Positions 1 to 64,000 of a stretch of 64,000 bases of DNA are shown here, piece by piece. Every line of letters starts with the position of its first letter. The first letter of the stretch is position 1. The notes under the pieces were generated by a model, which made no database searches, had not been told where the DNA came from, and was given only the letters and a program-made list of their open reading frames with translations. A program made the position numbers and the translations under genes. Source of the stretch: [Clostridium] celerecrescens 18A (lineage in GTDB: Bacteria; Bacillota; Clostridia; Lachnospirales; Lachnospiraceae); assembly GCF_002797975.1 (NCBI RefSeq), contig NZ_PGET01000001.1, positions 496,001 to 560,000 on the forward strand. Direction: 5' to 3'.

Positions 1-746
1 ACATCTTTAGTGATCCTCTTGTTTGGAAGAGCTTGGGAAATACCTTATTTATGGCCTTTGTATCTACGCCCATCAACCTGTTCGTAGCGCTGCTTCTGGC
101 CAGCATCGTATGCGCCGATTTTAAGGGGCGGGGGTTTGTCAGGACAGCATTTTTCCTGCCTTCCGTAATCCCCATGGTTGCGGCGACTATGGTATGGATC
201 TGGATGTTTGACCCTACCTACGGTTACATCAATAACGTATTGAGCTGGTTTGGAATCAGCGGACCGGCATGGCTTATGGATGCCCATTATACCAAGTGGG
301 CGCTGGTTCTCATGGGAACGTGGAACACCGGTACCATGATGCTGGTCTGTATGTCAGCTTTGCAGTCCGTGCCTAAAAGTTACTATGAATCAGCCGAGAT
401 CGACGGAGCCGGAAAGGTTTCCAGGTTTTTCTATATCACAGTACCATGCATTGCTCATGTTCTTGTGTATCAGGCCATTCTAAGCACCATAAATGCATTC
501 CAGTATTTCCAGCAGGTATATATCATTATTACTGCAAATGCCGGAGTAAAAGGCGGAAGTGCCGCAGGCGGCCCTGAGAATTCCATTCTCATGTATCCGC
601 TGTATGTATTCCATAATGCATTTACCTATTTAAAGATGGGTAAGGCTTCGGCAATGGCGTGGCTGCTGTTTGTCGTTGTTGCGATTCTGACGGTAATTAT
701 GACAAAGGTAACAAGAAAAGCAACAGAAAATGCCGGAGGTGAATAA
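1..746 (+). CDS. Carbohydrate ABC transporter permease, 5' truncated by window edge
   Basis: Inner-membrane permease of a CUT1-type sugar ABC importer (MalF/UgpA type). The reading frame is open from base 3 to the window edge, so the gene starts upstream; the TTG at base 33 is an internal codon. Several hydrophobic membrane segments are visible. The cytoplasmic EAA loop that docks on the ATPase is near residue 130 ('SAEIDGAGKVSRFF'). The stop at 746 lies 2 bases before the next permease, so the two are co-transcribed and probably form a heterodimer. No ATPase is visible; such operons commonly borrow a shared MsmX-type ATPase. The substrate is inferred from the downstream hydrolases (mannosidase, GH9) to be a beta-linked oligosaccharide or glycoconjugate. 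Confidence 0.93.
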   Translation, partial: IFSDPLVWKSLGNTLFMAFVSTPINLFVALLLASIVCADFKGRGFVRTAFFLPSVIPMVAATMVWIWMFDPTYGYINNVLSWFGISGPAWLMDAHYTKWALVLMGTWNTGTMMLVCMSALQSVPKSYYESAEIDGAGKVSRFFYITVPCIAHVLVYQAILSTINAFQYFQQVYIIITANAGVKGGSAAGGPENSILMYPLYVFHNAFTYLKMGKASAMAWLLFVVVAILTVIMTKVTRKATENAGGE

Positions 747-748
747 GG

Positions 749-1573
749 ATGAAGAAATATATAAGCAAAGTTTTATTTTTTGCTATGGTTGCTGTACTGG
801 CTTTGATTTTCATATCACCCTTTATGGTAATGTTGCTCACTTCGTTCAAAACCAACAACGATGCGTTCACCATTCCGGTAAGGCTGTTTCCCCGTGAATG
901 GGTGAAGGAAAACTATCCGGCAGCCTTTGCAGCAATCCCATATTTTAAGTACATGGGAAATACAGTGTTTATCACGGCCATTTCACTCATAGGCCAGCTT
1001 CTGGTCACACCTATGGTTGCATATTCACTGGTGAAAATCAGATGGAAAGGTGCTGACATCATCTCAGGCCTGGTCATGGCGACGATGATGATACCCATAA
1101 CAGTTACCATGGTGCCTTTGTATAAGATTTATTCGAAGCTGGGACTTACCAATACATACATTCCCCTGATCCTGCCTGCATTTTTTGGAAAGGCATATTA
1201 TATTGTTATTGTCCGGCAGTTTTTTGCAGGCATTCCCAACAGCCTGATTGAGGCGGGGAAGATCGACGGTGCCACAGAATTCCAGCGTTATTATAAAATC
1301 GCACTTCCCCTTTGTAAACCGGTTTTGACTACTATTGGGATATATGCTTTTTTAGATGCGTGGAGTGATTATTTGTATCCTTTGATTTTTATAACAAAGC
1401 CACGTATGTATACCCTTTCTCTGGGGCTCCAGCAGTATATGAGTGAGTATTCCATAGACTGGTCGAGGCTGATGGCGGCGGCAGTTGTATTTGTTCTTCC
1501 GGTCATTGTATGCTTCGCGGTTTTCCAGAAAAACTTTGTGGAAGGAATTGCAACCAGTGGCTTAAAGGCGTAA
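749..1573 (+). CDS. Carbohydrate ABC transporter permease (MalG type)
   Basis: Second transmembrane subunit of the same CUT1 importer, 274 residues, a normal length for MalG/UgpE-like permeases. An N-terminal membrane segment is followed by the typical 'PFMVMLLTSFKTNNDAF' stretch. The EAA motif is near residue 170 ('LIEAGKIDGATEFQRYY') and the C-terminus carries the usual 'FVEGIATSGLKA' ending. A GGAGGTGAA ribosome site lies just upstream of the ATG and overlaps the end of the preceding permease. The beta-mannosidase gene starts 15 bases after the stop, which ties the importer to intracellular glycan breakdown. Confidence 0.95.
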   Translation: MKKYISKVLFFAMVAVLALIFISPFMVMLLTSFKTNNDAFTIPVRLFPREWVKENYPAAFAAIPYFKYMGNTVFITAISLIGQLLVTPMVAYSLVKIRWKGADIISGLVMATMMIPITVTMVPLYKIYSKLGLTNTYIPLILPAFFGKAYYIVIVRQFFAGIPNSLIEAGKIDGATEFQRYYKIALPLCKPVLTTIGIYAFLDAWSDYLYPLIFITKPRMYTLSLGLQQYMSEYSIDWSRLMAAAVVFVLPVIVCFAVFQKNFVEGIATSGLKA

Positions 1574-1588
1574 TAAGCAGGTGAAACT

Positions 1589-4105
1589 ATGCGAAAAACA
1601 CAATCATTAAATGGAATTTGGGAATGGCATTCCCAAGGAGCCTCCCACGATGCCGTATATACGGGTGAAGTGCCGGGAACGGTGATCAGCCATATGCTGG
1701 AACATAAGCTGATCGAGGATCCTTATTGGAGATGCAATGAATATGCTGTCCGGGAACTGATGGCAAATGAATATCTTTATAAGAGAAGCTTTACGGTGAC
1801 AGAAGAGGATCTGGAATTTTCCCGCGCAGAACTAGTCTGCGACGGGCTTGATACCATTGCCACCATCTGCATCAACGGCTGTCTGGTTGCGGAGACCAGG
1901 GATATGCACAGAACCTACCGTTTCCCTGTAAGAGAGTACTTACAGAAAGGGAGAAACCGGATAGAGGTCTTATTTCACTCCCCGCTGGACTTTGTAAGAA
2001 AAGAGGATGAGGAAAATGATATCTTCTATGCCTCCACCGGATGCATTCACGGAAATGCGGCACTTCGCAAGGCTCATTATATGTTTGGATGGGACTGGGG
2101 TCCCCAGCTTCCGGATATGGGAATCTTCCGGGATATAGCCATCGAATATTTCAGCGAAGCAAAAATCCAGGATGTCCATATCCGGCAGGAGCATGAAGGC
2201 AGTGGCAGAGTAGGATTGAAATTTGAGATAAAAATCAGTCAACTATCCCATAATGAAGAGAGACTGGAGAACAGGCAAACATGGTTTACCGAGACTGAAA
2301 TTACAGATCCGGAAGGCAGGCTTGTATCCAGGACAGTCCGTAACAGCGGAGAATGGCAGTATGAAGAGACCATTCCAGAGCCCCGGATATGGTGGCCCAA
2401 CGGTTTGGGAGAGCATCCCTTATACAGGGTGAACATCCGCCTGCTGGATGAGGCGGGAACCTGCCATGATGCCTATGGGTGCCGGATCGGCCTTCGGACC
2501 GTGACCGTTAGTACGGATAAAAATAAAAACGGAAACGAATTTGCCATTACGGTAAACGGAATAAAAATATTTACCATGGGTGCGAATTATATCCCGGAAG
2601 ATAATATTTTAACAAGGGTGTCAAAGGAAAGGACTGCACGGTTAATCAAAGACTGTGCTGCTGCAAACTTCAATTGTTTAAGAGTATGGGGCGGAGGTTA
2701 TTACCCTGATAATTATTTTTATGATAAATGCGATGAAGAAGGAATATTAATCTGGCAGGACCTGATGTTTGGATGCAATGTCTATGCATTAAACGACACG
2801 TTTGAAGAGGACATTGTGGAAGAAACTAAGGACAATGTCCGCCGTTTAAGACACCATGCTTGTCTGGCCCTGTGGTGCGGAAATAATGAAATGGAATGGG
2901 GCTGGGCAGATGAGTGGGCAAGGCTGAAAGGCCATCACCCCAGATATAAAGCGGACTATACAAAAATCTTTGAATATATTCTTCCCAGGGCAATTAGAGC
3001 CTGTGATGACACTACCTTTTTCTGGCCATCGTCACCGTCTTCAGGAGGAGCCTTTGACAATCCCAATGCGACCAACCGGGGGGATCAGCATTACTGGGAG
3101 GTCTGGCATTCCGGAAAGCCATTTACGGAATATGGGGATTTCAGCTTTTGCTCAGAATACGGATTCCAATCCTTTCCACACAGCAAGACCATAGCCTCCT
3201 TCACCCTGCCAGAGGACCGGAATATTTTCAGCAGGGTCATGGAATCCCACCAGAAAAATCCGGCGGCTAATGGGAAGATTTTAAACTACATCGCAGATTA
3301 CTTCCTTTATCCTAAGGATACGGATTCTCTCGCATATATCTCCCAGATCCTTCAGTTAAAGGCTATTGAGTATGGAGTGGAACACTGGAGAAGAAAACGG
3401 GGGCAATGCATGGGCTCTCTTTACTGGCAGCTTAATGACTGCTGGCCGGTGGCCTCCTGGGCGAGCATTGACTATTACGGACGCTGGAAAGCGCTCCACT
3501 ACGGAGCACGCAGGTTTTATGCGCCTTTTACCATTTCCATCGGTGAGGAGAAGGAACTCTCTCCTCATGTTTCCTACTACGTTCATAATGATACCAGGGA
3601 GGAACAGCAGTGCAGAGCGGAAATCCTTCTTATGGACCGTGAGTTCAGGGTATTATGGGAAGAATCATGGGAAGGGGAGCTGCCGGCGTTGTCGGTATTA
3701 CAGTGCATAGAAACGGATTTTTCCTCATGGACTGATGATGAGGCCCTTTGTTCTTCTGCTTTTTCCGTATTCCGGCTATACAGGGGAGTAGAACTGCTTG
3801 CGGAACGGACGGTGCTGTTTGTAAAACCAAAGCATTTTGAATATAATGCCCCGGCTTATGATGTTTTGGTTTCAGAGTCAGAGCATAGCTTTGATATTAC
3901 GGTAAAGGCTTCCTGTTTCTGTCAGTATGTAGAGCTTTATTTTAAAGACTATGATGCTGTTTTCTCTGATAATTTTTTTGATATCACTTCGCCGGAAGGA
4001 GTTACGGTTCACGTAAGCAAAAAAGACTTTAAAGACCAGATGAGCCCAAGCCTGTTGAAAGAAAACCTGGTGGTGCGAAGTGTGGCTGACAGTTATGAAA
4101 GCTGA
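1589..4105 (+). CDS. Beta-mannosidase, glycoside hydrolase family 2
   Basis: Hydrolyses terminal beta-D-mannose residues with retention of configuration. The 838-residue protein has the GH2 order: an N-terminal sugar-binding jelly-roll (about 1-190, with 'FGWDWGP' typical of beta-mannosidases), an immunoglobulin-like domain (about 195-310), a TIM-barrel catalytic domain (about 310-640) and C-terminal beta domains. The predicted acid/base is Glu434 in 'WCGNNEMEW' and the nucleophile is Glu523 in 'CSEYGFQS'. No signal peptide is visible, so it acts in the cytoplasm on imported substrate. It sits 15 bases after the permease gene and 11 bases before the PLP enzyme. A related GH2 exo-beta-mannoside specificity cannot be excluded. 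Confidence 0.93.
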   Translation: MRKTQSLNGIWEWHSQGASHDAVYTGEVPGTVISHMLEHKLIEDPYWRCNEYAVRELMANEYLYKRSFTVTEEDLEFSRAELVCDGLDTIATICINGCLVAETRDMHRTYRFPVREYLQKGRNRIEVLFHSPLDFVRKEDEENDIFYASTGCIHGNAALRKAHYMFGWDWGPQLPDMGIFRDIAIEYFSEAKIQDVHIRQEHEGSGRVGLKFEIKISQLSHNEERLENRQTWFTETEITDPEGRLVSRTVRNSGEWQYEETIPEPRIWWPNGLGEHPLYRVNIRLLDEAGTCHDAYGCRIGLRTVTVSTDKNKNGNEFAITVNGIKIFTMGANYIPEDNILTRVSKERTARLIKDCAAANFNCLRVWGGGYYPDNYFYDKCDEEGILIWQDLMFGCNVYALNDTFEEDIVEETKDNVRRLRHHACLALWCGNNEMEWGWADEWARLKGHHPRYKADYTKIFEYILPRAIRACDDTTFFWPSSPSSGGAFDNPNATNRGDQHYWEVWHSGKPFTEYGDFSFCSEYGFQSFPHSKTIASFTLPEDRNIFSRVMESHQKNPAANGKILNYIADYFLYPKDTDSLAYISQILQLKAIEYGVEHWRRKRGQCMGSLYWQLNDCWPVASWASIDYYGRWKALHYGARRFYAPFTISIGEEKELSPHVSYYVHNDTREEQQCRAEILLMDREFRVLWEESWEGELPALSVLQCIETDFSSWTDDEALCSSAFSVFRLYRGVELLAERTVLFVKPKHFEYNAPAYDVLVSESEHSFDITVKASCFCQYVELYFKDYDAVFSDNFFDITSPEGVTVHVSKKDFKDQMSPSLLKENLVVRSVADSYES

Positions 4106-4116
4106 GAAGGGAGGAC

Positions 4117-5244
4117 ATGAAAATGGGACTTACGCAGGAGCAGATACAACAATTAGAGACACCCTGCCTGGTTATTGATGTAGATTTGGCGGAAAAAAAT
4201 ATAAGAAGGATGCAGGAAGCGGCGGATCAGGCCGGCTGCCGGCTGCGTCCACATATCAAGACCCACAAAATGCCCATATTTGCTGAAATGCAGATGAAGG
4301 CCGGTGCATGCGGGATCACCTGTGCGAAGGTAAGTGAAGCTGAGGTCATGGCTGACGGAGGCATGGGGGATATTTTCATTGCCTATCCTATGGTTGGAAA
4401 TTTCCGTATCCAGAGGGCGATTGCGTTGGCAAAAAGGATCAAAAGGCTTATTTTGACCATTGACAGCCTGGAAGGTGCTAAGGCGCTGAATCAGGCAGCT
4501 TCTGACCAGGATATGATTCTGGAAGTGCGTATGGAGATCGATACGGGAGCCGGACGCACGGGAGTGCCCATGGACCGGGCGGTGGAGCTGGCCCTTGCCC
4601 TTAAGCAGATGAAGCATTTAAACCTCACAGGTATATTTACGTTTAAGAGCCTGGTCCTGTCCGGCAAGCCAACGGAAGACAATTTGCTGGCTGCCGAGGA
4701 AGAAGGAAACATGATGGCTGAGACTGCCAGGATGTTGAAAGACGCAGGAGTAGATATTCAGGACATCAGCGCTGGTTCTTCCCCAACCGGTGTTCAGGTA
4801 GCACAAACAGGAATGGTAAATGAGATCCGCCCTGGTACCTATATTTTTGATGATTTTATGCTGACCAAGGAAAAGGTAGCCCATATCAGTGAGATCGCTG
4901 TCCGGTTCTACGCGACGGTAGTCAGCTGCCAGCATTCGGAATATGCCGTGGTGGACGGAGGAACCAAGTGCTTTCCAACGGACGTAGTTCCGGGGCAGCC
5001 GCCGTTTTACTATCCCGGATATGCCGTGGTGGAAGGAGATGACAATCTCAGGCTATCACGGATGAATGAAGAGCATGGGATCATCACGGCCATTCATGGG
5101 GAGACCGGGCTGCATGTAGGGCAGGTTCTGTCCCTGATCCCTATCCATGTATGTACGGCTGTTAATATGCAGAATTCTGTTTACATTCTTGAAAATGGTT
5201 CTCTCAGAAAACAAAAAGTAGATGCAAGAGGGATGCTGATATGA
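4117..5244 (+). CDS. D-serine dehydratase / D-threonine aldolase-like PLP enzyme (alanine racemase N-terminal fold)
   Basis: Fold-type III PLP enzyme of 375 residues. The 'RPHIKTHK' motif supplies the Schiff-base lysine (probably Lys48). A C-terminal His344-x-Cys346 pair in 'IPIHVCTAVN' matches the zinc site of eukaryotic-type (DSD1) D-serine dehydratases better than that of D-threonine aldolases. The predicted reaction is therefore elimination of ammonia from a D-hydroxy amino acid, or retro-aldol cleavage; exact specificity is not fixed by sequence. The start is the ATG at 4117 behind GGGAGGAC. The gene overlaps the following deacylase by four bases (ATGA), so translation is coupled. A RidA-like gene two positions on would deal with the enamine/imine such an enzyme releases. 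Confidence 0.85.
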   Translation: MKMGLTQEQIQQLETPCLVIDVDLAEKNIRRMQEAADQAGCRLRPHIKTHKMPIFAEMQMKAGACGITCAKVSEAEVMADGGMGDIFIAYPMVGNFRIQRAIALAKRIKRLILTIDSLEGAKALNQAASDQDMILEVRMEIDTGAGRTGVPMDRAVELALALKQMKHLNLTGIFTFKSLVLSGKPTEDNLLAAEEEGNMMAETARMLKDAGVDIQDISAGSSPTGVQVAQTGMVNEIRPGTYIFDDFMLTKEKVAHISEIAVRFYATVVSCQHSEYAVVDGGTKCFPTDVVPGQPPFYYPGYAVVEGDDNLRLSRMNEEHGIITAIHGETGLHVGQVLSLIPIHVCTAVNMQNSVYILENGSLRKQKVDARGMLI

Positions 5245-6851
5245 GTTATATTCTGATCAAAAACGGATTGATTTATGACGGAAGCGGAGAACCGCCGTAT
5301 CAGAGCGACATTCTCATAGAGGGAGAAAAAATTATTGATATCGCCCCGGATATTGAGCATGAAAACGCCCAGGTGATCGATGCTTCCGGCAAGGCGGTAA
5401 CTCCCGGCTTTATTGACATACACCGTCATTGCGATATTGCGCCTTTTACCAACCCTCATTTTGGGGAAATAGAGCTGACCCAGGGAATAACAACTACCTT
5501 TGTGGGAAACTGCGGTCTTGCACCTGTGCCTTCTGTTCCCTCGTGGCGGAAGGAATTATATGATTACCTGGAGCCGGTGATCGGAAGACTTCCTGAGGAT
5601 CTGGCCTTTGAAACCTATGAAGATTACACGAAAGCCCTGGAAGCAGCAGACCTTCCAGTCAATATGGGCTTCTTTGCGGCTTCGGACAGCATCAAGGTGG
5701 CTCTAAAAGGTTTTGGCAGCAAGGCATATACAGAAGAAGAGCTTGAAAAGGCTCAGGAGTATGTGAAAGATGCATTGGCCCAGGGAGCCTTTGGGATTAC
5801 GCTGGGAATCATGTATCAGCCGGAATGCTATTCAAACAGGGAGGAGCTTACGGCGGTTGTACAGGCAGCTGCAGGAAACGGCGGCGTTCTCTGTACCCAT
5901 ATCCGGGGAGAGGGAGACAGCCTGGTGGAGTCGGTGGAAGAAGTGATCGATGTGGCGGCTAAGGCAGGGGTTCCCCTAAATATCAGCCATTTGAAATCAA
6001 CTGGAATCAAGAACTGGAACAGCAAGATATTCGAGGCGATTCAGAGGATTGAACAGGCCAGGGAATCAGGTCAGGATATCACTGCAGATTTTTATCCCTA
6101 TGACGGCGGTTCTACAACCCTCCAGTCCCTGCTTCCGCCAACCATTATGGAAGAGTCCTTTGAGGCTCTGGTAAAAGGCTTATCAGGCCCAGAGGGGAAG
6201 AAGAGGCTGCGCTCAGAGTTAAATAAGGTTCACCAGGGATGGGATAATATGTCGGAAAGCATTGGCTGGGACCGGATCATCATCAGCTCCGTCACCCTTG
6301 AGAAGAATGCATTTATGCAGGGACAGACAATCGGAGCACTGGCGGAAAAGCTGGGATATGAAGAGCCCTCCGATCTGGTGGCAGACTTACTTGTGGAGGA
6401 AAACGGGAAAGTGGGGATTATTGTGTTAAGCATGTCCCAGCAGGATGTGGATGCGGTGGCCCGTCTCCCATTTACCTTGTTAATTTCTGACTCCCTGTAC
6501 GGCGGTGACGGAAAGAACGCCCATCCCCGCCTCCTTGGGACGACTGCCAGATTTTTAAATGATTTTGTTATAAAGCGAAAGGTGCTGTCCATGGAGCAGG
6601 CCATCAGTAAGATGACCTATCAGCCTGCAAAACGGATGGGCCTGGAGGACAGGGGGCTTTTAAGGTCCGGATACCTGGCAGATGTGCTGGTATTTCAGCC
6701 GGAGAGTTTCTTAGATCATGCGGATTACACCGGAAAGCATGACCCGTGTTCGGGCATGGACCTGGTGCTGATGGGAGGAAAACGGGTACTGTCAGACGGC
6801 AATCTCGTGGACCGCACCAGTGGGAAGCTGTTAAGAAAGGGCTTTAAATAA
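5241..6851 (+). CDS. N-acyl-D-amino-acid deacylase (D-aminoacylase family amidohydrolase)
   Basis: Metal-dependent amidohydrolase of 536 residues that removes the acyl group from N-acyl-D-amino acids. Residues equivalent to the D-aminoacylase metal site are visible: His61 and His63 in 'IDIHRHCD', Cys91 in 'VGNCG', His220 in 'CTHIRGEG', His250 in 'NISHLKSTG' and the catalytic Asp417 in 'LLISDSLYGG'. The N-terminal 'LIKNGLIYDGSG' and the C-terminal 'LADVLVFQPESF' form the small beta-sandwich typical of the superfamily. Its start overlaps the stop of the PLP enzyme, suggesting a two-step route: deacylation, then PLP-dependent breakdown of the freed D-amino acid. The exact acyl group and amino acid are unknown. 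Confidence 0.9.
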   Translation: MSYILIKNGLIYDGSGEPPYQSDILIEGEKIIDIAPDIEHENAQVIDASGKAVTPGFIDIHRHCDIAPFTNPHFGEIELTQGITTTFVGNCGLAPVPSVPSWRKELYDYLEPVIGRLPEDLAFETYEDYTKALEAADLPVNMGFFAASDSIKVALKGFGSKAYTEEELEKAQEYVKDALAQGAFGITLGIMYQPECYSNREELTAVVQAAAGNGGVLCTHIRGEGDSLVESVEEVIDVAAKAGVPLNISHLKSTGIKNWNSKIFEAIQRIEQARESGQDITADFYPYDGGSTTLQSLLPPTIMEESFEALVKGLSGPEGKKRLRSELNKVHQGWDNMSESIGWDRIIISSVTLEKNAFMQGQTIGALAEKLGYEEPSDLVADLLVEENGKVGIIVLSMSQQDVDAVARLPFTLLISDSLYGGDGKNAHPRLLGTTARFLNDFVIKRKVLSMEQAISKMTYQPAKRMGLEDRGLLRSGYLADVLVFQPESFLDHADYTGKHDPCSGMDLVLMGGKRVLSDGNLVDRTSGKLLRKGFK

Positions 6852-6924
6852 AAAAGGAACCCCCTTCCAGGCATTTTTATATGCCTTAAGAAGCCGGGCA
6901 GAATAAAGAAAGAAGGAAGCAGAC

Positions 6925-7386
6925 ATGAACATTTATGAAAAACTGAAGGAACTTAATTTGGAGATCCCGGCAGCTCCGCCTAAAGGAGGAGTATATGCCC
7001 CGTGCCAGGAATTTGGAAAAAATCTGGTATACATATCAGGCTGCGGGCCGGTGATCGGAGGAGAAGGGATTAGTGGAAAGCTTGGATATGAATTTACCAC
7101 AGAAGAAGGAAAAGCCTTTTCCAGAGATGCCATGTTAAATGTTCTTGCAGTGTTACAGGATAAAATCGGGGATTTAAACCGGGTAAAACGTGCAATCAAA
7201 ATTCTTACCTTTGTGGCAAGTGCAGATACCTTTTATGAGCAGCCGGCTGTGGCGAATGGAGGAAGTGAATTACTGTTACAGCTTTTAGGCCAGGAGAATG
7301 TACCGGCCCGTTCGGCCATAGGCGTCAACGTTTTGCCTGGAAATATTCCTGTTGAGACGGAAGCTATATTTGAAATTGAAGAATAA
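6925..7386 (+). CDS. RidA family protein (YjgF/YER057c/UK114)
   Basis: A 153-residue RidA-family protein. The family hydrolyses reactive enamine/imine intermediates such as 2-aminoacrylate released by PLP dehydratases. The conserved Arg is at residue 129 in 'PARSAIGVNVLPG' and the closing 'VETEAIFEIEE' strand is typical. The family members nearest in length belong to the YjgF-like subgroup of about 150 residues rather than the 125-residue archetype. It lies 73 bases after the deacylase and 21 bases before the GH9 gene. Context suggests it protects the cell from the product of the DSD1-like enzyme; the biochemical link is inferred. A small imperfect hairpin at about 6869-6886 lies in the gap upstream. 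Confidence 0.9.
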   Translation: MNIYEKLKELNLEIPAAPPKGGVYAPCQEFGKNLVYISGCGPVIGGEGISGKLGYEFTTEEGKAFSRDAMLNVLAVLQDKIGDLNRVKRAIKILTFVASADTFYEQPAVANGGSELLLQLLGQENVPARSAIGVNVLPGNIPVETEAIFEIEE

Positions 7387-7407
7387 TCTTTTGGATGAGG
7401 GATAAAA

Positions 7408-9783
7408 ATGGATCGTCAATTTGAAAAAAATTTAATAGAGTCATTATACGTACATTACCCCTTAAAACCGGAGTACGACAAAAGCATGGAGACCTATAAT
7501 CTGAAAAAGCCGGTTTTGTCTTCCGTGAGTTTATGGGATGGAACCAGCCTGGAGCCATGGAGCTTTGACGGTGAGGGAGAAGTACACGTAAAGGATGGAA
7601 ACATATTGTGCCTGGAGACAAAGTCAAGGGCAGACCACTGGCCGGATAATGAAGTCAGGGCAAACGATGCGGCAGCAGGACTTTATGCCACCTTTGGAAG
7701 CTATATTGCAAAGCTGAATGTGAAGGGGCTGGAACTGGGAAGAGGAAACCGGATATGGTTCAAGATCCGTCCCATTTGCCCCGGCCTTCACAGCCCAATC
7801 GTGCGTGTCGGGTTTGTCAATAATGGGGTAACCAAGATACCGGATGTCTATTCAAGAGAAGGCTTTAATGCCATCAATCTGAAAAATAATGAATGGAATA
7901 CCTGTACCTGGGAGATCGATTCCATTGCCCATGATGCAATCGAGGAAATTTCATTTAACATTCACCGCTATGGCAGGGAAGTGAGCACTGGCGATGACCT
8001 GAGATTTGAACTTTGCGATATCCGGCTTCAGGAGGTAAAACCAGGAGTCGTTCATGGATGGCAGTGTGAGGAAGAGGAAGTAGTATATTCTACAACCGGT
8101 TACTTTGCAGACGGGAGAAAAACAGCAATTGCCAATACCTCAGCCAGAGAGTTTGAAATCGTGAAAGAAGATGACGGCATAGAGGAAGGAGTGGCATACC
8201 GCGGGAAGATTGATAAGGTGGAAAACCACCTGGGAAGCTTTGGGGTATTGAATTTCTCGGACTTAAAAACCGAAGGTACATACAGGATCCGGTTTGGAAA
8301 TACGGTAAGTGAGCGCTTTATCATTGGGAATGACGTTTTGGAAAGTACCTTGTGGAAGCTGACCAATTTCATGTACTGTGAGCGGTGCGGCTATCCGGTT
8401 CCTAATTGCCATGGAACCTGCCATCAGGATGTGATTGCAGAACACAACGGGGTGAAATTGGTGTATGCTGGTGGCTGGCACGACGCGGCAGACGTATCCC
8501 AGCAGACCATGCAGACGGCAGAGATCTTAGATGCCATGATCGCTTCCGCAGGGAAGGTGAAGGATTCTGATCCAATGCTGTTTGGCAGAATGATGGAAGA
8601 AGCTAACTGGGGACTGGATTTTGTGCTTCGTATGCGCTTTGGGGACGGCTACCGTGCATCCCATGCGGCCATACGCAGGTGGACCGACAATTTCATCGGA
8701 AATATGGACGATTGTGAAGCAGATGTTCACAACCGGTCCTTTGAAAACTTTGTTTTTGCTGCGGTAGAAGCCGGTGCCGGAGAAGCCTTTAAGGAACTGG
8801 ACCGGGAGCTGGCATGGAAATGTGTAGATGCAGCGAAAGAAGATTTCCGTTTTGCCGATGAGCGGTTCCGGGAAGTTGGGGTGGAAGGACCTTATCATTT
8901 ACTGGAACATACGGCAGGCTCCAGCCTTTCCCAATACTATGCGGTTGCTGCATGGGCAGCGGCCAGGATATACAAAATTACCGGAGACAGTTATTTTTAT
9001 GATAAGGCTGCTGAGTATGCCGATAAGGTGATATCCTGCCAGGAAACCAGGAATGACCTGCCCATGAGGGGATTCTTCTGCAGGGATGAAAGCAAAACCC
9101 ATATCGTCCATTTCTCTCATCAGGCGAGGGATCAGGTTTTTGCCATGGCTCTGGCAGAGGTATGTGGTGCACTTGCAGAGCATGAAAACAAGACCGTGTG
9201 GGAAGAAGGCTTAAAGCTCCATGGGGAGTATTTAGAAGGTCTTCAGAAATATACGGCTCCCTATGGCATGCTGCCGGCCGGAATCCATCACATCAGCGAG
9301 GCAGAGGACCAGGAAGCCTTCCATGTGGTGCACCCAAAGGTTGATTATGAAAGAGAACGGGTCAATTATGTGGAACAGCTGAAGCAGGGGATTGATCTGG
9401 GAGACGGATACTATATAAGAACCTTCCCGGTGTGGTTTTCTTACCGTGGAAACTCGGCGATCCAGCTGTCCATGGGAAAAGCGGCTTCCATCATAGGAAC
9501 ATATTTCGGCGATAGGGAGTTAATTGAAATTGCCAGAGAGCAGCTTTACTGGACCCTTGGAAAGAACCCCTTCGGCCAGTCTCTGATCTATGGGGAAGGA
9601 AATCATTACGGCCAGGAATATACGGCTCTGCTTGGAGAAACCGTTGGAGAAATGCCGGTAGGCGTACAGACCAGAGGAAATGAAGACCTTCCTTATTGGC
9701 CGCCTGCCAATATTGCAACCTACAGAGAAGTATGGACAACGCCGCCGGGACGTTTTATGTGGGTCGCAGCTGATTTGATTTAG
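7408..9783 (+). CDS. Glycoside hydrolase family 9 protein with Ig-like domain
   Basis: A 791-residue inverting glycosidase. The N-terminal about 210 residues look like a beta-sandwich, followed by a cellulase-N type Ig-like domain (about 215-310, ending 'YRIRFGNTVSERFIIG') and a GH9 (alpha/alpha)6 barrel. The GH9 signature 'GGWHDAAD' holds the catalytic Asp359/Asp362 pair and the predicted general acid is Glu774 in 'YREVWTTPPGRF'. There is no signal peptide, unusual for a cellulase but shared by cytoplasmic GH9 enzymes that act on imported oligosaccharides, such as exo-acting glucosidases or glucosaminidases. It is the last gene of the operon. The exact substrate is not readable from sequence. 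Confidence 0.88.
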   Translation: MDRQFEKNLIESLYVHYPLKPEYDKSMETYNLKKPVLSSVSLWDGTSLEPWSFDGEGEVHVKDGNILCLETKSRADHWPDNEVRANDAAAGLYATFGSYIAKLNVKGLELGRGNRIWFKIRPICPGLHSPIVRVGFVNNGVTKIPDVYSREGFNAINLKNNEWNTCTWEIDSIAHDAIEEISFNIHRYGREVSTGDDLRFELCDIRLQEVKPGVVHGWQCEEEEVVYSTTGYFADGRKTAIANTSAREFEIVKEDDGIEEGVAYRGKIDKVENHLGSFGVLNFSDLKTEGTYRIRFGNTVSERFIIGNDVLESTLWKLTNFMYCERCGYPVPNCHGTCHQDVIAEHNGVKLVYAGGWHDAADVSQQTMQTAEILDAMIASAGKVKDSDPMLFGRMMEEANWGLDFVLRMRFGDGYRASHAAIRRWTDNFIGNMDDCEADVHNRSFENFVFAAVEAGAGEAFKELDRELAWKCVDAAKEDFRFADERFREVGVEGPYHLLEHTAGSSLSQYYAVAAWAAARIYKITGDSYFYDKAAEYADKVISCQETRNDLPMRGFFCRDESKTHIVHFSHQARDQVFAMALAEVCGALAEHENKTVWEEGLKLHGEYLEGLQKYTAPYGMLPAGIHHISEAEDQEAFHVVHPKVDYERERVNYVEQLKQGIDLGDGYYIRTFPVWFSYRGNSAIQLSMGKAASIIGTYFGDRELIEIAREQLYWTLGKNPFGQSLIYGEGNHYGQEYTALLGETVGEMPVGVQTRGNEDLPYWPPANIATYREVWTTPPGRFMWVAADLI

Positions 9784-9817
9784 GTGTAAGATGACTGCTT
9801 ACGGCTAGTTATTCGAT

Positions 9818-9895
9818 ATGGAGATCAGAATCCCGGAAAAGCGGGTAATTGATGAAGCAGTTGATATGGCGGAAAGCTATATAAAAGAAGTGTAA
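9818..9895 (+). pseudogene. 25-codon orphan reading frame, probable gene remnant
   Basis: A 25-residue frame (begins MEIRIPEKRV, ends SYIKEV) with codon use like real genes but no ribosome site at its ATG. The frame extends only three codons upstream to a stop. It looks like the 3' end of a lost gene, stranded between the GH9 operon and the terminator region. I do not recognise the family. The rest of 9784-10115 holds only the hairpin listed separately. Confidence 0.25.
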
Positions 9896-9910
9896 ACGGA
9901 TAATCTTACA

Positions 9911-10000
9911 GAGGATGTCTCAAAAGTAATTTTAAAACGGATTACAATATTTACATTATCATTGTATGAAGTTGAAATTCGCTTTTGAGGCCTCCTTTTT
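9911..10000. terminator. Imperfect long-loop hairpin with T-run between convergent operons
   Basis: GAGG (9911-9914) and CTCAAAAG (9919-9926) pair with CTTTTGAG (9982-9989) and CCTC (9991-9994), followed by five T's. The loop is about 55 bases, so this is a weaker call than a compact terminator. It lies between the end of the plus-strand GH9 operon and the end of the minus-strand ABC exporter operon. Confidence 0.4.
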
Positions 10001-10115
10001 CTTTGTACATGGACTTAGAATTAAGCCGGGCTCTCCCTTTCTCCCATCTTTGGTTGACGTATGATGAACGGAGAGGAATAGGGAACGGCAGCCGGAATTC
10101 CCTGTCTTACTTTCC

Positions 10116-10973
10116 CTATCTGTTTTTTCTCAGCATATTAACAAGGGAAAGGCTATAAAACACAACCGCAGTACCAAGTAAGATTACAACGCTGGCAGCC
10201 GGCGTCACCTCATACTCTCCAAAGCGGAAAGACACTCCCAGGTATTCCTTAAACTCCTCTAAATAGATGACAGGTATTCCGTCAAAGGAGTTCCGCATGG
10301 GCACCTCCATCAACACCTGGCGAAACAGCGATGCGCCATGAGAAACAGGGAAAGCTTTTATAATCGTTTGCACTGATGCAGGCAAAGTTCCTATGGGAAG
10401 ATATATGCCGGTCAGGAACCCAATCAGAGTGCCCAGAATGGTACTTGCTGTACTGAATGCGCTATGGCTCTTGAAAAATGACACAACAAAGCAAACCAAA
10501 GAAGTATTGGTTAATGATGTAAGAAGTATTAACAAAAAGACCTTTATGAAGTCCATGGGAGTAAGCCATTCTCCGCCGCTGTTCACAATATAAATTTCCG
10601 CAACCACAGCCATAACAAGGGACATGATTACGCCAATTAAAAAAGAGCTTCCAATATAACCTCCAGTTATGCTGCTTCTTTTAATGGGGGAAGAATCAAA
10701 ATCCTTATTGATCTTCAGGACTTTATCATCGATCATAATACCGAACGCGCCCATTGTGGTAGTCATGGAAGTCACTGTAAGAAGTCCTGACACAAGCCAG
10801 CTGTTCATCAAAGCCTGGGCATTCTTTAGTTCCTTCATGGAATCGTTCATCCATACATTTCCTAAAAACAATGCGTAAAGCCCGATTATAATGAAAACGG
10901 ACATCAGAGAAAAAAACACTGCGAGTCTGTCACGAAAAAACAACTTCAAATTACGTTCTATAAAAACGTTCAT
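10116..10973 (-). CDS. ABC-2 type exporter permease
   Basis: A 285-residue membrane subunit of a DrrB/ABC-2 type exporter with about six hydrophobic segments. The N-terminus 'MNVFIERNLKLFFRDRLAVFF' is the typical cytoplasmic elbow helix. Its ATG overlaps the stop of the ATPase gene (ATGA at 10970-10973), so the two proteins are made in equal amounts. The exported compound is unknown; families of this kind move drugs, lipids, lantibiotics or polysaccharides. Confidence 0.9.
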   Translation of the reverse strand: MNVFIERNLKLFFRDRLAVFFSLMSVFIIIGLYALFLGNVWMNDSMKELKNAQALMNSWLVSGLLTVTSMTTTMGAFGIMIDDKVLKINKDFDSSPIKRSSITGGYIGSSFLIGVIMSLVMAVVAEIYIVNSGGEWLTPMDFIKVFLLILLTSLTNTSLVCFVVSFFKSHSAFSTASTILGTLIGFLTGIYLPIGTLPASVQTIIKAFPVSHGASLFRQVLMEVPMRNSFDGIPVIYLEEFKEYLGVSFRFGEYEVTPAASVVILLGTAVVFYSLSLVNMLRKNR

Positions 10974-11884
10974 TGCCTCAGCTCCTTTCCTGTAATGCCG
11001 ATAAAGGCTTCATCCATGGTACCCTGCAGGACCTGAAAGCTGTTGATATAGCTTTGGCATTTTTCCACTATGGGAATAGCCGCCATAGTATCCGGCAGCT
11101 TTAGAACAAACTCGCCTGCCGAAACGGTGAAATCCAGCTTTAATTCCTCTAAGGCTTGCCGCAGGGCCGTTTCATCCAGGATGGACATTCTTAAGGTGTC
11201 GGCGGTATACCGCGTCTTTAATGCGGCAGGCGTACCCTTGGCTGCGATTTCCCCATGATCGATGACAATCACATAATCCGATTCAGCGGCTTCCTCCATG
11301 TAATGGGTCGTCAGAAAAACCGTCATACCTGTTTTTATTTGAAGCTGTCTGATTGTATTCCAAATGCTTTTCCGGGTTTGAGGATCAAGGCCGGTAGTAG
11401 GTTCGTCAAGAAACAGAATTTGAGGCGTATGGATCAGCGCGCGGGCAATATCTGCCCTGCGCCGCTGACCGCCTGAAAGTTTCCCGTAAGGCCGGTCCGC
11501 TAATTCGCTCAATTCTGTTGCCGCCACGGCTTCAGATACGGCATTTTTGATCCTGGCTTTATCCGAAGTGTATAAGCCTGCCCGGATGGTCAGATTTTCT
11601 TTTACAGTGAGTAACGTGTCCAGTACGTTGTCCTGAAATACTACGCCGATCATTTCCCGGATAGCCTGACGGTCGTGCCGAAGGTCAAACCCGTTAATCG
11701 TGATTTCCCCTTTATCAAAATCCAATAAGGTACATAAGATATCAATGGTAGTGGATTTTCCTGCACCATTAGGACCAAGAAAGGAAAACAGCTTGCCCTG
11801 CTCCACATAAAAACTGATATCCTTTACTGCATTTATTTTGCCGTAATTTTTTCTTAGGCTGGCTACCTCAATAATTTTGTTCAT
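10970..11884 (-). CDS. ABC exporter ATPase (DrrA type)
   Basis: Nucleotide-binding subunit of the exporter, 304 residues from the chosen start. Walker A 'GPNGAGKST', signature 'LSGGQRRRADIARAL', Walker B '[12 protein letters not shown]' and the switch His in 'LTTHYMEEA' are all present. A C-terminal extension of about 80 residues matches the domain usual in DrrA/CcmA-like exporters. The frame extends 15 codons further upstream, but the ATG at 11884 is preceded by GGGGGA at good spacing and begins 'MNKIIEVASL', the normal family N-terminus. No regulator gene is adjacent. Confidence 0.93.
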   Translation of the reverse strand: MNKIIEVASLRKNYGKINAVKDISFYVEQGKLFSFLGPNGAGKSTTIDILCTLLDFDKGEITINGFDLRHDRQAIREMIGVVFQDNVLDTLLTVKENLTIRAGLYTSDKARIKNAVSEAVAATELSELADRPYGKLSGGQRRRADIARALIHTPQILFLDEPTTGLDPQTRKSIWNTIRQLQIKTGMTVFLTTHYMEEAAESDYVIVIDHGEIAAKGTPAALKTRYTADTLRMSILDETALRQALEELKLDFTVSAGEFVLKLPDTMAAIPIVEKCQSYINSFQVLQGTMDEAFIGITGKELRQ

Positions 11885-11920
11885 AGTTTGATCCCCCATA
11901 GGCAAAGCAAGTTGTAAAAT

Positions 11921-11950
11921 GGACGGCAAGCTTTAATCAGCAAGCCGTCC
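11921..11950 (-). terminator. Hairpin between methyltransferase and ABC exporter genes
   Basis: GGACGGC (11921-11927) pairs with GCCGTCC (11944-11950), with further pairing inside. On the minus strand it follows the methyltransferase gene and is followed by ATTTTAC, a poor T-run. It may be a weak terminator or a leader hairpin of the ABC operon. Confidence 0.4.
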
Positions 11951-12068
11951 AGGCATTATAATTATAATTTTAATTGATAATGTCGTTTCAGACTTTCATT
12001 TATCTGGCCTGCCAGTGATTTCCGGCACCCCCGATTTTCTTCAAAGAACAAAAATAACTTAAAATTAA

Positions 12069-12866
12069 TTACTTATCATAAACCGTTGCTTTAATGCTAA
12101 AGGACATTGGGAACTTATCCGTATTATAATCATAATTGAAAAGTCCATCTCCTGTACTGCGCAAGCCCCCAGCATCAAAAAAGTTTTCCTTAAATTCATT
12201 GAAATGCTCGATATGCAGTCCCGCAGAAGCAAGGGAATTGATTAAATCTGAAACCGTATACATCCAAAAATATGCCTTAACACCATGCTTTGGCTCAGAG
12301 GCATATCCACCGATAGAATCATCAATGTCGGGATCTTTCCCAAAATAAGGATACTTTACTTCCATCACATTGTTGGCAAGCTTTTGTTCATCCATTGCCA
12401 GAAAGAACGGATGACTGTCAAAAACGTAGAAAAATCCATCATCCTTGAGTAAATGCCGTATGGTTTCACCCCATTTTTTAAGGTCAGGAAGCCAACCGAC
12501 TGCCCCCTCGGATACGAATACGACATCATATTTTTCATTATGACAATCCATAAACTTCATGATGTCGGATTCTATAAAATCAATATTGGTAATATTCAGA
12601 TCTTCTGACAGCTTTTTTGCATAGTGAATATTATCCGGCACCAGGTCAACGCCTGTTGCACTGGCTCCCATTCTGGCAAGCAATATCGTATCTGCGCCGG
12701 TATTACATTGTAAATGTATAATCTTTTTGCCGCTCAAATCTCCAAGTTCATTTTGAATATATTTATTGAATTTATGGCTGCCATCTATAAGCGATTTCTT
12801 AAATGCAAAATAGTGGTCTTGTGAAACCTGGCTCCATGCGTGTTTGTTAGAATCAATCTCGTTCAT
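12069..12866 (-). CDS. Class I SAM-dependent methyltransferase
   Basis: A 265-residue Rossmann-fold methyltransferase. Motif I is 'IIHLQCNTGADTILLAR' (about 49-65), with the SAM-binding acidic residue in 'ATGVDLVPDNI' and motif II in 'YDVVFVSEGAVGWL'. The family includes small-molecule and antibiotic-resistance methyltransferases; the substrate cannot be assigned. A clear promoter (12967-12995) and GGGAGGCGGG ribosome site precede the ATG at 12866. It is read in the same direction as the ABC exporter, but a hairpin separates them. Confidence 0.88.
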   Translation of the reverse strand: MNEIDSNKHAWSQVSQDHYFAFKKSLIDGSHKFNKYIQNELGDLSGKKIIHLQCNTGADTILLARMGASATGVDLVPDNIHYAKKLSEDLNITNIDFIESDIMKFMDCHNEKYDVVFVSEGAVGWLPDLKKWGETIRHLLKDDGFFYVFDSHPFFLAMDEQKLANNVMEVKYPYFGKDPDIDDSIGGYASEPKHGVKAYFWMYTVSDLINSLASAGLHIEHFNEFKENFFDAGGLRSTGDGLFNYDYNTDKFPMSFSIKATVYDK

Positions 12867-12966
12867 ATTCCCGCCTCCCTAATCATAATTGTAAATTCAT
12901 TCATGGATTTTCAAAGCTGTAAATAACCTGTTACCGGACTATTTAGCTAAAAGTCCATAATTCCAT

Positions 12967-12995
12967 ATTATACCATTCCTTGTATGACAGAACAA
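12967..12995 (-). promoter_or_regulatory. Promoter of the methyltransferase gene
   Basis: On the minus strand TTGTTC (12995-12990), a 17-base spacer and a perfect TATAAT (12972-12967). The start codon lies about 95 bases downstream of the expected start point. Apart from this and the uvrA promoter, the stretch 12867-13193 shows no gene or strong structure. Confidence 0.6.
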
Positions 12996-13193
12996 GCTTT
13001 GTATGATTATCTAGTATATAAATCATAGCAGGGACCGGTCGAAGAAAAAAAGGTGGAAATGCAGCAGCCATGGGGAGAGTTGGCAGTTAAACGAACAAGA
13101 ATCAGTTATTAATGTCGATTGTTGTTTCATTCTATTTGGGAGGAAATCAGGAGTCGGACTGGTCACAATTCATGGATGAAAATAAGGAATCCT

Positions 13194-13207
13194 CGAACAA
13201 ATGTTTG
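13194..13207. promoter_or_regulatory. LexA (SOS) box overlapping the uvrA -35 region
   Basis: CGAACAAATGTTTG matches the Gram-positive LexA/DinR consensus CGAACRNRYGTTYC at all positions but the last. It overlaps the -35 hexamer of the uvrA promoter, so bound LexA would block RNA polymerase. This makes uvrA a predicted DNA-damage-inducible gene. Confidence 0.85.
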
Positions 13208-13233
13208 CAATAAGAAAAAAGGTATGATATAAT
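13205..13233 (+). promoter_or_regulatory. uvrA promoter
   Basis: TTGCAA (13205-13210), a 17-base spacer and a perfect TATAAT (13228-13233), about 100 bases upstream of the uvrA ATG. The -35 shares three bases with the LexA box. Confidence 0.8.
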
Positions 13234-13332
13234 AGAAAAAATCAGTTACTAAGTAATTCAGGTGCGGGCTAGATACAGTCCGCATTCTATTGTTCTCATA
13301 TTCAGAATTATAGTTTATTACAGGAGTATATT

Positions 13333-16158
13333 ATGGCAAAACAGTATATCAAGATAAGAGGTGCCAATGAGCACAACTTAAAGAACATTTCCGTGGATAT
13401 TCCAAGAAATGAGCTGGTTGTCTTAACCGGTCTCAGCGGTTCGGGAAAGTCTTCCCTGGCTTTTGATACCATCTATGCCGAAGGGCAGAGACGATATATG
13501 GAGTCTCTTTCCTCCTATGCCCGGCAGTTCTTAGGGCAGATGGAAAAACCGGATGTGGAAAGCATCGAGGGACTTTCACCGGCCATTTCCATTGACCAGA
13601 AGTCTACCAACCGCAACCCCCGTTCCACGGTGGGCACAGTTACAGAGATTTATGATTATATGAGGCTTTTGTACGCCAGAATCGGCATTCCTCACTGTCC
13701 CAAGTGCGGGCGGGAGATCCGCAAGCAGACCATTGATCAGATGGTGGATCAGATCATGGAGCTGCCGGAGCGGACGAAGATCCAGCTTCTGGCCCCTGTT
13801 GTCCGTGGACGGAAGGGGGAGCATGCCAAGGTTTTGGAGCACTCCCGGAGAAGTGGATACGTAAGAGTTCGAATTGACGGAAGTCTATATGAGCTTTCCG
13901 AGGAAATCAAGCTGGATAAGAATATCAAACACACCATTGAAGTGGTAGTGGACCGTCTTGCGATTCGGGAAGGTATCGAAAAGCGTCTGACTGACTCCAT
14001 AGAGACAGTTCTTGATCTGGCAGGCGGACTGATGACTGTGGATGTAGTGGATGGACAACCTATAAATTTCAGCCAGAGCTTTTCCTGTCCGGACTGCGGT
14101 ATCAGCATTGATGAGGTGGAGCCAAGAAGCTTTTCCTTTAACAATCCTTTCGGTGCCTGCCCGGATTGTTTTGGACTTGGATATAAGATGGAATTTGACG
14201 AGGATCTGATGATTCCGGATAAGAGCCTAAGCATTGACCAGGGAGCCATTGTGGTGCTGGGCTGGCAGTCCTGCACGGATAAGGGAAGCTATACCCGGGC
14301 TGTTTTGGAGGCCCTTGCAAAAGAATATAAATTCCGGCTGGATACTCCTTTTGAGGATTATCCAAAGGAAATCCATGATGTTCTCATCAATGGAACCAAT
14401 GGAAAGGAAGTTAAGGTTCATTATAAGGGACAGCGGGGAGAGGGCATTTATGACGTGGCATTTGAAGGCCTTGTACAAAATGTTGCCCGGAGATACCGGG
14501 AGACTTACTCCGAGTCTTCTAAGGCGGAGTATGAATCCTTTATGCGTATCACTCCATGTCCTTCCTGCGGCGGCATGAGACTTAAGAAGGAGTCCCTGGC
14601 TGTAACAGTAGGGGATAAGAATATTTATGAAGCTACCAATATGTCCATTGTTAAGTTCCGGAATTTTATGGATGAGATGGAGCTGACCCCTATGCAGCAC
14701 GCCATTGGAGACCTGATTTTAAAGGAAATACGAGCCAGAATTTCGTTCCTCATTGATGTTGGACTTGACTATCTGACCCTGACCCGTGCTACCGGAACCT
14801 TATCCGGCGGTGAAGCTCAGAGAATCCGTCTGGCGACCCAGATCGGATCCGGGCTGGTAGGAGTTGCTTACATTCTGGACGAGCCAAGCATCGGACTTCA
14901 TCAGCGGGATAATGATAAATTATTAAAGACCCTTCTGCACCTTCGGGATCTGGGAAACAGCGTGATCGTTGTGGAGCATGATGAGGATACCATGATGGCT
15001 GCAGATTACATTGTGGATATCGGCCCTGGAGCCGGAGAACACGGCGGAAATGTGGTGGCTACGGGGAATGCCAAGCAGATCATGAAGAATAAGGATTCTA
15101 TTACAGGCGCGTACTTAAGCGGGCGGATTCAAATCCCGATACCCAGGGAGAGAAGACAGCCTACCGGTTATCTGACCGTGAAGGGAGCTGCGGAGAACAA
15201 TTTAAAAAATATTGACGTGACATTCCCGCTGGGAGTCATGACCTGCGTGACCGGTGTATCCGGTTCCGGAAAGAGTTCTCTGGTCAACGAGATCCTTTAT
15301 AAATCACTGGCGAAAAAATTAAACCGTGCCAGGATCATTCCGGGAAAACATAAGGCAATCGAGGGAACGGAGCAGCTGGATAAGATCATTGCTATCGACC
15401 AGTCCCCTATTGGACGGACGCCAAGGTCCAATCCGGCAACTTATACGGGTGTATTTGATTTGATCCGCGACTTATTTGCTTCCACCTCAGATGCAAAGGC
15501 AAAGGGATATTCCAAGGGACGTTTCAGCTTTAATGTAAAAGGCGGACGATGTGAAGCCTGCAGCGGCGATGGAATTATTAAAATCGAGATGCATTTCCTT
15601 CCGGATGTCTATGTTCCCTGCGAGGTCTGCAGCGGAAAGCGGTATAACCGAGAAACATTGGATGTAAAATACAAAGGAAAAAATATTTATGACGTCTTAA
15701 ACATGACGGTAGAGGAAGCACTGAAATTTTTTGAAAATGTTCCTTCTATTGCAAGAAAGATCGCCACGCTTAATGATGTGGGACTTTCCTATATCAGGCT
15801 TGGGCAGCCGTCAACGGAGCTTTCCGGAGGTGAAGCCCAGAGAATCAAACTGGCTACAGAACTTAGCAAGCGAGGTACCGGAAAGACTATTTACATTCTG
15901 GACGAGCCTACGACCGGCCTTCATTTTGCGGATGTCCATAAGCTGATCGAGATTTTACGTAAGCTTTCGGAAGGCGGCAATACGGTGGTTGTTATTGAAC
16001 ACAATCTGGATGTAATCAAGACTGCGGATTACCTCATTGACATCGGACCGGAGGGCGGCGAAAAAGGCGGTACGATTATTGCCCAGGGTACGCCGGAAGA
16101 GGTTGCAGAATGTCCTTCCTCATACACAGGATATTATGTAAAAAGGTATTTGGAATAG
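13333..16158 (+). CDS. uvrA: Excinuclease ABC subunit UvrA
   Basis: DNA-damage recognition ATPase of nucleotide excision repair, 941 residues, the usual UvrA length. Two ABC cassettes are visible: Walker A '[14 protein letters not shown]' (about 31) and '[14 protein letters not shown]' (about 640), each with an 'LSGGEAQRI' signature and a 'YILDEP' Walker B. Zinc-finger cysteines occur as 'CPKCG', 'CPDCG...CPDC', 'CPSCGG' and 'CEACSG...CEVCSG'. It loads UvrB onto lesions. No uvrB or uvrC lies in this window. Regulation by LexA is predicted from the upstream box. An ACAGGAG ribosome site precedes the ATG. Confidence 0.98.
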
Positions 16159-16212
16159 GCTGCTGGCCGAATGAGATAAGTCTTATAAGCGCTTCTTTTA
16201 GCTTTAAGTTTG

Positions 16213-16250
16213 TGAATCAAGCAGATGTGCAGGCATGTCTGCTTGATTCA
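16213..16250 (+). terminator. Terminator after uvrA
   Basis: A 13-base perfect inverted repeat, TGAATCAAGCAGA (16213-16225) and TCTGCTTGATTCA (16238-16250), followed by TTCGTTTAT. The hairpin is strong and the T-run modest. Confidence 0.7.
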
Positions 16251-16311
16251 TTCGTTTATAATAATGTTAAAAAGATGGAACAATAGAGCAGGGAAGATTT
16301 CAAGAAAATGC

Positions 16312-16340
16312 TTGTCAAGCAAGTGGAAGTAGAATATAAT
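16312..16340 (+). promoter_or_regulatory. guaA promoter
   Basis: TTGTCA (16312-16317), a 17-base spacer and TATAAT (16335-16340), about 45 bases before the GTG start. The short leader leaves no room for a purine riboswitch. Confidence 0.75.
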
Positions 16341-16386
16341 GTAACCCAAAGCTTTATTTGTTAAAGATGAAATTAGGAGGAATACC

Positions 16387-17928
16387 GTGGAGAGAGAAAT
16401 GATTATCGTTCTGGATTTCGGTGGACAATACAACCAGTTGATTGCCAGAAGAGTCAGAGAATGCAATGTTTACTGTGAGGTTCATCCCTACACACTGTCA
16501 CTGGTTAAGATTAAGGAAATGAATCCAAAAGGAATCATTTTTACAGGCGGTCCAAACAGCGTATATAAGGAGGATTCCCCACTCTGTTCAAAGGAAATCT
16601 TTGATATGGGAATACCGATCCTGGGAATCTGCTACGGCACCCAGGTTATGGCATATATGCTGGGCGGCGAAGTTGCCACAGCACCTGTCAGTGAATTCGG
16701 AAAGACAGAAGTCGACGTGGAGACTGACAGTAAAATTTTAGAAAATATAAGTTCTAAGACGGTCTGCTGGATGAGTCATACAGATTACGTAGAGAAAGCG
16801 CCGGAAGGGTTCCATGTTACAGCACATACACCGGTATGCCCGGTTGCTGGTATGGAATGCGAAGAACGCGGTCTTTATGCAGTACAGTTCCATCCTGAGG
16901 TGATGCATACCCAGGAAGGCACTAAGATGCTTTCCAATTTTATTTATAATGTCTGCAAGTGTTCCGGTGACTGGAAGATGGATTCTTTTGTGGAGGCTTC
17001 CATTGAGACCATCAGAGAAAAGGTTGGAGACGGCAAGGTACTTTGCGCCTTATCCGGCGGAGTAGACTCTTCCGTAGCTGCAGTTATGCTGGCCAAAGCT
17101 GTAGGAAAACAGCTTACCTGCGTATTTGTTGACCACGGTCTTCTTCGTAAGAACGAGGGTGATGAGGTTGAGGCCGTATTTGGACCTGATGGACCTTACG
17201 ACTTGAATTTTATCCGAGTTAACGCACAGGAACGCTTCTATGGCAAGCTGGCAGGAGTGGAAGATCCTGAGACAAAGCGCAAGATCATTGGCGAGGAATT
17301 TATCCGCGTATTTGAAGAAGAAGCTAAGAAGATCGGAACAGTGGATTTCTTTGTGCAGGGAACCATTTATCCTGACGTGATCGAGTCCGGTCTTGGAAAG
17401 TCTGCTGTGATCAAATCCCATCACAATGTGGGAGGACTTCCTGAGCATGTGGATTTTAAAGAGATCATTGAACCTTTGAGACTTCTGTTTAAGGATGAAG
17501 TGAGAAGAGCAGGTCTGGAGCTTGGGATTCCGGAATACCTGGTTTACCGTCAGCCATTCCCAGGTCCAGGACTCGGTGTCCGTATCATTGGTGCAATTAC
17601 TCCTGAGAAGGTAAGAATCGTACAGGAGGCTGATGCGATCTATAGAGAAGAGATTGCTAAGGCTGGTGTTGATAAGGGACTGGGACAGTACTTTGCAGCA
17701 CTTACCAATATGCGTTCTGTTGGCTGCATGGGAGATGAAAGAACCTATGATTATGCCATTGCATTAAGAGCGGTGCTTACCTCTGACTTTATGACGGCTG
17801 AATCTGCGGAACTGCCTTGGGAGGTTTTGGGAACAGTGACCAGACGGATCGTGAATGAAGTGAAGGGCGTGAACCGGGTGCTTTATGATTGCACGGGGAA
17901 ACCGCCGGCTACAATTGAGTTTGAATAA
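16387..17928 (+). CDS. guaA: GMP synthase (glutamine-hydrolysing)
   Basis: Converts XMP to GMP using glutamine and ATP, 513 residues. The class I amidotransferase domain has the triad Cys82 ('GICYGTQ'), His169 and Glu171 ('QFHPEV'). The ATP-pyrophosphatase P-loop 'SGGVDSS' lies at 223-229, followed by the C-terminal dimerisation domain ending 'KPPATIEFE'. A GTG start is chosen because AGGAGG lies six bases before it; the next ATG would be 18 bases away. The gene is monocistronic between a promoter and a strong terminator. The guaA 3' end is a known integration site for mobile elements, and integrase-arm-like repeats lie 60 bases downstream. Confidence 0.98.
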
Positions 17929-17938
17929 TAAACAGTTT

Positions 17939-17979
17939 CGGGAACCCCTAGTGTTTATGCGGGTTCCCGGACTTTTTTT
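17939..17979 (+). terminator. Rho-independent terminator of guaA
   Basis: CGGGAACCC (17939-17947) pairs with GGGTTCCCG (17961-17969), and seven T's follow at 17973-17979. Confidence 0.88.
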
Positions 17980-17988
17980 GTGGCAAGC

Positions 17989-18006
17989 GGTACCCAAATG
18001 GTACCC
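17989..18006 (+). repeat. Tandem 7-bp repeat GGTACCC-AAAT-GGTACCC downstream of guaA
   Basis: Two direct GGTACCC repeats 11 bases apart (17989-17995, 18000-18006). The layout and spacer match a second pair on the other strand at 62638-62655. Such pairs resemble arm-type binding sites of tyrosine integrases. No integrase gene is present. The rest of 18007-18231 shows no gene. Confidence 0.5.
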
Positions 18007-18231
18007 GAAATGCCAGATAGATGAATTTTTATAAGTATTGGATAGACATGCCGGAGTTATATAGAAATTTTACATCATGAAAGTGGTTCTAACCAGTAAA
18101 GATTGCTTCAACAGAAAACGCAGCAAAACAATGATTATGGGGATTTTGTTCGGGTTCTGCTGTCTGAACGCTTTTGAACCCCAAGTCCATTTTGAACTTA
18201 GCAAATTGATTGTAATAGTTTAATTAATAAA

Positions 18232-18256
18232 GCGGGCCCGGAATACCGAGGCCCGC
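18232..18256 (-). terminator. Terminator of the Cys-rich repeat protein gene
   Basis: GCGGGCC (18232-18238) pairs with GGCCCGC (18250-18256). On the minus strand it follows the Cys-rich gene and is followed by TTTATTAATTAA. Confidence 0.65.
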
Positions 18257-18333
18257 TCTTATCATTAACATCTTTTTGTCTTTCCCCAGTTGTCCTTTAA
18301 GTCTTACCAGTAGGCTTCTTTTATTTCTTATAT

Positions 18334-18717
18334 TCACCATTCACGTTCATGTTCGCATTCACATTCACGTTCATTTTCGTATTCATATTCATATTCACGT
18401 TCATGCTCACATTCACATTCATGTTCGCGTTCGCATTCACATTCACATTTTGGTTTGCATTCTTGTTTGCATTCGCATTCACATTTTGGCTTGCATTCCC
18501 ATTTTACTTTGCATTCGCATTTTGATTCGCATTCGCATTTTGGTTTGCATTTACATTTATGCTCACATTCACGTTTTGGTTTGCATTCGCATTCACGTTT
18601 TGGTTTGCATTCGCATTCGCGTTTTGGTTTGCATTCGCATTCGCGCTCGCGCTCGCATTCACATTTTGGTTCACAATTCTTACAAATTATTCTACATTTC
18701 ATAGCTTCGTTTTTCAT
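18334..18717 (-). CDS. Cys-rich, charged dipeptide-repeat protein (candidate spore coat/exosporium component)
   Basis: A 127-residue protein with 30 cysteines and almost no residues other than C, E, K, R, P, H and Y. After a short N-terminus (MKNEAMKCRIICKNC) it is built of alternating patterns such as CECKPKRE, so Cys and charged residues alternate. The ATG at 18717 has an AAAGGAG ribosome site nine bases upstream, a sigma-K/E-like promoter at 18750-18777 and a terminator at 18232-18256, which makes this strand the coding one. It has no signal peptide or membrane segment. It resembles in composition the Cys-rich exosporium proteins of clostridia (CdeC/CdeM type), but I see no firm homology. 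Likely role: disulfide-crosslinked outer spore layer; inferred. Confidence 0.7.
   Translation of the reverse strand: MKNEAMKCRIICKNCEPKCECERERECECKPKRECECKPKRECECKPKRECEHKCKCKPKCECESKCECKVKWECKPKCECECKQECKPKCECECEREHECECEHEREYEYEYENERECECEHEREW
18571..18642 (-). repeat. Three tandem 24-bp units inside the Cys-rich gene
   Basis: Three near-identical 24-base units (18571-18594, 18595-18618, 18619-18642) each encode the octapeptide ECECKPKR. The flanking sequence is a diverged form of the same repeat, so the gene probably grew by slippage or unequal crossing-over. Confidence 0.85.
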
Positions 18718-18749
18718 ATACTATGACTCCTTTCATGCTGTTACATTAA

Positions 18750-18777
18750 TAGTATATGGGACAAGCAGGCAAGGTGT
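18750..18777 (-). promoter_or_regulatory. Sigma-K/E-like mother-cell promoter of the Cys-rich gene
   Basis: On the minus strand an AC (18777-18776), a 17-base spacer and CATATACTA (18758-18750) fit the sigma-K pattern AC-N16/17-CATANNNTA. The start point would lie about 25 bases before the ATG. The -10 also resembles sigma-E sites. No good sigma-A promoter competes here. Confidence 0.5.
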
Positions 18778-19043
18778 GAATTTTGAGAATGGCTTACTTT
18801 TATCTCCTGAAGGCAGTCAAATAATGATACGATACTATGAATCGGCGAACCAGTTACCGGTACCCCGCCCATTTATTATTTGCCATAAAGGTATTACCGC
18901 GTTTCCATCCAAAACGTCTATTAAAGCAGCACATAAATTGTGTATTGTCCACAGAAATTCGTACTATAATGTATGAACTAAATAGACAAAGTGTGTTAAT
19001 AGCGGTTTGCCCATGATAATTCAACCAGCCCTGGATAATTTGA
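18778..19043. other. Non-coding stretch with no recognised feature
   Basis: No open frame with a ribosome site, no strong hairpin and no repeat is seen here. It may be decayed sequence, as the remnant frame that follows is also broken. Confidence 0.4.
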
Positions 19044-19367
19044 GCCCGGGGTGTAGAATTATCCTTAAAAGCCGAGGGGATAAGCCGTGAACCAGTTCGG
19101 CTTCAATTGTGTGTACCTTCCGGCGCAGTGTTACAAAATGAGAGCCTTTGTTTGGAGACTTATCCAGGAGCATCGATGATTTTGCGGGAGGGGGATGTGG
19201 TTCTTCATCATGAGGGACAGCGAATTAAGATTGGACCAGGATTTGGCCTGCATGCGTTTAAAGGACATTATAGTGGTGAGAAGGTGAATTCCCAGGGGTA
19301 TACCATTTACTTGAATGAATATGTATCCTTTGTACGTAAGGTGAGGTTGGTGCTGCAGGGAGAATAA
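19044..19367 (+). pseudogene. Orphan 3' gene fragment
   Basis: An open frame of about 107 codons beginning right after a stop, with no ATG start and no ribosome site. The first possible start is a TTG at 19107. The peptide has protein-like composition (for example 'GQRIKIGPGFGLHAFKG' and 'YTIYLNEYVSFVRKVRL') and looks like a beta-rich C-terminal domain. I do not recognise the family with certainty. It is probably what is left of a larger gene whose 5' part is lost. Confidence 0.35.
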
Positions 19368-19505
19368 GGGGACATTATAGAGCGATTAATGAGTTGTAAC
19401 GCTGCAGCCAGATTTTTATGCGTGCTGCAGCGCTTTTTGAATGGATGTGATTCCTGTGTTTCTTTATTCTGCTATGATTAAGCGATCTGTTTATTATTTG
19501 GGAGT

Positions 19506-20372
19506 TTAATTGTGAAAATAATATTGCAATGCTTTCATAATATAATCGGAAGCACCGGCTCCATATTTTTTATCAGTGATTTCTCTGACAGTATCATGGG
19601 AATAGCTTTCTATTACCATATCCCAGATGCCATCACCCATATCTATCCCTAAATTGTTTTCGCTGGAAAGTTCCACTATTTCGTGAACTGTATCCTGAAT
19701 TTCTCTGGAAGCAGCATCTTTTGTTAAATCAGAAGTTAAATTCACGTATAAATCATTGCTTTTCTGCAAAATTTCATCTTTATTTTTGGCGAGTTCTTTT
19801 GATTGTTCCATTAAATCCGAAAAATGTTCCAGATTGTATTTCATGGCTTCTGTGTATTTTTCAATACTTCCAAATTGTTTAATGGCAAGTTTCGCTACGT
19901 TGGATTCATCATCTTTTATTTTTTGTATAAGCTGATCGAAGTTTTCAATGCTGCCCCAATGTTTTATAACATCGTCTGCTTTTTGATTTTTGAATTGCTC
20001 CAATGCCTCGATATATTCACTTAGGTCAAATTCTTTAAAGCTCATGCACGGTTCTCCTTTTTCTAATCGTTCCAGAAGCTCAATAAGTTTATTGATCCGA
20101 TCACGTTTTAAACAAAGTAACTTCTTTTGTTTCCTAAATGCTTCAATTTTATCAAATTCTGGTTTTTGCAGTATTTCATTAATTTCTTTCAGTTTAAAAT
20201 CCAGTTCTTTAAAAAATAATATTTGCTGAAGCTTTTGCAAGACTTCATCGCTGTACAGGCGATAACCGGATGGTGTTAATTCACTTGGTTTTAAAAGACC
20301 AATTTCATCATAGTATTGCAGCGTGCGTGTGCTGATACCTGTTAATTCAGCAACCTGGCTTATAGTTTTCAT
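19506..20372 (-). CDS. MerR family regulator with TipAS-like ligand domain
   Basis: A 288-residue activator from the chosen start. The N-terminal winged helix (1-70, 'ISQVAELTGISTRTLQYYDEIGLL') is followed by a dimerisation coiled coil (about 75-115) and a TipAS-like helical domain (about 130-285) that in relatives binds antibiotics or hydrophobic compounds. The frame runs 19 codons further up, but the ATG at 20372 has AAGGGG at good spacing and starts the conserved HTH. Its own promoter has the 19-bp spacer and dyad of MerR targets, so it is autoregulated. No efflux gene lies directly next to it. Confidence 0.9.
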   Translation of the reverse strand: MKTISQVAELTGISTRTLQYYDEIGLLKPSELTPSGYRLYSDEVLQKLQQILFFKELDFKLKEINEILQKPEFDKIEAFRKQKKLLCLKRDRINKLIELLERLEKGEPCMSFKEFDLSEYIEALEQFKNQKADDVIKHWGSIENFDQLIQKIKDDESNVAKLAIKQFGSIEKYTEAMKYNLEHFSDLMEQSKELAKNKDEILQKSNDLYVNLTSDLTKDAASREIQDTVHEIVELSSENNLGIDMGDGIWDMVIESYSHDTVREITDKKYGAGASDYIMKALQYYFHN

Positions 20373-20454
20373 GTTTATCAGCCCCTTTATCTTGTATAAT
20401 TGGAGAACAATACAGATATTTGCCGGCAAAAATTCTGTTTCGTTCCATGACTAG

Positions 20455-20485
20455 ATGGTACACTATTACGTTACGTGGTAGTCAA
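20455..20485 (-). promoter_or_regulatory. MerR-type autoregulated promoter with 19-bp spacer and dyad operator
   Basis: On the minus strand TTGACT (20485-20480) and TACCAT (20460-20455) are separated by 19 bases, the over-long spacing typical of MerR-controlled promoters. The spacer holds a dyad with outer ACTA/TAGT arms and inner ACGT-T-ACGT (20462-20482), close to the operators of TipA/Mta-type regulators. Confidence 0.8.
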
Positions 20486-20633
20486 GGCTTTTCTGTATAT
20501 TTTATTGCATTATTATTTTCGGGATATAGTTTAACTTCATCAATAAAGATTCTTTTAGTAATTTCAGTTAAATCATCACATTTATATTGTAAAAACGGTC
20601 ATTGGTATAGTAAAGTAGAATTTGCAACCGACA

Positions 20634-20670
20634 GTTGACAAATGATACAGCGCACTTGGTGGTTGTCAAC
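20634..20670. promoter_or_regulatory. Inverted repeat GTTGACAA / TTGTCAAC upstream of the XRE gene
   Basis: A perfect 8-base inverted repeat (20634-20641 and 20663-20670) with a 21-base loop, followed by a TATAAT-like -10 at 20683-20688. It is a candidate operator for the downstream XRE regulator. No well-spaced -35 is clear. Confidence 0.4.
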
Positions 20671-20783
20671 CGCTAAAAACACTATAATGCAGACAGTCAC
20701 ATATCATCAGGTGAACGCAGATATTTATTACAGGACATTTGGAGATGGAATGACATAAATAAATTTTGAAAGGATGGTGCATT

Positions 20784-21779
20784 GTGATATTAGCAGAAAA
20801 AATTATTGCATTGCGTAAGAAGGCCGGATGGTCGCAGGAGGAGCTGGCTTACCAGATGGGCGTATCGAGGCAGTCAGTTTCTAAGTGGGAGTCCGGAACT
20901 TCGATTCCTGATTTAGAACGAATTTTAAAACTTAGTCAGGCATTTGATGTCAGTACGGATTATTTATTAAAGGAAGAGATGGAGGCAGATCCGGTATCTA
21001 TTGCCATGGAAACTGATCGCGATGAGGTCCAGAAGACAGTTACCCTTGAAATAGCCAATCATTTTATGGATATCAAGATCCGCGGGGCGAAAAAGGCGGC
21101 CTTTAGTATTGCGGCTTATGTTCTGTCTCCGGTTATGCTGATTTTTCTGGGAGGATTATCAGAATTAAAAGATGCAAATATCAGTGAAAATATGGCAGGA
21201 GGATTGGGAGTGGCCATATTGCTGATGATTGTCGGAATTGTCACAGTATTTTTAGTAATGAATGGAATGAAAATGGAATCCTACCAATATTTGGAGAAAG
21301 AAATCTTTCGCCTGGAATATGGAGTAGAGGGGATCGTACGAAAAAGGATGGCAGAATATGAAGGAACCTATAGAATCTTTAATGTGGCAGGTATTTTTCT
21401 ATGTATTATCTGCGCTTTGCCATTGATGACAGCGGTTGCGTTAAGCAGCTCTGACTTTGTCTATGTTATGTGCGTAGTCTTCCTGTTGATCATAGTAGCC
21501 TGTGCTGTATTTTTATTCGTAATAGCAGGAGAGAAAAAAGGCTGTTTCCAGATGCTGCTGCAAGAGGGGGATTATACAGTAGAGAAAAAACTGGAAAAGA
21601 AGCGGACAGAATACCTGCATGTGATCTATTGGAGTACCATTACCGCAGTATATCTCGGTATCAGCTTTTATACGGGAAATTGGAGCCGGACATGGATTAT
21701 CTGGCCTTGCGCAGGAGTTATGTATGCGGCGGTGCAGGCGTCAGCTGCAGCACTGAAAGGTAAGAAAATGCCGCATTAA
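20784..21779 (+). CDS. XRE family regulator with membrane-spanning C-terminal domain
   Basis: A 331-residue protein. An N-terminal Cro/C1 helix-turn-helix (about 1-65, '[21 protein letters not shown]') is followed by a linker and about five or six hydrophobic segments (from about residue 105). HTH-plus-membrane proteins of this type are common in clostridia and probably sense envelope or membrane signals. The GTG at 20784 is chosen because the GAAAGGA ribosome site lies about 11 bases upstream; the TTG at 20766 is part of that site. It is monocistronic, with a terminator downstream. Target genes are unknown. Confidence 0.88.
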
Positions 21780-21850
21780 GCGAGTGATATTTGTTTTACG
21801 AAAATCAGCAGCCGACATCTTGCGTGTTAAATATCAAAAACAACAATTAT

Positions 21851-21893
21851 AAACCCAGACCCTTCTTCTTCCAAAGATAGGGTCTGGGTTTTT
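21851..21893. terminator. Bidirectional terminator between XRE gene and metal ABC operon
   Basis: AAACCCAGACCC (21851-21862) pairs with GGGTCTGGGTTT (21880-21891) and T's follow on the plus strand. It serves both the XRE gene and the minus-strand metal transporter operon. Confidence 0.85.
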
Positions 21894-21903
21894 ATAATCA
21901 TTA

Positions 21904-23022
21904 TTATCGTGAGAAAAGCGTGATATAGTTACGCATTATGGCATACCGTCCTTCAGGGGTCAGTTTCACCAGGCCACCGGATAGCTGAACGCAGTCCTCC
22001 CGTTCCAGGGATTTAATGATTTTCGAAGTAAATTCTCCAGTCCAGTGTAAATGCGTCTTTATGGTATCAATACCTGCTTCCGCGTTTTCTTCCGTACTGT
22101 TTTCGTGATTGGAAAGGTGAAATAACAGCGTCGCTTTAGCAAATTCCAGTTTCTGATTCCTTCGCCTGAGAAGTGAACGGACCAGTCCCCTGTGAGGCGC
22201 AAAAACAAACACAAGGAAGAAGACTAAACCGGTAACCACAGCCATGGTTCCTGCTATGGACACATCCAGCATGGCCGCCGCCTGATACCCCAGGATTCCA
22301 TTAACTGCTCCAATGATCCCGCTTAAAATCAGCATTCGTTTGAGATCGTCTGTCAGCAGATAAGCCGTCACCGGGGGGCCGATCATAAAGGCTACCACCA
22401 GCACAGATCCTACCGCCTGAAATGCTCCGACTGTGGTAAGAGATACCAGCGTCATCAGTCCATAATGCACCAGGGCAGGGGAAAAGCCAAGTACGGCGGC
22501 CAGCATAGGATCAAAGGTTGCTATCTTTAGTTCTTTGAAGAAAATGATAATTACAGCCAGATTGATCAGCAGCAGAATCCCTGTTGTGTAAATCGCCTTT
22601 GCACCCATATCCACGCCGCCTATGATCATGCGGTCAAAAGGAGCAAAAGCCAGCTCTCCCAATAGTACCGAATCAGTATCCAGGTGAACCGAGCCGGCAT
22701 AACGGGTAATCAGGATAATGGCTATGGAAAAGAGCAAGGGAAACACCACGCCGATGGCAGCGTCTTCCGCCAGCAGCCGTGTCCGGCTTAGAAGCTCCGT
22801 GAGCCAAACGGTCACAACCCCCATCAGTGCGGCTCCCACAATCAGCAAAGGTGTAGAAAGATCGTGGGTGCTGAAAAAAGCGAGTACAATTCCTAATAGA
22901 ATCGTATGGGTAATGGAATCCGACATCATTGACATTTTCCGAAGTACCAGAAACGTTCCGGGGAGAGCGCAGGCCACAGCAACAATAACGGCTATGATTT
23001 GAATTTCAAATTGTGGTGCCAT
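21904..23022 (-). CDS. Metal ABC transporter permease with C-terminal winged-helix extension
   Basis: Family 3 metal ABC permease (MntB/ZnuB/TroC type), 372 residues from the chosen start. Residues 1 to about 280 hold the usual eight or so membrane segments ('LRKMSMMSDSITHTILLGIV'). A soluble tail of about 75 residues ('HLHWTGEFTSKIIKSLERED', 'VKLTPEGRYAIMRNYI') looks like a DtxR-type winged helix, a fusion known in some Mn permeases. The frame extends 31 codons up, but GGAGGTG sits just before the ATG at 23022. It overlaps the other permease gene by 17 bases. Imported ion: probably Mn2+, possibly Fe2+ or Zn2+. Confidence 0.92.
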   Translation of the reverse strand: MAPQFEIQIIAVIVAVACALPGTFLVLRKMSMMSDSITHTILLGIVLAFFSTHDLSTPLLIVGAALMGVVTVWLTELLSRTRLLAEDAAIGVVFPLLFSIAIILITRYAGSVHLDTDSVLLGELAFAPFDRMIIGGVDMGAKAIYTTGILLLINLAVIIIFFKELKIATFDPMLAAVLGFSPALVHYGLMTLVSLTTVGAFQAVGSVLVVAFMIGPPVTAYLLTDDLKRMLILSGIIGAVNGILGYQAAAMLDVSIAGTMAVVTGLVFFLVFVFAPHRGLVRSLLRRRNQKLEFAKATLLFHLSNHENSTEENAEAGIDTIKTHLHWTGEFTSKIIKSLEREDCVQLSGGLVKLTPEGRYAIMRNYITLFSR

Positions 23023-23932
23023 CCGGCACACCTCCTTCCAGCTTATATAAAACCCTGTTTTTTCTGCGTTGATATACCCTGTGCAGAACACCGCGTCCCG
23101 GGGCAAACAAAACACTGATGATCACGATGGCACTAACAAAAACCACAATAGCCGGGCCAGTCGGCAGCTTTGGTACGAGAGAGCTTGCAGCCGTTCCTGC
23201 AATACCGGACGCCGCTCCGAAAAGCGCTGAAAGGGTTACCATGACCCACAGCTTATTGGTCCACTGGCGTGCGGCAACTGCAGGGGTAATCAGCATGGCG
23301 CTCATGAGAATAACACCCACCGTCTGCAAACCGATAATGATTGCCAGTACAATCATAAATGACAGCAGAAGATTCAGTTTCTTTGTGGAAAAGCCAAGGC
23401 TCTGGGCAAAGTCGCTGTCAAAAGTGAAAAGCTTAAATTCTTTCCAGAACAGCAGCACCAGTGTCAATAATATAAGGCCGCAAATTACCATCAGAATGAT
23501 ATCCCGCTGTAAAAGCGTGGACGCCTGGCCGAAGATAAATCGTTTCAGCCCGGCCTGATTGGAGTTTGGAATCTTCTGTACGTAAGTGAGCAGCACCAGG
23601 CCCAATCCAAAGAATACGGACATCACCAGAGCCAGCGCGCTGTCAAATTTTACGCGGGTATGCCTTACAATACTGACAATTAACAGTGTTGCCAGCAAAC
23701 CGGAAAAAAGGGCACCCATCAGCAGAACCTCTGTATTTTTACTGCCAGAAAGAACAAAGGCCATCACCACACCGGGGAGGGCGGAATGAGATACCCCGTC
23801 ACCCAGCAGGCTTTGCCTGCGAAGCACTGCAAAGCTGCCGAGTACCCCGCTGATCAGTCCTAAGAGGGCGGAACCCAGAGCCACAGTCTGGAATGTATAG
23901 TCGGAAAGTAACGAAATAATACTGCTTAACAT
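23006..23932 (-). CDS. Metal ABC transporter permease
   Basis: Second family 3 metal permease, about 308 residues, without the soluble tail of its partner. 'LRRQSLLGDGVSHSALPGVVM' is the conserved cytoplasmic loop. The ATG at 23932 overlaps the ATPase stop; a GTG one codon earlier is also possible. Two different permeases in one operon suggest a heterodimeric channel, as in TroCD and MntCD. Confidence 0.93.
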   Translation of the reverse strand: MLSSIISLLSDYTFQTVALGSALLGLISGVLGSFAVLRRQSLLGDGVSHSALPGVVMAFVLSGSKNTEVLLMGALFSGLLATLLIVSIVRHTRVKFDSALALVMSVFFGLGLVLLTYVQKIPNSNQAGLKRFIFGQASTLLQRDIILMVICGLILLTLVLLFWKEFKLFTFDSDFAQSLGFSTKKLNLLLSFMIVLAIIIGLQTVGVILMSAMLITPAVAARQWTNKLWVMVTLSALFGAASGIAGTAASSLVPKLPTGPAIVVFVSAIVIISVLFAPGRGVLHRVYQRRKNRVLYKLEGGVPDGTTI

Positions 23933-24684
23933 CACATCACACCCCTTAGAAGCGTACCGGAGCTTTGGTAGGTCTTTTTTAAATTGTCTTCATGGAATAC
24001 TTCCTCCACAGGTCCGCAGGCAACCACCCGCAAATTAATCAGGGTAACCCAGTCGAAGTAATCAGGTACCGTCTGCAGATCGTGATGGACGACCACCACG
24101 GTTTTATTCTGCTCCTTCAGTTCTTTTAACAGTGCTACGATCGCCCGTTCCGTCTGAGCGTCTACCCCCTTGAAGGGTTCATCCATAAAGTAGACCTCTG
24201 CTTCCTGTGCCAGGGCGCGGGCCAGGAAAACCCGCTGCTGCTGGCCGCCGGAGAGCTGACTGATCTGTCGGGAAGCATACTCCTGCATGCCTACCTTTGC
24301 CAGCATTTGTTTTGCCAGCTCCACATCCGGTTTACCGGGACGACGGATCCAGCCTAACTTGCCGTAACAGCCCATCAGCACTACATCCTGCACCGTGGCC
24401 GGGAAATCCCAGTCCACACTGCCGCTTTGAGGTACATAGCCGATGCGGTTCTTTAAGGTACGTATATCATCATTTCCGCCAAGAAACCGGACGGCTCCGG
24501 TGACTGGCTTTAAGAGTCCGAGCATAGCTTTGATTAAGGTCGTTTTACCGGCTCCGTTTGGACCGACCACCGCCATCAGTTTTCCCTTTGGGATTTTTAA
24601 GTCAATATCCCAAAGGACAGGTTTGGCGTCATAGGCTACGGTTAAATCCTCTACCTCCACTGCATAGTCTTGTTGTCTTTCCAT
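23932..24684 (-). CDS. Metal ABC transporter ATPase
   Basis: ATPase of the metal importer, 250 residues. Walker A 'GPNGAGKTTL', signature 'LSGGQQQRVFLARAL', Walker B 'VYFMDEPFKGVD' and switch His in 'VVVHHDLQ' are present. 'SGSVDWDFPATVQDVVLMG' is characteristic of MntB/TroB/ZnuC-type ATPases. The ATG at 24684 is chosen because the upstream GTG at 24702 lies on the AAAGGAGGG ribosome site. Confidence 0.94.
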   Translation of the reverse strand: MERQQDYAVEVEDLTVAYDAKPVLWDIDLKIPKGKLMAVVGPNGAGKTTLIKAMLGLLKPVTGAVRFLGGNDDIRTLKNRIGYVPQSGSVDWDFPATVQDVVLMGCYGKLGWIRRPGKPDVELAKQMLAKVGMQEYASRQISQLSGGQQQRVFLARALAQEAEVYFMDEPFKGVDAQTERAIVALLKELKEQNKTVVVVHHDLQTVPDYFDWVTLINLRVVACGPVEEVFHEDNLKKTYQSSGTLLRGVM

Positions 24685-24698
24685 ATGATTCCCTCCTT

Positions 24699-25637
24699 TC
24701 ACTTTAAGGCATCTACAATCGTGTTAATATTAGCTTTTACGGTCAGGATATAAGTGTTGGCTCCTGACTGGGCATCGCCCAGGGAGTCGGAATAAAGCTC
24801 CCCTCCGATGGAAACATCAAAGCCCTTCGCTTTTACCGCAGCCTGCAGCGCTTCAATAGTTTTCGGCGGCACGGAAGATTCTACAAAAATTGCCTTTATC
24901 TGCCGTTCCACAATGAAATTGGCCAGATCACTTACATCGGCGGTACCTGCTTCCGCATCGGTGCTGATGCCCTGCAGACCCCGCACCTCAAAGTCATAGG
25001 CTTTGCCAAAGTATTGAAACGCATCGTGAGCGGTCACCAGAACGCGCTGTTTTTCCGGCAGCTCATCAGCCCGGCCGCGAATGTACGTATCCGTCTCATC
25101 AAGCTCTTTTAAGTAAGCGTCCAGATTTGCATCATAGTCCGCCTTTCCAGTGGGATCGGCGTCTGTTAATCCTTTTGCAACGGTTTTAGCCGCATCCTTC
25201 CATAGGGAAACATCGAACCAGATATGAGGATCGTGGATGGAGTTGTCATCCTCCCATGCCAGAAGCCTGGATTCGTCTAAGCCCTTTTCAATACAGATGA
25301 CTGCCGATCCCTGGTTTGACAGGCTTTCAAATATTTCCCCCATTTTTCCTTCTAGATGCAGGCCGTTATACACTACCACATCCGCTTTCTGCATCAGGGA
25401 GACATCTCCGGCACTGGCCTGATACAGATGCGGGTCAATTCCTGGCCCCATCAGACCGTTAACCGTAACCCGTTCTCCGCCGATGGATGAAACCAGATCA
25501 GCCAGCATGGTGGTGGTAGCAACTATATTTAATTTATCTTTTGATGAGTCTGCGTTTGCTGCCGGAGCAGAACAGCCCGTAAGCAATAAGGTGAAACTCA
25601 GGATCGTACTAAGAATGCCCTTCATTTTTTGATTCAT
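24699..25637 (-). CDS. Metal ABC transporter substrate-binding lipoprotein
   Basis: Cluster A-I metal-binding protein (MntA/TroA/ZnuA type), 312 residues. A lipoprotein signal ends at 'LLLTGC', so it is anchored to the outer face of the membrane. Metal-ligand positions are visible as His in 'GIDPHLYQAS', His in 'IHDPHIWFD', Glu in 'IFVESSV' and Asp in 'ELYSDSLGD', the His-His-Glu-Asp set that favours Mn2+ or Fe2+ over Zn2+. No His-rich loop typical of ZnuA is present. The ATG at 25637 follows AGGAGG; the 30 codons upstream are not needed. Confidence 0.93.
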   Translation of the reverse strand: MNQKMKGILSTILSFTLLLTGCSAPAANADSSKDKLNIVATTTMLADLVSSIGGERVTVNGLMGPGIDPHLYQASAGDVSLMQKADVVVYNGLHLEGKMGEIFESLSNQGSAVICIEKGLDESRLLAWEDDNSIHDPHIWFDVSLWKDAAKTVAKGLTDADPTGKADYDANLDAYLKELDETDTYIRGRADELPEKQRVLVTAHDAFQYFGKAYDFEVRGLQGISTDAEAGTADVSDLANFIVERQIKAIFVESSVPPKTIEALQAAVKAKGFDVSIGGELYSDSLGDAQSGANTYILTVKANINTIVDALK

Positions 25638-25674
25638 GAGAAACCTCCTAAAAATATATTTGATGTTATACCCC

Positions 25675-26322
25675 CTATGTCTCGTCAACATAGATTTGAC
25701 AGGCGGCCTTATAACTGATTTGGACACGTCTTCCTTCCAGGTCGAGGGTCAGCGGCCCTTCGTATGCAGCAGCTTCTATAATGCGGACAGAGCATCCAAT
25801 GGTGATTCCGCTTTCCTGCAGATAGTCTAACAGTTCCTTTTCTTCCTTTACACGCCGGATATGGGAAGCCGCACCCATAGGAAGCAGGTTCAAGGTCAGC
25901 AGCGGAGCGTGATCGATTTGACCGTCAGGATGGGGAATTGCGCTGCCGTGGGGGCAATAGGCCGGGTAATTCAGAAATTTATCCAGACGGGCGGTCAGCC
26001 GTGACGGGGTGATATGCTCAAGCAGTTCCGCGTCTTCATGCGCCTCACTCCACGAGTAGCCAAGATGGCGCATCAGGAAGACCTCCCAGAGCCGGTGACC
26101 CCGCACCAGCGAAATTGCAACCTGAATTCCCTCAGGCGTCAGGCATGAACCTTTGTAAGGCTCATAATGGATTAACCCCTCCCGCTTCAGCTTACCAAGC
26201 ATCTCCGTCACAGAAGCGGGGGCGATCTGCAAAGTTTCAGCAATCTGCTTATTGCTTACCAGCTCTTCCATACCGCCGAGCTTATAAATAGCTTTTAAAT
26301 AATCTTCTTTGTTTGGTGTCAT
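25675..26322 (-). CDS. mntR: DtxR/MntR family metal-dependent repressor with FeoA-like domain
   Basis: A 215-residue repressor: winged helix (1-65, 'SNKQIAETLQIAPASVTEMLGKL'), dimerisation and metal-binding domain (66-140, 'HEDAELLEHITP', 'CPHGSAIP') and a C-terminal SH3/FeoA-like domain (about 145-215). With metal bound it should repress its own operon; two DtxR-type sites sit at the upstream promoter. It is the second translated gene of the operon, after a 34-residue peptide, and is followed by the lipoprotein gene 37 bases on. Whether Mn2+ or Fe2+ is the co-repressor is not settled by sequence. Confidence 0.9.
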   Translation of the reverse strand: MTPNKEDYLKAIYKLGGMEELVSNKQIAETLQIAPASVTEMLGKLKREGLIHYEPYKGSCLTPEGIQVAISLVRGHRLWEVFLMRHLGYSWSEAHEDAELLEHITPSRLTARLDKFLNYPAYCPHGSAIPHPDGQIDHAPLLTLNLLPMGAASHIRRVKEEKELLDYLQESGITIGCSVRIIEAAAYEGPLTLDLEGRRVQISYKAACQIYVDET

Positions 26323-26400
26323 TTTATCTTCCTCCGTTTTAGATATATAAGCCCCGCCATCTGCGTGGGTAATGTAATTGTTTTAAGAGTAAAAGGTCTT

Positions 26401-26505
26401 TTATACCGCTAGTATTTTCACAATTCCCCCAATCAGCAGGATAAGGGCGGTTACTATTAAAGTAGGTATTTTGCTGCGGAAGAGCTGTTTAGTATAAGTA
26501 TCCAT
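26401..26505 (-). CDS. 34-residue single-pass membrane peptide in the mntR operon leader
   Basis: A short frame between the promoter and mntR. It has an excellent ribosome site (AGGAGG, six bases before the ATG at 26505) and encodes a short charged N-terminus (MDTYTKQLFRSKIP) followed by one hydrophobic helix (TLIVTALILLIGGIVKI). No database family is recognised from memory. Its place as first gene of a metal-uptake operon suggests a role in metal transport control, comparable in position and size to small metal-regulated proteins such as MntS, though without visible similarity. Likely membrane-embedded; function unknown. Confidence 0.65.
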   Translation of the reverse strand: MDTYTKQLFRSKIPTLIVTALILLIGGIVKILAV

Positions 26506-26539
26506 AAATTTCCTCCTGTTGTGTTATCGTGTTTTTAAT

Positions 26540-26593
26540 TTTAGGCACGCCTAAACTTTATTATATTATATGCCTAAACATCTGGAAATGCAA
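26540..26593 (-). promoter_or_regulatory. Metal-regulated promoter with DtxR-type operator
   Basis: On the minus strand TTGCAT (26593-26588), a 17-base spacer and TATAAT (26570-26565). A perfect palindrome TTTAGGC-AC-GCCTAAA (26540-26555) lies at the expected start point, and a further half site (26572-26578) lies in the spacer just upstream of the -10. Both fit DtxR/SirR-type operators, so metal-bound repressor should block the mntR-transport operon. Confidence 0.75.
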
Positions 26594-26736
26594 GTGGTTT
26601 ACACATAAAATCAAGCATTTCATGATTCAGGTCTGTTAGGGGAGGGAAATAACGTTTCCCTTGGCTAATTTATGAGACCTAAGCAGAAAGTGTTACGAAT
26701 ACACTATATAAAGTTAAAAAAACAGAGGATGAATTA

Positions 26737-27228
26737 ATGAGCCAACTTCCGCCTCAGGAGTTCCGTACCGTCCGGGGTTATGAACTGAAAAAACAAAACG
26801 AGAGCAGACTCACACCTGCTCTTGAGGATTATCTTGAAATGACGTACCGATTATGCATGGAAGAAAGCTGCACTCGCATTAACAGACTTTCTGGTCTGCT
26901 CCACGTCCGCCCATCGTCTGCGTCAAAGATGGTAGCCAAGCTTGTCCAGCTTGGTTATCTGAGATACGATAGCCTTGAAAATATCCTGCTGACTGATGAG
27001 GGAAAGTTAACCGGCAATTATCTGCTGGAACGTCATAATGTTTTGGAACGTTTTTTTACCATGCTTAAAAGTCCGCGCCCTTTGGAAGAAGCAGAATTGG
27101 TTGAACACATGCTGGGGGATTTGACTATATTGGAGATAAAGGTGCTGATGGAGTTTTTTATCCAAAACCCGGATATAGGAAAACAGTTTGAGAATTTTAG
27201 GAATATGGTTAACTGTACTAAAGAATAA
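26737..27228 (+). CDS. Second DtxR/MntR-like regulator, divergent from the metal operon
   Basis: A 163-residue protein with an N-terminal tail of about 25 residues, a winged helix ('INRLSGLLHVRPSSASKMVAKLV') and a short dimerisation domain ('LEEAELVEHMLGD'). It lacks the SH3/FeoA domain of the neighbouring mntR product, so it belongs to the short MntR-like group. Some metal ligands of classical MntR appear altered, for example no CxxHG motif. It is transcribed away from the metal operon, about 145 bases from that promoter. Its target is unknown; it may sense a second ion or fine-tune the same operon. Confidence 0.85.
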   Translation: MSQLPPQEFRTVRGYELKKQNESRLTPALEDYLEMTYRLCMEESCTRINRLSGLLHVRPSSASKMVAKLVQLGYLRYDSLENILLTDEGKLTGNYLLERHNVLERFFTMLKSPRPLEEAELVEHMLGDLTILEIKVLMEFFIQNPDIGKQFENFRNMVNCTKE

Positions 27229-27348
27229 ATGTTCTGAAGGATTGCAGCAACGCTTGTTAGTTCCTATTATTGCCTATGGTAATCGGAATATCATAACGCT
27301 GTTCTTACATAAATTAAGCAGGCTTTCTGCCTGCCCGGAAGGCAGAAA

Positions 27349-27383
27349 AACCACATGCCCTTTCGAATTCCGGGCATGTGGTT
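27349..27383. terminator. Bidirectional hairpin between regulator and antiporter
   Basis: AACCACATGCCC (27349-27360) pairs perfectly with GGGCATGTGGTT (27372-27383). It lies between the ends of two convergent genes. T-runs are short on both strands. Confidence 0.6.
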
Positions 27384-27446
27384 GGGTTGTAAGGTACTCT
27401 GATTGACAAATAATGGAGACCACCTCATACAACCGGCACGTTTTCA

Positions 27447-28661
27447 TTACCGTTTGCCGGCCGCATGGGCTTTCGTGTGGCTGTTACTCTTTGCGAGCAG
27501 CCTTTTATAAGTTGCATCCACGCCGATTGCCCCAACTGGAGCAGTGATCAAGATCGCTAAAACAGCAACCGTCAAAATCGTATTGCCGGCCGCTACACCT
27601 GCCGCCAAAGGAAGCCCCCCGATAGCGGCCTGTACAGTTGCTTTCGGTAAATAGGCAATGGCACAAAACAGGCGCTCTTTTGCACTTATTGGGGTTTTGG
27701 CAAGGCAGAAAAACACGCCGCATATTCGGATCAGCAGGGCAATAAAGATAAGGGCGACAGCCGCAAATCCGGCCGTTGCTGCATAGCTGATATCCACTGT
27801 TGCGCCAACCAATATAAACAGCATCAATTCCGCAGCCACCCAGATTTTTGAGAATTTGCCTGACAGGCGCTTGGCTAAAATATCATACTTTTTCAGGATG
27901 GTACCGCCTAAAGCCATGACAGCAAGCAAGCCCGACATGGGCACATACGCTTTAATGGCTGTTTCAAGAGAAACCAATAGGAACGCAGTGCTTAATATAA
28001 TCAAAATCTTGACGGTATCCCGCATGTGGATGTTTTGAAACAGCTTCACCAAAACAAGACCCAGTAAAATACCGACCAGCAAGCCTGTCATAATGGAGAC
28101 AGGTATTTTTATAAGGCTTATGGCATTAAAGCTGCTTCCCTCGTACATACCCATAAATGATGTAAAAAGGACTATGACATAAATGTCGTCAACAGATGCT
28201 CCGGCCATGATAAGCTGCGGAATGCTCTTTTCCCTGCCATAGCCATGTTCCATCAGCTTTAACATTTTAGGTACGATAACTGCCGGGGAGACCGCACCGA
28301 GCACCGTTCCCATAATAGCTGCTTCCAAATGAGAAATGGGGAAGAACATAGGTGCAAAAATAGTAGTGGCGGCTATTTCAAAACTTGCCGGAATGAAGCA
28401 CATAAGGATTGCCGGACGGCCGACCTTCTTTAAATCCTTAATATCCAGCGCGAGCCCTGCCCTTGTAAGGATCACGATCAGGGCAATTTGTCTCAAATCT
28501 GCAGAAACATTCAACAGTTCCGGCGCGATTAAATTCAGCGCATACGGCCCCAAGACAATGCCGGTGAGAAGCATGCCTAAAAGGCCGGGGAGTTTTAGTT
28601 TCTGCATGGTTCCGCTTAATATCATGCCGCAAAGAACCATCATTGCAAGACTGAAAAGCAT
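27447..28661 (-). CDS. Cation:proton antiporter (CPA family) under fluoride riboswitch
   Basis: A 404-residue membrane protein with about 11-12 hydrophobic segments, of the Na+/H+ exchanger type. 'GLLGMLLTGIVLGPYAL' and 'LTRAGLALD' are typical of the family, and the acidic ion-site pair is in 'GASVDDIYVIVL'. The start is the ATG at 28661 behind AAAGGAGG; a long in-frame extension to 28862 is leader sequence that includes the riboswitch. Regulation: fluoride-sensing RNA followed by a terminator immediately upstream. Antiporters are among known gene classes under this riboswitch, so the protein probably helps the cell survive fluoride or the linked proton load. Confidence 0.9.
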   Translation of the reverse strand: MLFSLAMMVLCGMILSGTMQKLKLPGLLGMLLTGIVLGPYALNLIAPELLNVSADLRQIALIVILTRAGLALDIKDLKKVGRPAILMCFIPASFEIAATTIFAPMFFPISHLEAAIMGTVLGAVSPAVIVPKMLKLMEHGYGREKSIPQLIMAGASVDDIYVIVLFTSFMGMYEGSSFNAISLIKIPVSIMTGLLVGILLGLVLVKLFQNIHMRDTVKILIILSTAFLLVSLETAIKAYVPMSGLLAVMALGGTILKKYDILAKRLSGKFSKIWVAAELMLFILVGATVDISYAATAGFAAVALIFIALLIRICGVFFCLAKTPISAKERLFCAIAYLPKATVQAAIGGLPLAAGVAAGNTILTVAVLAILITAPVGAIGVDATYKRLLAKSNSHTKAHAAGKR

Positions 28662-28687
28662 ATATATCCTCCTTTGTGCAGAAATGC

Positions 28688-28735
28688 AAAAAAGCTGACA
28701 CTTCTGCAATGAAATTATTGCAGAAGTCATCAGCT
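28688..28735 (-). terminator. Riboswitch expression platform: intrinsic terminator before the antiporter gene
   Basis: On the minus strand the hairpin arms AAGCTGATGACTTCTGCAAT (28735-28716) and ATTGCAGAAGTGTCAGCTT (28710-28692) are followed by six T's (28693-28688). The left arm includes the 3' strand of the aptamer, so aptamer folding and terminator formation exclude each other. Confidence 0.85.
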
Positions 28736-28786
28736 TAATAAGCGGTTCGGCTATAATCAGCACGGGGAGAACTTCATTCCCTTGAG
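28720..28786 (-). ncRNA. Fluoride riboswitch (crcB motif) aptamer
   Basis: On the minus strand GGGA-AUGAAGUUC-UCCC (28781-28765) forms P2, and GAAGU pairs with ACUUC in the 3' element GCUGAUGACUUCU. GCUUAUUAAGC is the small P3 hairpin directly before UGAUGAC, and AACCGC precedes it, all as in the crcB consensus (GUUC-CC, AACCGC, GCUGAUGAC). An optional extra hairpin (GCUGAUUAUAGC) sits between P2 and P3. The usual GGAGU/ACUCC pair is here GAAGU/ACUUC, a compensatory change that supports the fold. The promoter start point falls at its 5' end. Confidence 0.85.
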
Positions 28787-28788
28787 CT

Positions 28789-28817
28789 ATTATAACGGAA
28801 ACGGGTGAAAATTTCAA
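28789..28817 (-). promoter_or_regulatory. Promoter of riboswitch-antiporter transcript
   Basis: On the minus strand TTGAAA (28817-28812), a 17-base spacer and TATAAT (28794-28789). Transcription would start within about 8 bases of the aptamer. Confidence 0.75.
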
Positions 28818-28916
28818 GGTATAAATCATAATTCTTAAAATCCGTAAAATCCTCTTCCCCATATCTTATTAGAATACAAAGTATCGCATCAGATAATCTT
28901 ATCAAGATCCAAATCA

Positions 28917-31115
28917 CTAATCCCTGTTTAAAAACTGTTCATTATACATCTTCTGCGCATGATCCAATGCTACTTTTGGGGATTGAACATTGCTGTAAGC
29001 ATTTTTCACCGCCATACCGATAATACTCAAAAAACGGCGCTCATCGAATGGAAAACCGGACAACTCAGGCACCCGCCGTCCTCTGGCCATTACAAAACAG
29101 TCCTTTGCAAAATTTAACCACGGATAAGAATTGACAATTTCATAATTTTCATAAGATTTCTTACAGGGAGATACGCTCCCCAGCAATGTTTCGGCGGAAG
29201 CGATTGTTTCACTGCATATCCAGCGGATAAAGGACAATGCCTCATTGGACCGGCGGCTGTATTTTGAAACGCCGAGAGTTCCGCCGCCAATGACTGGGTT
29301 GCCGCCAGGAACCAGAGCATAGCCGATGTTTCCCACAACCTTAGAAGTTGAACTGAGCAGATCAGAGGCATAGTTGCTGTACAGCAGGGTCATTGCAATG
29401 TTTCCGCCGGCAAAAGAGGTGGCGGTATTGGTCCACCAGGAATTATACTTTGGACTGGAATAATTGCGGATCTCCACAAGCTGTTCCAATGCCCGGACTG
29501 CAGCCGGGGAATTCAGGGCCACATTGTAGTGTTCGTCATACAGATTGTCCTGATAACTGAAAAAGCGGGCTAAAAATTCAGAGCCTGCAACTCCGGTGGA
29601 ACCAAGGGTGAGAGTGGCCCCATAATCCACAGGGGATGCCGGGTTTAAGGATTTTGTAAAAAACGCGGCAATCCGGTTGAACTTATCAAAAGTGTCCGGC
29701 GGAAGCAGTTCTTCCCGGTATTTTTCAAAGTACGTGCGGCGGTAAATAGGGTCATTGAACAAATCTTTTCTGTAAAACAGAAGCTGCATACTTGGGGAGG
29801 TGGGCAATGCATAAACATGTCCGTTGATCATTGAAAACGGTTCAATGGTGCCGTCTATAAATTCATTGAGACATTGGGCGACCGAAGGATCAATTCCATC
29901 AAGTGGCTGTAAAATTTTTTCTGCAAACCAGGATAACCAGGTCACATCCAAACGCAGGATATCGAATACGGAGTCCTTTGACATGTTTGTAAAAGCTTCA
30001 TAGATTTCATCGTAGGAATAAATGGTAATATTGACCGGTATCCCTGTTTTTTGTGTATATAGGCGGGAAAGGCTGCGAAGGGTGTAAGCGCTGGGGGTGT
30101 CAAGGGTCAGGATGTTTAAAGGCGATTTGTTATCGCTGTAGATGATGTTTGAAAACCAATCACGGAAACCTGAATTTTCAAGAATTCTTTTCTCCGGATA
30201 TTTACCTGAAAGATCATTTTCAATAAGGGTTTCTGCAGCGATTTTTCCCAACTGGCGGTAATTCAGTTCGTATTTATCAAAGTCCTTTTCAGGTAAGGTA
30301 AATACAGGAGAAACGGTGTGTATATTTAAGCTGAGCTCCGGATAAAAGGTATTATGTATATCTTTTACAGATTCAGCAAAACCGTAATTGGATATAAAAA
30401 TGGCCTGGGGCGTGGAATCGTGGAAGATCTGCATAACGTTCTGCAGTTTCCTGTATGAGTCCGTTTGTATGTGGGACACGGAACAGGAGGAGTTCTTCAT
30501 CGTGTCCATAAAGCCGTCATAAAATGCGAGCTCATTGGACAGACGAAGACTGCCGGTCAAAATACAGATATTTGTATATATCTTTTCCAAAGCCTTCTTT
30601 GCTAATTCTTTTCCGGCCTGTCCATAATTGAATCCAATATATTTACAGGATATATCAGGATCCCGCTCAATGAAAATGATATTTTCCCGGATCTTTTTCT
30701 TTCCATCCAGGTAAGGAATATAGTCTGACTGGGAGGTAAAGGAAGTAAATGATGCAATTCCGGCAGGCATAAGGGAACGAATGTCCTGTAAGGCATTGAT
30801 CTCAGCATCCGGCTGATCGTCATTGGTGAGATACTGGCATACGGAATAATTATGATTTTCGGCATACGCCTTAAAACTCATAAAAAAATCAAGGTATTGT
30901 TTGGAACGCAGGTTTGGGAGAATAACGGCCAATAAATCGGAGCGTCCCTTGCGCAGTAATTTGGCTCTTTCATTGGGGATATATCCAAGTGAGGCAGCGG
31001 CATCCATTACCTGTTTTATTTTCTCGCTGCTGACGTTGCCTTTTTCGTTTAGAACATTTGAAACAGTTCCCTGGGCAACACCGGCGGCCCTGGCAATATC
31101 TTTAATAGTAACCAT
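28917..31115 (-). CDS. LacI-type regulator fused to a type 2 solute-binding domain
   Basis: A 732-residue protein with three parts: a LacI helix-turn-helix (1-55, 'TIKDIARAAGVAQGTVSNVLN'), a LacI/periplasmic-binding type 1 domain (about 60-315) and a complete-looking family 1 extracellular solute-binding domain (about 330-730, with 'SVFDILRLDVTWLSWFAE' and 'GNIAMTLLYSNYASDLL'). There is no signal peptide, so the binding domain senses sugar inside the cell. It is transcribed away from a sugar ABC operon whose own lipoprotein has the same fold as its C-terminal part. It probably regulates that operon through the operators at 31211-31276. Such fusions are known in Lachnospiraceae genomes but are far longer than the usual 330-residue LacI proteins. 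Confidence 0.9.
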   Translation of the reverse strand: MVTIKDIARAAGVAQGTVSNVLNEKGNVSSEKIKQVMDAAASLGYIPNERAKLLRKGRSDLLAVILPNLRSKQYLDFFMSFKAYAENHNYSVCQYLTNDDQPDAEINALQDIRSLMPAGIASFTSFTSQSDYIPYLDGKKKIRENIIFIERDPDISCKYIGFNYGQAGKELAKKALEKIYTNICILTGSLRLSNELAFYDGFMDTMKNSSCSVSHIQTDSYRKLQNVMQIFHDSTPQAIFISNYGFAESVKDIHNTFYPELSLNIHTVSPVFTLPEKDFDKYELNYRQLGKIAAETLIENDLSGKYPEKRILENSGFRDWFSNIIYSDNKSPLNILTLDTPSAYTLRSLSRLYTQKTGIPVNITIYSYDEIYEAFTNMSKDSVFDILRLDVTWLSWFAEKILQPLDGIDPSVAQCLNEFIDGTIEPFSMINGHVYALPTSPSMQLLFYRKDLFNDPIYRRTYFEKYREELLPPDTFDKFNRIAAFFTKSLNPASPVDYGATLTLGSTGVAGSEFLARFFSYQDNLYDEHYNVALNSPAAVRALEQLVEIRNYSSPKYNSWWTNTATSFAGGNIAMTLLYSNYASDLLSSTSKVVGNIGYALVPGGNPVIGGGTLGVSKYSRRSNEALSFIRWICSETIASAETLLGSVSPCKKSYENYEIVNSYPWLNFAKDCFVMARGRRVPELSGFPFDERRFLSIIGMAVKNAYSNVQSPKVALDHAQKMYNEQFLNRD

Positions 31116-31210
31116 AAAATACCTCCATAATTTACCAAAAACAAATGATTATCTATAGTATAACATATATAACATAAAATAAAACCTCTTTTTAAATGTG
31201 AAAAACAAAC

Positions 31211-31226
31211 ATTAAAACGTATTAAT
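31211..31226. promoter_or_regulatory. Candidate LacI-type operator 1
   Basis: ATTAAAACGTATTAAT is a pseudo-palindrome with a central ACGT and ATTAA/TTAAT arms. It lies between the divergent fusion-regulator and ABC operon genes, 51 bases (about five helical turns) from the second site. Confidence 0.5.
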
Positions 31227-31262
31227 ATTTGAAAATATTGTATGAAGTACATAAAAATAATA

Positions 31263-31291
31263 TTGACACGTTTCAATCACTGTGATAAACT
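31263..31291 (+). promoter_or_regulatory. ABC operon promoter with overlapping LacI-type operator 2
   Basis: TTGACA (31263-31268), a 17-base spacer and TAAACT (31286-31291). TTGACACGTTTCAA (31263-31276) is a pseudo-palindrome centred on ACGT that covers the -35, as expected for LacI repression. Confidence 0.7.
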
Positions 31292-31333
31292 ACCCATGTA
31301 AACATCAATTGTTGAATTTAAGGAGGGGTTGTT

Positions 31334-32731
31334 TTGAAAAAAATGAGACATTTATCTGCGATCACATTGGCAATGGTCATGGCTGCAGCAGGAGTATTAA
31401 CTGGCTGCGGCGGCAATTCAACAGGTGCAACAAAGGCAGAGCAAACGGAAACAAAAGCCGAGTCAGCCTCGGCGGATACAGATTCTGCAAAGGCAGAGAC
31501 TCAGGGAAATACGGGGGATGCATTGCGCCTGACTTTCTACTATCCGGTCAACGTAGGCGGATCAGCAGCACAGCTTATTGAGAAAATCTGCACGGATTTT
31601 AACCTGGAGAATCCAGATATTGTTGTTGAACCGGTTTATACAGGAAACTATGACGACACCGTTACAAAAATCCAGACGGCCGTACAGGGAGGAACTCCGC
31701 CGGATGTGTTTGTAAGCCTGGCGACCCAGAGATTTACCATGTCATCTACAGGTATGGCTATGCCGCTGGATGATTTTATTGCAGCTGACGGAGAAGAAGG
31801 AAAATCATTCATCGCAGACTTTCTTCCCGGATTTATGGAAGACTCCTATGTAGATGGAAAGATTTATTCCATTCCCTTCCAGAGAAGTACGGAGATCCTC
31901 TATTATAACAAAGACTTGTTTAAGGAAGCCGGACTTGATCCGGAGAAGCCGCCCAGAACCTGGGAGGAGCTGGCGGATTATGCGGTGAAGCTGACAAACG
32001 GCGACCATTATGGCGTTGGCATCGCTTTGAATTCCGGCTCTGCCCAGTGGACGTTTACAGGATTTGCATTACAGAACAGCAAAGACGGTAAAAACCTCAT
32101 GAGTGAGGATGGAAAGACCGTTTACTTTAATACCCCTGAGAATGTAGAGGCCCTTCAGTTCTGGCTGGATCTCCAGAATAAATACAAATGCATGGCAGAA
32201 GGAATCGTACAATGGACCGACCTGCCCACACAGTTCCTGGCCGGAGAAGTGGCTATGATCTATCATACCACCGGAAATATGGCCAATATCAACAGCAACG
32301 CCAAGTTTGAGTTCGGTACGGCATTCCTGCCGGGACATGCACGGGATGCGGCGCCCACAGGCGGCGGAAACTTCTATATCTCAAACGGTATTGCAAAGGA
32401 GCGTGCGGATGCAGCTTGGAAATTCATTAAATTTGCTACTTCTACGGAAAGAGCTGCCCAGTGGAGCCTGGATACGGGTTATGTAGCAACCAGACAGTCT
32501 TGCTATGATACGGATCTGATGAAAGATTATTACGCAAAGGTTCCTCAGGCTTCCATCGCTTATGAGCAGCTTCCCTATGCAAAACCGGAGCTGACGACTT
32601 ATAATGCGGCTGAAATATGGAGAATTTTAAACGATAACATCCAGGCGGCGGTAGTGGGAGATATGACATCACAGGAAGCTCTCGATCAGGCCCAGGAGGA
32701 AGCAGAGGAAGTTTTAGCAGATTTTCAATAG
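31334..32731 (+). CDS. Carbohydrate ABC transporter substrate-binding lipoprotein
   Basis: Family 1 extracellular sugar-binding protein, 465 residues. The lipoprotein signal ends at 'GVLTGC', followed by a Ser/Thr/Glu/Ala-rich linker (about 25-55) and the binding domain ('PPDVFVSLATQRFTM', 'VDGKIYSIPFQRSTEILYYNKDLF'). The TTG at 31334 is chosen because AGGAGGGG is five bases upstream; the ATG three codons later would be too far. It is the first gene of the operon opposite the LacI fusion regulator. The motif set is of the UgpB/glycerol-3-phosphate or oligosaccharide type; the substrate is not certain. Confidence 0.93.
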   Translation: MKKMRHLSAITLAMVMAAAGVLTGCGGNSTGATKAEQTETKAESASADTDSAKAETQGNTGDALRLTFYYPVNVGGSAAQLIEKICTDFNLENPDIVVEPVYTGNYDDTVTKIQTAVQGGTPPDVFVSLATQRFTMSSTGMAMPLDDFIAADGEEGKSFIADFLPGFMEDSYVDGKIYSIPFQRSTEILYYNKDLFKEAGLDPEKPPRTWEELADYAVKLTNGDHYGVGIALNSGSAQWTFTGFALQNSKDGKNLMSEDGKTVYFNTPENVEALQFWLDLQNKYKCMAEGIVQWTDLPTQFLAGEVAMIYHTTGNMANINSNAKFEFGTAFLPGHARDAAPTGGGNFYISNGIAKERADAAWKFIKFATSTERAAQWSLDTGYVATRQSCYDTDLMKDYYAKVPQASIAYEQLPYAKPELTTYNAAEIWRILNDNIQAAVVGDMTSQEALDQAQEEAEEVLADFQ

Positions 32732-32742
32732 TATAGGAAACC

Positions 32743-32773
32743 GAAAGGGGATTGCAGCTTGCAAACCCCTTTC
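32743..32773 (+). terminator. Intercistronic hairpin after the binding-protein gene
   Basis: GAAAGGGG (32743-32750) pairs with CCCCTTTC (32766-32773), and TTGCA/TGCAA extend the stem inside. The T-run is weak. Hairpins here commonly protect the binding-protein mRNA and reduce read-through into the permease genes. Confidence 0.6.
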
Positions 32774-32795
32774 TTTAAAGAAGGGTGACGGATCG

Positions 32796-33692
32796 ATGAA
32801 TGGTGATTTAAAAAAGAGGAAAGAACGTAGGCATAATTTCACAGCGTGGATGCTTGTTGCCCCGGCACTGGCGTTCATGCTGGTTTTTACAGCGTACCCT
32901 GTATTAAAGAGCTTGTATTTAAGCGTCATGAAATACAAAATGGGAATGGGGGCGCCGGAGCTTATTGGGCTGGAAAACTATGCAAAGCTGTTTTCATCAA
33001 AGCTGTTTTGGAAGGTAATGGGAAATACAGTCTTTTTTGCGCTGATTACCGTACTGCCCAGCATGGCTGTGGGATTGGGCCTTGCCGTTCTGGTAAATAG
33101 AAGAAGCCGGACCATCGGTTTTGTAAGAACGGCTTTTTTCTATCCGGTTGTAATGCCAATGATAGCCATAGCCAGTGTCTGGATGTTCATCTATATGGCG
33201 AAAAACGGATTGTTTGACCAGATGCTCATAAGCATGGGCTTTCGTCCGTTGAACGTCCTGTCAAAGAAGAGTACGGTGCTGCCTGCCATGGCGTTCATGT
33301 ACGTATGGAAGGAGGCAGGATATTTGATGGTATTTTTCCTGTCGGGGATCCAGAGCATATCAACAGAGGTCATGGAGGCTGCAAAGATCGACGGGGCCGG
33401 AAGCTTAAAAATCTTTAGAAAGATTACCCTGCCATTGCTGGCCCCAACATTCCTTTTTGTATCAACCATTGCCTTTACGAATAGTTTTAAGCTTGTGGAT
33501 CACGTTGTGATCATGACAGAGGGGGCTCCTAACAATGCCAGCACCCTCCTTCTTTACTACATTTACCAGCAGGGCTTTACGAATTTTAATTATGGAATGT
33601 CTTCTGCACTGACCGTTATCATGCTTGTCTTGCTGTTAATTGTGTCACTGCCGAGATTTATAAGCCAGGACAAGAAGATCCATTATAATTAG
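32796..33692 (+). CDS. Carbohydrate ABC transporter permease (UgpA/MalF type)
   Basis: A 298-residue membrane subunit with six predicted segments. The N-terminus 'MLVAPALAFMLVFTAYPVLKS' is typical of the family. The EAA loop is 'VMEAAKIDGAGSLKIFRKI' (about 185-205). It follows the lipoprotein gene after an attenuating hairpin and precedes the second permease by 13 bases. Confidence 0.95.
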   Translation: MNGDLKKRKERRHNFTAWMLVAPALAFMLVFTAYPVLKSLYLSVMKYKMGMGAPELIGLENYAKLFSSKLFWKVMGNTVFFALITVLPSMAVGLGLAVLVNRRSRTIGFVRTAFFYPVVMPMIAIASVWMFIYMAKNGLFDQMLISMGFRPLNVLSKKSTVLPAMAFMYVWKEAGYLMVFFLSGIQSISTEVMEAAKIDGAGSLKIFRKITLPLLAPTFLFVSTIAFTNSFKLVDHVVIMTEGAPNNASTLLLYYIYQQGFTNFNYGMSSALTVIMLVLLLIVSLPRFISQDKKIHYN

Positions 33693-33705
33693 AGGGGAGA
33701 AGGTT

Positions 33706-34521
33706 ATGAAAAACATGAAAAAACTATTAATATCCATTTGTTCCGTACTGCTGGCAACCGCATGGCTGGCTCCCCTGTTTTGGCTTGTGTGCACCGCTTT
33801 AACGGAGCCAACGTTTAAGATGACGTTCTTTCCCAATTCCAGGTTTACTCTGGGCAATATCATGTATGTGTGGAATGCCATACCCTTTGGAAGATATTAC
33901 TTAAATACCCTTTTCCTTGTTGCTGTAACATTTGGCATTCAGTTCGTTACATCTACCCTGGCTGGATATGCCCTTGGTGTTATGGAGTTTAAGGGACAGT
34001 ATCTGGTGATGGCAGTTATATTTATGCAGATCATTATACCCAATGATGTACTTATAACGCCTAACTTTATGACCTTATCGGAGATGGGGCTAACAGATAC
34101 AAAGCTGGGCATCATGCTGCCGTTTTATGGAAGCGCCCTGGCAATCTTCCTGTTAAGGCAGCACTTTAAGACCATACCAAGGGCCTTAGCGGAAGCGGCA
34201 AGAATTGACGGCGCAAATATATGGCAGACCATATGGCAGGTATATATGCCATGTGCAAAACCGGCATATATGTCATTTGCAGTCATTTCGGTCAGCTATC
34301 ACTGGAATAATTATCTGTGGCCGTTAATAGTAACAAATTCCCCTGCAAACCGTACTCTGACGGTAGGCCTTGCAATTTTTGCTAAATCCAAGGAAGCTAA
34401 TATGCAGTGGGCGAATGTCTGTGCTGCTACGTTAATTATCATACTGCCGTTATTAATAGCCTTTTTCATCCTGCAAAGACAGTTTATGAGCAGTTTCATC
34501 AGTGCAGGCATCAAGGAGTAG
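33706..34521 (+). CDS. Carbohydrate ABC transporter permease (UgpE/MalG type)
   Basis: A 271-residue second permease. The EAA loop is 'LAEAARIDGANIWQTIWQV' and the C-terminus is 'QRQFMSSFISAGIKE', characteristic of UgpE-like subunits. No ATPase gene is in the operon, so a shared MsmX/UgpC-type ATPase encoded elsewhere is expected. The hydrolase gene starts 12 bases later. Confidence 0.95.
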   Translation: MKNMKKLLISICSVLLATAWLAPLFWLVCTALTEPTFKMTFFPNSRFTLGNIMYVWNAIPFGRYYLNTLFLVAVTFGIQFVTSTLAGYALGVMEFKGQYLVMAVIFMQIIIPNDVLITPNFMTLSEMGLTDTKLGIMLPFYGSALAIFLLRQHFKTIPRALAEAARIDGANIWQTIWQVYMPCAKPAYMSFAVISVSYHWNNYLWPLIVTNSPANRTLTVGLAIFAKSKEANMQWANVCAATLIIILPLLIAFFILQRQFMSSFISAGIKE

Positions 34522-34533
34522 GGGGAGAGGACG

Positions 34534-35241
34534 ATGGAATTACATTTTTTAGGCAGTGGATCAGCATTTTATCCTCTGTATAAAAACACCAGTGCATATT
34601 TTGAATTAAACAACGATCTCTATTTGATCGATTGCGGAGAAACTGTATTTGAAGCATTGCTCTCATTGGTTGAACTTGAACAATACAGGGAAATTTACGT
34701 TGTGATCACACATCTGCACGCGGATCATGTGGGGAGCCTGGCTTCTTTGATTTCTTATACTTATTGCATGTTGGATAAGAAGCAGGTTACCGTTATTCAT
34801 CCCAAATCTGCGATTGTCCAGTTATTAAGCCTTATGGGAATCGGAAGGGAGTTTTACCGTTATATAGATGCTTATGACGGCAGCAATGTAGAATTTGAAG
34901 CGATCCAGGTTCAGCATGTGGATAATATGGAGTGTTTTGGCTATGTCATAAAAGTAAATGGAGAAACGATTTATTTCAGCGGAGATTCCTCTCATCTGCC
35001 TCAAAGAATACTGGAGGATTTTAAAAAGGGGGAAATCAAGACCATTTATCATGACACAAGCACCCATGATTCTGACTATGCAACCCACTGTTATTATGGT
35101 AAACTGGAGGCATGGATTCCCCATGAGATGAGAAAGAGGGTATTTTGTATGCATTTAGATTCTGATTGTAGAGAGTTGTTGGAAGGAAAAGGATTTTCCG
35201 TAGTAAACGTGGATGGTGATTCGTATGCTGAACCTAGGTGA
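34534..35241 (+). CDS. Metallo-beta-lactamase fold hydrolase (possible phosphodiesterase)
   Basis: A 235-residue protein of the RNase Z/PhnP-like branch. Metal ligands are visible: 'THLHADHVGS' (H-x-H-x-D-H), His in 'IQVQHVDNM', Asp in 'YFSGDSSH' and a final His in 'FCMHLDSD'. Relatives cleave phosphodiester bonds, including cyclic sugar phosphates. Sitting between a sugar importer and a phosphatase, it may open a phosphodiester-linked sugar substrate. It overlaps the next gene by about 17 bases. The substrate is inferred from context only. Confidence 0.85.
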   Translation: MELHFLGSGSAFYPLYKNTSAYFELNNDLYLIDCGETVFEALLSLVELEQYREIYVVITHLHADHVGSLASLISYTYCMLDKKQVTVIHPKSAIVQLLSLMGIGREFYRYIDAYDGSNVEFEAIQVQHVDNMECFGYVIKVNGETIYFSGDSSHLPQRILEDFKKGEIKTIYHDTSTHDSDYATHCYYGKLEAWIPHEMRKRVFCMHLDSDCRELLEGKGFSVVNVDGDSYAEPR

Positions 35242-35911
35242 TTTTCAGGAACTGAACGAAATTACAATTACAGTACGTATATGCCTGGCTCTGATAATAG
35301 GCGGCATTCTGGGAATGGAGAGAGAAGTCAGGAAGCAGCCGGCCGGATTCCGGACGTATATGCTGGTATGTATGGGATCGGCAGCAGTGATGATGACCAA
35401 CCAGTATATTTCGCAAACCTTTGGCGGCTCAGACCCCTCAAGGCTTGGTGCGCAGGTGGTCAGCGGGATCGGCTTTTTAGGGGCAGGTACCATCATAGTG
35501 ACCAGAAATAATCAGGTAAGGGGTTTAACCACTGCCGCCGGATTGTGGGCGGCTGCCTGTGCAGGGCTGGCTGTTGGCATCGGGTTCTACAAGGGGGCAA
35601 TACTTGTGGGATTGGCTATCAGTCTGATTATGACGGTTTTCCAAAAGGTTGACAGCCGGCTTATGGCAACTTCAAGAATCTTTAATTTGTATATGAACTT
35701 CAATGCTGCGGCAAATTTGAATCTGTTTCTGGAAAGCTGCAAAGAAAGGAATATACAAATTATTGATATCCAGGCATTTAAAGCTAAGGGTAAGGGAGAA
35801 GACGGTATCATTGTCATGATCACATTGAAAACTGCAAAAAGAGAGCCCCGGGGGAACGTATTGCAGTTTTTAGGTATGGCAGAGGGGCTTAAGTATATGG
35901 AGGAATTGTAG
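35225..35911 (+). CDS. MgtC/SapB family membrane protein
   Basis: About 228 residues: four N-terminal membrane segments of the MgtC core ('LALIIGGILGMEREVRKQPA', 'GFRTYMLVCMGSA', 'GIGFLGAGTI', 'GLTTAAGLWAAACAGLA') and a C-terminal soluble domain of about 80 residues with an ACT-like pattern. The ATG at 35225 has GGATGGTG upstream; the ATG at 35213 is also possible. MgtC-like proteins respond to magnesium or modulate F-type ATPase. Its place between two hydrolases is unusual; the metal-dependent phosphatase that follows uses Mg2+. Confidence 0.88.
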   Translation: MLNLGDFQELNEITITVRICLALIIGGILGMEREVRKQPAGFRTYMLVCMGSAAVMMTNQYISQTFGGSDPSRLGAQVVSGIGFLGAGTIIVTRNNQVRGLTTAAGLWAAACAGLAVGIGFYKGAILVGLAISLIMTVFQKVDSRLMATSRIFNLYMNFNAAANLNLFLESCKERNIQIIDIQAFKAKGKGEDGIIVMITLKTAKREPRGNVLQFLGMAEGLKYMEEL

Positions 35912-35915
35912 TTTT

Positions 35916-36701
35916 ATGGACAAAGAATTACATATTGACAGGAAAGAAATCGAAGAGCTTGTATTTGATACCAGACGCTTTTTTAATGACCAGCGGCTGG
36001 CATCAGATGTCCGGTCCAAGGGTCCGGCGGATTACGTCACTCAGGTAGATATCCAGGTTCAAAAGTGGCTGAAAGAAAAACTGGAGGAAAAATATCCCCA
36101 GATCCAATTCATGGGAGAAGAGAAGGACAATTCGGACCTGGATTTTAACAGGCCGATGTGGATTGTGGATCCGGTGGATGGAACCACCAACTTACTTCAT
36201 GATTACAAACAAAGTGCCGTAAGCATAGGCTTATGGGATGGAAAAAGAATAGGGTTAGGAGCTGTATACCTGCCATTCTTAAATGAATTTTTCTGGGCGG
36301 CAGAGGGAGAAGGAGCTTTTTTAAACGGCAGCAGAATCCGTGTCAGCAATAATAAAACCCTGGAAGAATCGTTGATCGCTATAGGCACAAGCCCTTATTA
36401 TAAGGAAAATGCGGAAAGAATCTTTGATATGAGCAGAAGGATTTTTATGAAATGCCAGGATATCCGCCGAGGCGGTTCGGCAGCCATTGACATGGTGTAT
36501 GTTGCCTGCGGCAGACTGGATGGATATTTTGAAATGAATTTGAATCCCTGGGATTATAGCGGAGCGTATCTGATTGTGAAAGAGGCTGGAGGGATGGTGG
36601 CTGAATTTGACGGTTCACCGGTGCAGTTTCGTAAAAAGAGCCATCTCATAGTCAGCAATGGGCATATATGGCATGAGATGCAAAAGGAAATAAATAAATA
36701 A
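35916..36701 (+). CDS. Inositol monophosphatase family phosphatase
   Basis: A 261-residue Mg2+-dependent phosphatase. Metal-site motifs 'FMGEEKD', 'WIVDPVDGTTNLLHDY' and 'NPWDYSGAYLIVKEAGG' are intact. Relatives act on inositol phosphate, sugar phosphates or 3'-phosphoadenosine phosphate. With the ABC importer and phosphodiesterase-like protein it could complete removal of phosphate from an imported phospho-sugar. It is the last gene of the operon, four bases after mgtC. Confidence 0.92.
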   Translation: MDKELHIDRKEIEELVFDTRRFFNDQRLASDVRSKGPADYVTQVDIQVQKWLKEKLEEKYPQIQFMGEEKDNSDLDFNRPMWIVDPVDGTTNLLHDYKQSAVSIGLWDGKRIGLGAVYLPFLNEFFWAAEGEGAFLNGSRIRVSNNKTLEESLIAIGTSPYYKENAERIFDMSRRIFMKCQDIRRGGSAAIDMVYVACGRLDGYFEMNLNPWDYSGAYLIVKEAGGMVAEFDGSPVQFRKKSHLIVSNGHIWHEMQKEINK

Positions 36702-36715
36702 AAATTCAAGTGTAT

Positions 36716-36763
36716 AAGCCCCTTCCTGTGGGAGACAAACTGTTTTGCAGCAGGAAGGGGCTT
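36716..36763. terminator. Hairpin after the phosphatase gene
   Basis: AAGCCCCTTCCTG (36716-36728) pairs perfectly with CAGGAAGGGGCTT (36751-36763). It lies between two convergent genes. The T-run on the plus strand is poor. Confidence 0.65.
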
Positions 36764-36776
36764 AAGTTATAAAGGG

Positions 36777-37367
36777 TTAAATAAACAGAAAATACCGTGG
36801 CGTGCGGCTCTTGTACTGCAAATACTCATCCCCAAAGGCACGTGGCAAATATGTTTCTTCCTCTAAAATCTGTAAATGCAGCAGCAGGATGCCAATGACC
36901 GCAGCGACCAGAAGGATGACGTTTGGCAGTGCGAGTGCAGAACCAAGGTACAGCATGTCAAAGCCCACAAAGGCGGGATTTCTGCTGACTTTGTAAATTC
37001 CACTCGTGACAATGGCAGTCTTTTGGCTTTCGTCCACACCTGCCCTCCAGCTGTCACGCATGGAGGTGATAGCCAGGATAAAAAAAATGACTCCGCTTCC
37101 TGTAAGCGCGATACCAACCCACCGAATGCTTGCTGGGAATTTAAGAGTAAGTATGAACCGGGGAACAAAAACACTTGCATACTGAATGACTGCAATGCTG
37201 TAGGTAGCCGTTAACAGGGCTGTTTCAATCGCAGCCGTTTTAGGAGGTTTGCGGCCCTTTGCCAACCGGTTTGTATGAATGCCCTTTTTCCGGAGAAGTA
37301 TCTGTTTCATAAAATATCCAATATAAAAACAGGTTATTAATCCAAATACACTGATCTGAAAGATCAC
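36777..37367 (-). CDS. Isoprenylcysteine carboxyl methyltransferase-like membrane protein
   Basis: A 196-residue integral membrane protein with about five segments. The family signature is the C-terminal 'GIYKVSRNPAFVGFDMLYLG' and 'EEETYLPRAFGDEYLQYKSR', which form the SAM-binding site of ICMT/phospholipid methyltransferase-like proteins. The GTG start at 37367 follows GGCGGTGA. The methyl acceptor is unknown; bacterial relatives act on lipids or small molecules. It stands alone. Confidence 0.85.
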   Translation of the reverse strand: MIFQISVFGLITCFYIGYFMKQILLRKKGIHTNRLAKGRKPPKTAAIETALLTATYSIAVIQYASVFVPRFILTLKFPASIRWVGIALTGSGVIFFILAITSMRDSWRAGVDESQKTAIVTSGIYKVSRNPAFVGFDMLYLGSALALPNVILLVAAVIGILLLHLQILEEETYLPRAFGDEYLQYKSRTPRYFLFI

Positions 37368-37454
37368 TCTATCACCGCCTTAAACGTAGTACTTCAAAGT
37401 ATACCATGGAACGGTTGAAATGAATATCATAATGTTTTAAGAATAAACAGTTAT

Positions 37455-37490
37455 AGGGTATCAGAGCCCAGGAACAAGCTCTGATACCCT
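37455..37490 (-). terminator. Terminator of the trk operon
   Basis: AGGGTATCAGAGC (37455-37467) pairs perfectly with GCTCTGATACCCT (37478-37490), just downstream of the trkH stop on the minus strand. Confidence 0.7.
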
Positions 37491-37496
37491 ATTGAT

Positions 37497-38972
37497 CTAC
37501 AATTTTCTGTTAAAGCCCTGGCGCAGAATGTTTATGCCGGAATAAAATCCTATTATTACAAGAAAGATTTCAAGTCTTCCAAGTACCATGCCAAACATTT
37601 CGACAATCAGGGTACCGGCACCGGTTGATGGTCCGGTGAGACCAATTGACAGGCCCACAGTACCCAGCGCGGATGCGAACTCAAACATTCCTTCTGTCAG
37701 TCCGCAGCCTGCAGTAACCGTAGTAAGCAGTGATCCTGTTATGAATAATCCCATATAACAGACTGCAAATCCTGTTGTGTCTGCTGCAAGGGAGGAGTCA
37801 ATAGGTGTTTTGCCCTGTGCTTTTCCATAAACGGGGGCTTCTACATTGCGGGTGGGAGAAAGCCTCTTGCGTATATCCAGGGCAGCCAGCCGCAGCATGA
37901 TGTAAACCCGGGATAATTTTAATCCTCCTGCCGTGGAACCCATGCCGCCGCCGATGATCATCATCAGAATGAGTATGCCTATAGCTGCAGGCGGCCATGA
38001 TGTGTAGCTCATGGTGGAATAACCGGTAGTGGAAAGGGCAGAAACGATATCAAATGACGACTTGCGCAAGCCCTGGGCAAAGCTGATGCCAAGACCATGT
38101 GAGAGGGATATCGCTGTAAGCGGCACAAATATGAGTAAAAGCAGGAACATAAACCGGACCTCGCTGACACCAATGAACTGCCGCCATTTCCGTTTTGCAA
38201 GCAGCAGCAACGCAGCAAAGTTGGTGGTTCCGGTCAGCATCAGGAAAATGGTAATGATCTCTATGGAAAAACTGTTATATTCTCCTATACTGTTGAGCCG
38301 TGTTGAAAAACCGCCGGTTGACAGTGCACACATGGTGTGCATGATGGCATCAAACAGTTCCATTCCGGCAATCCGGTATGCAGCCGTCCCTGCAATCAGG
38401 AGGCAGCTGTACATGGCAAATACCGTCTGCGCCGTTTTTTTAAGGTTTGGCATGAGCTTATCTGGGTGCCCCTCCGCGGTAAACAAATTCATCGACTGCT
38501 TCCCCGATACGAACATGACCATCATCATCACAAACCCTAGACCGCCGCAAAACTGCATGAAACTCCGGTGAAACAAAAATATTTTAGGTGTTACCGTAAC
38601 GTCCATCACGGAAAGTCCTGTTGTCGTCCAGCCGCTTACAGACTCAAACAAAGCCTGTAAAATGGTTAACTGCCGACTGATGACAAATGGAACGGCACCT
38701 ACAAAAATACCCCAAAACCATGCAAATAATACGGTAAGACTGCTGCGCTGTATGGAGGATCTCCATTCAAGTCCGCCGTCCCCATCCTGTTTTCCGAACA
38801 AACAGAGAATCGCCCCGAGTATCATTGACCCGGCTGCAGGAATAAGGAAAGACAGCATATAGATGATGTCACCGGGATAAAAGGGCAGAACGGTCAGGGG
38901 GGCGGCTACCAGCACGCCTACAAGCAGCATAAGTCTCCCGCAGCTTGAACAATCGGAAAATGTTCGATTCAT
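37497..38972 (-). CDS. trkH: TrkH/KtrB family potassium uptake channel subunit
   Basis: A 491-residue potassium channel-like transporter with four membrane-pore-membrane repeats. Selectivity-filter-like segments are seen as 'VSGWTTTGLSV', 'CALSTGGFST', 'SALSTTGYST' and 'SALGTVGLSIG'. The frame extends 45 codons upstream, but the ATG at 38972 has GGAAGGTGA and the normal N-terminus. It follows two TrkA-type genes. It imports K+ with gating by the TrkA ring. The length and partner proteins fit Trk better than Ktr. Confidence 0.93.
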   Translation of the reverse strand: MNRTFSDCSSCGRLMLLVGVLVAAPLTVLPFYPGDIIYMLSFLIPAAGSMILGAILCLFGKQDGDGGLEWRSSIQRSSLTVLFAWFWGIFVGAVPFVISRQLTILQALFESVSGWTTTGLSVMDVTVTPKIFLFHRSFMQFCGGLGFVMMMVMFVSGKQSMNLFTAEGHPDKLMPNLKKTAQTVFAMYSCLLIAGTAAYRIAGMELFDAIMHTMCALSTGGFSTRLNSIGEYNSFSIEIITIFLMLTGTTNFAALLLLAKRKWRQFIGVSEVRFMFLLLLIFVPLTAISLSHGLGISFAQGLRKSSFDIVSALSTTGYSTMSYTSWPPAAIGILILMMIIGGGMGSTAGGLKLSRVYIMLRLAALDIRKRLSPTRNVEAPVYGKAQGKTPIDSSLAADTTGFAVCYMGLFITGSLLTTVTAGCGLTEGMFEFASALGTVGLSIGLTGPSTGAGTLIVEMFGMVLGRLEIFLVIIGFYSGINILRQGFNRKL

Positions 38973-38977
38973 AAGTA

Positions 38978-39643
38978 TCACCTTCCGGTCAATCCTTTGA
39001 CCGCAGCAATTTCCTGGCCGCTGCTGGATATTAACACCAGCACATCGCCGGCAAGTATCCTCGTATCGCCGCGGGGGATCATGGCCGTGTTGCTTCGCAG
39101 GATGCATCCAATGATTACTTCCTTTGGCAGATCGATTTCCCAGATTTTTTTGCCAACTACCGGAGCGCTGCCGGTAATAGGCACTTCTGCGATTTGGATC
39201 CGTCCTTCTCCAATGGGGACAATATTTGCCATTTCATCAACAAATGCCTGCTGTTCGATGATGCTTGTCACGGCAGAAATGGCGCATACCACACTGTCAA
39301 TGCCCATTTTATAGAAGAAGTCAGTTTTCTTCGGATCGGACACCAATGCAACAGTTTTTTTTATGTGGAAACGTTTTTTGCACAGTTCACAAACCACAAG
39401 ATTGTCTTCATCCTTTGATGTCAGTGCAATTGCAATGTCATAAGCAGCAGCATCTGCGTCTTCTAAAACAAATGGCTTAGTCCCATCGCCGTAGATGACG
39501 GATAGTTTTTTAATTTCTGCCAGCTTCAGGCAGTCATCATAGATATCATTAATAGCGGTCACCTGATACCCACGCTTAATCAGTGAAAGAGCGAGAGATT
39601 TTGATTTACTTCTGCCGCCCACAAGCAGGACCTTCTTTTTCAT
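38978..39643 (-). CDS. TrkA-type potassium channel regulator (RCK_N plus RCK_C)
   Basis: A 221-residue cytoplasmic protein: Rossmann NAD-binding domain (1-130, 'KKVLLVGGRSKSKSLALSLI') and a TrkA-C domain (about 140-215, 'WEIDLPKEVIIGCILRSNTAMIPRGDT'). The nucleotide-binding glycine motif GGRSKS differs from the classical GxGxxG. It gates TrkH. Its start overlaps the stop of the preceding TrkA-N gene (ATGA). It is separated from trkH by only a few bases. Confidence 0.9.
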   Translation of the reverse strand: MKKKVLLVGGRSKSKSLALSLIKRGYQVTAINDIYDDCLKLAEIKKLSVIYGDGTKPFVLEDADAAAYDIAIALTSKDEDNLVVCELCKKRFHIKKTVALVSDPKKTDFFYKMGIDSVVCAISAVTSIIEQQAFVDEMANIVPIGEGRIQIAEVPITGSAPVVGKKIWEIDLPKEVIIGCILRSNTAMIPRGDTRILAGDVLVLISSSGQEIAAVKGLTGR

Positions 39644-40131
39644 TTTGTTTCCTCCTTAAGCTCACAGGCTGTTTTATCCATTTTTTCCGTGCTGCCTGTT
39701 TTGAGAAGCATTTTATCTATCTCCTTTGCAGACAAAATGGCCGGACAGATGGTGTCAATGCCGAATTCGCGGTATACACATTCCCGCTCAGGATCATACA
39801 GCCGGGCAATAACACGGTTGACCTTAAATATTTCCCGGGCGATCTGGGCAATCATCACATTGACATTATCATTATTCGTGACGACCACAAGAACGTCTGC
39901 CTTATCGATCTGCGCTTCCTGCAGAACGTCAAAATCAGTACCGTCACCGGCAACGGACAGCCCCCCGAAAGACGGTGAGAGTTTGCGGAAGGCCTCCTTA
40001 TTCTTGTCAATGATAAGAACGTTTCCACTCTCCTCTGACAGAGTATTTGCAAGGTTGGCACCTAACCTTCCACATCCAACGATTATGAAATACTCAGATA
40101 AATTCTTAGATGAAACCAGTTTCATATTCAT
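39640..40131 (-). CDS. TrkA-N domain protein (single RCK_N)
   Basis: A 163-residue NAD-binding regulator with an intact 'IVGCGRLGANLANTLSEE' nucleotide motif and the acidic 'VLIIDKNKEAF'. It lacks a TrkA-C domain. With its neighbour it likely forms a heteromeric gating ring: one subunit with the classical nucleotide site, one with a variant site and the ligand domain. ATGA overlaps at both ends couple it to the TPR gene and to the second TrkA gene. Confidence 0.9.
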   Translation of the reverse strand: MNMKLVSSKNLSEYFIIVGCGRLGANLANTLSEESGNVLIIDKNKEAFRKLSPSFGGLSVAGDGTDFDVLQEAQIDKADVLVVVTNNDNVNVMIAQIAREIFKVNRVIARLYDPERECVYREFGIDTICPAILSAKEIDKMLLKTGSTEKMDKTACELKEETK

Positions 40132-40520
40132 TTCCTCCTGTCCACATATCCGATGCTCTGTGCATCGGATCCTTTTGTATAATCAACCTGATGTTCTTCC
40201 GGACAATCGCTTTCGTCATAAGCAGTCCGGCCCCTGGAAAAGAATGTTCCGTAGCTGTCCAGATTTTGCCGCGCCGGCAAGTAGGAGGGGGCCAATGCCC
40301 AGGCAGCGCGGAAGTGTTTCATGGCCGCTATATGATCCCCCTCTTTTTCAAGAATCACACCAAACAGATTATGCGGCTCTGCGGCATGAGGGTATTTTCC
40401 CATTGCGTCAGATATAAGACGCTCACATTCCCTGTATTCCCCTGTGAGTGCAAGCCTTCGGACAGAAGTACAAAGCGCGTTCAGCTCTTTTTTGTTTTCA
40501 GATATTTCCAGCTCTTTCAT
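40128..40520 (-). CDS. TPR-like protein, first gene of the trk operon
   Basis: A 130-residue soluble protein with about two tetratricopeptide-like repeats (15-90, 'AEPHNLFGVILEKEGDHIAAMKHF', broken here at 'ILEKEGDHIAAMKHFRAAWA'). The C-terminal 40 residues are polar and unstructured. It overlaps the TrkA-N gene by four bases. An adaptor between KdpD or TrkA and other proteins is conceivable; no function is established. An AGGAGG ribosome site precedes the ATG. Confidence 0.75.
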   Translation of the reverse strand: MKELEISENKKELNALCTSVRRLALTGEYRECERLISDAMGKYPHAAEPHNLFGVILEKEGDHIAAMKHFRAAWALAPSYLPARQNLDSYGTFFSRGRTAYDESDCPEEHQVDYTKGSDAQSIGYVDRRK

Positions 40521-40588
40521 GATCAGGCCTCCTTTGATGCCTCTTTCCTCTTTGCATGATTATCATATCGTGGATCCCGTGACCGTGG

Positions 40589-40628
40589 TGTGAGAGGCTG
40601 GGGCGTCCTGTGAGAAAGCTGTGAGAAA
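40589..40628 (-). promoter_or_regulatory. Direct repeats upstream of the trk operon, candidate KdpE sites
   Basis: On the minus strand TTTCTCACAG occurs twice at 11-base period (40628-40619, 40617-40608), and TCTCACA occurs again at 40595-40589, 20 bases further. OmpR-family response regulators such as KdpE bind tandem repeats of this spacing. The repeats lie 70-110 bases before the TPR-trk operon start. Confidence 0.5.
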
Positions 40629-40646
40629 AATTAATAATTACAAAAT

Positions 40647-40681
40647 AAAAAGACCGTCTCGGAAACCGGGACGGTCTTTTT
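40647..40681 (-). terminator. Terminator of kdpDE
   Basis: AAAAAGACCGTC-like arm (40647-40658) pairs with GACGGTCTTTTT (40670-40681), giving T-runs on both strands. It separates kdpE from the trk operon. Confidence 0.85.
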
Positions 40682-40689
40682 ATTCTTTC

Positions 40690-41388
40690 TTATTCATCTA
40701 CAAGCCGGTAGCCAACTCCTATCTCAGTAAGAATGTATCTTGGTTTCGCCGGAGTCGGTTCAATCTTTCGACGAAGTCCGGCCATGAGTGCCCGAAGCGC
40801 CTGAGTATCAGTTCCGTACCCCACGCCGTAGATTTCTTTTAAAATGTACTGGGTAGTCAGCACCTTGCCTGGATTCTTTAAAAAAAGTGTCAGTAAATGA
40901 TATTCAAGAGGGGTGACATGGAGTTGGTCACCTTCCAGGGATACAATACGTTTTTCCAGGTCAATGGAAAGACCTCCCACGGATAGAATTGTCTGTGCCT
41001 TAGTGACACCGATTTTGTATAAATGGCGTAATGCAACCCGGATCCGGGCCATCAGCTCTGTCGCAGAAAATGGTTTTGTCAGATAATCGTCTGCGCCGCT
41101 GTCCAGAGCTGCCGCCTTTTCCTTATCCTGATCCCGGGCTGATACAACGATGATAGGCATTTCTGACCATTCCCGTACCTTTTTAATAACCTCCATGCCG
41201 TCAAAATCTGGCAGGCCAAGATCAAGGAGCATTAGGTCGATCTGGTGAGAGACAAGAATGGATAGGGCGTTTTGTGCCGTACTTGCCGTAGTATAGGGAA
41301 AGCCTTCCTGCTTTAGGGCATAGCAGATAAAATTTCGAATTTGGGTATCATCCTCAACAACCAGGATAGTTTCATTTTTACTAGTCAT
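40690..41388 (-). CDS. kdpE: KdpE-like response regulator
   Basis: A 232-residue OmpR-family regulator. The receiver domain has the acidic pair Asp13/Asp14, the phospho-acceptor Asp56 in 'LMLLDLGLPDFDG' and the conserved Lys in 'DDYLTKPFS'. The C-terminal winged helix includes 'VTPLEYHLLTLFLKNPGKVLT'. The frame extends 16 codons up, but the ATG at 41388 starts the family N-terminus. It overlaps the kinase gene by eight bases. No kdpFABC operon lies here; the trk genes next door are the likely targets. Confidence 0.93.
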   Translation of the reverse strand: MTSKNETILVVEDDTQIRNFICYALKQEGFPYTTASTAQNALSILVSHQIDLMLLDLGLPDFDGMEVIKKVREWSEMPIIVVSARDQDKEKAAALDSGADDYLTKPFSATELMARIRVALRHLYKIGVTKAQTILSVGGLSIDLEKRIVSLEGDQLHVTPLEYHLLTLFLKNPGKVLTTQYILKEIYGVGYGTDTQALRALMAGLRRKIEPTPAKPRYILTEIGVGYRLVDE

Positions 41389-42898
41389 TACTCTCAGCCT
41401 CCAATGGCAGGGTAAAGGTAAACTCCGCACCGCCATTCTTTCTGTTTTTTGCAGATATAGTCCCGCCGTGAGCCTTAACTATGGATTCGCATATTGCAAG
41501 TCCTAGGCCTACGCCCCTCTGTGAATCCGCCTCTTTTCCATGAGTCGTATAAAACATTTGAAAAATATGGGACATATCCACTGAAGCGATTCCTGTGCCC
41601 CGGTCGGCGACAGTGAACACAGCTGCTCCTTCTTCTGCATTTTCTCTTACCGTTACAGCGATTTCCCCTGCCGGCGGTGTGTGCTTTATGGCGTTATCCA
41701 AAAGATTCACAAGAACCTGGTCTATCAGCTTTGCATCCATAGGAACCAGCATCACGGAATCTGGGATGTGCACCGTGATTTCCCGCTCTGGTGCCCGTTT
41801 TCCAATGGCCATCACCGCAACACCGATCACTTCCTCAACCGCTTCCATCTGCTTGTTCAGTACAAGTCTGCTATCCTGCAGACGGGTCAGGCCTAATATA
41901 TTTTCCACAAGTGAGTGGAGCCAGTCGGCATCTTTGTAAATGCCTTCTGCTAACGCATAACGGCTATCCTCCGGGTCTGTCATACCCATAAGCATTTCAC
42001 TTGTTCCCATAATACCGGAAAGAGGGGTGCGCAGGTCGTGGGAAATGGCGCGGAGCAGATTGCTGCGATAACGTTCCTGAGCGATTTCTTCCTTGGAATT
42101 GATCCGTTCCTGAGCGCTTCTGAAACTGTCCATAGCAAGCGCGGCGCTTTCCAACATGGAACGGAGTAGACGCAGCTGGGCATCGCTCATTTGTTCCGCT
42201 GCTTCATTGGGAATCCGTAATATGCCAAGTATCGCCTCCCGGCCGTAAATGGGCCAGTCATAAAATTCTGTTCCTACTTCATAAGCTGTCTTCAGGTTTT
42301 CCATGCGGCGGCGGAGGGCTTCCTTGTCATCCACGTTCCGGCGTAGCTGTTCATTTGTATTTTTCTGTTGGATAAAGCTCTGTTCCGGTTGGCCGTTTTC
42401 ATCAAAACAAAGGCAGGCGGCATGGCAGTTCAAAATATCACTGATGGTTTTAACGGTGATCGCTGCAATGTCGGAAATATCTGCTGCATCGGATAAATGG
42501 CTCGTCAGCTGGTACAGGGCACTGGCTTCTGCCTCTTTTTCCCGCGCCTCCAATGCATTTTGCTTTACTTTTGTAGTCAAGGCACTTGTGATAATGGAAG
42601 TAACGGTCATGATTCCAAAGGTGATAAAATAGGTGGGGTCATTAACTGAAAGTGTAAAATACGGTTCGGTAAAAAAATAATTGAACATACAAGTCGCTAT
42701 GACTGTGGCAGCAATGCCATAGGCATATCCTCTTGTAAACCGTGCCGTCAGCAAAACGGACAAAATATAAACAACAACAATATTTGTTTCAGGAAAGCGA
42801 AGAAAGCGGAACATCCAGCAGATACCCGTAGCCGCTGCTATAAAAAGAAAGATGGTAAGAACATAACTGCGATGCTCACCCCGATTATTTTCTGCCAT
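41381..42898 (-). CDS. kdpD: KdpD-like sensor kinase lacking the N-terminal KdpD/USP domains
   Basis: A 505-residue histidine kinase: four membrane segments of the DUF4118 type (about 10-110, 'FNYFFTEPYFTLSVNDP'), a GAF-like domain (about 130-255), a HisKA domain with the phospho-His in 'RAISHDLRTPLSG' and an HATPase domain ('DNAIKHTPPAGEIAV', 'DRGTGIAS', 'GVGLGLAICESIVKAHGG'). Full KdpD is about 900 residues; the N-terminal ATP-binding and universal-stress domains are absent here. The ATG at 42898 follows AAGGAGG. It presumably senses K+ or turgor through the membrane/GAF part. Confidence 0.92.
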   Translation of the reverse strand: MAENNRGEHRSYVLTIFLFIAAATGICWMFRFLRFPETNIVVVYILSVLLTARFTRGYAYGIAATVIATCMFNYFFTEPYFTLSVNDPTYFITFGIMTVTSIITSALTTKVKQNALEAREKEAEASALYQLTSHLSDAADISDIAAITVKTISDILNCHAACLCFDENGQPEQSFIQQKNTNEQLRRNVDDKEALRRRMENLKTAYEVGTEFYDWPIYGREAILGILRIPNEAAEQMSDAQLRLLRSMLESAALAMDSFRSAQERINSKEEIAQERYRSNLLRAISHDLRTPLSGIMGTSEMLMGMTDPEDSRYALAEGIYKDADWLHSLVENILGLTRLQDSRLVLNKQMEAVEEVIGVAVMAIGKRAPEREITVHIPDSVMLVPMDAKLIDQVLVNLLDNAIKHTPPAGEIAVTVRENAEEGAAVFTVADRGTGIASVDMSHIFQMFYTTHGKEADSQRGVGLGLAICESIVKAHGGTISAKNRKNGGAEFTFTLPLEAESND

Positions 42899-43162
42899 TT
42901 TTACCGCCTCCTTGCGATGCATGCCTGTAACAGGCCTTTTATTTGCATATGTACCGCTGATCATGGTTTCCGGGCGTACATATGTTTCATCCTTCCCATA
43001 ACTGATTCATATAATTATAATTGTCTGAATAAATAATTGCAACAGCAAAACCATTCATTGCTGATTCGTCAGGTTGGGAGTATAATGCATATATGAGAAA
43101 ATCTGTTTTTTACATCACCGGCTGGCTGCAATAGAAGATAGGAACAGGAAAGGAAGTGTCAT

Positions 43163-43717
43163 ATGACAGAATATAAAGATAAACAGGAATTGATAGATGA
43201 AATCTCAAAACGGGCGGAGCTATTCATTGAAGAATTTTCCCACATCCGGGAAGCTGACAAGGATAAACCATTGGATGGTGTGGACAGGACGCCGGCGCAG
43301 ATGGTGGCCTATCAATTAGGGTGGCTGAACCTCCTTCTTTTCTGGGAAGAGCTAGAGCAGCAGGGAAGTACAGTTATCACCCCTCATCCTGATTATAAAT
43401 GGAATAACCTGGGTGGCTTGTATGAGAGCTTTTACAGGCAATACGAATCATGCAGTTTACAGGAATTATGTACCATGTTTAACGAAACGGTTCAAAAAGT
43501 TATGAATATGACAGAAAGTTACTCAGATGATGAGCTTTTTCAGCCCGGAGGCAGGAGGTGGGCTGCTTCTACTCCTTCCAATTGGCCGATCTGGAAATGG
43601 ATCCACATCAATACGGTAGCTCCTTTTCAGTCATTTAGAAGTAAAATCAGAAAATGGAAGAAGCTGTCACCGGTCTCTCTGTATGGGCGGGCTGAGGAAA
43701 AACAGCACCAGTCCTAG
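43163..43717 (+). CDS. ClbS/DfsB family four-helix-bundle protein
   Basis: A 184-residue soluble protein of the DUF1706/DinB-like group. The motifs 'TPAQMVAYQLGWLNLLLFWE' and 'WPIWKWIHINTVAPFQSFRSKIRKW' match this family. ClbS itself protects against the genotoxin colibactin by opening its cyclopropane ring; most relatives are untested. A GAAAGGAAG ribosome site precedes the ATG. Its 3' end overlaps the convergent EamA gene by 51 bases. Confidence 0.87.
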   Translation: MTEYKDKQELIDEISKRAELFIEEFSHIREADKDKPLDGVDRTPAQMVAYQLGWLNLLLFWEELEQQGSTVITPHPDYKWNNLGGLYESFYRQYESCSLQELCTMFNETVQKVMNMTESYSDDELFQPGGRRWAASTPSNWPIWKWIHINTVAPFQSFRSKIRKWKKLSPVSLYGRAEEKQHQS

Positions 43718-44554
43718 CAGAATCGTAGCAATCCCCGCTCCCTGCTGAAAGGAGATTGCTTCATTTAAAATAAAATAAGCCAGAATACATGTACCAATGG
43801 TTTCGCCTAAAATGCTCATGGATATAACGGTTGCAGGAATCCACTTTAACAGCCAATTAAAAATAAACTGACCAAATACAGTTGATATAAGAGCTAATCC
43901 CCCAAAGGCCATCCAGGTGGCTGCAGGATAGCCGGAAAATGAGCTGCGCTCCATTATTGCACAGCATCCCAGGAAAACGGAACTGCTTAAATAACTTATG
44001 ACGGAGTAAGGAACCGCGGATAATTCCTTTCTAATTGCCTGGCCGATAAAAAAGTAGATGCTGATAAATCCTGCCGCCAGGAATGCCAGCAGATCCCCAA
44101 ACAGGGCCTGGGAGCTTATTTGAAAATCTCCCCATCCGATCAGAAAGCAGCCGGCAATGGCGATCAGGCAGCCTCCGATGGCCAACTTATGGAAACGCTC
44201 TTTTAGAAAAATAAATCCGATGGCAATAGAGAATAGGGGCTGCAGTGTTACAATTACGGTGGAGCTCGCCACTGACGTATGTCTTAATGATTCAAACCAC
44301 AGCATATAATGGGCGGATAAAAGCAGTCCTGACAAAATCCCCAGTGTCCATTGCTTTTTCGAAAGGGACATCAGTTGACGCTTGTTTTCCTTGCTGGTCA
44401 GTAAAAATGGCAAAAGGAGCAAAGCGGCAAAAAATAACCGGAAAAATGCCGTTATGGCGGAGGGGGCATTTGCCAGGCGCACGAAAATAGCGGAAGTGGA
44501 AAGGGAAAAGACACCGAAAAGAAGAGCCAGGTACAGTCCAATATTCGTTTTCAA
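43667..44554 (-). CDS. EamA/DMT superfamily transporter
   Basis: A 295-residue exporter with ten predicted membrane segments in two EamA repeats ('FRLFFAALLLLPFLL', 'SVFLGCCAIMERSSFSGY'). Relatives export amino acids, nucleosides or drugs. The start is a TTG at 44554 behind AGGAGAA. It converges on and overlaps the ClbS/DfsB gene, so the two transcripts are complementary over 51 bases. Confidence 0.9.
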   Translation of the reverse strand: MKTNIGLYLALLFGVFSLSTSAIFVRLANAPSAITAFFRLFFAALLLLPFLLTSKENKRQLMSLSKKQWTLGILSGLLLSAHYMLWFESLRHTSVASSTVIVTLQPLFSIAIGFIFLKERFHKLAIGGCLIAIAGCFLIGWGDFQISSQALFGDLLAFLAAGFISIYFFIGQAIRKELSAVPYSVISYLSSSVFLGCCAIMERSSFSGYPAATWMAFGGLALISTVFGQFIFNWLLKWIPATVISMSILGETIGTCILAYFILNEAISFQQGAGIATILLGLVLFFLSPPIQRDR

Positions 44555-44785
44555 AGTTATTCTCCTATGTTGTAAGATAAAATTTAAATGGAATCAAATG
44601 CATTAGTTATTATAGTATGATCATTTGGGAAAAGCCAGCTTTATTTCACAATTCCGGAAGATAGATTAAATCCAAATATGGAGGGCTGCTGAATCGGCAA
44701 CATTATGAAAGAATACCTGTGGAATATTTGAAGGTTAAATGGTATAATGGAAATAACAAATGATAAGGAGCAGAAACAAAGTTAT

Positions 44786-46618
44786 ATGGATAAATTTCAA
44801 GCATTAAAGCACTATTTCGGCTACGACAGTTTCCGGGAGGGGCAGGAAATTCTTATCGACAGTATTTTGTCCGGAAAAGACGCCCTGGGAATCATGCCCA
44901 CCGGTTCCGGAAAATCCCTGTGCTTCCAAATTCCAGCTCTTATGATGGAAGGAATCACACTGGTTATTTCTCCCCTGATCTCCCTCATGAAGGACCAGGT
45001 AACAACACTCAATCAAGCAGGTATTCATGCCGCTTATCTTAACAGTTCTTTGACTGCAAGTCAGTATTATAAGGCCCTGGCCTATGCGCGGGAAGGGCGA
45101 TACCCCATTATTTATGTAGCACCGGAACGTCTTGTGACGGATGAATTTCTGGATTTTGCATTAAGTACAAATATTTCTATGGTAGCGGTGGATGAAGCTC
45201 ACTGTGTATCCCAGTGGGGACAGGATTTCAGACCCAGCTATTTAAAAATCGTGGATTTTATTGACAGGCTTCCAAAACGTCCGGTCATCAGCGCATTTAC
45301 GGCCACTGCTACCGAAGAAGTCCGTGAAGATGTCATTGATATTCTCATGCTCAGAGAGCCTGCCGTGGTGTCTACGGGATATGACAGACCCAATCTTTAT
45401 CTGGGAGTTCAGTCTCCTAAGGATAAGTATGCTACATTAAAGAACTATGTGGAATGCCACCCGGATCAATGCGGGATTATTTACTGTCTGACCAGAAAGC
45501 TGGTGGAAGAGGTATGTGACCGGCTGAATCAAGAGGGATTTTCGGCAACCAGGTACCACGCCGGGTTAAGCGATGAGGAGCGGAGGAAGAACCAGGAGGA
45601 CTTTATCTTTGATAGAAGCCGGATCATGGTGGCAACCAATGCTTTTGGCATGGGAATCGATAAATCCAATGTACGGTTTGTTATCCATTACAACATGCCG
45701 AAGAACCTGGAGTCCTACTATCAGGAAGTGGGCCGGTGCTCCAGAGACGGAGAGCCGGGGGAATGCATTCTGTTATACAATGGTCAGGATGTCGTGACTA
45801 ATCAGATATTTATTGACAATAACCAGGATAATCAGGAGCTGGATTCCCTTACCCGCCAGATGGTCATGGAGCGGGATCGTGAACGGCTTAAGAAGATGAC
45901 CTTTTACTCCTTTACCAACGAATGCCTCAGGGACTACATCCTGCGGTACTTTGGGGAGTATGGGGAAAATTACTGCGGCAACTGTTCCAACTGCTTAAGC
46001 CAGTTTGAAACAGTGGATGTGACGGATATTACAAAAGAACTGGTGGGATGCGTAAAGGCAAGCAGGCAGAGGTATGGAACTGCGGTCATTATCGATACGG
46101 TACATGGAGCCAATACGGCAAAGATCAGAAACTACCGGATGAATGAGAATCCTCATTATGGAAATCTGGCAAAGGTTCCTGCCTATAAGCTTCGGCAGGT
46201 GATGAACCATTTATTTTTAAACGATTGGTTAGCCATAACCAATGATGAATACGCCATTGTTAAGCTGACAGAGAAATCAAAGGCGGTACTGGAAGATGGT
46301 GAATCCGTGATCATGAAGATGGCTAAGGAACAGGAACCTGTGGAGAAGGTTAAGAGCGGAAAGAAGATAAAGAAATCAAGTGCATCTGCACTGGAATTGA
46401 CAGAAGGGGAGGCTGCTTTGTTTGAAACTCTAAGGGCGCTTCGGATGGTAATTGCCAAAGAGGAAAAAGTACCGCCCTATATTGTATTCTCCGATAAAAC
46501 CCTGGTACATATGTCCGTGAAGAAACCGAAGACAAAGGAAGAGATGCTGTCAGTTTCCGGGGTAGGAGAATTTAAGTTCGAGAAATATGGTGAGAGGTTT
46601 TTAGCGGTTTTTTTGTAA
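44786..46618 (+). CDS. recQ: ATP-dependent DNA helicase RecQ
   Basis: 3'-5' helicase for recombination and fork repair, about 610 residues. Helicase motifs: Walker A 'MPTGSGKSLCFQIPAL', 'VDEAHCVSQWGQDFRP', 'SAFTATAT' and 'YYQEVGRCSRDGEPG'. The RQC zinc site is formed by 'NECLRDYILRYFGE...CGNCSNC', and an HRDC domain ends the protein. An ATG at 44747 is in frame but overlaps a TATAAT; the ATG at 44786 has AAGGAG upstream and starts the usual N-terminus, so it is preferred. The sbcDC genes follow directly, giving a DNA-repair cluster. Confidence 0.93.
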   Translation: MDKFQALKHYFGYDSFREGQEILIDSILSGKDALGIMPTGSGKSLCFQIPALMMEGITLVISPLISLMKDQVTTLNQAGIHAAYLNSSLTASQYYKALAYAREGRYPIIYVAPERLVTDEFLDFALSTNISMVAVDEAHCVSQWGQDFRPSYLKIVDFIDRLPKRPVISAFTATATEEVREDVIDILMLREPAVVSTGYDRPNLYLGVQSPKDKYATLKNYVECHPDQCGIIYCLTRKLVEEVCDRLNQEGFSATRYHAGLSDEERRKNQEDFIFDRSRIMVATNAFGMGIDKSNVRFVIHYNMPKNLESYYQEVGRCSRDGEPGECILLYNGQDVVTNQIFIDNNQDNQELDSLTRQMVMERDRERLKKMTFYSFTNECLRDYILRYFGEYGENYCGNCSNCLSQFETVDVTDITKELVGCVKASRQRYGTAVIIDTVHGANTAKIRNYRMNENPHYGNLAKVPAYKLRQVMNHLFLNDWLAITNDEYAIVKLTEKSKAVLEDGESVIMKMAKEQEPVEKVKSGKKIKKSSASALELTEGEAALFETLRALRMVIAKEEKVPPYIVFSDKTLVHMSVKKPKTKEEMLSVSGVGEFKFEKYGERFLAVFL

Positions 46619-46651
46619 TGGCCCCAAGACCACGGGCAGGAAAGAGGAAAT

Positions 46652-47821
46652 ATGAAGATTTTTCATTTATCTGATTTGCATATCGGAAAACAGTTAAACG
46701 GCTACAGTTTAAAAGAAAACCAGGAAAAAGTCCTAAATCAGATTGTGGATTATGCAGCGGCCCAGCAACCGGATGCTGTACTGATCTGCGGCGATATTTA
46801 TGATAAAACGGCTCCTTCCGGTGAGGCATATACCATGTTTGGCAATTTCCTGGAAGCCCTTTCCGGAATAAAGCCAGAGATCACGGTCCTGATCATTGCA
46901 GGAAACCATGATTCGCCGGAACGTCTGTCCTATGCCTCGGCCTTTCTGGAACGGCATCGCATTCATTTATCCGTGTTCCCGCCCAGGAGCCAGGAGGAGT
47001 ACTTAAAAAAGGTGATATTACGGGATGAAAATGGTCCGGTGAATTTCTACCTCCTGCCCTTTTTAAAACCTGGGTATGTCAGGCAGCTTTTTCTTGACAA
47101 TCAGCCGGAGGGATACGAAAGTGCCATAAGAGCTGTACTGGAGAGAGAAACCATCGATGCCGGAGAGCGAAACATCCTTTTATCCCATCAATTTTACGCA
47201 GCAGGCAATAAAGACCCGGAAACCTGTGAGTCAGAGCAGGCGGTCATCATGGCGGGCGGTTTGGACCGGGTAGATGCCTCTGTTCTTTCTGACTTTGATT
47301 ACATAGCTCTGGGACATCTCCACGGTTCCCAAAAGGTGGGCAAGGCTTTTATTCGATACTGCGGGACTCCCTATAAATATTCCGTCAGCGAAGAAAACCA
47401 TAAAAAATCAGTCACTGTGGTGAATATAGGTAAAAAAGGAGACGAACCGGAGCTTGAATTCCTTCCGCTCAATGGAATCCAGGATGTGAGGCGGGAAATA
47501 GGAACCTTGTCTGAAATTCTTAAAAGAGCCTCAGAAGAAAAACGCCATGATTATGTCAGCGTCACGCTCACCGATGAAGAGGAGCCTTACCGGGTCAGAG
47601 AACGCTTAGAAGAGGTGTTTGATCATTTACTGGAGCTTCGGGTGGATAATGAGCGCACCAGGCAAAAGCGTCTGGAAGAGGGAGAGACCGTACCGGTTCT
47701 TAAACCTTTGGAGGCATTTCGGCAGTTTTTCAAGGCGGTAAGAGGGGAAGAGATGACAATGGAGGAAGAACAGGCCATGGAGCGTATCGTACAGGAAGCA
47801 AAGGAGGAAGAGGGATTATGA
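46652..47821 (+). CDS. sbcD: Exonuclease SbcCD subunit D
   Basis: Mre11-type nuclease, 389 residues. All phosphoesterase motifs are visible: 'SDLHIGKQLNG', 'GDIYDKTAPSG', 'AGNHDSPERL', 'LSHQFYAAG' and 'GHLHGSQKV'. With SbcC it cuts hairpins and trims protein-blocked ends. The stop overlaps the sbcC start (ATGA at 47818-47821). It lies 33 bases after recQ. Confidence 0.96.
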   Translation: MKIFHLSDLHIGKQLNGYSLKENQEKVLNQIVDYAAAQQPDAVLICGDIYDKTAPSGEAYTMFGNFLEALSGIKPEITVLIIAGNHDSPERLSYASAFLERHRIHLSVFPPRSQEEYLKKVILRDENGPVNFYLLPFLKPGYVRQLFLDNQPEGYESAIRAVLERETIDAGERNILLSHQFYAAGNKDPETCESEQAVIMAGGLDRVDASVLSDFDYIALGHLHGSQKVGKAFIRYCGTPYKYSVSEENHKKSVTVVNIGKKGDEPELEFLPLNGIQDVRREIGTLSEILKRASEEKRHDYVSVTLTDEEEPYRVRERLEEVFDHLLELRVDNERTRQKRLEEGETVPVLKPLEAFRQFFKAVRGEEMTMEEEQAMERIVQEAKEEEGL

Positions 47822-50800
47822 AGCCATTGCAGTTGACCATGTCCGCTTTTGGTTCCTATGGAGGAAAGGAAACCGTGGATTTTGAAAAAATCGGTCACGG
47901 AATTTTCCTTATTACAGGAGATACGGGAGCAGGAAAGACCACCATTTTTGATGCCGTTTCATTTGCCCTGTTCGGGGAAACAAGCGGACAGAAGCGGGAG
48001 CCTTCCATGATGCGCAGCCAGTATGCGGCAGAAGACCAGGAAACTTATGTTTCCCTGAAATTCTCTGAAGGGGGTGAGAGGTATGAAATTACAAGAAGCC
48101 CCTCCTATACAAGGATCAGTAAAAGAAGAAATAAAAATGGAGAATATTCTGCAGTCCCTGTTCCGGCAAAGGCCTCCCTCCTCTTGCCCGATGGATCAGA
48201 GTACCCAGGCAGCCTTCGGGATATCAACCAGAAGATCCAGGAAATTGTAGGTGTGGACTTAAACCAGTTCTCGCAAATCGCCATGATTGCCCAGGGAGAT
48301 TATTTAAGGCTTCTTCATGCATCTTCCAGAGAACGGAAAGAGATATTCTCCAGGATCTTTAACACCGGGATTTACAGCCGCATCCAGTTGAAATTAAAAG
48401 AGCAGAACAATTTTTTTTATGACAGTCTGGAGAACAACCGCAGGTTATGTTTTCATGAACTGGAAAATGTAGTACTTTTGGATGAAAGCACTTATCAGCA
48501 ATCATGGCGGGAGCTTTTAGATTTTAAGGAGACAAGGACAGAGGAGATTAAGAATCTTTTAGGTTCCATTCTGGCAGAGATAAAGAAAAAAGAACAGGAG
48601 CTTTGTGAAGAACGGGACCATAGGGGAAAGCTTCTTTCAGAAGTGGAAGGGCAGTTAAGCCGGGCCCAGGAAGTGAACCGTCTCTTTGACGGCCTTATGC
48701 AGGCAAAGGCCAGGCTGGATATTCTGGAAGGCCAGAAGGAACAATGGCTGGAGATAGAAGAGCAATTAAAGGAAGCCATCCGGGCAGAAAAGGCAAAAGG
48801 CCCGGAGAACCAGTTCTTAGGTAAAAAAAGAGAATATGAGGCAGCCATAAAGAGGACCCAACAGCTTAAAAAGGAATTGGAGGAGATAACCCTTGCTCTT
48901 GCATCTGCAGAAAAGGTGGCTAAGGAAACCAGGGAGGCCTCCCAGGGAGAAGTTCCCAAGCTGTCAGTTTTCATCGAACGGTTAAATGAGTCCATGCCGC
49001 TCTATGGCCGCTGGAAAACCATGGAGAGATCTTCCCTTGATAAGAAAAGAGAGGAAGAGGAGGCCGGACAGTACTTCCATAGAATTGAGGCCGGACTGAT
49101 CCGGTTAAAGGAGCGCCTGGCTGCAAACGAAACAAGGCAGGAAAAGCTGGAAAAAGGGGCAAGGAGTCTGCTGGAAATAAGACAGAGAAAAACTGTGCTC
49201 CTGGAGCGGCAGCAGGCCATGGAAAACCTTGAGAAAGCAGCTAAGGCAGGGGAGGCGGCAGATTTAAAACGAGAGGAATACCAGGAAGCGGTTATATGCG
49301 CCCAGAAAGATTACGAACAGGCGGAAGCGCACTATAATGACAGGTTTCGTGAGTTTCTGGCGTTGCAGGCTGGAATTATGGCTAAGGAGCTGGCAGATGG
49401 AGTCCCCTGTCCTGTCTGCGGTTCTGTCCATCATCCTCTGAAGGCAGAGCTGATAGAGGATGCTGTCACCCAGGAAGAGGTGGAGCAGGCAAAGAAGGCC
49501 AGAAATCAGGCAGAGGAACGGCGATCCCAGGCCGTTCAAGCTGCCGTCAGGGCCTTGGAGGTCTGCCGTCACTTAAAGGAGCTGCTGGAGGGAGAGGAAG
49601 AAAAATGGTTTGGGACTTCTTTCCCTCAGGATCAGCTTCGTGTCCGTCTGTATGACGAAAGAGAACGGGCCGGCATGCTTTTGCAGGAAGTGGAAAAGGA
49701 AGAACAGGAGGCATTGGAGTCTGACCGCCTTCTTAAGAAGCTTCTGGAAGAGAGGAAAGCGGACCGGGGGAAACTTGAGGAACTGGAACATAAAAAAGAA
49801 GAGACAATGAACAATTGGCAGCAGAAACAGCTGGACAGGGCAGCTGCTGTTGCAGAGGCGGTTCACATAAAGAAGCTTCTTCCGTACCCAGAGGAAGAGG
49901 AAGCCATGGGGAAGCTGGCTGGTTTCAAAAAAAGGAAAGAGGAGCTTTTAAGAGCAGAGGAGCAGGCGGATAAACGATTCCAGTATATCTTAGTGAAAGA
50001 AAAGGAAGGGAAAGGCCGCCTGGTTTCGGAAGAGGAAAACAAAGAGACGCGAAGGCTTGCACTTGAGCAGGCAGATGCCGCGTTCCAATCCGCCTTGGTG
50101 GAGCTGGGATTTATAAAAGAAGAGGATTACCATAAGGCAAAGCGGGCGCCGGAAATTGTAAGGCAGTGGGAGCAGGAAACAGGGAATTATGAAAAGGAAC
50201 TGTTAAAGGCCCGCACCGTTTATGGCCAGTTTAAGGAGCAGACAAAGGGGCGCGAAAGGATAGAAACGGAGCAATGGAAAGGACAGGCGGAAGCTCTTAA
50301 GGACGAACAGAAACAGTTGCAGACCAGGGTGGCAAGGGTCACGGCCATTGGCAGCAGGGCTCTTCAGGCTGCCCAAAATCTGGAGCGGCTGTGGAAGGAG
50401 AGAGAGCAGCTGGAAGAGAAGTACCGTCTGTACCATACCCTGTTTCAGACAGCCAACGGGAAAATGGCAGGCTCCGTCAGCCTGGACTTTCAGACCTATG
50501 TCCAGAGGCAGTACTTTAACCAGATGATCCATGCGGCTAACAAACGGCTTGACGTTATGACAGACGGCCAGTTCCTGCTCCAGTGCAGGGATTTGGAAAC
50601 ACTTGGAAAGCAGGGGGAGGTAGGCCTGGATTTGGATGTGTACAGTATGGCAACGGATAAGGTACGTGATGTTAAAACACTTTCCGGCGGAGAATCCTTC
50701 ATGGCAGCTCTTGCCATGGCTCTTGGTATGACGGATATCATCCAGCGCACGGCAGGGAATGTGAGTATGGATGCTCTTTTCATTGACGAAGGTTTTGGTT

Positions 50801-50991
50801 CTCTGGATGAGGAATCCAGGCTTAAGGCAGTCCGCATCCTTCAGGAGCTGGCCGGGGGGCACAGACTGATCGGGATTGTTTCCCATGTGACGGAATTAAA
50901 GGAACAGATCGGAAAGAAGCTTCTGGTGAAAAAAACAGAAAAAGGAAGCAGGATTTTGTGGGATTTAGATATCCTTCCTGATGGTTTATGA
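47818..50991 (+). CDS. sbcC: Exonuclease SbcCD subunit C
   Basis: Rad50-type SMC ATPase of 1057 residues. Walker A 'ITGDTGAGKTTIFDAV' (about 32-47), a long coiled coil, the zinc hook Cys531-x-x-Cys534 in 'CPVCGSVHHP' at the middle, a returning coiled coil, then the signature 'LSGGESFMAALAMALG' and Walker B 'ALFIDEGFGSLD'. Length and layout are normal. It tethers DNA ends and powers SbcD. Confidence 0.96.
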   Translation: MKPLQLTMSAFGSYGGKETVDFEKIGHGIFLITGDTGAGKTTIFDAVSFALFGETSGQKREPSMMRSQYAAEDQETYVSLKFSEGGERYEITRSPSYTRISKRRNKNGEYSAVPVPAKASLLLPDGSEYPGSLRDINQKIQEIVGVDLNQFSQIAMIAQGDYLRLLHASSRERKEIFSRIFNTGIYSRIQLKLKEQNNFFYDSLENNRRLCFHELENVVLLDESTYQQSWRELLDFKETRTEEIKNLLGSILAEIKKKEQELCEERDHRGKLLSEVEGQLSRAQEVNRLFDGLMQAKARLDILEGQKEQWLEIEEQLKEAIRAEKAKGPENQFLGKKREYEAAIKRTQQLKKELEEITLALASAEKVAKETREASQGEVPKLSVFIERLNESMPLYGRWKTMERSSLDKKREEEEAGQYFHRIEAGLIRLKERLAANETRQEKLEKGARSLLEIRQRKTVLLERQQAMENLEKAAKAGEAADLKREEYQEAVICAQKDYEQAEAHYNDRFREFLALQAGIMAKELADGVPCPVCGSVHHPLKAELIEDAVTQEEVEQAKKARNQAEERRSQAVQAAVRALEVCRHLKELLEGEEEKWFGTSFPQDQLRVRLYDERERAGMLLQEVEKEEQEALESDRLLKKLLEERKADRGKLEELEHKKEETMNNWQQKQLDRAAAVAEAVHIKKLLPYPEEEEAMGKLAGFKKRKEELLRAEEQADKRFQYILVKEKEGKGRLVSEEENKETRRLALEQADAAFQSALVELGFIKEEDYHKAKRAPEIVRQWEQETGNYEKELLKARTVYGQFKEQTKGRERIETEQWKGQAEALKDEQKQLQTRVARVTAIGSRALQAAQNLERLWKEREQLEEKYRLYHTLFQTANGKMAGSVSLDFQTYVQRQYFNQMIHAANKRLDVMTDGQFLLQCRDLETLGKQGEVGLDLDVYSMATDKVRDVKTLSGGESFMAALAMALGMTDIIQRTAGNVSMDALFIDEGFGSLDEESRLKAVRILQELAGGHRLIGIVSHVTELKEQIGKKLLVKKTEKGSRILWDLDILPDGL

Positions 50992-50992
50992 C

Positions 50993-51367
50993 ATGGTAAT
51001 GGAAGCCTTGTTTGGTCTGGTATGTTCCCGGTTTGTTTACGGTCTGGTTTCCATGAAAAATAAGCTTGGGAGAACCTTTGGTGATCCGGTTAAAAAAACA
51101 ACCATTGTAAGTATCTTTCTGGCAATATTGTTTATTCTATTGGGAATGGGAAGATAATCCGGTCTGGAACGAATTTGATTTCAGCCGGTTTCCATGCCTC
51201 TGTTTGCAATCGGTAAAAGCCTTGGCGCGACTGTTGCAGGAATTCTGGGATTACCCTTGACTTTGCTGCCGCAATGGGATATGCCGAGGTTTTGGCTATT
51301 CTTATCTGCCATATTTTTTGTGGTCTGCAGCATTGCATATCTATTTAATGGAGACAGATCCATATAG
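50993..51367 (+). pseudogene. Decayed membrane transporter fragments
   Basis: Two open pieces lie in this gap. The first (50993-51157, 54 codons) encodes one hydrophobic segment ending in 'FLAILFILLGMGR'. The second (51194-51367, 57 codons) reads like the last two membrane helices of an MFS-type transporter ('FAIGKSLGATVAGILG', 'FWLFLSAIFFVVCSIAYLF'). Neither has a convincing ribosome site and they are in different frames. I take them as remains of one or two lost transporter genes. The rest up to 51491 holds only the leader of the next gene. Confidence 0.5.
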
Positions 51368-51491
51368 ACGTCTTAAATGAAATTATTTAACTTAAGATTT
51401 TTTGAAAAATAAATCAATGGATGAATCGGGTATTTTGCTCTATAATAAATAGAGCCACGAAACAAGATTAACATACAGAAAGGAAGATACC

Positions 51492-52112
51492 ATGTTAAAC
51501 TGCGAAAGAACCAGTGTTATGAACATAGAAAATGCCATTCGGGGTGCAAGAAATCCCATGAATAGCTGGGACCGGATGGACAGCGGATATAATGAGAAGG
51601 GTGAATACATCCTTGGACCCAATGATCTCGGCCTTGCAAAGCGGCTGAGAAAAGCAGGAAGCGACCACCGCAAATACATCCGCCAGATCCTGGTATCTGT
51701 GGATATTACGGCGCCGATTTACTGGTGGAAAGAATACGATACCTACAAAGTGGCTACTGTGGCCAATTCCACCAGTACCATGCATAAGATTCACAGCAAG
51801 CCCTTTGAACTGGAGGATTTCAGCCATGACCATATGTCGGAAGGAACGTTGGTTTTTATGGAAACTGTGGTGTCTGAATTGGAAAAGATCCGTCTGCGCT
51901 ACATAGAGAATAAAAAGAAAGAGGACTGGTATGATCTGATTCAGCTCCTTCCATCCAGCTATAACCAGATGAGGACATGCACCTTAAATTATGAAACCCT
52001 GATCAATATTTACTTTGCAAGGCGCAGCCACAAGCTGGAAGAATGGCATGACTTCTGCCGGTGGATCGAATCACTTCCTTATGCAAAAGAACTGATCATT
52101 GGAGAAGAATAA
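51492..52112 (+). CDS. Conserved protein, possible ThyX-like thymidylate synthase relative
   Basis: A 206-residue soluble protein. 'APIYWWKEYDTYKVATVANS' and the C-terminal 'RRSHKLEEWHDFCRWIESLPY' recall phage and clostridial proteins annotated as flavin-dependent thymidylate synthases, but the classical RHRxxSxxxxSxR ThyX motif is not intact. It is followed 21 bases later by dihydrofolate reductase, which supports a link to dTMP or folate metabolism. Function therefore uncertain. An AAAGGAAG ribosome site precedes the ATG. Confidence 0.7.
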   Translation: MLNCERTSVMNIENAIRGARNPMNSWDRMDSGYNEKGEYILGPNDLGLAKRLRKAGSDHRKYIRQILVSVDITAPIYWWKEYDTYKVATVANSTSTMHKIHSKPFELEDFSHDHMSEGTLVFMETVVSELEKIRLRYIENKKKEDWYDLIQLLPSSYNQMRTCTLNYETLINIYFARRSHKLEEWHDFCRWIESLPYAKELIIGEE

Positions 52113-52133
52113 AGGAAAAGGAGGGGTTGACCT

Positions 52134-52625
52134 ATGAATATCATTGTTGCAGTGGATAAAAACTGGTCCATCGGCAATCAGGGCCAGCTTCTTGTTTCCA
52201 TCCCAGAGGATAAAAAGCTGTTCCGGGAGGAAACCATGGGGAAGGTGATCGTCATGGGACGAAAGACACTTGAGAGCCTTCCTGGAAAGCAGCCGCTCTA
52301 TGGAAGAATCAACATCGTATTGACCAGGGATCCGGATTATAAAGTAAAGGGAGCAGTTGTCTGCCACAGCCTTCCAGAGGCCCTTAAAGAGCTTGGTAAT
52401 TATCCGGAGGAGGATTGCTTTATCATAGGCGGGCAAAGTATTTACGAACAGTTTTTCCCATATTGTAAAACGGCCCATGTGACTTATATTGACTATATGT
52501 ACAGTGCCGATACACATTTCACCAATCTGGACCAGGATCCGACATGGGAAATGGCGGCGGAAAGCGATGAACAGACTTATTTTGATTTATGCTATACGTT
52601 CCGCATGTATCAGAGGAAAGGTTAA
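52134..52625 (+). CDS. folA: Dihydrofolate reductase
   Basis: Reduces dihydrofolate to tetrahydrofolate with NADPH, 163 residues, normal length. 'AVDKNWSIGNQGQLLVSIPEDKK' holds the Met20-like loop, 'VIVMGRKTLESLPGKQPL' and 'FIIGGQSIYEQFFPYC' are the NADPH-binding motifs. The active-site acid position is in 'SIPEDKKLF'. It pairs with the ThyX-like gene upstream. Confidence 0.94.
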   Translation: MNIIVAVDKNWSIGNQGQLLVSIPEDKKLFREETMGKVIVMGRKTLESLPGKQPLYGRINIVLTRDPDYKVKGAVVCHSLPEALKELGNYPEEDCFIIGGQSIYEQFFPYCKTAHVTYIDYMYSADTHFTNLDQDPTWEMAAESDEQTYFDLCYTFRMYQRKG

Positions 52626-52659
52626 ATTCAGGAGCTTTTCAGCCTTTCGCCTGTGAATT

Positions 52660-52685
52660 AACTGGATATACAAGCATATCCAGTT
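52660..52685 (+). terminator. Hairpin after folA
   Basis: AACTGGATAT (52660-52669) pairs with ATATCCAGTT (52676-52685). No T-run follows, so its strength as a terminator is uncertain. Confidence 0.45.
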
Positions 52686-52770
52686 GCTTCATCAGGATAC
52701 AAAATCTGTAAGATTATAGGCAAAATACGACCGAATCTATAAATTTTTATTGATATTTTTTTAATAAATG

Positions 52771-52799
52771 TTGTCAGTGCCATATAAAAATGGTAATAT
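52771..52799 (+). promoter_or_regulatory. Promoter of nfnAB
   Basis: TTGTCA (52771-52776), a 17-base spacer and TAATAT (52794-52799), about 87 bases before the nfnA start. Confidence 0.65.
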
Positions 52800-52885
52800 G
52801 ATACGAGTACTATTTCACCTGATCGTTGGGGAAGGCATCAGGAAAGGTGTACAGGTATATTCACGAAGACATTAGGAGGATGAAG

Positions 52886-53776
52886 ATGTATAGGATTTTA
52901 AAAGCAGAGATGTTAGCTGACAAGATCTATCTGATGGATGTGGAAGCACCTCGGATTGCCAAAGCCTGCCAGCCTGGAGAATTTGTTATTGTCAAGATGG
53001 ATGACAGAGGGGAGAGAATTCCCCTGACCATTTGTAATTATGATCGTGAGAAGGGAAGCATTACCATTGTATTCCAAACCGTTGGTGCAAGCACGGAAAA
53101 GATGGCTGTTTTAAAGGCAGGAGACAGCTTTGCAGATGTGGTGGGTCCTTTGGGCAATGCATCTGAATTCGTACACGAAGATATAGAAGAGCTGAAGAAA
53201 AAGAAATATTTATTTGTGGCCGGCGGTGTTGGAACTGCTCCTGTTTATCCCCAGGTAAAATGGATGAAAGAGCACGGCATTGACGTGGATGTCATCGTAG
53301 GGGCAAAGACTAAGGACTTATTGATTCTGGAAGATGCCATGAGAGAGCAGGCCGGAAATTTATATATAACCACAGATGACGGCTCTTATGAAAGAAAGGG
53401 CCTGGTAACTGAGGTAATCAAAGACCTGGTTCTGAACCAGGGTAAGAAATACGATGTGTGCGTAGCCATCGGACCGATGATCATGATGAAGTTCGCCTGC
53501 CTTATGACCAAGGAGCTTGGTATTCCTACGGTTGTAAGCTTAAACCCGGTCATGGTAGACGGAACCGGCATGTGCGGTGCCTGCCGTGTTACGGTCGGCG
53601 GTGAAGTGAAATTTGCCTGTGTAGACGGACCGGAGTTTGACGGCCATCTGGTTAATTTTGATGAGGCCATGAAGCGCCAGATGATGTATAAATCAGAAGA
53701 AGGGCGCGCGGTTTTAAAAGAGAGTGAGGGCGATACTCATCACGGCGGCTGCGGATTGTGTGGAGGTAACGAGTAA
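52886..53776 (+). CDS. nfnA: NfnA-like FAD/NAD-binding subunit (NADH-dependent ferredoxin:NADP+ oxidoreductase)
   Basis: A 296-residue ferredoxin reductase-like protein also annotated as dihydroorotate dehydrogenase-like or glutamate synthase-associated. FAD motif 'RIPLTICNYD', NAD motif 'AGGVGTAPVYPQ' and [2Fe-2S] cysteines in 'GTGMCGACRVTVGG' and 'FACVDGPEF' are present. The ATG at 52886 lies six bases after AGGAGG; earlier in-frame starts overlap that site. With the next gene it forms the electron-bifurcating Nfn complex linking NADH, ferredoxin and NADPH. Confidence 0.88.
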   Translation: MYRILKAEMLADKIYLMDVEAPRIAKACQPGEFVIVKMDDRGERIPLTICNYDREKGSITIVFQTVGASTEKMAVLKAGDSFADVVGPLGNASEFVHEDIEELKKKKYLFVAGGVGTAPVYPQVKWMKEHGIDVDVIVGAKTKDLLILEDAMREQAGNLYITTDDGSYERKGLVTEVIKDLVLNQGKKYDVCVAIGPMIMMKFACLMTKELGIPTVVSLNPVMVDGTGMCGACRVTVGGEVKFACVDGPEFDGHLVNFDEAMKRQMMYKSEEGRAVLKESEGDTHHGGCGLCGGNE

Positions 53777-55164
53777 TGGATGTATTAAAGAAAGTACCAG
53801 TAAGAGAACAAGACCCTAAGGTAAGAGCGACGAACTTTGAAGAGGTTTGTCTTGGATATAATGAGGAAGAAGCAAAAGAAGAAGCCAGCCGCTGCATTAA
53901 CTGCAAAAACCCCAAATGTGTAGCAGGCTGCCCGGTATCCATTAATATTCCCGGTTTTATTAAAGAAGTGGAAAAAGGAAACCATGAAGAGGCTGCCAGG
54001 ATTATTGCTGAGTCCTCTGCACTACCAGCTGTCTGTGGCCGGGTATGCCCCCAGGAGAGCCAGTGCGAAGGCCAGTGTATCCGAGGAATCAAGGGAGAAC
54101 CCATTTCTATCGGAAAGCTGGAGCGTTTTGTGGCGGACTATTCCAGAGAGTACGGTTTCGTACCGGCTGCCCCGGAAAAGACCAATGGCAAGAAGGTAGC
54201 CGTCATCGGTTCCGGTCCTTCCGGTTTAACCTGTGCCGGTGACCTGGCTAAAATGGGCTATGAAGTTACTATTTTTGAAGCTCTTCATGAACCGGGCGGC
54301 GTATTGACCTATGGCATTCCGGAATTCCGTCTTCCAAAGGAAGGTGTGGTTCAGCCGGAGATTGACAACGTAAGAAAGCTTGGCGTTAAGATTGAAACAA
54401 ATGTGATCATCGGCAAGTCCGTGACCATTGACGAGCTTTTGGATGAAGAAGGATTCCAGGCCATATTCATCGGTTCTGGAGCAGGTCTTCCTATGTTCAT
54501 GGGAATTCCGGGAGAGAACGCAAACGGCGTATTCTCTGCCAACGAATATTTAACCAGAAGCAACCTGATGAAAGCGTTCCGCAGTGATTATGATACCCCT
54601 ATCGTAGCAGGCAAGAGGGTTGCAGTGGTAGGCGGCGGAAACGTTGCCATGGATGCAGCCAGGACGGCCCTTCGTCTTGGCGCAGAGGTACACGTTGTAT
54701 ATAGAAGAAGTGAGGCGGAGCTTCCGGCAAGAGCGGAAGAAGTTCACCACGCAAAGGAAGAGGGAATCATTTTCAACCTTTTATCCAACCCGATAGAAAT
54801 TCTCACCGATGATAAAGGCTGGGTAAATGGAATGAAATGCATTAAAATGGAGCTTGGAGAGCCGGATGCTTCCGGCAGAAGAAGACCTGTTGAGATAGAG
54901 GGATCTGAATTCGTCATTGATGTAGATACCGTTATCATGTCATTAGGAACTTCACCGAATCCGCTTATATCCAATACAACTAAAGGACTGGATATCAATA
55001 AGCGTAAATGTATCATTGCTGAGGAATCTACAGGAAAGACCAGCAAGGAAGGCGTTTACGCCGGAGGAGATGCGGTAACAGGAGCTGCAACCGTTATTCT
55101 GGCTATGGAGGCCGGACGGGCTGGAGCAAGAGGCATTGATGAATACCTTTCTTCTAAGGAATAA
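53776..55164 (+). CDS. nfnB: NfnB-like NADPH-binding subunit (glutamate synthase small-chain family)
   Basis: A 462-residue flavoprotein. N-terminal cysteines 'CINCKNPKCVAGCPVSI' and 'CGRVCPQESQCEGQC' bind two [4Fe-4S] clusters; FAD ('IGSGPSGLTCAGDLA') and NADPH ('VGGGNVAMDAARTALRLG') sites follow. The stop/start overlap with nfnA (TAATG) ties the pair. Members are often mis-annotated as glutamate synthase; no large GltB subunit is present here, which favours Nfn. Confidence 0.9.
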   Translation: MDVLKKVPVREQDPKVRATNFEEVCLGYNEEEAKEEASRCINCKNPKCVAGCPVSINIPGFIKEVEKGNHEEAARIIAESSALPAVCGRVCPQESQCEGQCIRGIKGEPISIGKLERFVADYSREYGFVPAAPEKTNGKKVAVIGSGPSGLTCAGDLAKMGYEVTIFEALHEPGGVLTYGIPEFRLPKEGVVQPEIDNVRKLGVKIETNVIIGKSVTIDELLDEEGFQAIFIGSGAGLPMFMGIPGENANGVFSANEYLTRSNLMKAFRSDYDTPIVAGKRVAVVGGGNVAMDAARTALRLGAEVHVVYRRSEAELPARAEEVHHAKEEGIIFNLLSNPIEILTDDKGWVNGMKCIKMELGEPDASGRRRPVEIEGSEFVIDVDTVIMSLGTSPNPLISNTTKGLDINKRKCIIAEESTGKTSKEGVYAGGDAVTGAATVILAMEAGRAGARGIDEYLSSKE

Positions 55165-55183
55165 TCCAGATAGTAAGAAATGA

Positions 55184-55211
55184 AAGGGCTGCCAGTTCAC
55201 TGGCGGCCCTT
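55184..55211 (+). terminator. Terminator of nfnAB
   Basis: AAGGGCTGCCAG (55184-55195) pairs with CTGGCGGCCCTT (55200-55211) with one mismatch, followed by TTGAAA. Confidence 0.7.
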
Positions 55212-55233
55212 TTGAAAGGTCGTTACATTATTT

Positions 55234-56613
55234 ATGAATAAAAAAATTGATTTATTAAATGGACATATTTTTACATCATTGACCGGCCTGGCCCTTCCCA
55301 TCATGGTCACGGCCCTGGTGCAGATGGCTTATAATCTGACGGATATGGCCTGGATCGGGTTCGTCGGTTCCCCGGCTGTCGCCGCGGTCGGCGCAGGGGG
55401 CATGTATGTCTGGCTCTCCCAGGGCGTTGTTGCTCTGGCAAAAATGGGCGGCCAGGTAAAGGTAGCTCATGCGCTTGGAAAGGGAGACAGGAAGGATGCG
55501 GCAGTCTATGCTTCCGGCTCGGTTCAGATGGGGCTTTTGTTTGCACTGCTGTATGGAGTGGTGACGTTTTTCGGGGCAAAGCCTTTGATCGCCTTTTTTG
55601 GGTTAAATAATGTTTTTGTTGCATATAATGCCCAGGTTTATTTAAGGATTACCTGTGGATTGATTGTATTTTCCTTTATGAATTCGATTATTACCGGGAT
55701 CATGACAGCGATGGGCGACAGCAAAACACCGCTGCTTGCGAATTTTATCGGCCTGGTTTTGAATATGGTACTGGATCCTGTCCTGATTTTTGGGGTGGGT
55801 CCGATCAAGGGCTTAGGAGTAGCGGGGGCGGCTATTGCCACGGTCATGGCCCAGGCAGTGGTTACCGCAGTATTCCTCATTGCCATTCGAAAGGACCAGG
55901 TGCTGTTTGATAAGGTGAAGGTGTTTCATAAGGTCCCCTGGGATTATATGAAAGCCATGATCCGGATCGGTTTCCCTGCTTCCGTTCAGAACCTTATTTA
56001 TACCAGCATTTCCATGATTCTGACCCGGTTTGTGACCGGATTTGGAGATATTGCTGTGGCGGTGCTGCGGGTGGGCGGACAGATCGAATCCATATCGTGG
56101 ATGACGGCAGATGGATTTGCAGCCGCCATTAATTCCTTTGTGGGCCAAAATTATGGAGCAGGTCAGTATGGAAGAGTGAAAAAGGGCTATTTTACGGCAA
56201 TCGGAGTCATGTTTGTCTGGGGATTGTTCTGCTCAGCTCTTCTGATCGGCCTTCCCGAGCATATATTCGGGTTATTCATCCATGAACCAGAAGTTATTCC
56301 AATGGGAGTACGCTATCTTGTGATCCTGGGCTTTTGCCAGATGTTCATGTGCATTGAACTGACAACAGTAGGGGCGCTCTCCGGTCTTGGCAGGACTCTT
56401 CTCTGCTCGGTCATCAGCGTTTTATTTACTTCCGCCAGGATACCTCTTGCCATGATTTTAAGCAGCACAGCCCTTGGGCTTGACGGAATCTGGTGGGCTT
56501 TTACCATTTCAAGTATCATCAAGGGGATTCTATTCTTCATATCCTTCCTTGTGGTGGCAGGAAAGCTGCCACAGGATAAACACCAGGCCCGGCTGGAAGC
56601 GGAACTTGAATAG
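55234..56613 (+). CDS. MATE family efflux transporter
   Basis: A 459-residue, 12-segment multidrug/toxin exporter. Two MATE repeats are seen ('LTGLALPIMVTALVQMAYNLTD', 'IRIGFPASVQNLIYTSISMI'). It uses a Na+ or H+ gradient. There is no adjacent regulator. The start at 55234 lies close behind the nfn terminator, with AAAGGT upstream as a modest ribosome site. Confidence 0.94.
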   Translation: MNKKIDLLNGHIFTSLTGLALPIMVTALVQMAYNLTDMAWIGFVGSPAVAAVGAGGMYVWLSQGVVALAKMGGQVKVAHALGKGDRKDAAVYASGSVQMGLLFALLYGVVTFFGAKPLIAFFGLNNVFVAYNAQVYLRITCGLIVFSFMNSIITGIMTAMGDSKTPLLANFIGLVLNMVLDPVLIFGVGPIKGLGVAGAAIATVMAQAVVTAVFLIAIRKDQVLFDKVKVFHKVPWDYMKAMIRIGFPASVQNLIYTSISMILTRFVTGFGDIAVAVLRVGGQIESISWMTADGFAAAINSFVGQNYGAGQYGRVKKGYFTAIGVMFVWGLFCSALLIGLPEHIFGLFIHEPEVIPMGVRYLVILGFCQMFMCIELTTVGALSGLGRTLLCSVISVLFTSARIPLAMILSSTALGLDGIWWAFTISSIIKGILFFISFLVVAGKLPQDKHQARLEAELE

Positions 56614-56733
56614 CTAACCCGAAGTTCATTTGGCAGTATCTTACAATTATCAAAATTTTCCAAAAAAGACTTGAATTTCACCATGGTTATACGTTAACAT
56701 ATAAGGTAGAAAAAAGGGGAAAAGGAACTGACG

Positions 56734-57984
56734 ATGAAACGAAAAATGCAGAATATGTATGAAAGAAACAGGAAAATGATTAAAAAGCTTCTCTGCGGCC
56801 TGTTGGTAAGTGCAATGGTCTGCGGCCAGACTGTTCCCGCCTGGGCCACGTCAAAAGCAGAAAAAGAAAAGCAGGAAGCGCAAAAGAAACTGGAAGAGGC
56901 AAATAAAAAAGCCCAGGAAGCGGAAGGCAAAAAGAGTGCTGCCCAGAATCAGGTATCGAAGCTGACTTCTGATCTGACTGCTCTTTTGGCAGATATCAAA
57001 GTTCTGGAAAGTGATATGGCCAGCAAGGAAGCAGAGATCAAGCAGGCAGAACTGGACTATGCAGCGGCTAAGAAAGAGGAAGAAAAGCAGTACTCTTCCA
57101 TGAAGAAGCGAATCCAGTACATGTATGAGAAGGGGGATACAGAATATCTGGATATTTTCCTTCAGGTAAAGAACATGTCTGATCTTCTTAATAAGGCGGA
57201 ATACGTAGAAGGAATTTATACATATGACCGGAACATGCTGATCACTTACCAGGAGACAAAGCAGAAGGTGGCCGATTATAAGTCTGACCTGGAAGAGGAC
57301 AAGGCTGAGATGGAAGTCATGGAGCTGGAGTACAAGGAACAGCAATCTGCACTTGAGACACTGATCTCCACGAAGAAAAAAGAAGTTTCCAATTTCGACA
57401 GCCAGCTTGCACAAGCCAAGCAGGATGCGGCGGTTTATGCTCAGACGGTTGCAAAGAAGAATGAGGAGATCCGCAAGGCGAAAGAAGAGGAGGCCAGAAA
57501 GAAGGCAGCCGAAGAAGCCAGGAAAAAGGCGGAGGAAGATGCCAGAAAGAAAGCTGCGGCTAACACCAGCTCAAAACCCAAGTCATCCAATGCCAACAAC
57601 AAGTACACCGGACCGTCTGCCTCCAAAAGTAGCGGGGGATCAGCGGAGGGGCGTGCGGTTGCGGATTACGGACTTCAGTTTGTGGGGAACCCCTATGTAT
57701 TTGGAGGTACCAGCCTGACGAATGGTACGGACTGCTCCGGGTTTGTACTGTCTGTGTACAAGAAATTCGGCTACTCCCTGCCAAGAAGCTCTTCGGAGCA
57801 GCGCTCTGCAGGGCGTGAGGTATCCTATTCTGAAGCCCAGCCGGGAGACCTGATCTGCTATGCAGGCCATATAGGAATTTATATCGGCAATGGACAAATT
57901 GTACATGCCAGCTCCCCGTCGACCGGAATTAAGGTAGGAAATGCCACCTACCGGACGATTCTATCCGTCAGAAGAATTGTATAG
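56734..57984 (+). CDS. Secreted peptidoglycan hydrolase: coiled coil plus NlpC/P60
   Basis: A 416-residue exported protein. A signal peptide (about 15-39, ending 'VPAWA') is followed by a long coiled coil (about 40-265, PcsB-like), a Ala/Lys/Glu-rich stretch, a Ser/Asn/Lys linker (about 270-305) and a C-terminal NlpC/P60 domain. The catalytic Cys334 is in 'NGTDCSGFV', with His in 'AGHIGIYIG' and 'QIVHASS'. It cleaves stem peptides, probably at division; coiled coils of this type hold the enzyme inactive until FtsEX-like signals. Homologues lacking FtsEX control also exist. Confidence 0.94.
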   Translation: MKRKMQNMYERNRKMIKKLLCGLLVSAMVCGQTVPAWATSKAEKEKQEAQKKLEEANKKAQEAEGKKSAAQNQVSKLTSDLTALLADIKVLESDMASKEAEIKQAELDYAAAKKEEEKQYSSMKKRIQYMYEKGDTEYLDIFLQVKNMSDLLNKAEYVEGIYTYDRNMLITYQETKQKVADYKSDLEEDKAEMEVMELEYKEQQSALETLISTKKKEVSNFDSQLAQAKQDAAVYAQTVAKKNEEIRKAKEEEARKKAAEEARKKAEEDARKKAAANTSSKPKSSNANNKYTGPSASKSSGGSAEGRAVADYGLQFVGNPYVFGGTSLTNGTDCSGFVLSVYKKFGYSLPRSSSEQRSAGREVSYSEAQPGDLICYAGHIGIYIGNGQIVHASSPSTGIKVGNATYRTILSVRRIV

Positions 57985-57996
57985 GAATCTGTTTTG

Positions 57997-58023
57997 CAGG
58001 GAGGGATCCTCGGATCCCCCCCT
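57997..58023 (+). terminator. Terminator after the NlpC/P60 gene
   Basis: CAGGGAGGGATCC (57997-58009) pairs with GGATCCCCCCCTG (up to 58023) with one mismatch, followed by TTTCCTT. Confidence 0.6.
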
Positions 58024-58142
58024 GTTTCCTTAAAAAGAGCTTGCGGAAATCGACATTATATGAGAAAATGTAATCAAGTATGATGTGATATATTTAACAA
58101 AGTACTGTTCACAATTATTACTTATTCGAAAGGAGTTTTAAC

Positions 58143-58835
58143 ATGATTTATTCACAGGAAGTAGAAGAGATGTGCACAGTGGCACAGGGCGTTCATCACG
58201 GCGCTGCTCCAATCCCAGAAGAAGCAAAATGGGTAAAATCTAGAGAAGTTAAAGATATCTCCGGTCTGACACATGGCGTTGGCTGGTGTGCTCCTCAGCA
58301 GGGTGCATGCAAGCTGACTCTTAACGTTAAAGAGGGTATTATCCAGGAAGCATTAGTAGAGACTATCGGCTGCTCCGGTATGACACATTCCGCTGCTATG
58401 GCAGCAGAGATTCTGCCAGGACTGACCGTTTTAGAAGCATTAAATACAGACCTTGTTTGTGACGCAATCAACACCGCTATGAGAGAATTATTCTTACAGA
58501 TCGCATACGGCAGAACACAGAGTGCATTTTCTGAGGATGGACTTCCGGTAGGTGCGGGACTGGAAGACTTAGGAAAGGGTCTCCGTTCACAGGTTGGTAC
58601 CATGTACGGAACATTAAAGAAAGGTCCTCGTTACTTAGAGATGGCGGAAGGCTATGTAACCGGTATCGCTCTGGATGAAGAAGATCAGATCATTGGCTAT
58701 CAGTTCGTAAGCCTTGGAAAGATGACTGACTTTATCAAGAAGGGTGATGACCCGACGACTGCTTGGGAAAAGGCAAAAGGACAGTATGGACGCGTTGCCG
58801 AAGCTGCTAAGATCATTGACCCAAGACATGAATAA
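58143..58835 (+). CDS. IscU/NifU-like iron-sulfur scaffold-type protein
   Basis: A 230-residue protein with IscU-like cysteines: 'GVGWCAPQQGACKL', 'TIGCSGMTHSAAMAAE' and 'DLVCDAINTAMRE'. The N-terminal about 50 residues and C-terminal about 80 residues extend beyond the 130-residue IscU core. It is always seen beside GGGtGRT-family genes, as here. Whether it builds Fe-S clusters for that partner or uses the fold for another reaction is not known. No iscS lies in the window. AAAGGAG precedes the ATG. Confidence 0.85.
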   Translation: MIYSQEVEEMCTVAQGVHHGAAPIPEEAKWVKSREVKDISGLTHGVGWCAPQQGACKLTLNVKEGIIQEALVETIGCSGMTHSAAMAAEILPGLTVLEALNTDLVCDAINTAMRELFLQIAYGRTQSAFSEDGLPVGAGLEDLGKGLRSQVGTMYGTLKKGPRYLEMAEGYVTGIALDEEDQIIGYQFVSLGKMTDFIKKGDDPTTAWEKAKGQYGRVAEAAKIIDPRHE

Positions 58836-58910
58836 TCAGATTGGCAAAAGCCTGTCGGATAGCGGTTATCAAAGCGAAGATATTTGGCCAATAATAAGGA
58901 GGACAAGATA

Positions 58911-59921
58911 ATGGCATTATTTGAATCATATGAGAGAAGAATTGACAAAATCAATTCTGTATTAAACAGCTATGGCATTGCTTCTATTGAAGAAGCTGAA
59001 AAGATTACAAAAGATGCAGGTCTGGATGTATACGAGCAGGTAAAGAAGATCCAGCCGATCTGTTTTGAGAATGCCTGTTGGGCTTACATCGTTGGCGCAG
59101 CAATTGCAATCAAGAAAGACTGTAAAAAAGCGGCAGACGCAGCAGCAGCTATTGGAGAAGGTCTTCAGGCTTTCTGTATTCCAGGTTCCGTTGCCGACCA
59201 GCGTAAAGTAGGTCTGGGACACGGTAACTTAGGAAAGATGCTTCTGGAAGAAGAGACCGAGTGCTTCTGCTTTTTGGCAGGTCATGAGTCCTTTGCAGCA
59301 GCTGAAGGCGCAATTGGTATTGCTGAGAAGGCAAACAAGGTTCGTCAGAAACCATTAAGAGTTATTTTAAATGGTTTAGGAAAGGATGCAGCACAGATCA
59401 TTTCCAGAATCAATGGATTTACATATGTAGAAACAGAGATGGATTATTACTCAGGCGAAGTAAAAGAGCTTTGGAGAAAGTCTTACTCAGAAGGCTTAAG
59501 AGCAAAAGTTAACTGCTACGGCGCTAACGATGTAACAGAAGGTGTTGCAGTTATGTGGAAGGAAGGCGTTGACGTTTCTATCACAGGAAACTCTACCAAC
59601 CCAACCAGATTCCAGCATCCGGTAGCAGGAACCTATAAGAAAGAATGTTCAGAGAAGGGCAAGAAGTACTTTTCCGTAGCATCCGGCGGCGGTACAGGAC
59701 GTACCCTTCATCCGGATAACATGGCAGCAGGCCCAGCTTCCTACGGTATGACTGATACTATGGGACGTATGCACTCTGATGCTCAGTTCGCAGGTTCTTC
59801 TTCCGTTCCAGCTCATGTGGAAATGATGGGTCTGATCGGTATGGGAAATAACCCTATGGTCGGAGCTACCGTTGCTGTAGCTGTAGGAATTGAAGAGAGT
59901 GCAAAAGAAGGTAAATTCTAA
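58911..59921 (+). CDS. GGGtGRT family protein
   Basis: A 336-residue conserved protein of unknown function named for its glycine motif, here 'ASGGGTGRTLHPDNMAAG'. Other conserved parts are 'GLGHGNLGKMLLEEETECF' and 'GNSTNPTRFQHPVAGTYKKE'. It is soluble and Cys-containing, with its start at the ATG at 58911 behind AAGGAGG (a 9-codon upstream extension lacks a site). It forms an operon with the IscU-like gene. The last 79 bases recur at 62787-62865 with only synonymous changes. Confidence 0.88.
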   Translation: MALFESYERRIDKINSVLNSYGIASIEEAEKITKDAGLDVYEQVKKIQPICFENACWAYIVGAAIAIKKDCKKAADAAAAIGEGLQAFCIPGSVADQRKVGLGHGNLGKMLLEEETECFCFLAGHESFAAAEGAIGIAEKANKVRQKPLRVILNGLGKDAAQIISRINGFTYVETEMDYYSGEVKELWRKSYSEGLRAKVNCYGANDVTEGVAVMWKEGVDVSITGNSTNPTRFQHPVAGTYKKECSEKGKKYFSVASGGGTGRTLHPDNMAAGPASYGMTDTMGRMHSDAQFAGSSSVPAHVEMMGLIGMGNNPMVGATVAVAVGIEESAKEGKF

Positions 59922-59997
59922 GGATAAACCTTTATTTTAAAGGTAATATACCATTTGATAGTGAAAAGAGGAGTTCGCTTTGGCGGCTCCTCTTTTT
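59843..59997 (+). repeat. Direct repeat copy 1: GGGtGRT 3' end plus terminator
   Basis: The last 79 coding bases (59843-59921) match 62787-62865 at 73 of 79 positions without gaps, and similarity continues into the terminator hairpin. The two copies bound the island 59998-62786. Confidence 0.85.
59967..59997 (+). terminator. Terminator of the GGGtGRT operon
   Basis: AGAGGAG (59967-59973) pairs with CTCCTCT (59987-59993), followed by five T's. Confidence 0.85.
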
Positions 59998-60328
59998 GTA
60001 TGTCTGGGTAATGGACACTACCGGCACTAAATAAAAGGTTGTAACAAGGGTTTTTAAATGTAATATCTAATATATTATGATTCAGCAGTACTGCAGAGTT
60101 TCATATCAGGAACTATGAGGATAAGAAGTAATAATTTGAAGGAGTTAAAAAGTATTATAAAAGCTTCCCTTATGTTTTGATAATCCATTCTGCAATATTA
60201 GTATATGTGTTTACATAAAAAGGTGTGAACAAGCTGTTATATTAGGATTGCCCAGAATACCGGGAGGAAGGAGAAGGCATGGGGGTTTGGTGGGAGCAGG
60301 TCTATGGGTAGGTATGAAAATTAAATAA
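59998..60328. other. AT-rich non-coding stretch at island left end
   Basis: No gene is supported. A 10-codon frame with a ribosome site (ATG at 60279) is too short to call. The stretch is visibly richer in A and T than the operon before it and has no strong hairpin. Confidence 0.4.
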
Positions 60329-61306
60329 TTATTTCCGCTTTAATGGCAACATTATTAACGGTTTTAATAATATAATGGCTGGTTTACTTGAACAGGCTAA
60401 GATAATAATGATTGATAATAATATTATGCTTAATTGAGGGAGTGGCAAAGTTTGCAAGATGTTTTTATAGGTTAGATAGCGGATAATAAATCCGTGTAAT
60501 AAAAATATTCCAATGGTATTTTGGCCTATACTCGTGATAATACCCATATTTTTGTTGGGTATAAACATACATAAAAATGTTATGAATATTACAGATATTA
60601 TAAGAAAAAAAGCACGATTCCATATACTGTATTGTAATTCATGGTAAGGCAAAGAGTGATATGCCCAAGATGCTTGGATTTTGTGCTGAGCCAGATACAA
60701 TATACAGCTTACTAAAACAACACAAAGCAAAGTGAGAAACTTGGGAAGTATATTAGTTTTCCTTTCACCAGGCTTAAAAATTTGGAAATTTCTTATCTTC
60801 AGATAGTACCCGCTTACAAAGAATGGGAACATTACTAATATTCTTGACAAGCTGAGATAATACGAAACTGTGTCAATATATCCCACTAACAAAGCGATTA
60901 TGCATCCAATTATAAGTATACATTTTAATATTTTTTCTGTATCACTAAATATTGAAATTACTATATTCCATAAAAAAAGGGCTAATAAATACCAAAGAAT
61001 CCAATATGGAGTGGTATATTGAAATTTTATAGTTTCGTGTAATATGTATTTTGCAAATGCAATATAACAGGTTTGAAAAACTATGTACGGATAGAAATAT
61101 TTTGAGATTAATATTTCTTTAGTCGTTTTTTTACAACAATATCCTGAAATAAAAGCAAATGCGGGCATATGGAAAGAATAAATTAGTAAATACAGGAATC
61201 TGCTGCTTTTAAATGGCATCTGTTCACAAAGATGACCAAAAACAACTAAAAATATTAATATACACTTTATGTTATCAATCTGGAAGATTCTAGATTTTTT
61301 ATCCAT
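60329..61306 (-). CDS. Membrane acyltransferase (acyltransferase 3 / OafA-like)
   Basis: A 325-residue integral membrane protein with about ten segments. The N-terminal 'RIFQIDNIKCILIFLVVFGH' holds the family His, and 'FISGYC' follows. Such enzymes O-acetylate or succinylate cell-surface sugars. Codon use is strongly AT-biased (many ATA and TTA codons), unlike the genes on either side, which suggests recent transfer. It lies alone on the minus strand inside the repeat-bounded island. Confidence 0.88.
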   Translation of the reverse strand: MDKKSRIFQIDNIKCILIFLVVFGHLCEQMPFKSSRFLYLLIYSFHMPAFAFISGYCCKKTTKEILISKYFYPYIVFQTCYIAFAKYILHETIKFQYTTPYWILWYLLALFLWNIVISIFSDTEKILKCILIIGCIIALLVGYIDTVSYYLSLSRILVMFPFFVSGYYLKIRNFQIFKPGERKTNILPKFLTLLCVVLVSCILYLAQHKIQASWAYHSLPYHELQYSIWNRAFFLIISVIFITFLCMFIPNKNMGIITSIGQNTIGIFLLHGFIIRYLTYKNILQTLPLPQLSIILLSIIIILACSSKPAIILLKPLIMLPLKRK

Positions 61307-61396
61307 TTTTATCTCCTGTTTAGCTTTGTCTATGTATCTCGAATGATACCATAAAAAATGTAAAAAGTATATTGACGATTATTTTTATCAATCAGC

Positions 61397-61420
61397 TAGT
61401 CCCTTAAGGGACTAATTTTT
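61397..61420. terminator. Orphan perfect hairpin with T-run
   Basis: TAGTCCCTTAAGGGACTA (61397-61414) is a perfect palindrome followed by ATTTTTT. On the plus strand no intact gene precedes it, so it may be the leftover terminator of a lost gene. Confidence 0.6.
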
Positions 61421-61772
61421 TATTCATGGACAAAATCAAATAAAAAATGGAACTATAATTGAAATCGAGGAGAGTAGCAACGGAAGAAGCTTCCGGATGC
61501 ATTTTGCGGATCCTCAGAAGTATCTCACAACGCTGGCAATGCTTACCCAGGACAATTTAAGTGCCTACCAGGTACAAACTAGTCAGGGCCTTGTATGTGC
61601 GAATCCGGTGAACAAGGTGTGCAGACGCAGGCGGTTGCTCCAATATGGGCCGATGATGGTATCCGAACCGTATACTTTCATAAATTTCTTTATTTATTAT
61701 AAACAGGCACTTATCTATTCGGAACAAGCACTTATCTATTCGGATATATATATAAATATATTAGAAATATAA
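61416..61772 (+). pseudogene. Gene fragment upstream of the collagen-like gene
   Basis: An open frame with no ribosome site; the first ATG is at 61497. The part 'NGTIIEIEESSNGRSFRMHF' and 'ADPQKYLTTLAML' has protein-like composition, while the end (from about 61680) runs into AT-rich repeat sequence. I read it as a 3' piece of a gene whose true end was lost. Family not recognised. Confidence 0.35.
61707..61744 (+). repeat. Tandem 17-bp repeat before the collagen-like gene
   Basis: GCACTTATCTATTCGGA occurs at 61707-61723 and again at 61728-61744, period 21 bases, about 45 bases before the collagen-like start. It may be a regulator site or a slippage product. Confidence 0.6.
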
Positions 61773-61789
61773 ATAAAGGAATCATAAAT

Positions 61790-62566
61790 ATGCATTATGA
61801 TTATCGATATGGCAATTTATATTCAAGAGGAAATATATATTCAGGCATGAACTGGATACCCACACAAGAAGAAAACGGAGCAAAATATAGGCTTTTTGAA
61901 AATCAAATTACAGGCCCGACAGGTCCTACAGGCCCGCCAGGTCCTACAGGCCCGACAGGTCCGACAGGTCCGATTGGTCCTACAGGCCCGACAGGTCCTA
62001 TAGTCCCGCCAGGTCCGACAGGTCCTACAGGCCCGACAGGTCCTATAGTCCCGACAGGTCCGACTGGCCCGACAGCCCCGCCAGGTCCTACAGCACCAAC
62101 AGGTCCGACAGGTCCTACAGCACCAACAGGCCCGACAGTACCTACAGGCCCCACAAGATTTCCAGGCTTTCCAGGGCTCAAAATACCAACAAGTCCGACA
62201 ACTCCGACAGGCCCGACGAGACCTATGGGTCCCACTAGTCCAACAGGTCCAACAGGTCCTATGATTCCAACAGGTCCTACCGCTCCGATGGCTTCTTCAA
62301 TTTCTACAGTGGCCAGACTGTGGGAGTTAGAAGATATTGAGTCACAAGAGTCGCTATCTTCGTTTCCAAGTACAATTGTTTCAATCATTGAAGATTGCAT
62401 GGATAATATGATTTATGTCTGGATGAAAAATGGAGACAATTTTTGGCTGATTCCCAGAAGTAGTAATCAGAGCGTTGTTTCTGGTTACCGGTGGTATCAA
62501 AACTCAGACTGGTATATTGAGGAAATCAGCTACACCGATATTTATAGCGTTACTTGTGTTTCTTAA
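61790..62566 (+). CDS. Collagen-like Gly-Pro-Thr repeat protein (candidate exosporium/spore surface protein)
   Basis: A 258-residue protein: a 40-residue N-terminus, a collagen-type region (about 42-167) of G-P-T triplets, and a C-terminal domain of about 90 residues (from '[13 protein letters not shown]' to 'YSVTCVS'). No secretion signal is seen, as in exosporium glycoproteins of the BclA type that are assembled from the mother cell. At many triplets the obligatory Gly is replaced by Val, Ala, Arg or Ser (PIVP, PTAP, PTVP), which would interrupt a triple helix. The C-terminal domain is not obviously BclA-like. AAAGGAA lies before the ATG. Confidence 0.85.
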
Positions 62567-62637
62567 AATTCTGTATATTATGATCAGGATGGGGCGCTGC
62601 GGTGGCCGGGATTGGCAGGGTAAAGAAGTATATGTAT

Positions 62638-62655
62638 GTCTACCATTTGTCTACC
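62638..62655 (-). repeat. Tandem 7-bp repeat GGTAGAC-AAAT-GGTAGAC
   Basis: On the minus strand GGTAGAC, AAAT, GGTAGAC, with the same 11-base period as the pair after guaA (14 of 18 bases identical). A second repeated element, GTTGACAAA at 62672-62680 and 62686-62694 on the plus strand, lies 16 bases further on. Confidence 0.55.
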
Positions 62656-62671
62656 CTGTATAAGTTTTTAG

Positions 62672-62694
62672 GTTGACAAAGTAATGTTGACAAA
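62672..62694 (+). repeat. Direct repeat GTTGACAAA x2
   Basis: Two 9-base repeats with 14-base period, adjacent to the GGTAGAC pair. Together they resemble a cluster of arm-type sites at the right end of the island. Confidence 0.5.
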
Positions 62695-62786
62695 TGTAAC
62701 CAGATGTATTACCATACAGTAAACTCCTATGTTTTCAAATGCCTGTAAGTGTATAGAAATGAAATCCTTAAAGCCAAGTTACCTTT

Positions 62787-62865
62787 GGGCAACAACCCTA
62801 TGGTTGGAGCTACCGTTGCTGTGGCTGTTGGGATTGAAGAGAGTGCAAAAGAAGGTAAATTCTAA
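62787..62865 (+). pseudogene. Direct repeat copy 2: 3' remnant of a GGGtGRT gene
   Basis: Matches the last 79 bases of the GGGtGRT gene, in frame to the same stop. All six differences are at third codon positions and synonymous. It has no 5' part, start or ribosome site. A hairpin like that of copy 1 follows. Confidence 0.85.
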
Positions 62866-62908
62866 GGAAGACCTTGATCTTTAAGATATTTTACTTTTAG
62901 AAAAGGAA

Positions 62909-62938
62909 AGAGGAGTCGCTTTGCCGGTTCCTCTTTTT
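62909..62938 (+). terminator. Terminator of GGGtGRT copy 2
   Basis: AGAGGA (from 62909) pairs with TCCTCT (to 62934), followed by five T's; diverged copy of the hairpin at 59967-59997. Confidence 0.75.
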
Positions 62939-62996
62939 GATTATTTAATAGGGGGAAGCTGTATGACCTATGAAAGCTTTCCTGTTGGAAAAATGA

Positions 62997-63040
62997 AAAC
63001 CTTCAAACAGACAATATAATGATCATCGGTTTGAAGGTTT
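62997..63040 (-). terminator. Terminator of sodA
   Basis: AAACCTTCAAAC (62997-63008) pairs perfectly with GTTTGAAGGTTT (63029-63040). On the minus strand the stem is followed by TTTCATTTTT. Confidence 0.8.
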
Positions 63041-63065
63041 GATTTTATAATCCGGAGTATTCATA

Positions 63066-63701
63066 TTAAGATTTGGCACTGATGCATGCTTTGTAACGTT
63101 CGTCCGCAGCCTCCCAGCTTACCACATGGAACCAGTCTTCTATGTATGCGGCCCTGTCGTTAAACCGCTTCAAAAAATAAGCATGTTCCCAGCAGTCGAT
63201 GCCTGCAATAACACAAAGGCCATCTGAGATAGGGGAATTCTGGTTTGGTGTTGTTACGAGTTTCAGTACGCCGTTAGAATCCACTACCAGCCAGGCATAC
63301 CCGGATCCAAATATAGCCAGTGCATACCGTTTGAATTCATCAAAAAACTGTTCCACCGTCCCAAAGTATTGAACGATGGCGGGATACAATACTTCAGCCT
63401 GGGTCCGGGTCATGGAATTGGTCATCCCGAAGAAATAGATCGTGTGATTATATACTCCGCCCGCATTATTAATGATGCCCTGTCGGACTTCCGAAGGAAG
63501 GCTTTCCGTATCCGAAAGCAGTTCCTCCAAAGACTTGTTTTGCAGCTGCGGATAATTCGTCAGGATCGCGTTAAGATTCGCCACATATCGCTGCTGCAGC
63601 CTGTCATGGTGCAGGTACATGGTTTGCGTGTCTATGTAGGGTTCCAGCGCATCGTATGGATACGGCAGCGGCAGGTTTACAAAGGGGTAATGTTCATTCA
63701 T
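63066..63701 (-). CDS. sodA: Superoxide dismutase, Fe/Mn family
   Basis: A 211-residue cytoplasmic-type SOD. Metal ligands His31 ('YLHHDRL'), His in 'VYNHTIYFF', Asp and His in 'GIDCWEHAYF' are intact. The usual HHxKHHxxYV helix here reads HHDRLQQRYV, so the second-shell His after Lys is Leu/Gln; this may alter the active-site gateway. No signal peptide. It lies next to the collagen-like gene; in other spore formers SodA takes part in coat crosslinking, but a spore role here is only inferred. It is monocistronic. Confidence 0.92.
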   Translation of the reverse strand: MNEHYPFVNLPLPYPYDALEPYIDTQTMYLHHDRLQQRYVANLNAILTNYPQLQNKSLEELLSDTESLPSEVRQGIINNAGGVYNHTIYFFGMTNSMTRTQAEVLYPAIVQYFGTVEQFFDEFKRYALAIFGSGYAWLVVDSNGVLKLVTTPNQNSPISDGLCVIAGIDCWEHAYFLKRFNDRAAYIEDWFHVVSWEAADERYKACISAKS

Positions 63702-63797
63702 AGGTTATTGTCCTTTTTATTATTTGTATATATATATTCAGTACTCAGGGATATATGATGGATAAGCAGGAGCTTGTAACAGAAATATATGCTGGCC

Positions 63798-63824
63798 CTG
63801 GCTATAGATTTTTCCTATAGCCAG
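63798..63824. other. Perfect hairpin between sodA and metY
   Basis: CTGGCTATAG (63798-63807) pairs with CTATAGCCAG (63815-63824). It lies upstream of both divergent genes and before the metY promoter. Possibly an operator or a leftover terminator. No T-box or SAM riboswitch is seen in 63702-63926. Confidence 0.4.
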
Positions 63825-63840
63825 ATCATAAATATATCAA

Positions 63841-63870
63841 TTAACACTTAGCCATGAAACCAGGTATAAT
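63841..63870 (+). promoter_or_regulatory. Promoter of the O-acetylhomoserine sulfhydrylase gene
   Basis: TTAACA (63841-63846), an 18-base spacer and TATAAT (63865-63870), with the ATG 57 bases on. Confidence 0.6.
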
Positions 63871-63926
63871 ACCAATTAAGAAGAAACGAAATAAATAATC
63901 AGTTTAACATTTGGGAGGAAATTCAT

Positions 63927-64000
63927 ATGGCTAAGAAGACAAGAGCTGAGAGAAATTTAAAATTTGAAACATTGCAATTACATGTTGGGCAGGAACAGGC
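63927..64000 (+). CDS. metY: O-acetylhomoserine aminocarboxypropyltransferase/sulfhydrylase, 3' truncated by window edge
   Basis: The first 24 codons plus two bases, starting at the ATG at 63927 behind GGGAGGAAA. The peptide includes 'LKFETLQLHVGQEQ', the characteristic N-terminus of MetY/Cys-Met PLP enzymes. The enzyme makes homocysteine from O-acetylhomoserine and sulfide. The gene runs off the window. Confidence 0.82.
   Translation, partial: MAKKTRAERNLKFETLQLHVGQEQ

Follow-up and report, generated by a model that had tools for sequence, protein, structure and literature searches.

A conserved Clostridia operon that may couple the import and trimming of short glycans to catabolism of an oxidised amino-sugar end

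The ong pathway and the composition of the operon

Oxidised amino-sugar chemistry has so far been described for chitin-eating proteobacteria. In the oxidative chitin pathway reported for Pseudoalteromonas, the N-acyl-D-amino acid broken down is an oxidised sugar, N-acetylglucosaminate (GlcNAc1A), and the products are KDG and ammonia (PMC9537276). According to that account, OngB and OngC were demonstrated in vitro, OngB, OngC and OngD are all genetically required for GlcNAc1A use, and OngC also deaminates D-Ser and D-Thr, so a DSD1-type enzyme cannot decide between these substrates. The ong cluster of Pseudoalteromonas prydzensis ACAM 620 resembles an operon at positions 1 to 9783 of a 64,000-nucleotide stretch of [Clostridium] celerecrescens 18A (the window): each groups a D-aminoacylase-type deacylase, a D-amino-acid-deaminase-type PLP enzyme, a RidA protein and an exo-glycosidase (PMC9537276). 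An earlier note on this DNA had regarded the trio's route as not a described pathway, a view overturned by the use of the same enzyme kinds for N-acetylglucosaminate in Pseudoalteromonas.

As far as the published account of ong describes it (PMC9537276), the two clusters also differ. The window has a CUT1 ABC importer instead of TBDR/SSS transport, predicted cytosolic GH2 and GH9 enzymes instead of a predicted periplasmic GH20, a YheO-type instead of a MurR/RpiR regulator, and a PF14588-type RidA of 153 aa instead of 127 aa; no LPMO was found in its genome, and its operon holds no KDG kinase. Identity with the ong proteins is about 22-28% for the window deacylase and deaminase, and because the ong survey applied a threshold of >30% identity, window-type clusters would have slipped through. 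N-glycan core degradation by gut bacteria, in which GH125 and a GH2 acting on Man-beta-1,4-GlcNAc take part (PMC10154615), shares with window-type clusters the GH2 beta-mannosidase type, GH125 (L008, L012, L018) and GH29 (L080, L087), while GH3 occurs in some other loci. In contrast, no endo-glycosidase was recognised in the window-type clusters, and the trio is a feature of theirs that is not among the enzymes in the available part of that report. Literature searches found no report joining a D-aminoacylase with a beta-mannosidase, none on Clostridia among the listed papers on GlcNAc1A or N-acetylglucosaminate (judged by title) and, more widely, nothing closer than the papers cited here.

Open reading frames and Pfam matches bore out the gene order, positions and plus-strand orientation given in the earlier note. 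Two CUT1-type permeases (PF00528) lie at 1-746, with the gene start upstream of the window at G000:C1:495802 (G000 being the window's Lacrimispora-type genome), and at 749-1573 (E 1.4e-20; best NCBIfam matches to sugar and glycerol-3-phosphate permeases, all below cut-off). They are followed by a GH2 beta-mannosidase-type exo-glycosidase (1589-4105), a DSD1-like fold-type III PLP enzyme (4117-5244), the D-aminoacylase-type amidohydrolase (Amidohydro_3; 5241-6851), a predicted N-acyl-D-amino-acid (N-acetylhexosaminate) deacylase, a RidA-superfamily protein (6925-7386; PF14588, 45.5 bits against a cut-off of 35) and a GH9 enzyme with a CelD_N-like domain (7408-9783). The solute-binding protein gene, which the note had suggested seeking upstream, was found before permease 1 at G000:C1:494398-495741 (SBP_bac_8/SBP_bac_1; SBP_bac_8 E 1.6e-27), which is 10398-11741 in the numbering of L003, the locus with its upstream flank; it is preceded by a divergent minus-strand YheO-PAS/HTH regulator gene (L003:9507-10145). 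The intergenic gaps from permease 1 to GH9 are 2, 15, 11, -4, 73 and 21 bases, the -4 being the ATGA overlap of the DSD1-like and deacylase genes that had been reported before. A short hairpin-like stretch with no T run after it lies in the 73 bases ahead of RidA (read from the sequence, not folded). The note had named an internal promoter or terminator separating the trio from the glycosidases as evidence that would count against its reading. A scan of the stretch found no plus-strand terminator-like site between them, and a terminator splitting the operon was therefore rejected. Promoter-like matches do occur inside genes (e.g. 3819-3847, 10/12 bases), but with 29 in the whole stretch against a shuffled mean of 23.7 (sd 4.8) they neither demonstrate nor dismiss an internal promoter.

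An SBP_bac_1/8 protein with two BPD_transp_1 permeases is the composition of a CUT1 carbohydrate ABC importer; the operon itself showed no ABC ATPase gene. The cargo may be an oligosaccharide. The GH2 enzyme has the domains of a beta-mannosidase (Glyco_hydro_2_N2, Mannosidase_ig, Ig_mannosidase) and matched beta-mannosidase 2je8/2vjx with an E value of 2.6e-147. The structure model of the GH9 enzyme ranked first the GH9 exo-glucosaminidases VC0615 of V. cholerae and PBPRA0520, which are 18-19% identical to it and lack its ~220 extra N-terminal residues, and the enzyme is a candidate exo-acting beta-glucosaminidase or glucosidase. Five more distant GH9 relatives, in stretches without a deacylase, have ROK/BadF kinases (3/5) and GlmS-like SIS genes (2/5) as neighbours. 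A simple hydropathy check (not SignalP) found no hydrophobic start in the GH2, DSD1-like, deacylase, RidA or GH9 proteins, in keeping with the reported lack of signal peptides in both hydrolases, which are predicted to be cytosolic.

Active sites of the deacylase, the DSD1-like enzyme and RidA

The deacylase matched AfDam (1m7j) at E 1e-56 and PpOngB (9kb1) at E 2e-45; BbDam (3gip) was compared by score only. All 12 catalytic and substrate-anchoring residues checked are kept: the metal and catalytic residues H68, H70, C97, H222, H252 and D368 of OngB (6/6), and the acetamido/carboxylate anchors Y194, K254, Y285, S291 and R379 together with E226 (6/6). The deacylase thus has the amidohydrolase family, metal ligands, catalytic Asp and anchors in common with the OngB/GlcNAc1A deacetylases (PDB 9kb1; PMC12017989), and the checked residues are likewise those of AfDam. 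In contrast, the OngB specificity residues A193, A256, S290, S292 and G348 are M, T, G, T and S, and the counterpart of Q298 has no secure placement (K by MAFFT, L if ungapped). The window protein is 536 aa long against 489 aa and 26-28% identical to two true OngB, and a 100/99 branch parts 53 rows, the window among them, from 8 rows holding three true OngB. With the specificity residues not kept and a place outside the OngB clade, identity with OngB was rejected.

An AfDam-type D-aminoacylase was likewise rejected on two pocket residues. F191 is replaced by M and stays hydrophobic, while M254 and M346 are changed in kind, to T and S (2 of the 3 placeable positions); the counterpart of L298/R295 had no confident placement. 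These residues bear on an alternative that we regard as unlikely, though credible, namely a glycoconjugate substrate that carries an ordinary N-acylated D-serine or D-threonine: the glycosidases would free it, the deacylase would release the amino acid, the DSD1-like enzyme would yield pyruvate or 2-oxobutyrate and ammonia, and RidA would clear the aminoacrylate. The G and T that the deacylase shares with AfDam at 290 and 292 agree with this, as do Azospirillum and Haladaptatus records in which a related deacylase has a gene annotated as alanine racemase close by, the Azospirillum record also having RidA and a peptide-type ABC transporter. The two small or polar pocket replacements argue against it, and we also counted against it that we know of no common gut glycan with N-acylated D-serine or D-threonine.

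The PLP enzyme has the domains of DSD1-type D-serine dehydratases (Ala_racemase_N, PF01168; D-ser_dehydrat, PF14031) and an H-x-C metal motif that aligns with D-serine dehydratase 3anu and DTHADH 3wqc. Its K, H and C are present in 43/43 aligned DSD1-type sequences, the window and three true OngC included. The aldolase 7dib has HxD at this place, and a D-threonine aldolase was rejected on the HxC. The nearest solved relatives (D-threonine aldolase, D-threo-3-hydroxyaspartate dehydratase and D-serine dehydratase) would suit D-serine or D-threonine, and the motif points to an enzyme of dehydratase type. RidA, with its PF14588 match, keeps Arg129, which we take to be the catalytic Arg, in 43/43 aligned sequences including the window. 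The order of reactions proposed in the earlier note (deacylation, elimination of ammonia, RidA) is consistent with these conserved residues, although such a route had in kind been described.

Conservation of the neighbourhood and its downstream genes

The operon recurs in other Lacrimispora, Anaerocolumna, Hungatella and other Clostridia, and with other genera carrying it a strain-specific join of trio and glycosidases was rejected. Among 33 full-flank loci outside the genus, a glycosidase lies nearby in 16 of the 19 with the deacylase/DSD1 pair compared to 0 of the 14 with the deacylase alone, as judged by a glycosidase list that is biased, having been built from loci holding DSD1. The zero was checked in part: when 103 proteins (220 aa or longer) encoded by 9 of the 14 loci were scanned with Pfam, none of the 25 most frequent families, out of 129, was a glycosidase. 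The count left out five loci of the genus, L005, L044, L045 and L047 (true ong), L078 (a copy of L014), and any locus with one flank shorter than 8 kb. Greedy gene calling missed RidA in L087, L081 and L085, where it was present on a later look, and the deacylase in L007. In L139 and L141, from another family of the order, GH2 adjoins the trio while the transporter has diverged. L083 and L086 keep the importer-GH2-RidA-GH9 set (solute-binding protein 71-74%, permeases 82-85% and GH2 60% identical), with the deacylase upstream, past the regulator gene; L086 has a DSD1 of a second type beside it, a type also found in L131 and L082, and the L083 contig ends 230 bases past the deacylase. The co-occurrence that the note had proposed checking is thus conserved well beyond the strain and survives rearrangement, and a functional link between the glycosidases and the trio is supported.

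KDG kinase and KDPG aldolase (Eda) relatives accompany the trio in 3 of the 19 loci (L082, L090, L131). In L131, an SSS symporter, a YheO regulator, the deacylase, a KDG-type kinase (below the family cut-off) and Eda (above it) form one tight same-strand row, of which the symporter, kinase and Eda are ong-like (PMC9537276). L131 is the only clean case: a galactonate dehydratase accompanies the kinase/aldolase set or the trio in L082 and L090, whose kinase and aldolase may serve galactonate instead. Neither the window operon nor the examined stretches of loci with window-type DSD1 (>55% identity) hold a KDG kinase or Eda relative; the window's genome has an Eda-family aldolase with a PfkB-type relative beside it, away from the operon. 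In Treponema (L021), a GH94 directly precedes DSD1 and the deacylase, scoring 1090.5 bits with chitobiose phosphorylase 1v7v, 483.5 with diacetylchitobiose phosphorylase 8bou and 477.6 with cellobiose phosphorylase. An ordinary D-serine or D-threonine conjugate leaves both the L131 row and this phosphorylase unexplained.

The trio could instead be a general N-acyl-D-amino-acid salvage unit that shares no substrate with the surrounding glycan operon, which we consider improbable. It would account for the 14 loci with deacylase relatives that lack DSD1 and reference glycosidases, some near cell-division and tRNA genes, for a 23.9 kb Subdoligranulum circle (L040, L166) with the trio and no reference glycosidase, and for L011, with the pair but no glycosidase, kinase or Eda. 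It is at odds with the linkage to GH2 or GH9, which is kept in different families and in rearranged loci, and with the five GH9 relatives at least 52% identical outside the genus, all of them within 9 kb of a deacylase (family draw, 397 genomes). That the trio handles peptidoglycan amino sugars (muramic or GlcNAc ends, oxidised or modified) instead of dietary glycans is very improbable. L088 speaks for it, having a MupG-type 6-phospho-N-acetylmuramidase and a PTS next to its deacylase, DSD1 and RidA genes, but it is the one locus of the 19 with MupG, and the GH2 beta-mannosidase type, like GH125, GH29 and GH3 of other loci, is by general family knowledge a poor fit to peptidoglycan.

An oxidised amino-sugar end as the proposed link

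The best explanation as a whole, held tentatively and with slightly less than even confidence, is that the operon acts on a short oligosaccharide with an oxidised amino-sugar end. The earlier note had proposed a glycoconjugate bearing both a beta-linked sugar and an acylated D-amino acid. The joining of these functions stands on the conserved neighbourhoods, but a separate D-amino acid is less likely than an oxidised end that is itself the N-acyl-D-amino acid. The reducing-end residue would be an N-acetylated 2-amino-2-deoxy-aldonic acid, such as GlcNAc1A, the galacto form or a close relative. The solute-binding protein and two permeases, with an ATPase from elsewhere, would import the oligosaccharide, and cytosolic GH2 and GH9 would take beta-mannose and beta-glucosamine or glucose off its non-reducing end. 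The deacylase, with a predicted N-acetylhexosaminate substrate, would then remove the acetyl group; the DSD1-like enzyme would eliminate the C3 hydroxyl, giving an enamine that, aided by RidA, becomes 2-keto-3-deoxy-aldonate and ammonia; and a KDG kinase and a KDPG aldolase from genes outside the operon, in the same genome, may complete the route.

An oxidised end is supported by the trio's being of the same kinds as OngB, OngC and OngD (PMC9537276), the glycosidase count (biased list), the arrangements in L139, L141, L083 and L086, the L131 row with the kinase/Eda relatives of L082 and L090, the L021 phosphorylase, the GH9 model and its distant relatives' neighbours, the invariant HxC, and the Eda and PfkB relatives in the window's genome. 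Against it stand the deacylase's distance from OngB, separate branch and differing pocket, the galactonate dehydratases, the missing kinase and Eda in window-type DSD1 loci, and OngC activity on D-Ser and D-Thr. So does the lack of any PF03067 match in the genome, which leaves the source of the oxidised end unexplained by an LPMO. Compared to ong, what is new is an anaerobic setting, no LPMO found and exo-glycosidases predicted to be cytosolic.

Gut and soil anaerobes carry a conserved gene set that would import and trim short sugar chains and probably turn an oxidised amino-sugar end into ordinary fuel. A further step, possible but rather doubtful, is that fermentative Clostridia of gut and soil, together with treponemes of the gut, live partly on glycans whose reducing-end HexNAc is oxidised to the aldonic acid, by means of a deacetylase whose GlcNAc1A-type specificity arose separately from that of OngB. 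Such glycans, for instance Man-beta-1,4-GlcNAc1A derived from N-glycan cores or GlcN-GlcNAc1A derived from chitin, would then be a nutrient class so far unrecognised in anaerobic guts. If the oxidised-end reading is right, aldonic amino-sugar catabolism would extend from LPMO-bearing proteobacteria to anaerobic Firmicutes and spirochaetes, and glycans with oxidised HexNAc ends would be predicted to reach the gut. It would also give a reason for the place of D-aminoacylase and D-TA family genes among glycosidases, and testable functions for Lachnospiraceae genes, those of Hungatella included, annotated merely as D-aminoacylase or D-TA family PLP enzyme.

Layout of the operon in the source genome

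The window (G000:C1:496001-560000) belongs to a 5.27 Mb one-contig genome, whose deacylase is 93% identical to that of Lacrimispora celerecrescens, the closest named relative in the genome collection. ORF calling recovered every one of the seven reading frames described in an earlier note. The solute-binding protein (SBP) that the note proposed to seek upstream was found in L003, the region at the window's upstream edge: a lipoprotein-like SBP at L003:10398-11741 is the operon's first gene, and the first permease, from L003:11802 onward, likewise begins upstream of the window. A YheO-PAS/HTH_22 regulator (L003:9507-10145, minus strand) is divergent from the operon; its relatives occur in many glycosidase loci, and also beside 2-keto-3-deoxy-aldonate (KDG) genes in loci L131 and L161. 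Intergenic gaps in the window operon were 2, 15, 11, -4, 73 and 21 bases, and a terminator scan detected no plus-strand terminator between operon genes. Promoter-like matches across the stretch were about as numerous as in shuffled sequence.

Conservation of the join between glycosidases and the D-amino-acid trio

A DSD1 gene at ≥89% identity was present in 6 of 25 genus genomes, own included (weak matches in 2, none in 17), and the whole operon was present in all five others bearing it (L035-L039). Outside the genus, the order SBP-permease-permease-GH2-DSD1-deacylase-RidA recurred in Anaerocolumna (L008, L016), Hungatella (L012, L018), a Lachnospiraceae MAG (L020) and genome G295 (L079), followed by GH3 in 6/6 of these loci and accompanied by GH125 in L008, L012 and L018. 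Three further loci (L009, L014, L130) carry GH9 without GH2, while L083 and L086 keep importer, GH2, RidA and GH9 as a group, with the deacylase upstream, past the regulator gene. Two loci of another family, L139 and L141, hold a diverged importer, GH2 (43-45%), RidA, DSD1 and deacylase, L141 additionally with GH4, GH20 and a BadF-type kinase. Gene-neighbourhood comparison thus confirmed the observation itself, a joining of glycosidases with the trio, beyond strain and genus; the note's interpretation is supported in part, as discussed below.

For loci from other genera, we counted the 33 in which the deacylase has 8 kb or more on both sides. DSD1 lay within 9 kb of the deacylase in 19 of these and not in the other 14. 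A reference glycosidase lay within 9 kb in 16/19 loci with DSD1 versus 0/14 without, a contrast inflated to an unknown degree because the glycosidase reference list was drawn from DSD1 loci. Among the 19, GH2 occurred in 9 and GH9 in 8, and RidA in 17 by gene caller, or 18 counting L087, where the caller missed it; L011, L082 and L131 lacked a reference glycosidase. In a partial Pfam check of the loci without DSD1, the commonest families were for the most part related to the cell wall, tRNA, regulation and transport.

Close deacylase relatives (44-47%) without DSD1 were seen in L126, L128, L129, L133 and L136; among the neighbours scanned in the first four are genes for tRNA modification, Spore_YtfJ, a Na/Ca exchanger or DUF2953. 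At L143:3448-15520, deacylase relatives stand in seven tandem copies, 35-38% identical to the window's. On a 23.9 kb circular Subdoligranulum record (L040, OY725852.1), DSD1, deacylase and RidA lie next to a recombinase gene, and no reference glycosidase was found.

With GH9 as the starting point, a draw of 397 genomes of the family gave five matches of at least 52% identity outside the genus (G173, G135, G277, G413, G057), and all five lay within 9 kb of a deacylase; weaker matches in G384 and G070 (42-43%) likewise lay near one. No deacylase was found near five other GH9 relatives at 44-48%; of these, 3/5 had a ROK or BadF kinase and 2/5 a GlmS-like SIS gene, neighbours that hint at an amino sugar as product.

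Proposed chemistry of the trio and the ong precedent

N-acetylglucosaminate (GlcNAc1A) is structurally an N-acetyl-D-amino acid. In Pseudoalteromonas prydzensis, the ong cluster of the oxidative chitin pathway includes genes for OngB (D-aminoacylase type), OngC (a deaminase), OngD (a RidA protein) and a KDG kinase. In the excerpted account, OngB converts GlcNAc1A to GlcN1A, and OngC, whose substrates include D-Ser and D-Thr, yields KDG and ammonia; growth requires OngD, whose role is given as unknown (PMC9537276). The coherent deacylation and deamination route that the note had proposed is therefore not undescribed: it has been published for a sugar acid (PMC9537276).

The window deacylase is nonetheless distinct from OngB. 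Alignment showed that 12/12 checked catalytic and anchoring residues are kept, whereas all five OngB side-pocket residues that could be placed, as named in the excerpted PMC12017989, are changed. A 100/99 branch separates it from true OngB. The true ong cluster was recognised at L045, whose deacylase scores 823.5 bits against PpOngB. Nor is its pocket AfDam-like, with T and S at two AfDam hydrophobic positions. The D-aminoacylases AfDam and BbDam are inactive on GlcNAc1A, whereas PpOngB is inactive on N-acetyl-D-amino acids (PMC12017989, in part); family membership therefore does not reveal specificity. A PF03067 LPMO was not found in the window genome, and in the ong survey the full pathway was confined to Gammaproteobacteria and a single betaproteobacterium. 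Fungi, other microbes or host oxidants are our guesses for the source of an oxidised amino-sugar end in an anaerobic niche.

Three loci (L131, L082, L090) combine a window-type deacylase relative, DSD1 and RidA with a KDG-type kinase and the KDPG aldolase Eda. The chance of at least 3/20 loci with Eda is 0.001-0.007, on a rough rate that is our own guess (an Eda gene in 1-2% of 19.5 kb stretches). L131 offers the clean example, its SSS symporter, YheO regulator, deacylase (45%), kinase and Eda genes forming a tight same-strand row from which DSD1 and RidA diverge. In L082, a galactonate dehydratase accompanies kinase and Eda, which are divergent from SSS-deacylase-RidA-DSD1, and in L090 the dehydratase follows the trio. 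Kinase and Eda in these two loci may therefore serve a galactonate route, or two routes converging on one ketoacid, and the substrate may be galacto-configured. L131 and L082 share their DSD1 type with L086, in which it lies beside the importer and glycosidase types of the window operon. Galactonate dehydratase stands by the deacylase above cut-off in L090, with 66-68% relatives in L081 and L082; some such modules may act on galactonate or a galacto-configured amino-sugar acid.

At L161:9479-16599, an M20 protein, AbgT transporter, PALP-family PLP enzyme, YheO-type regulator, and KDG kinase and KDPG aldolase relatives stand in a row, with RidA of the window operon's type divergent from it; here different enzyme families fill the same slots, possibly for the same chemistry. 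A second locus of the window genome, outside the window at L004:4297-10345 (G000:C1:1014297-1020345), holds an SBP, two permeases, a DSD1-like enzyme with 25% identity to that of the window, an M20-family protein and same-type RidA, preceded by genes for a histidine kinase and a response regulator; L163 is similar. At L088:7668-13655, the trio adjoins a MupG-type 6-phospho-N-acetylmuramidase and PTS EIIBC, which suggests a muramic-acid variant.

The possible glycan and the proposed pathway

Glycosidase families across the loci included GH2 of beta-mannosidase type, GH125, GH29, GH20, GH94, GH9 and GH3. As excerpted, one review ascribes to GH125 a specificity for alpha-1,6-mannose and counts GH2 among three families that act on Man-beta-1,4-GlcNAc (PMC10154615). 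In a treponeme, GH94 lies directly 5' of the deacylase-DSD1 pair and scores 1090.5 bits to chitobiose phosphorylase, the next scores being 483.5 (another diacetylchitobiose phosphorylase) and 477.6 (a cellobiose phosphorylase). Judged by these families, an N-glycan core or a chitin-like chain would fit as the glycan. The likeliest mechanism, to which we give slightly less than an even chance, is exo-trimming, after which an N-acetylhexosaminate end would be deacetylated and dehydratively deaminated. The enzyme kinds and route are already known from the ong cluster, and the window system would be a variant thereof.
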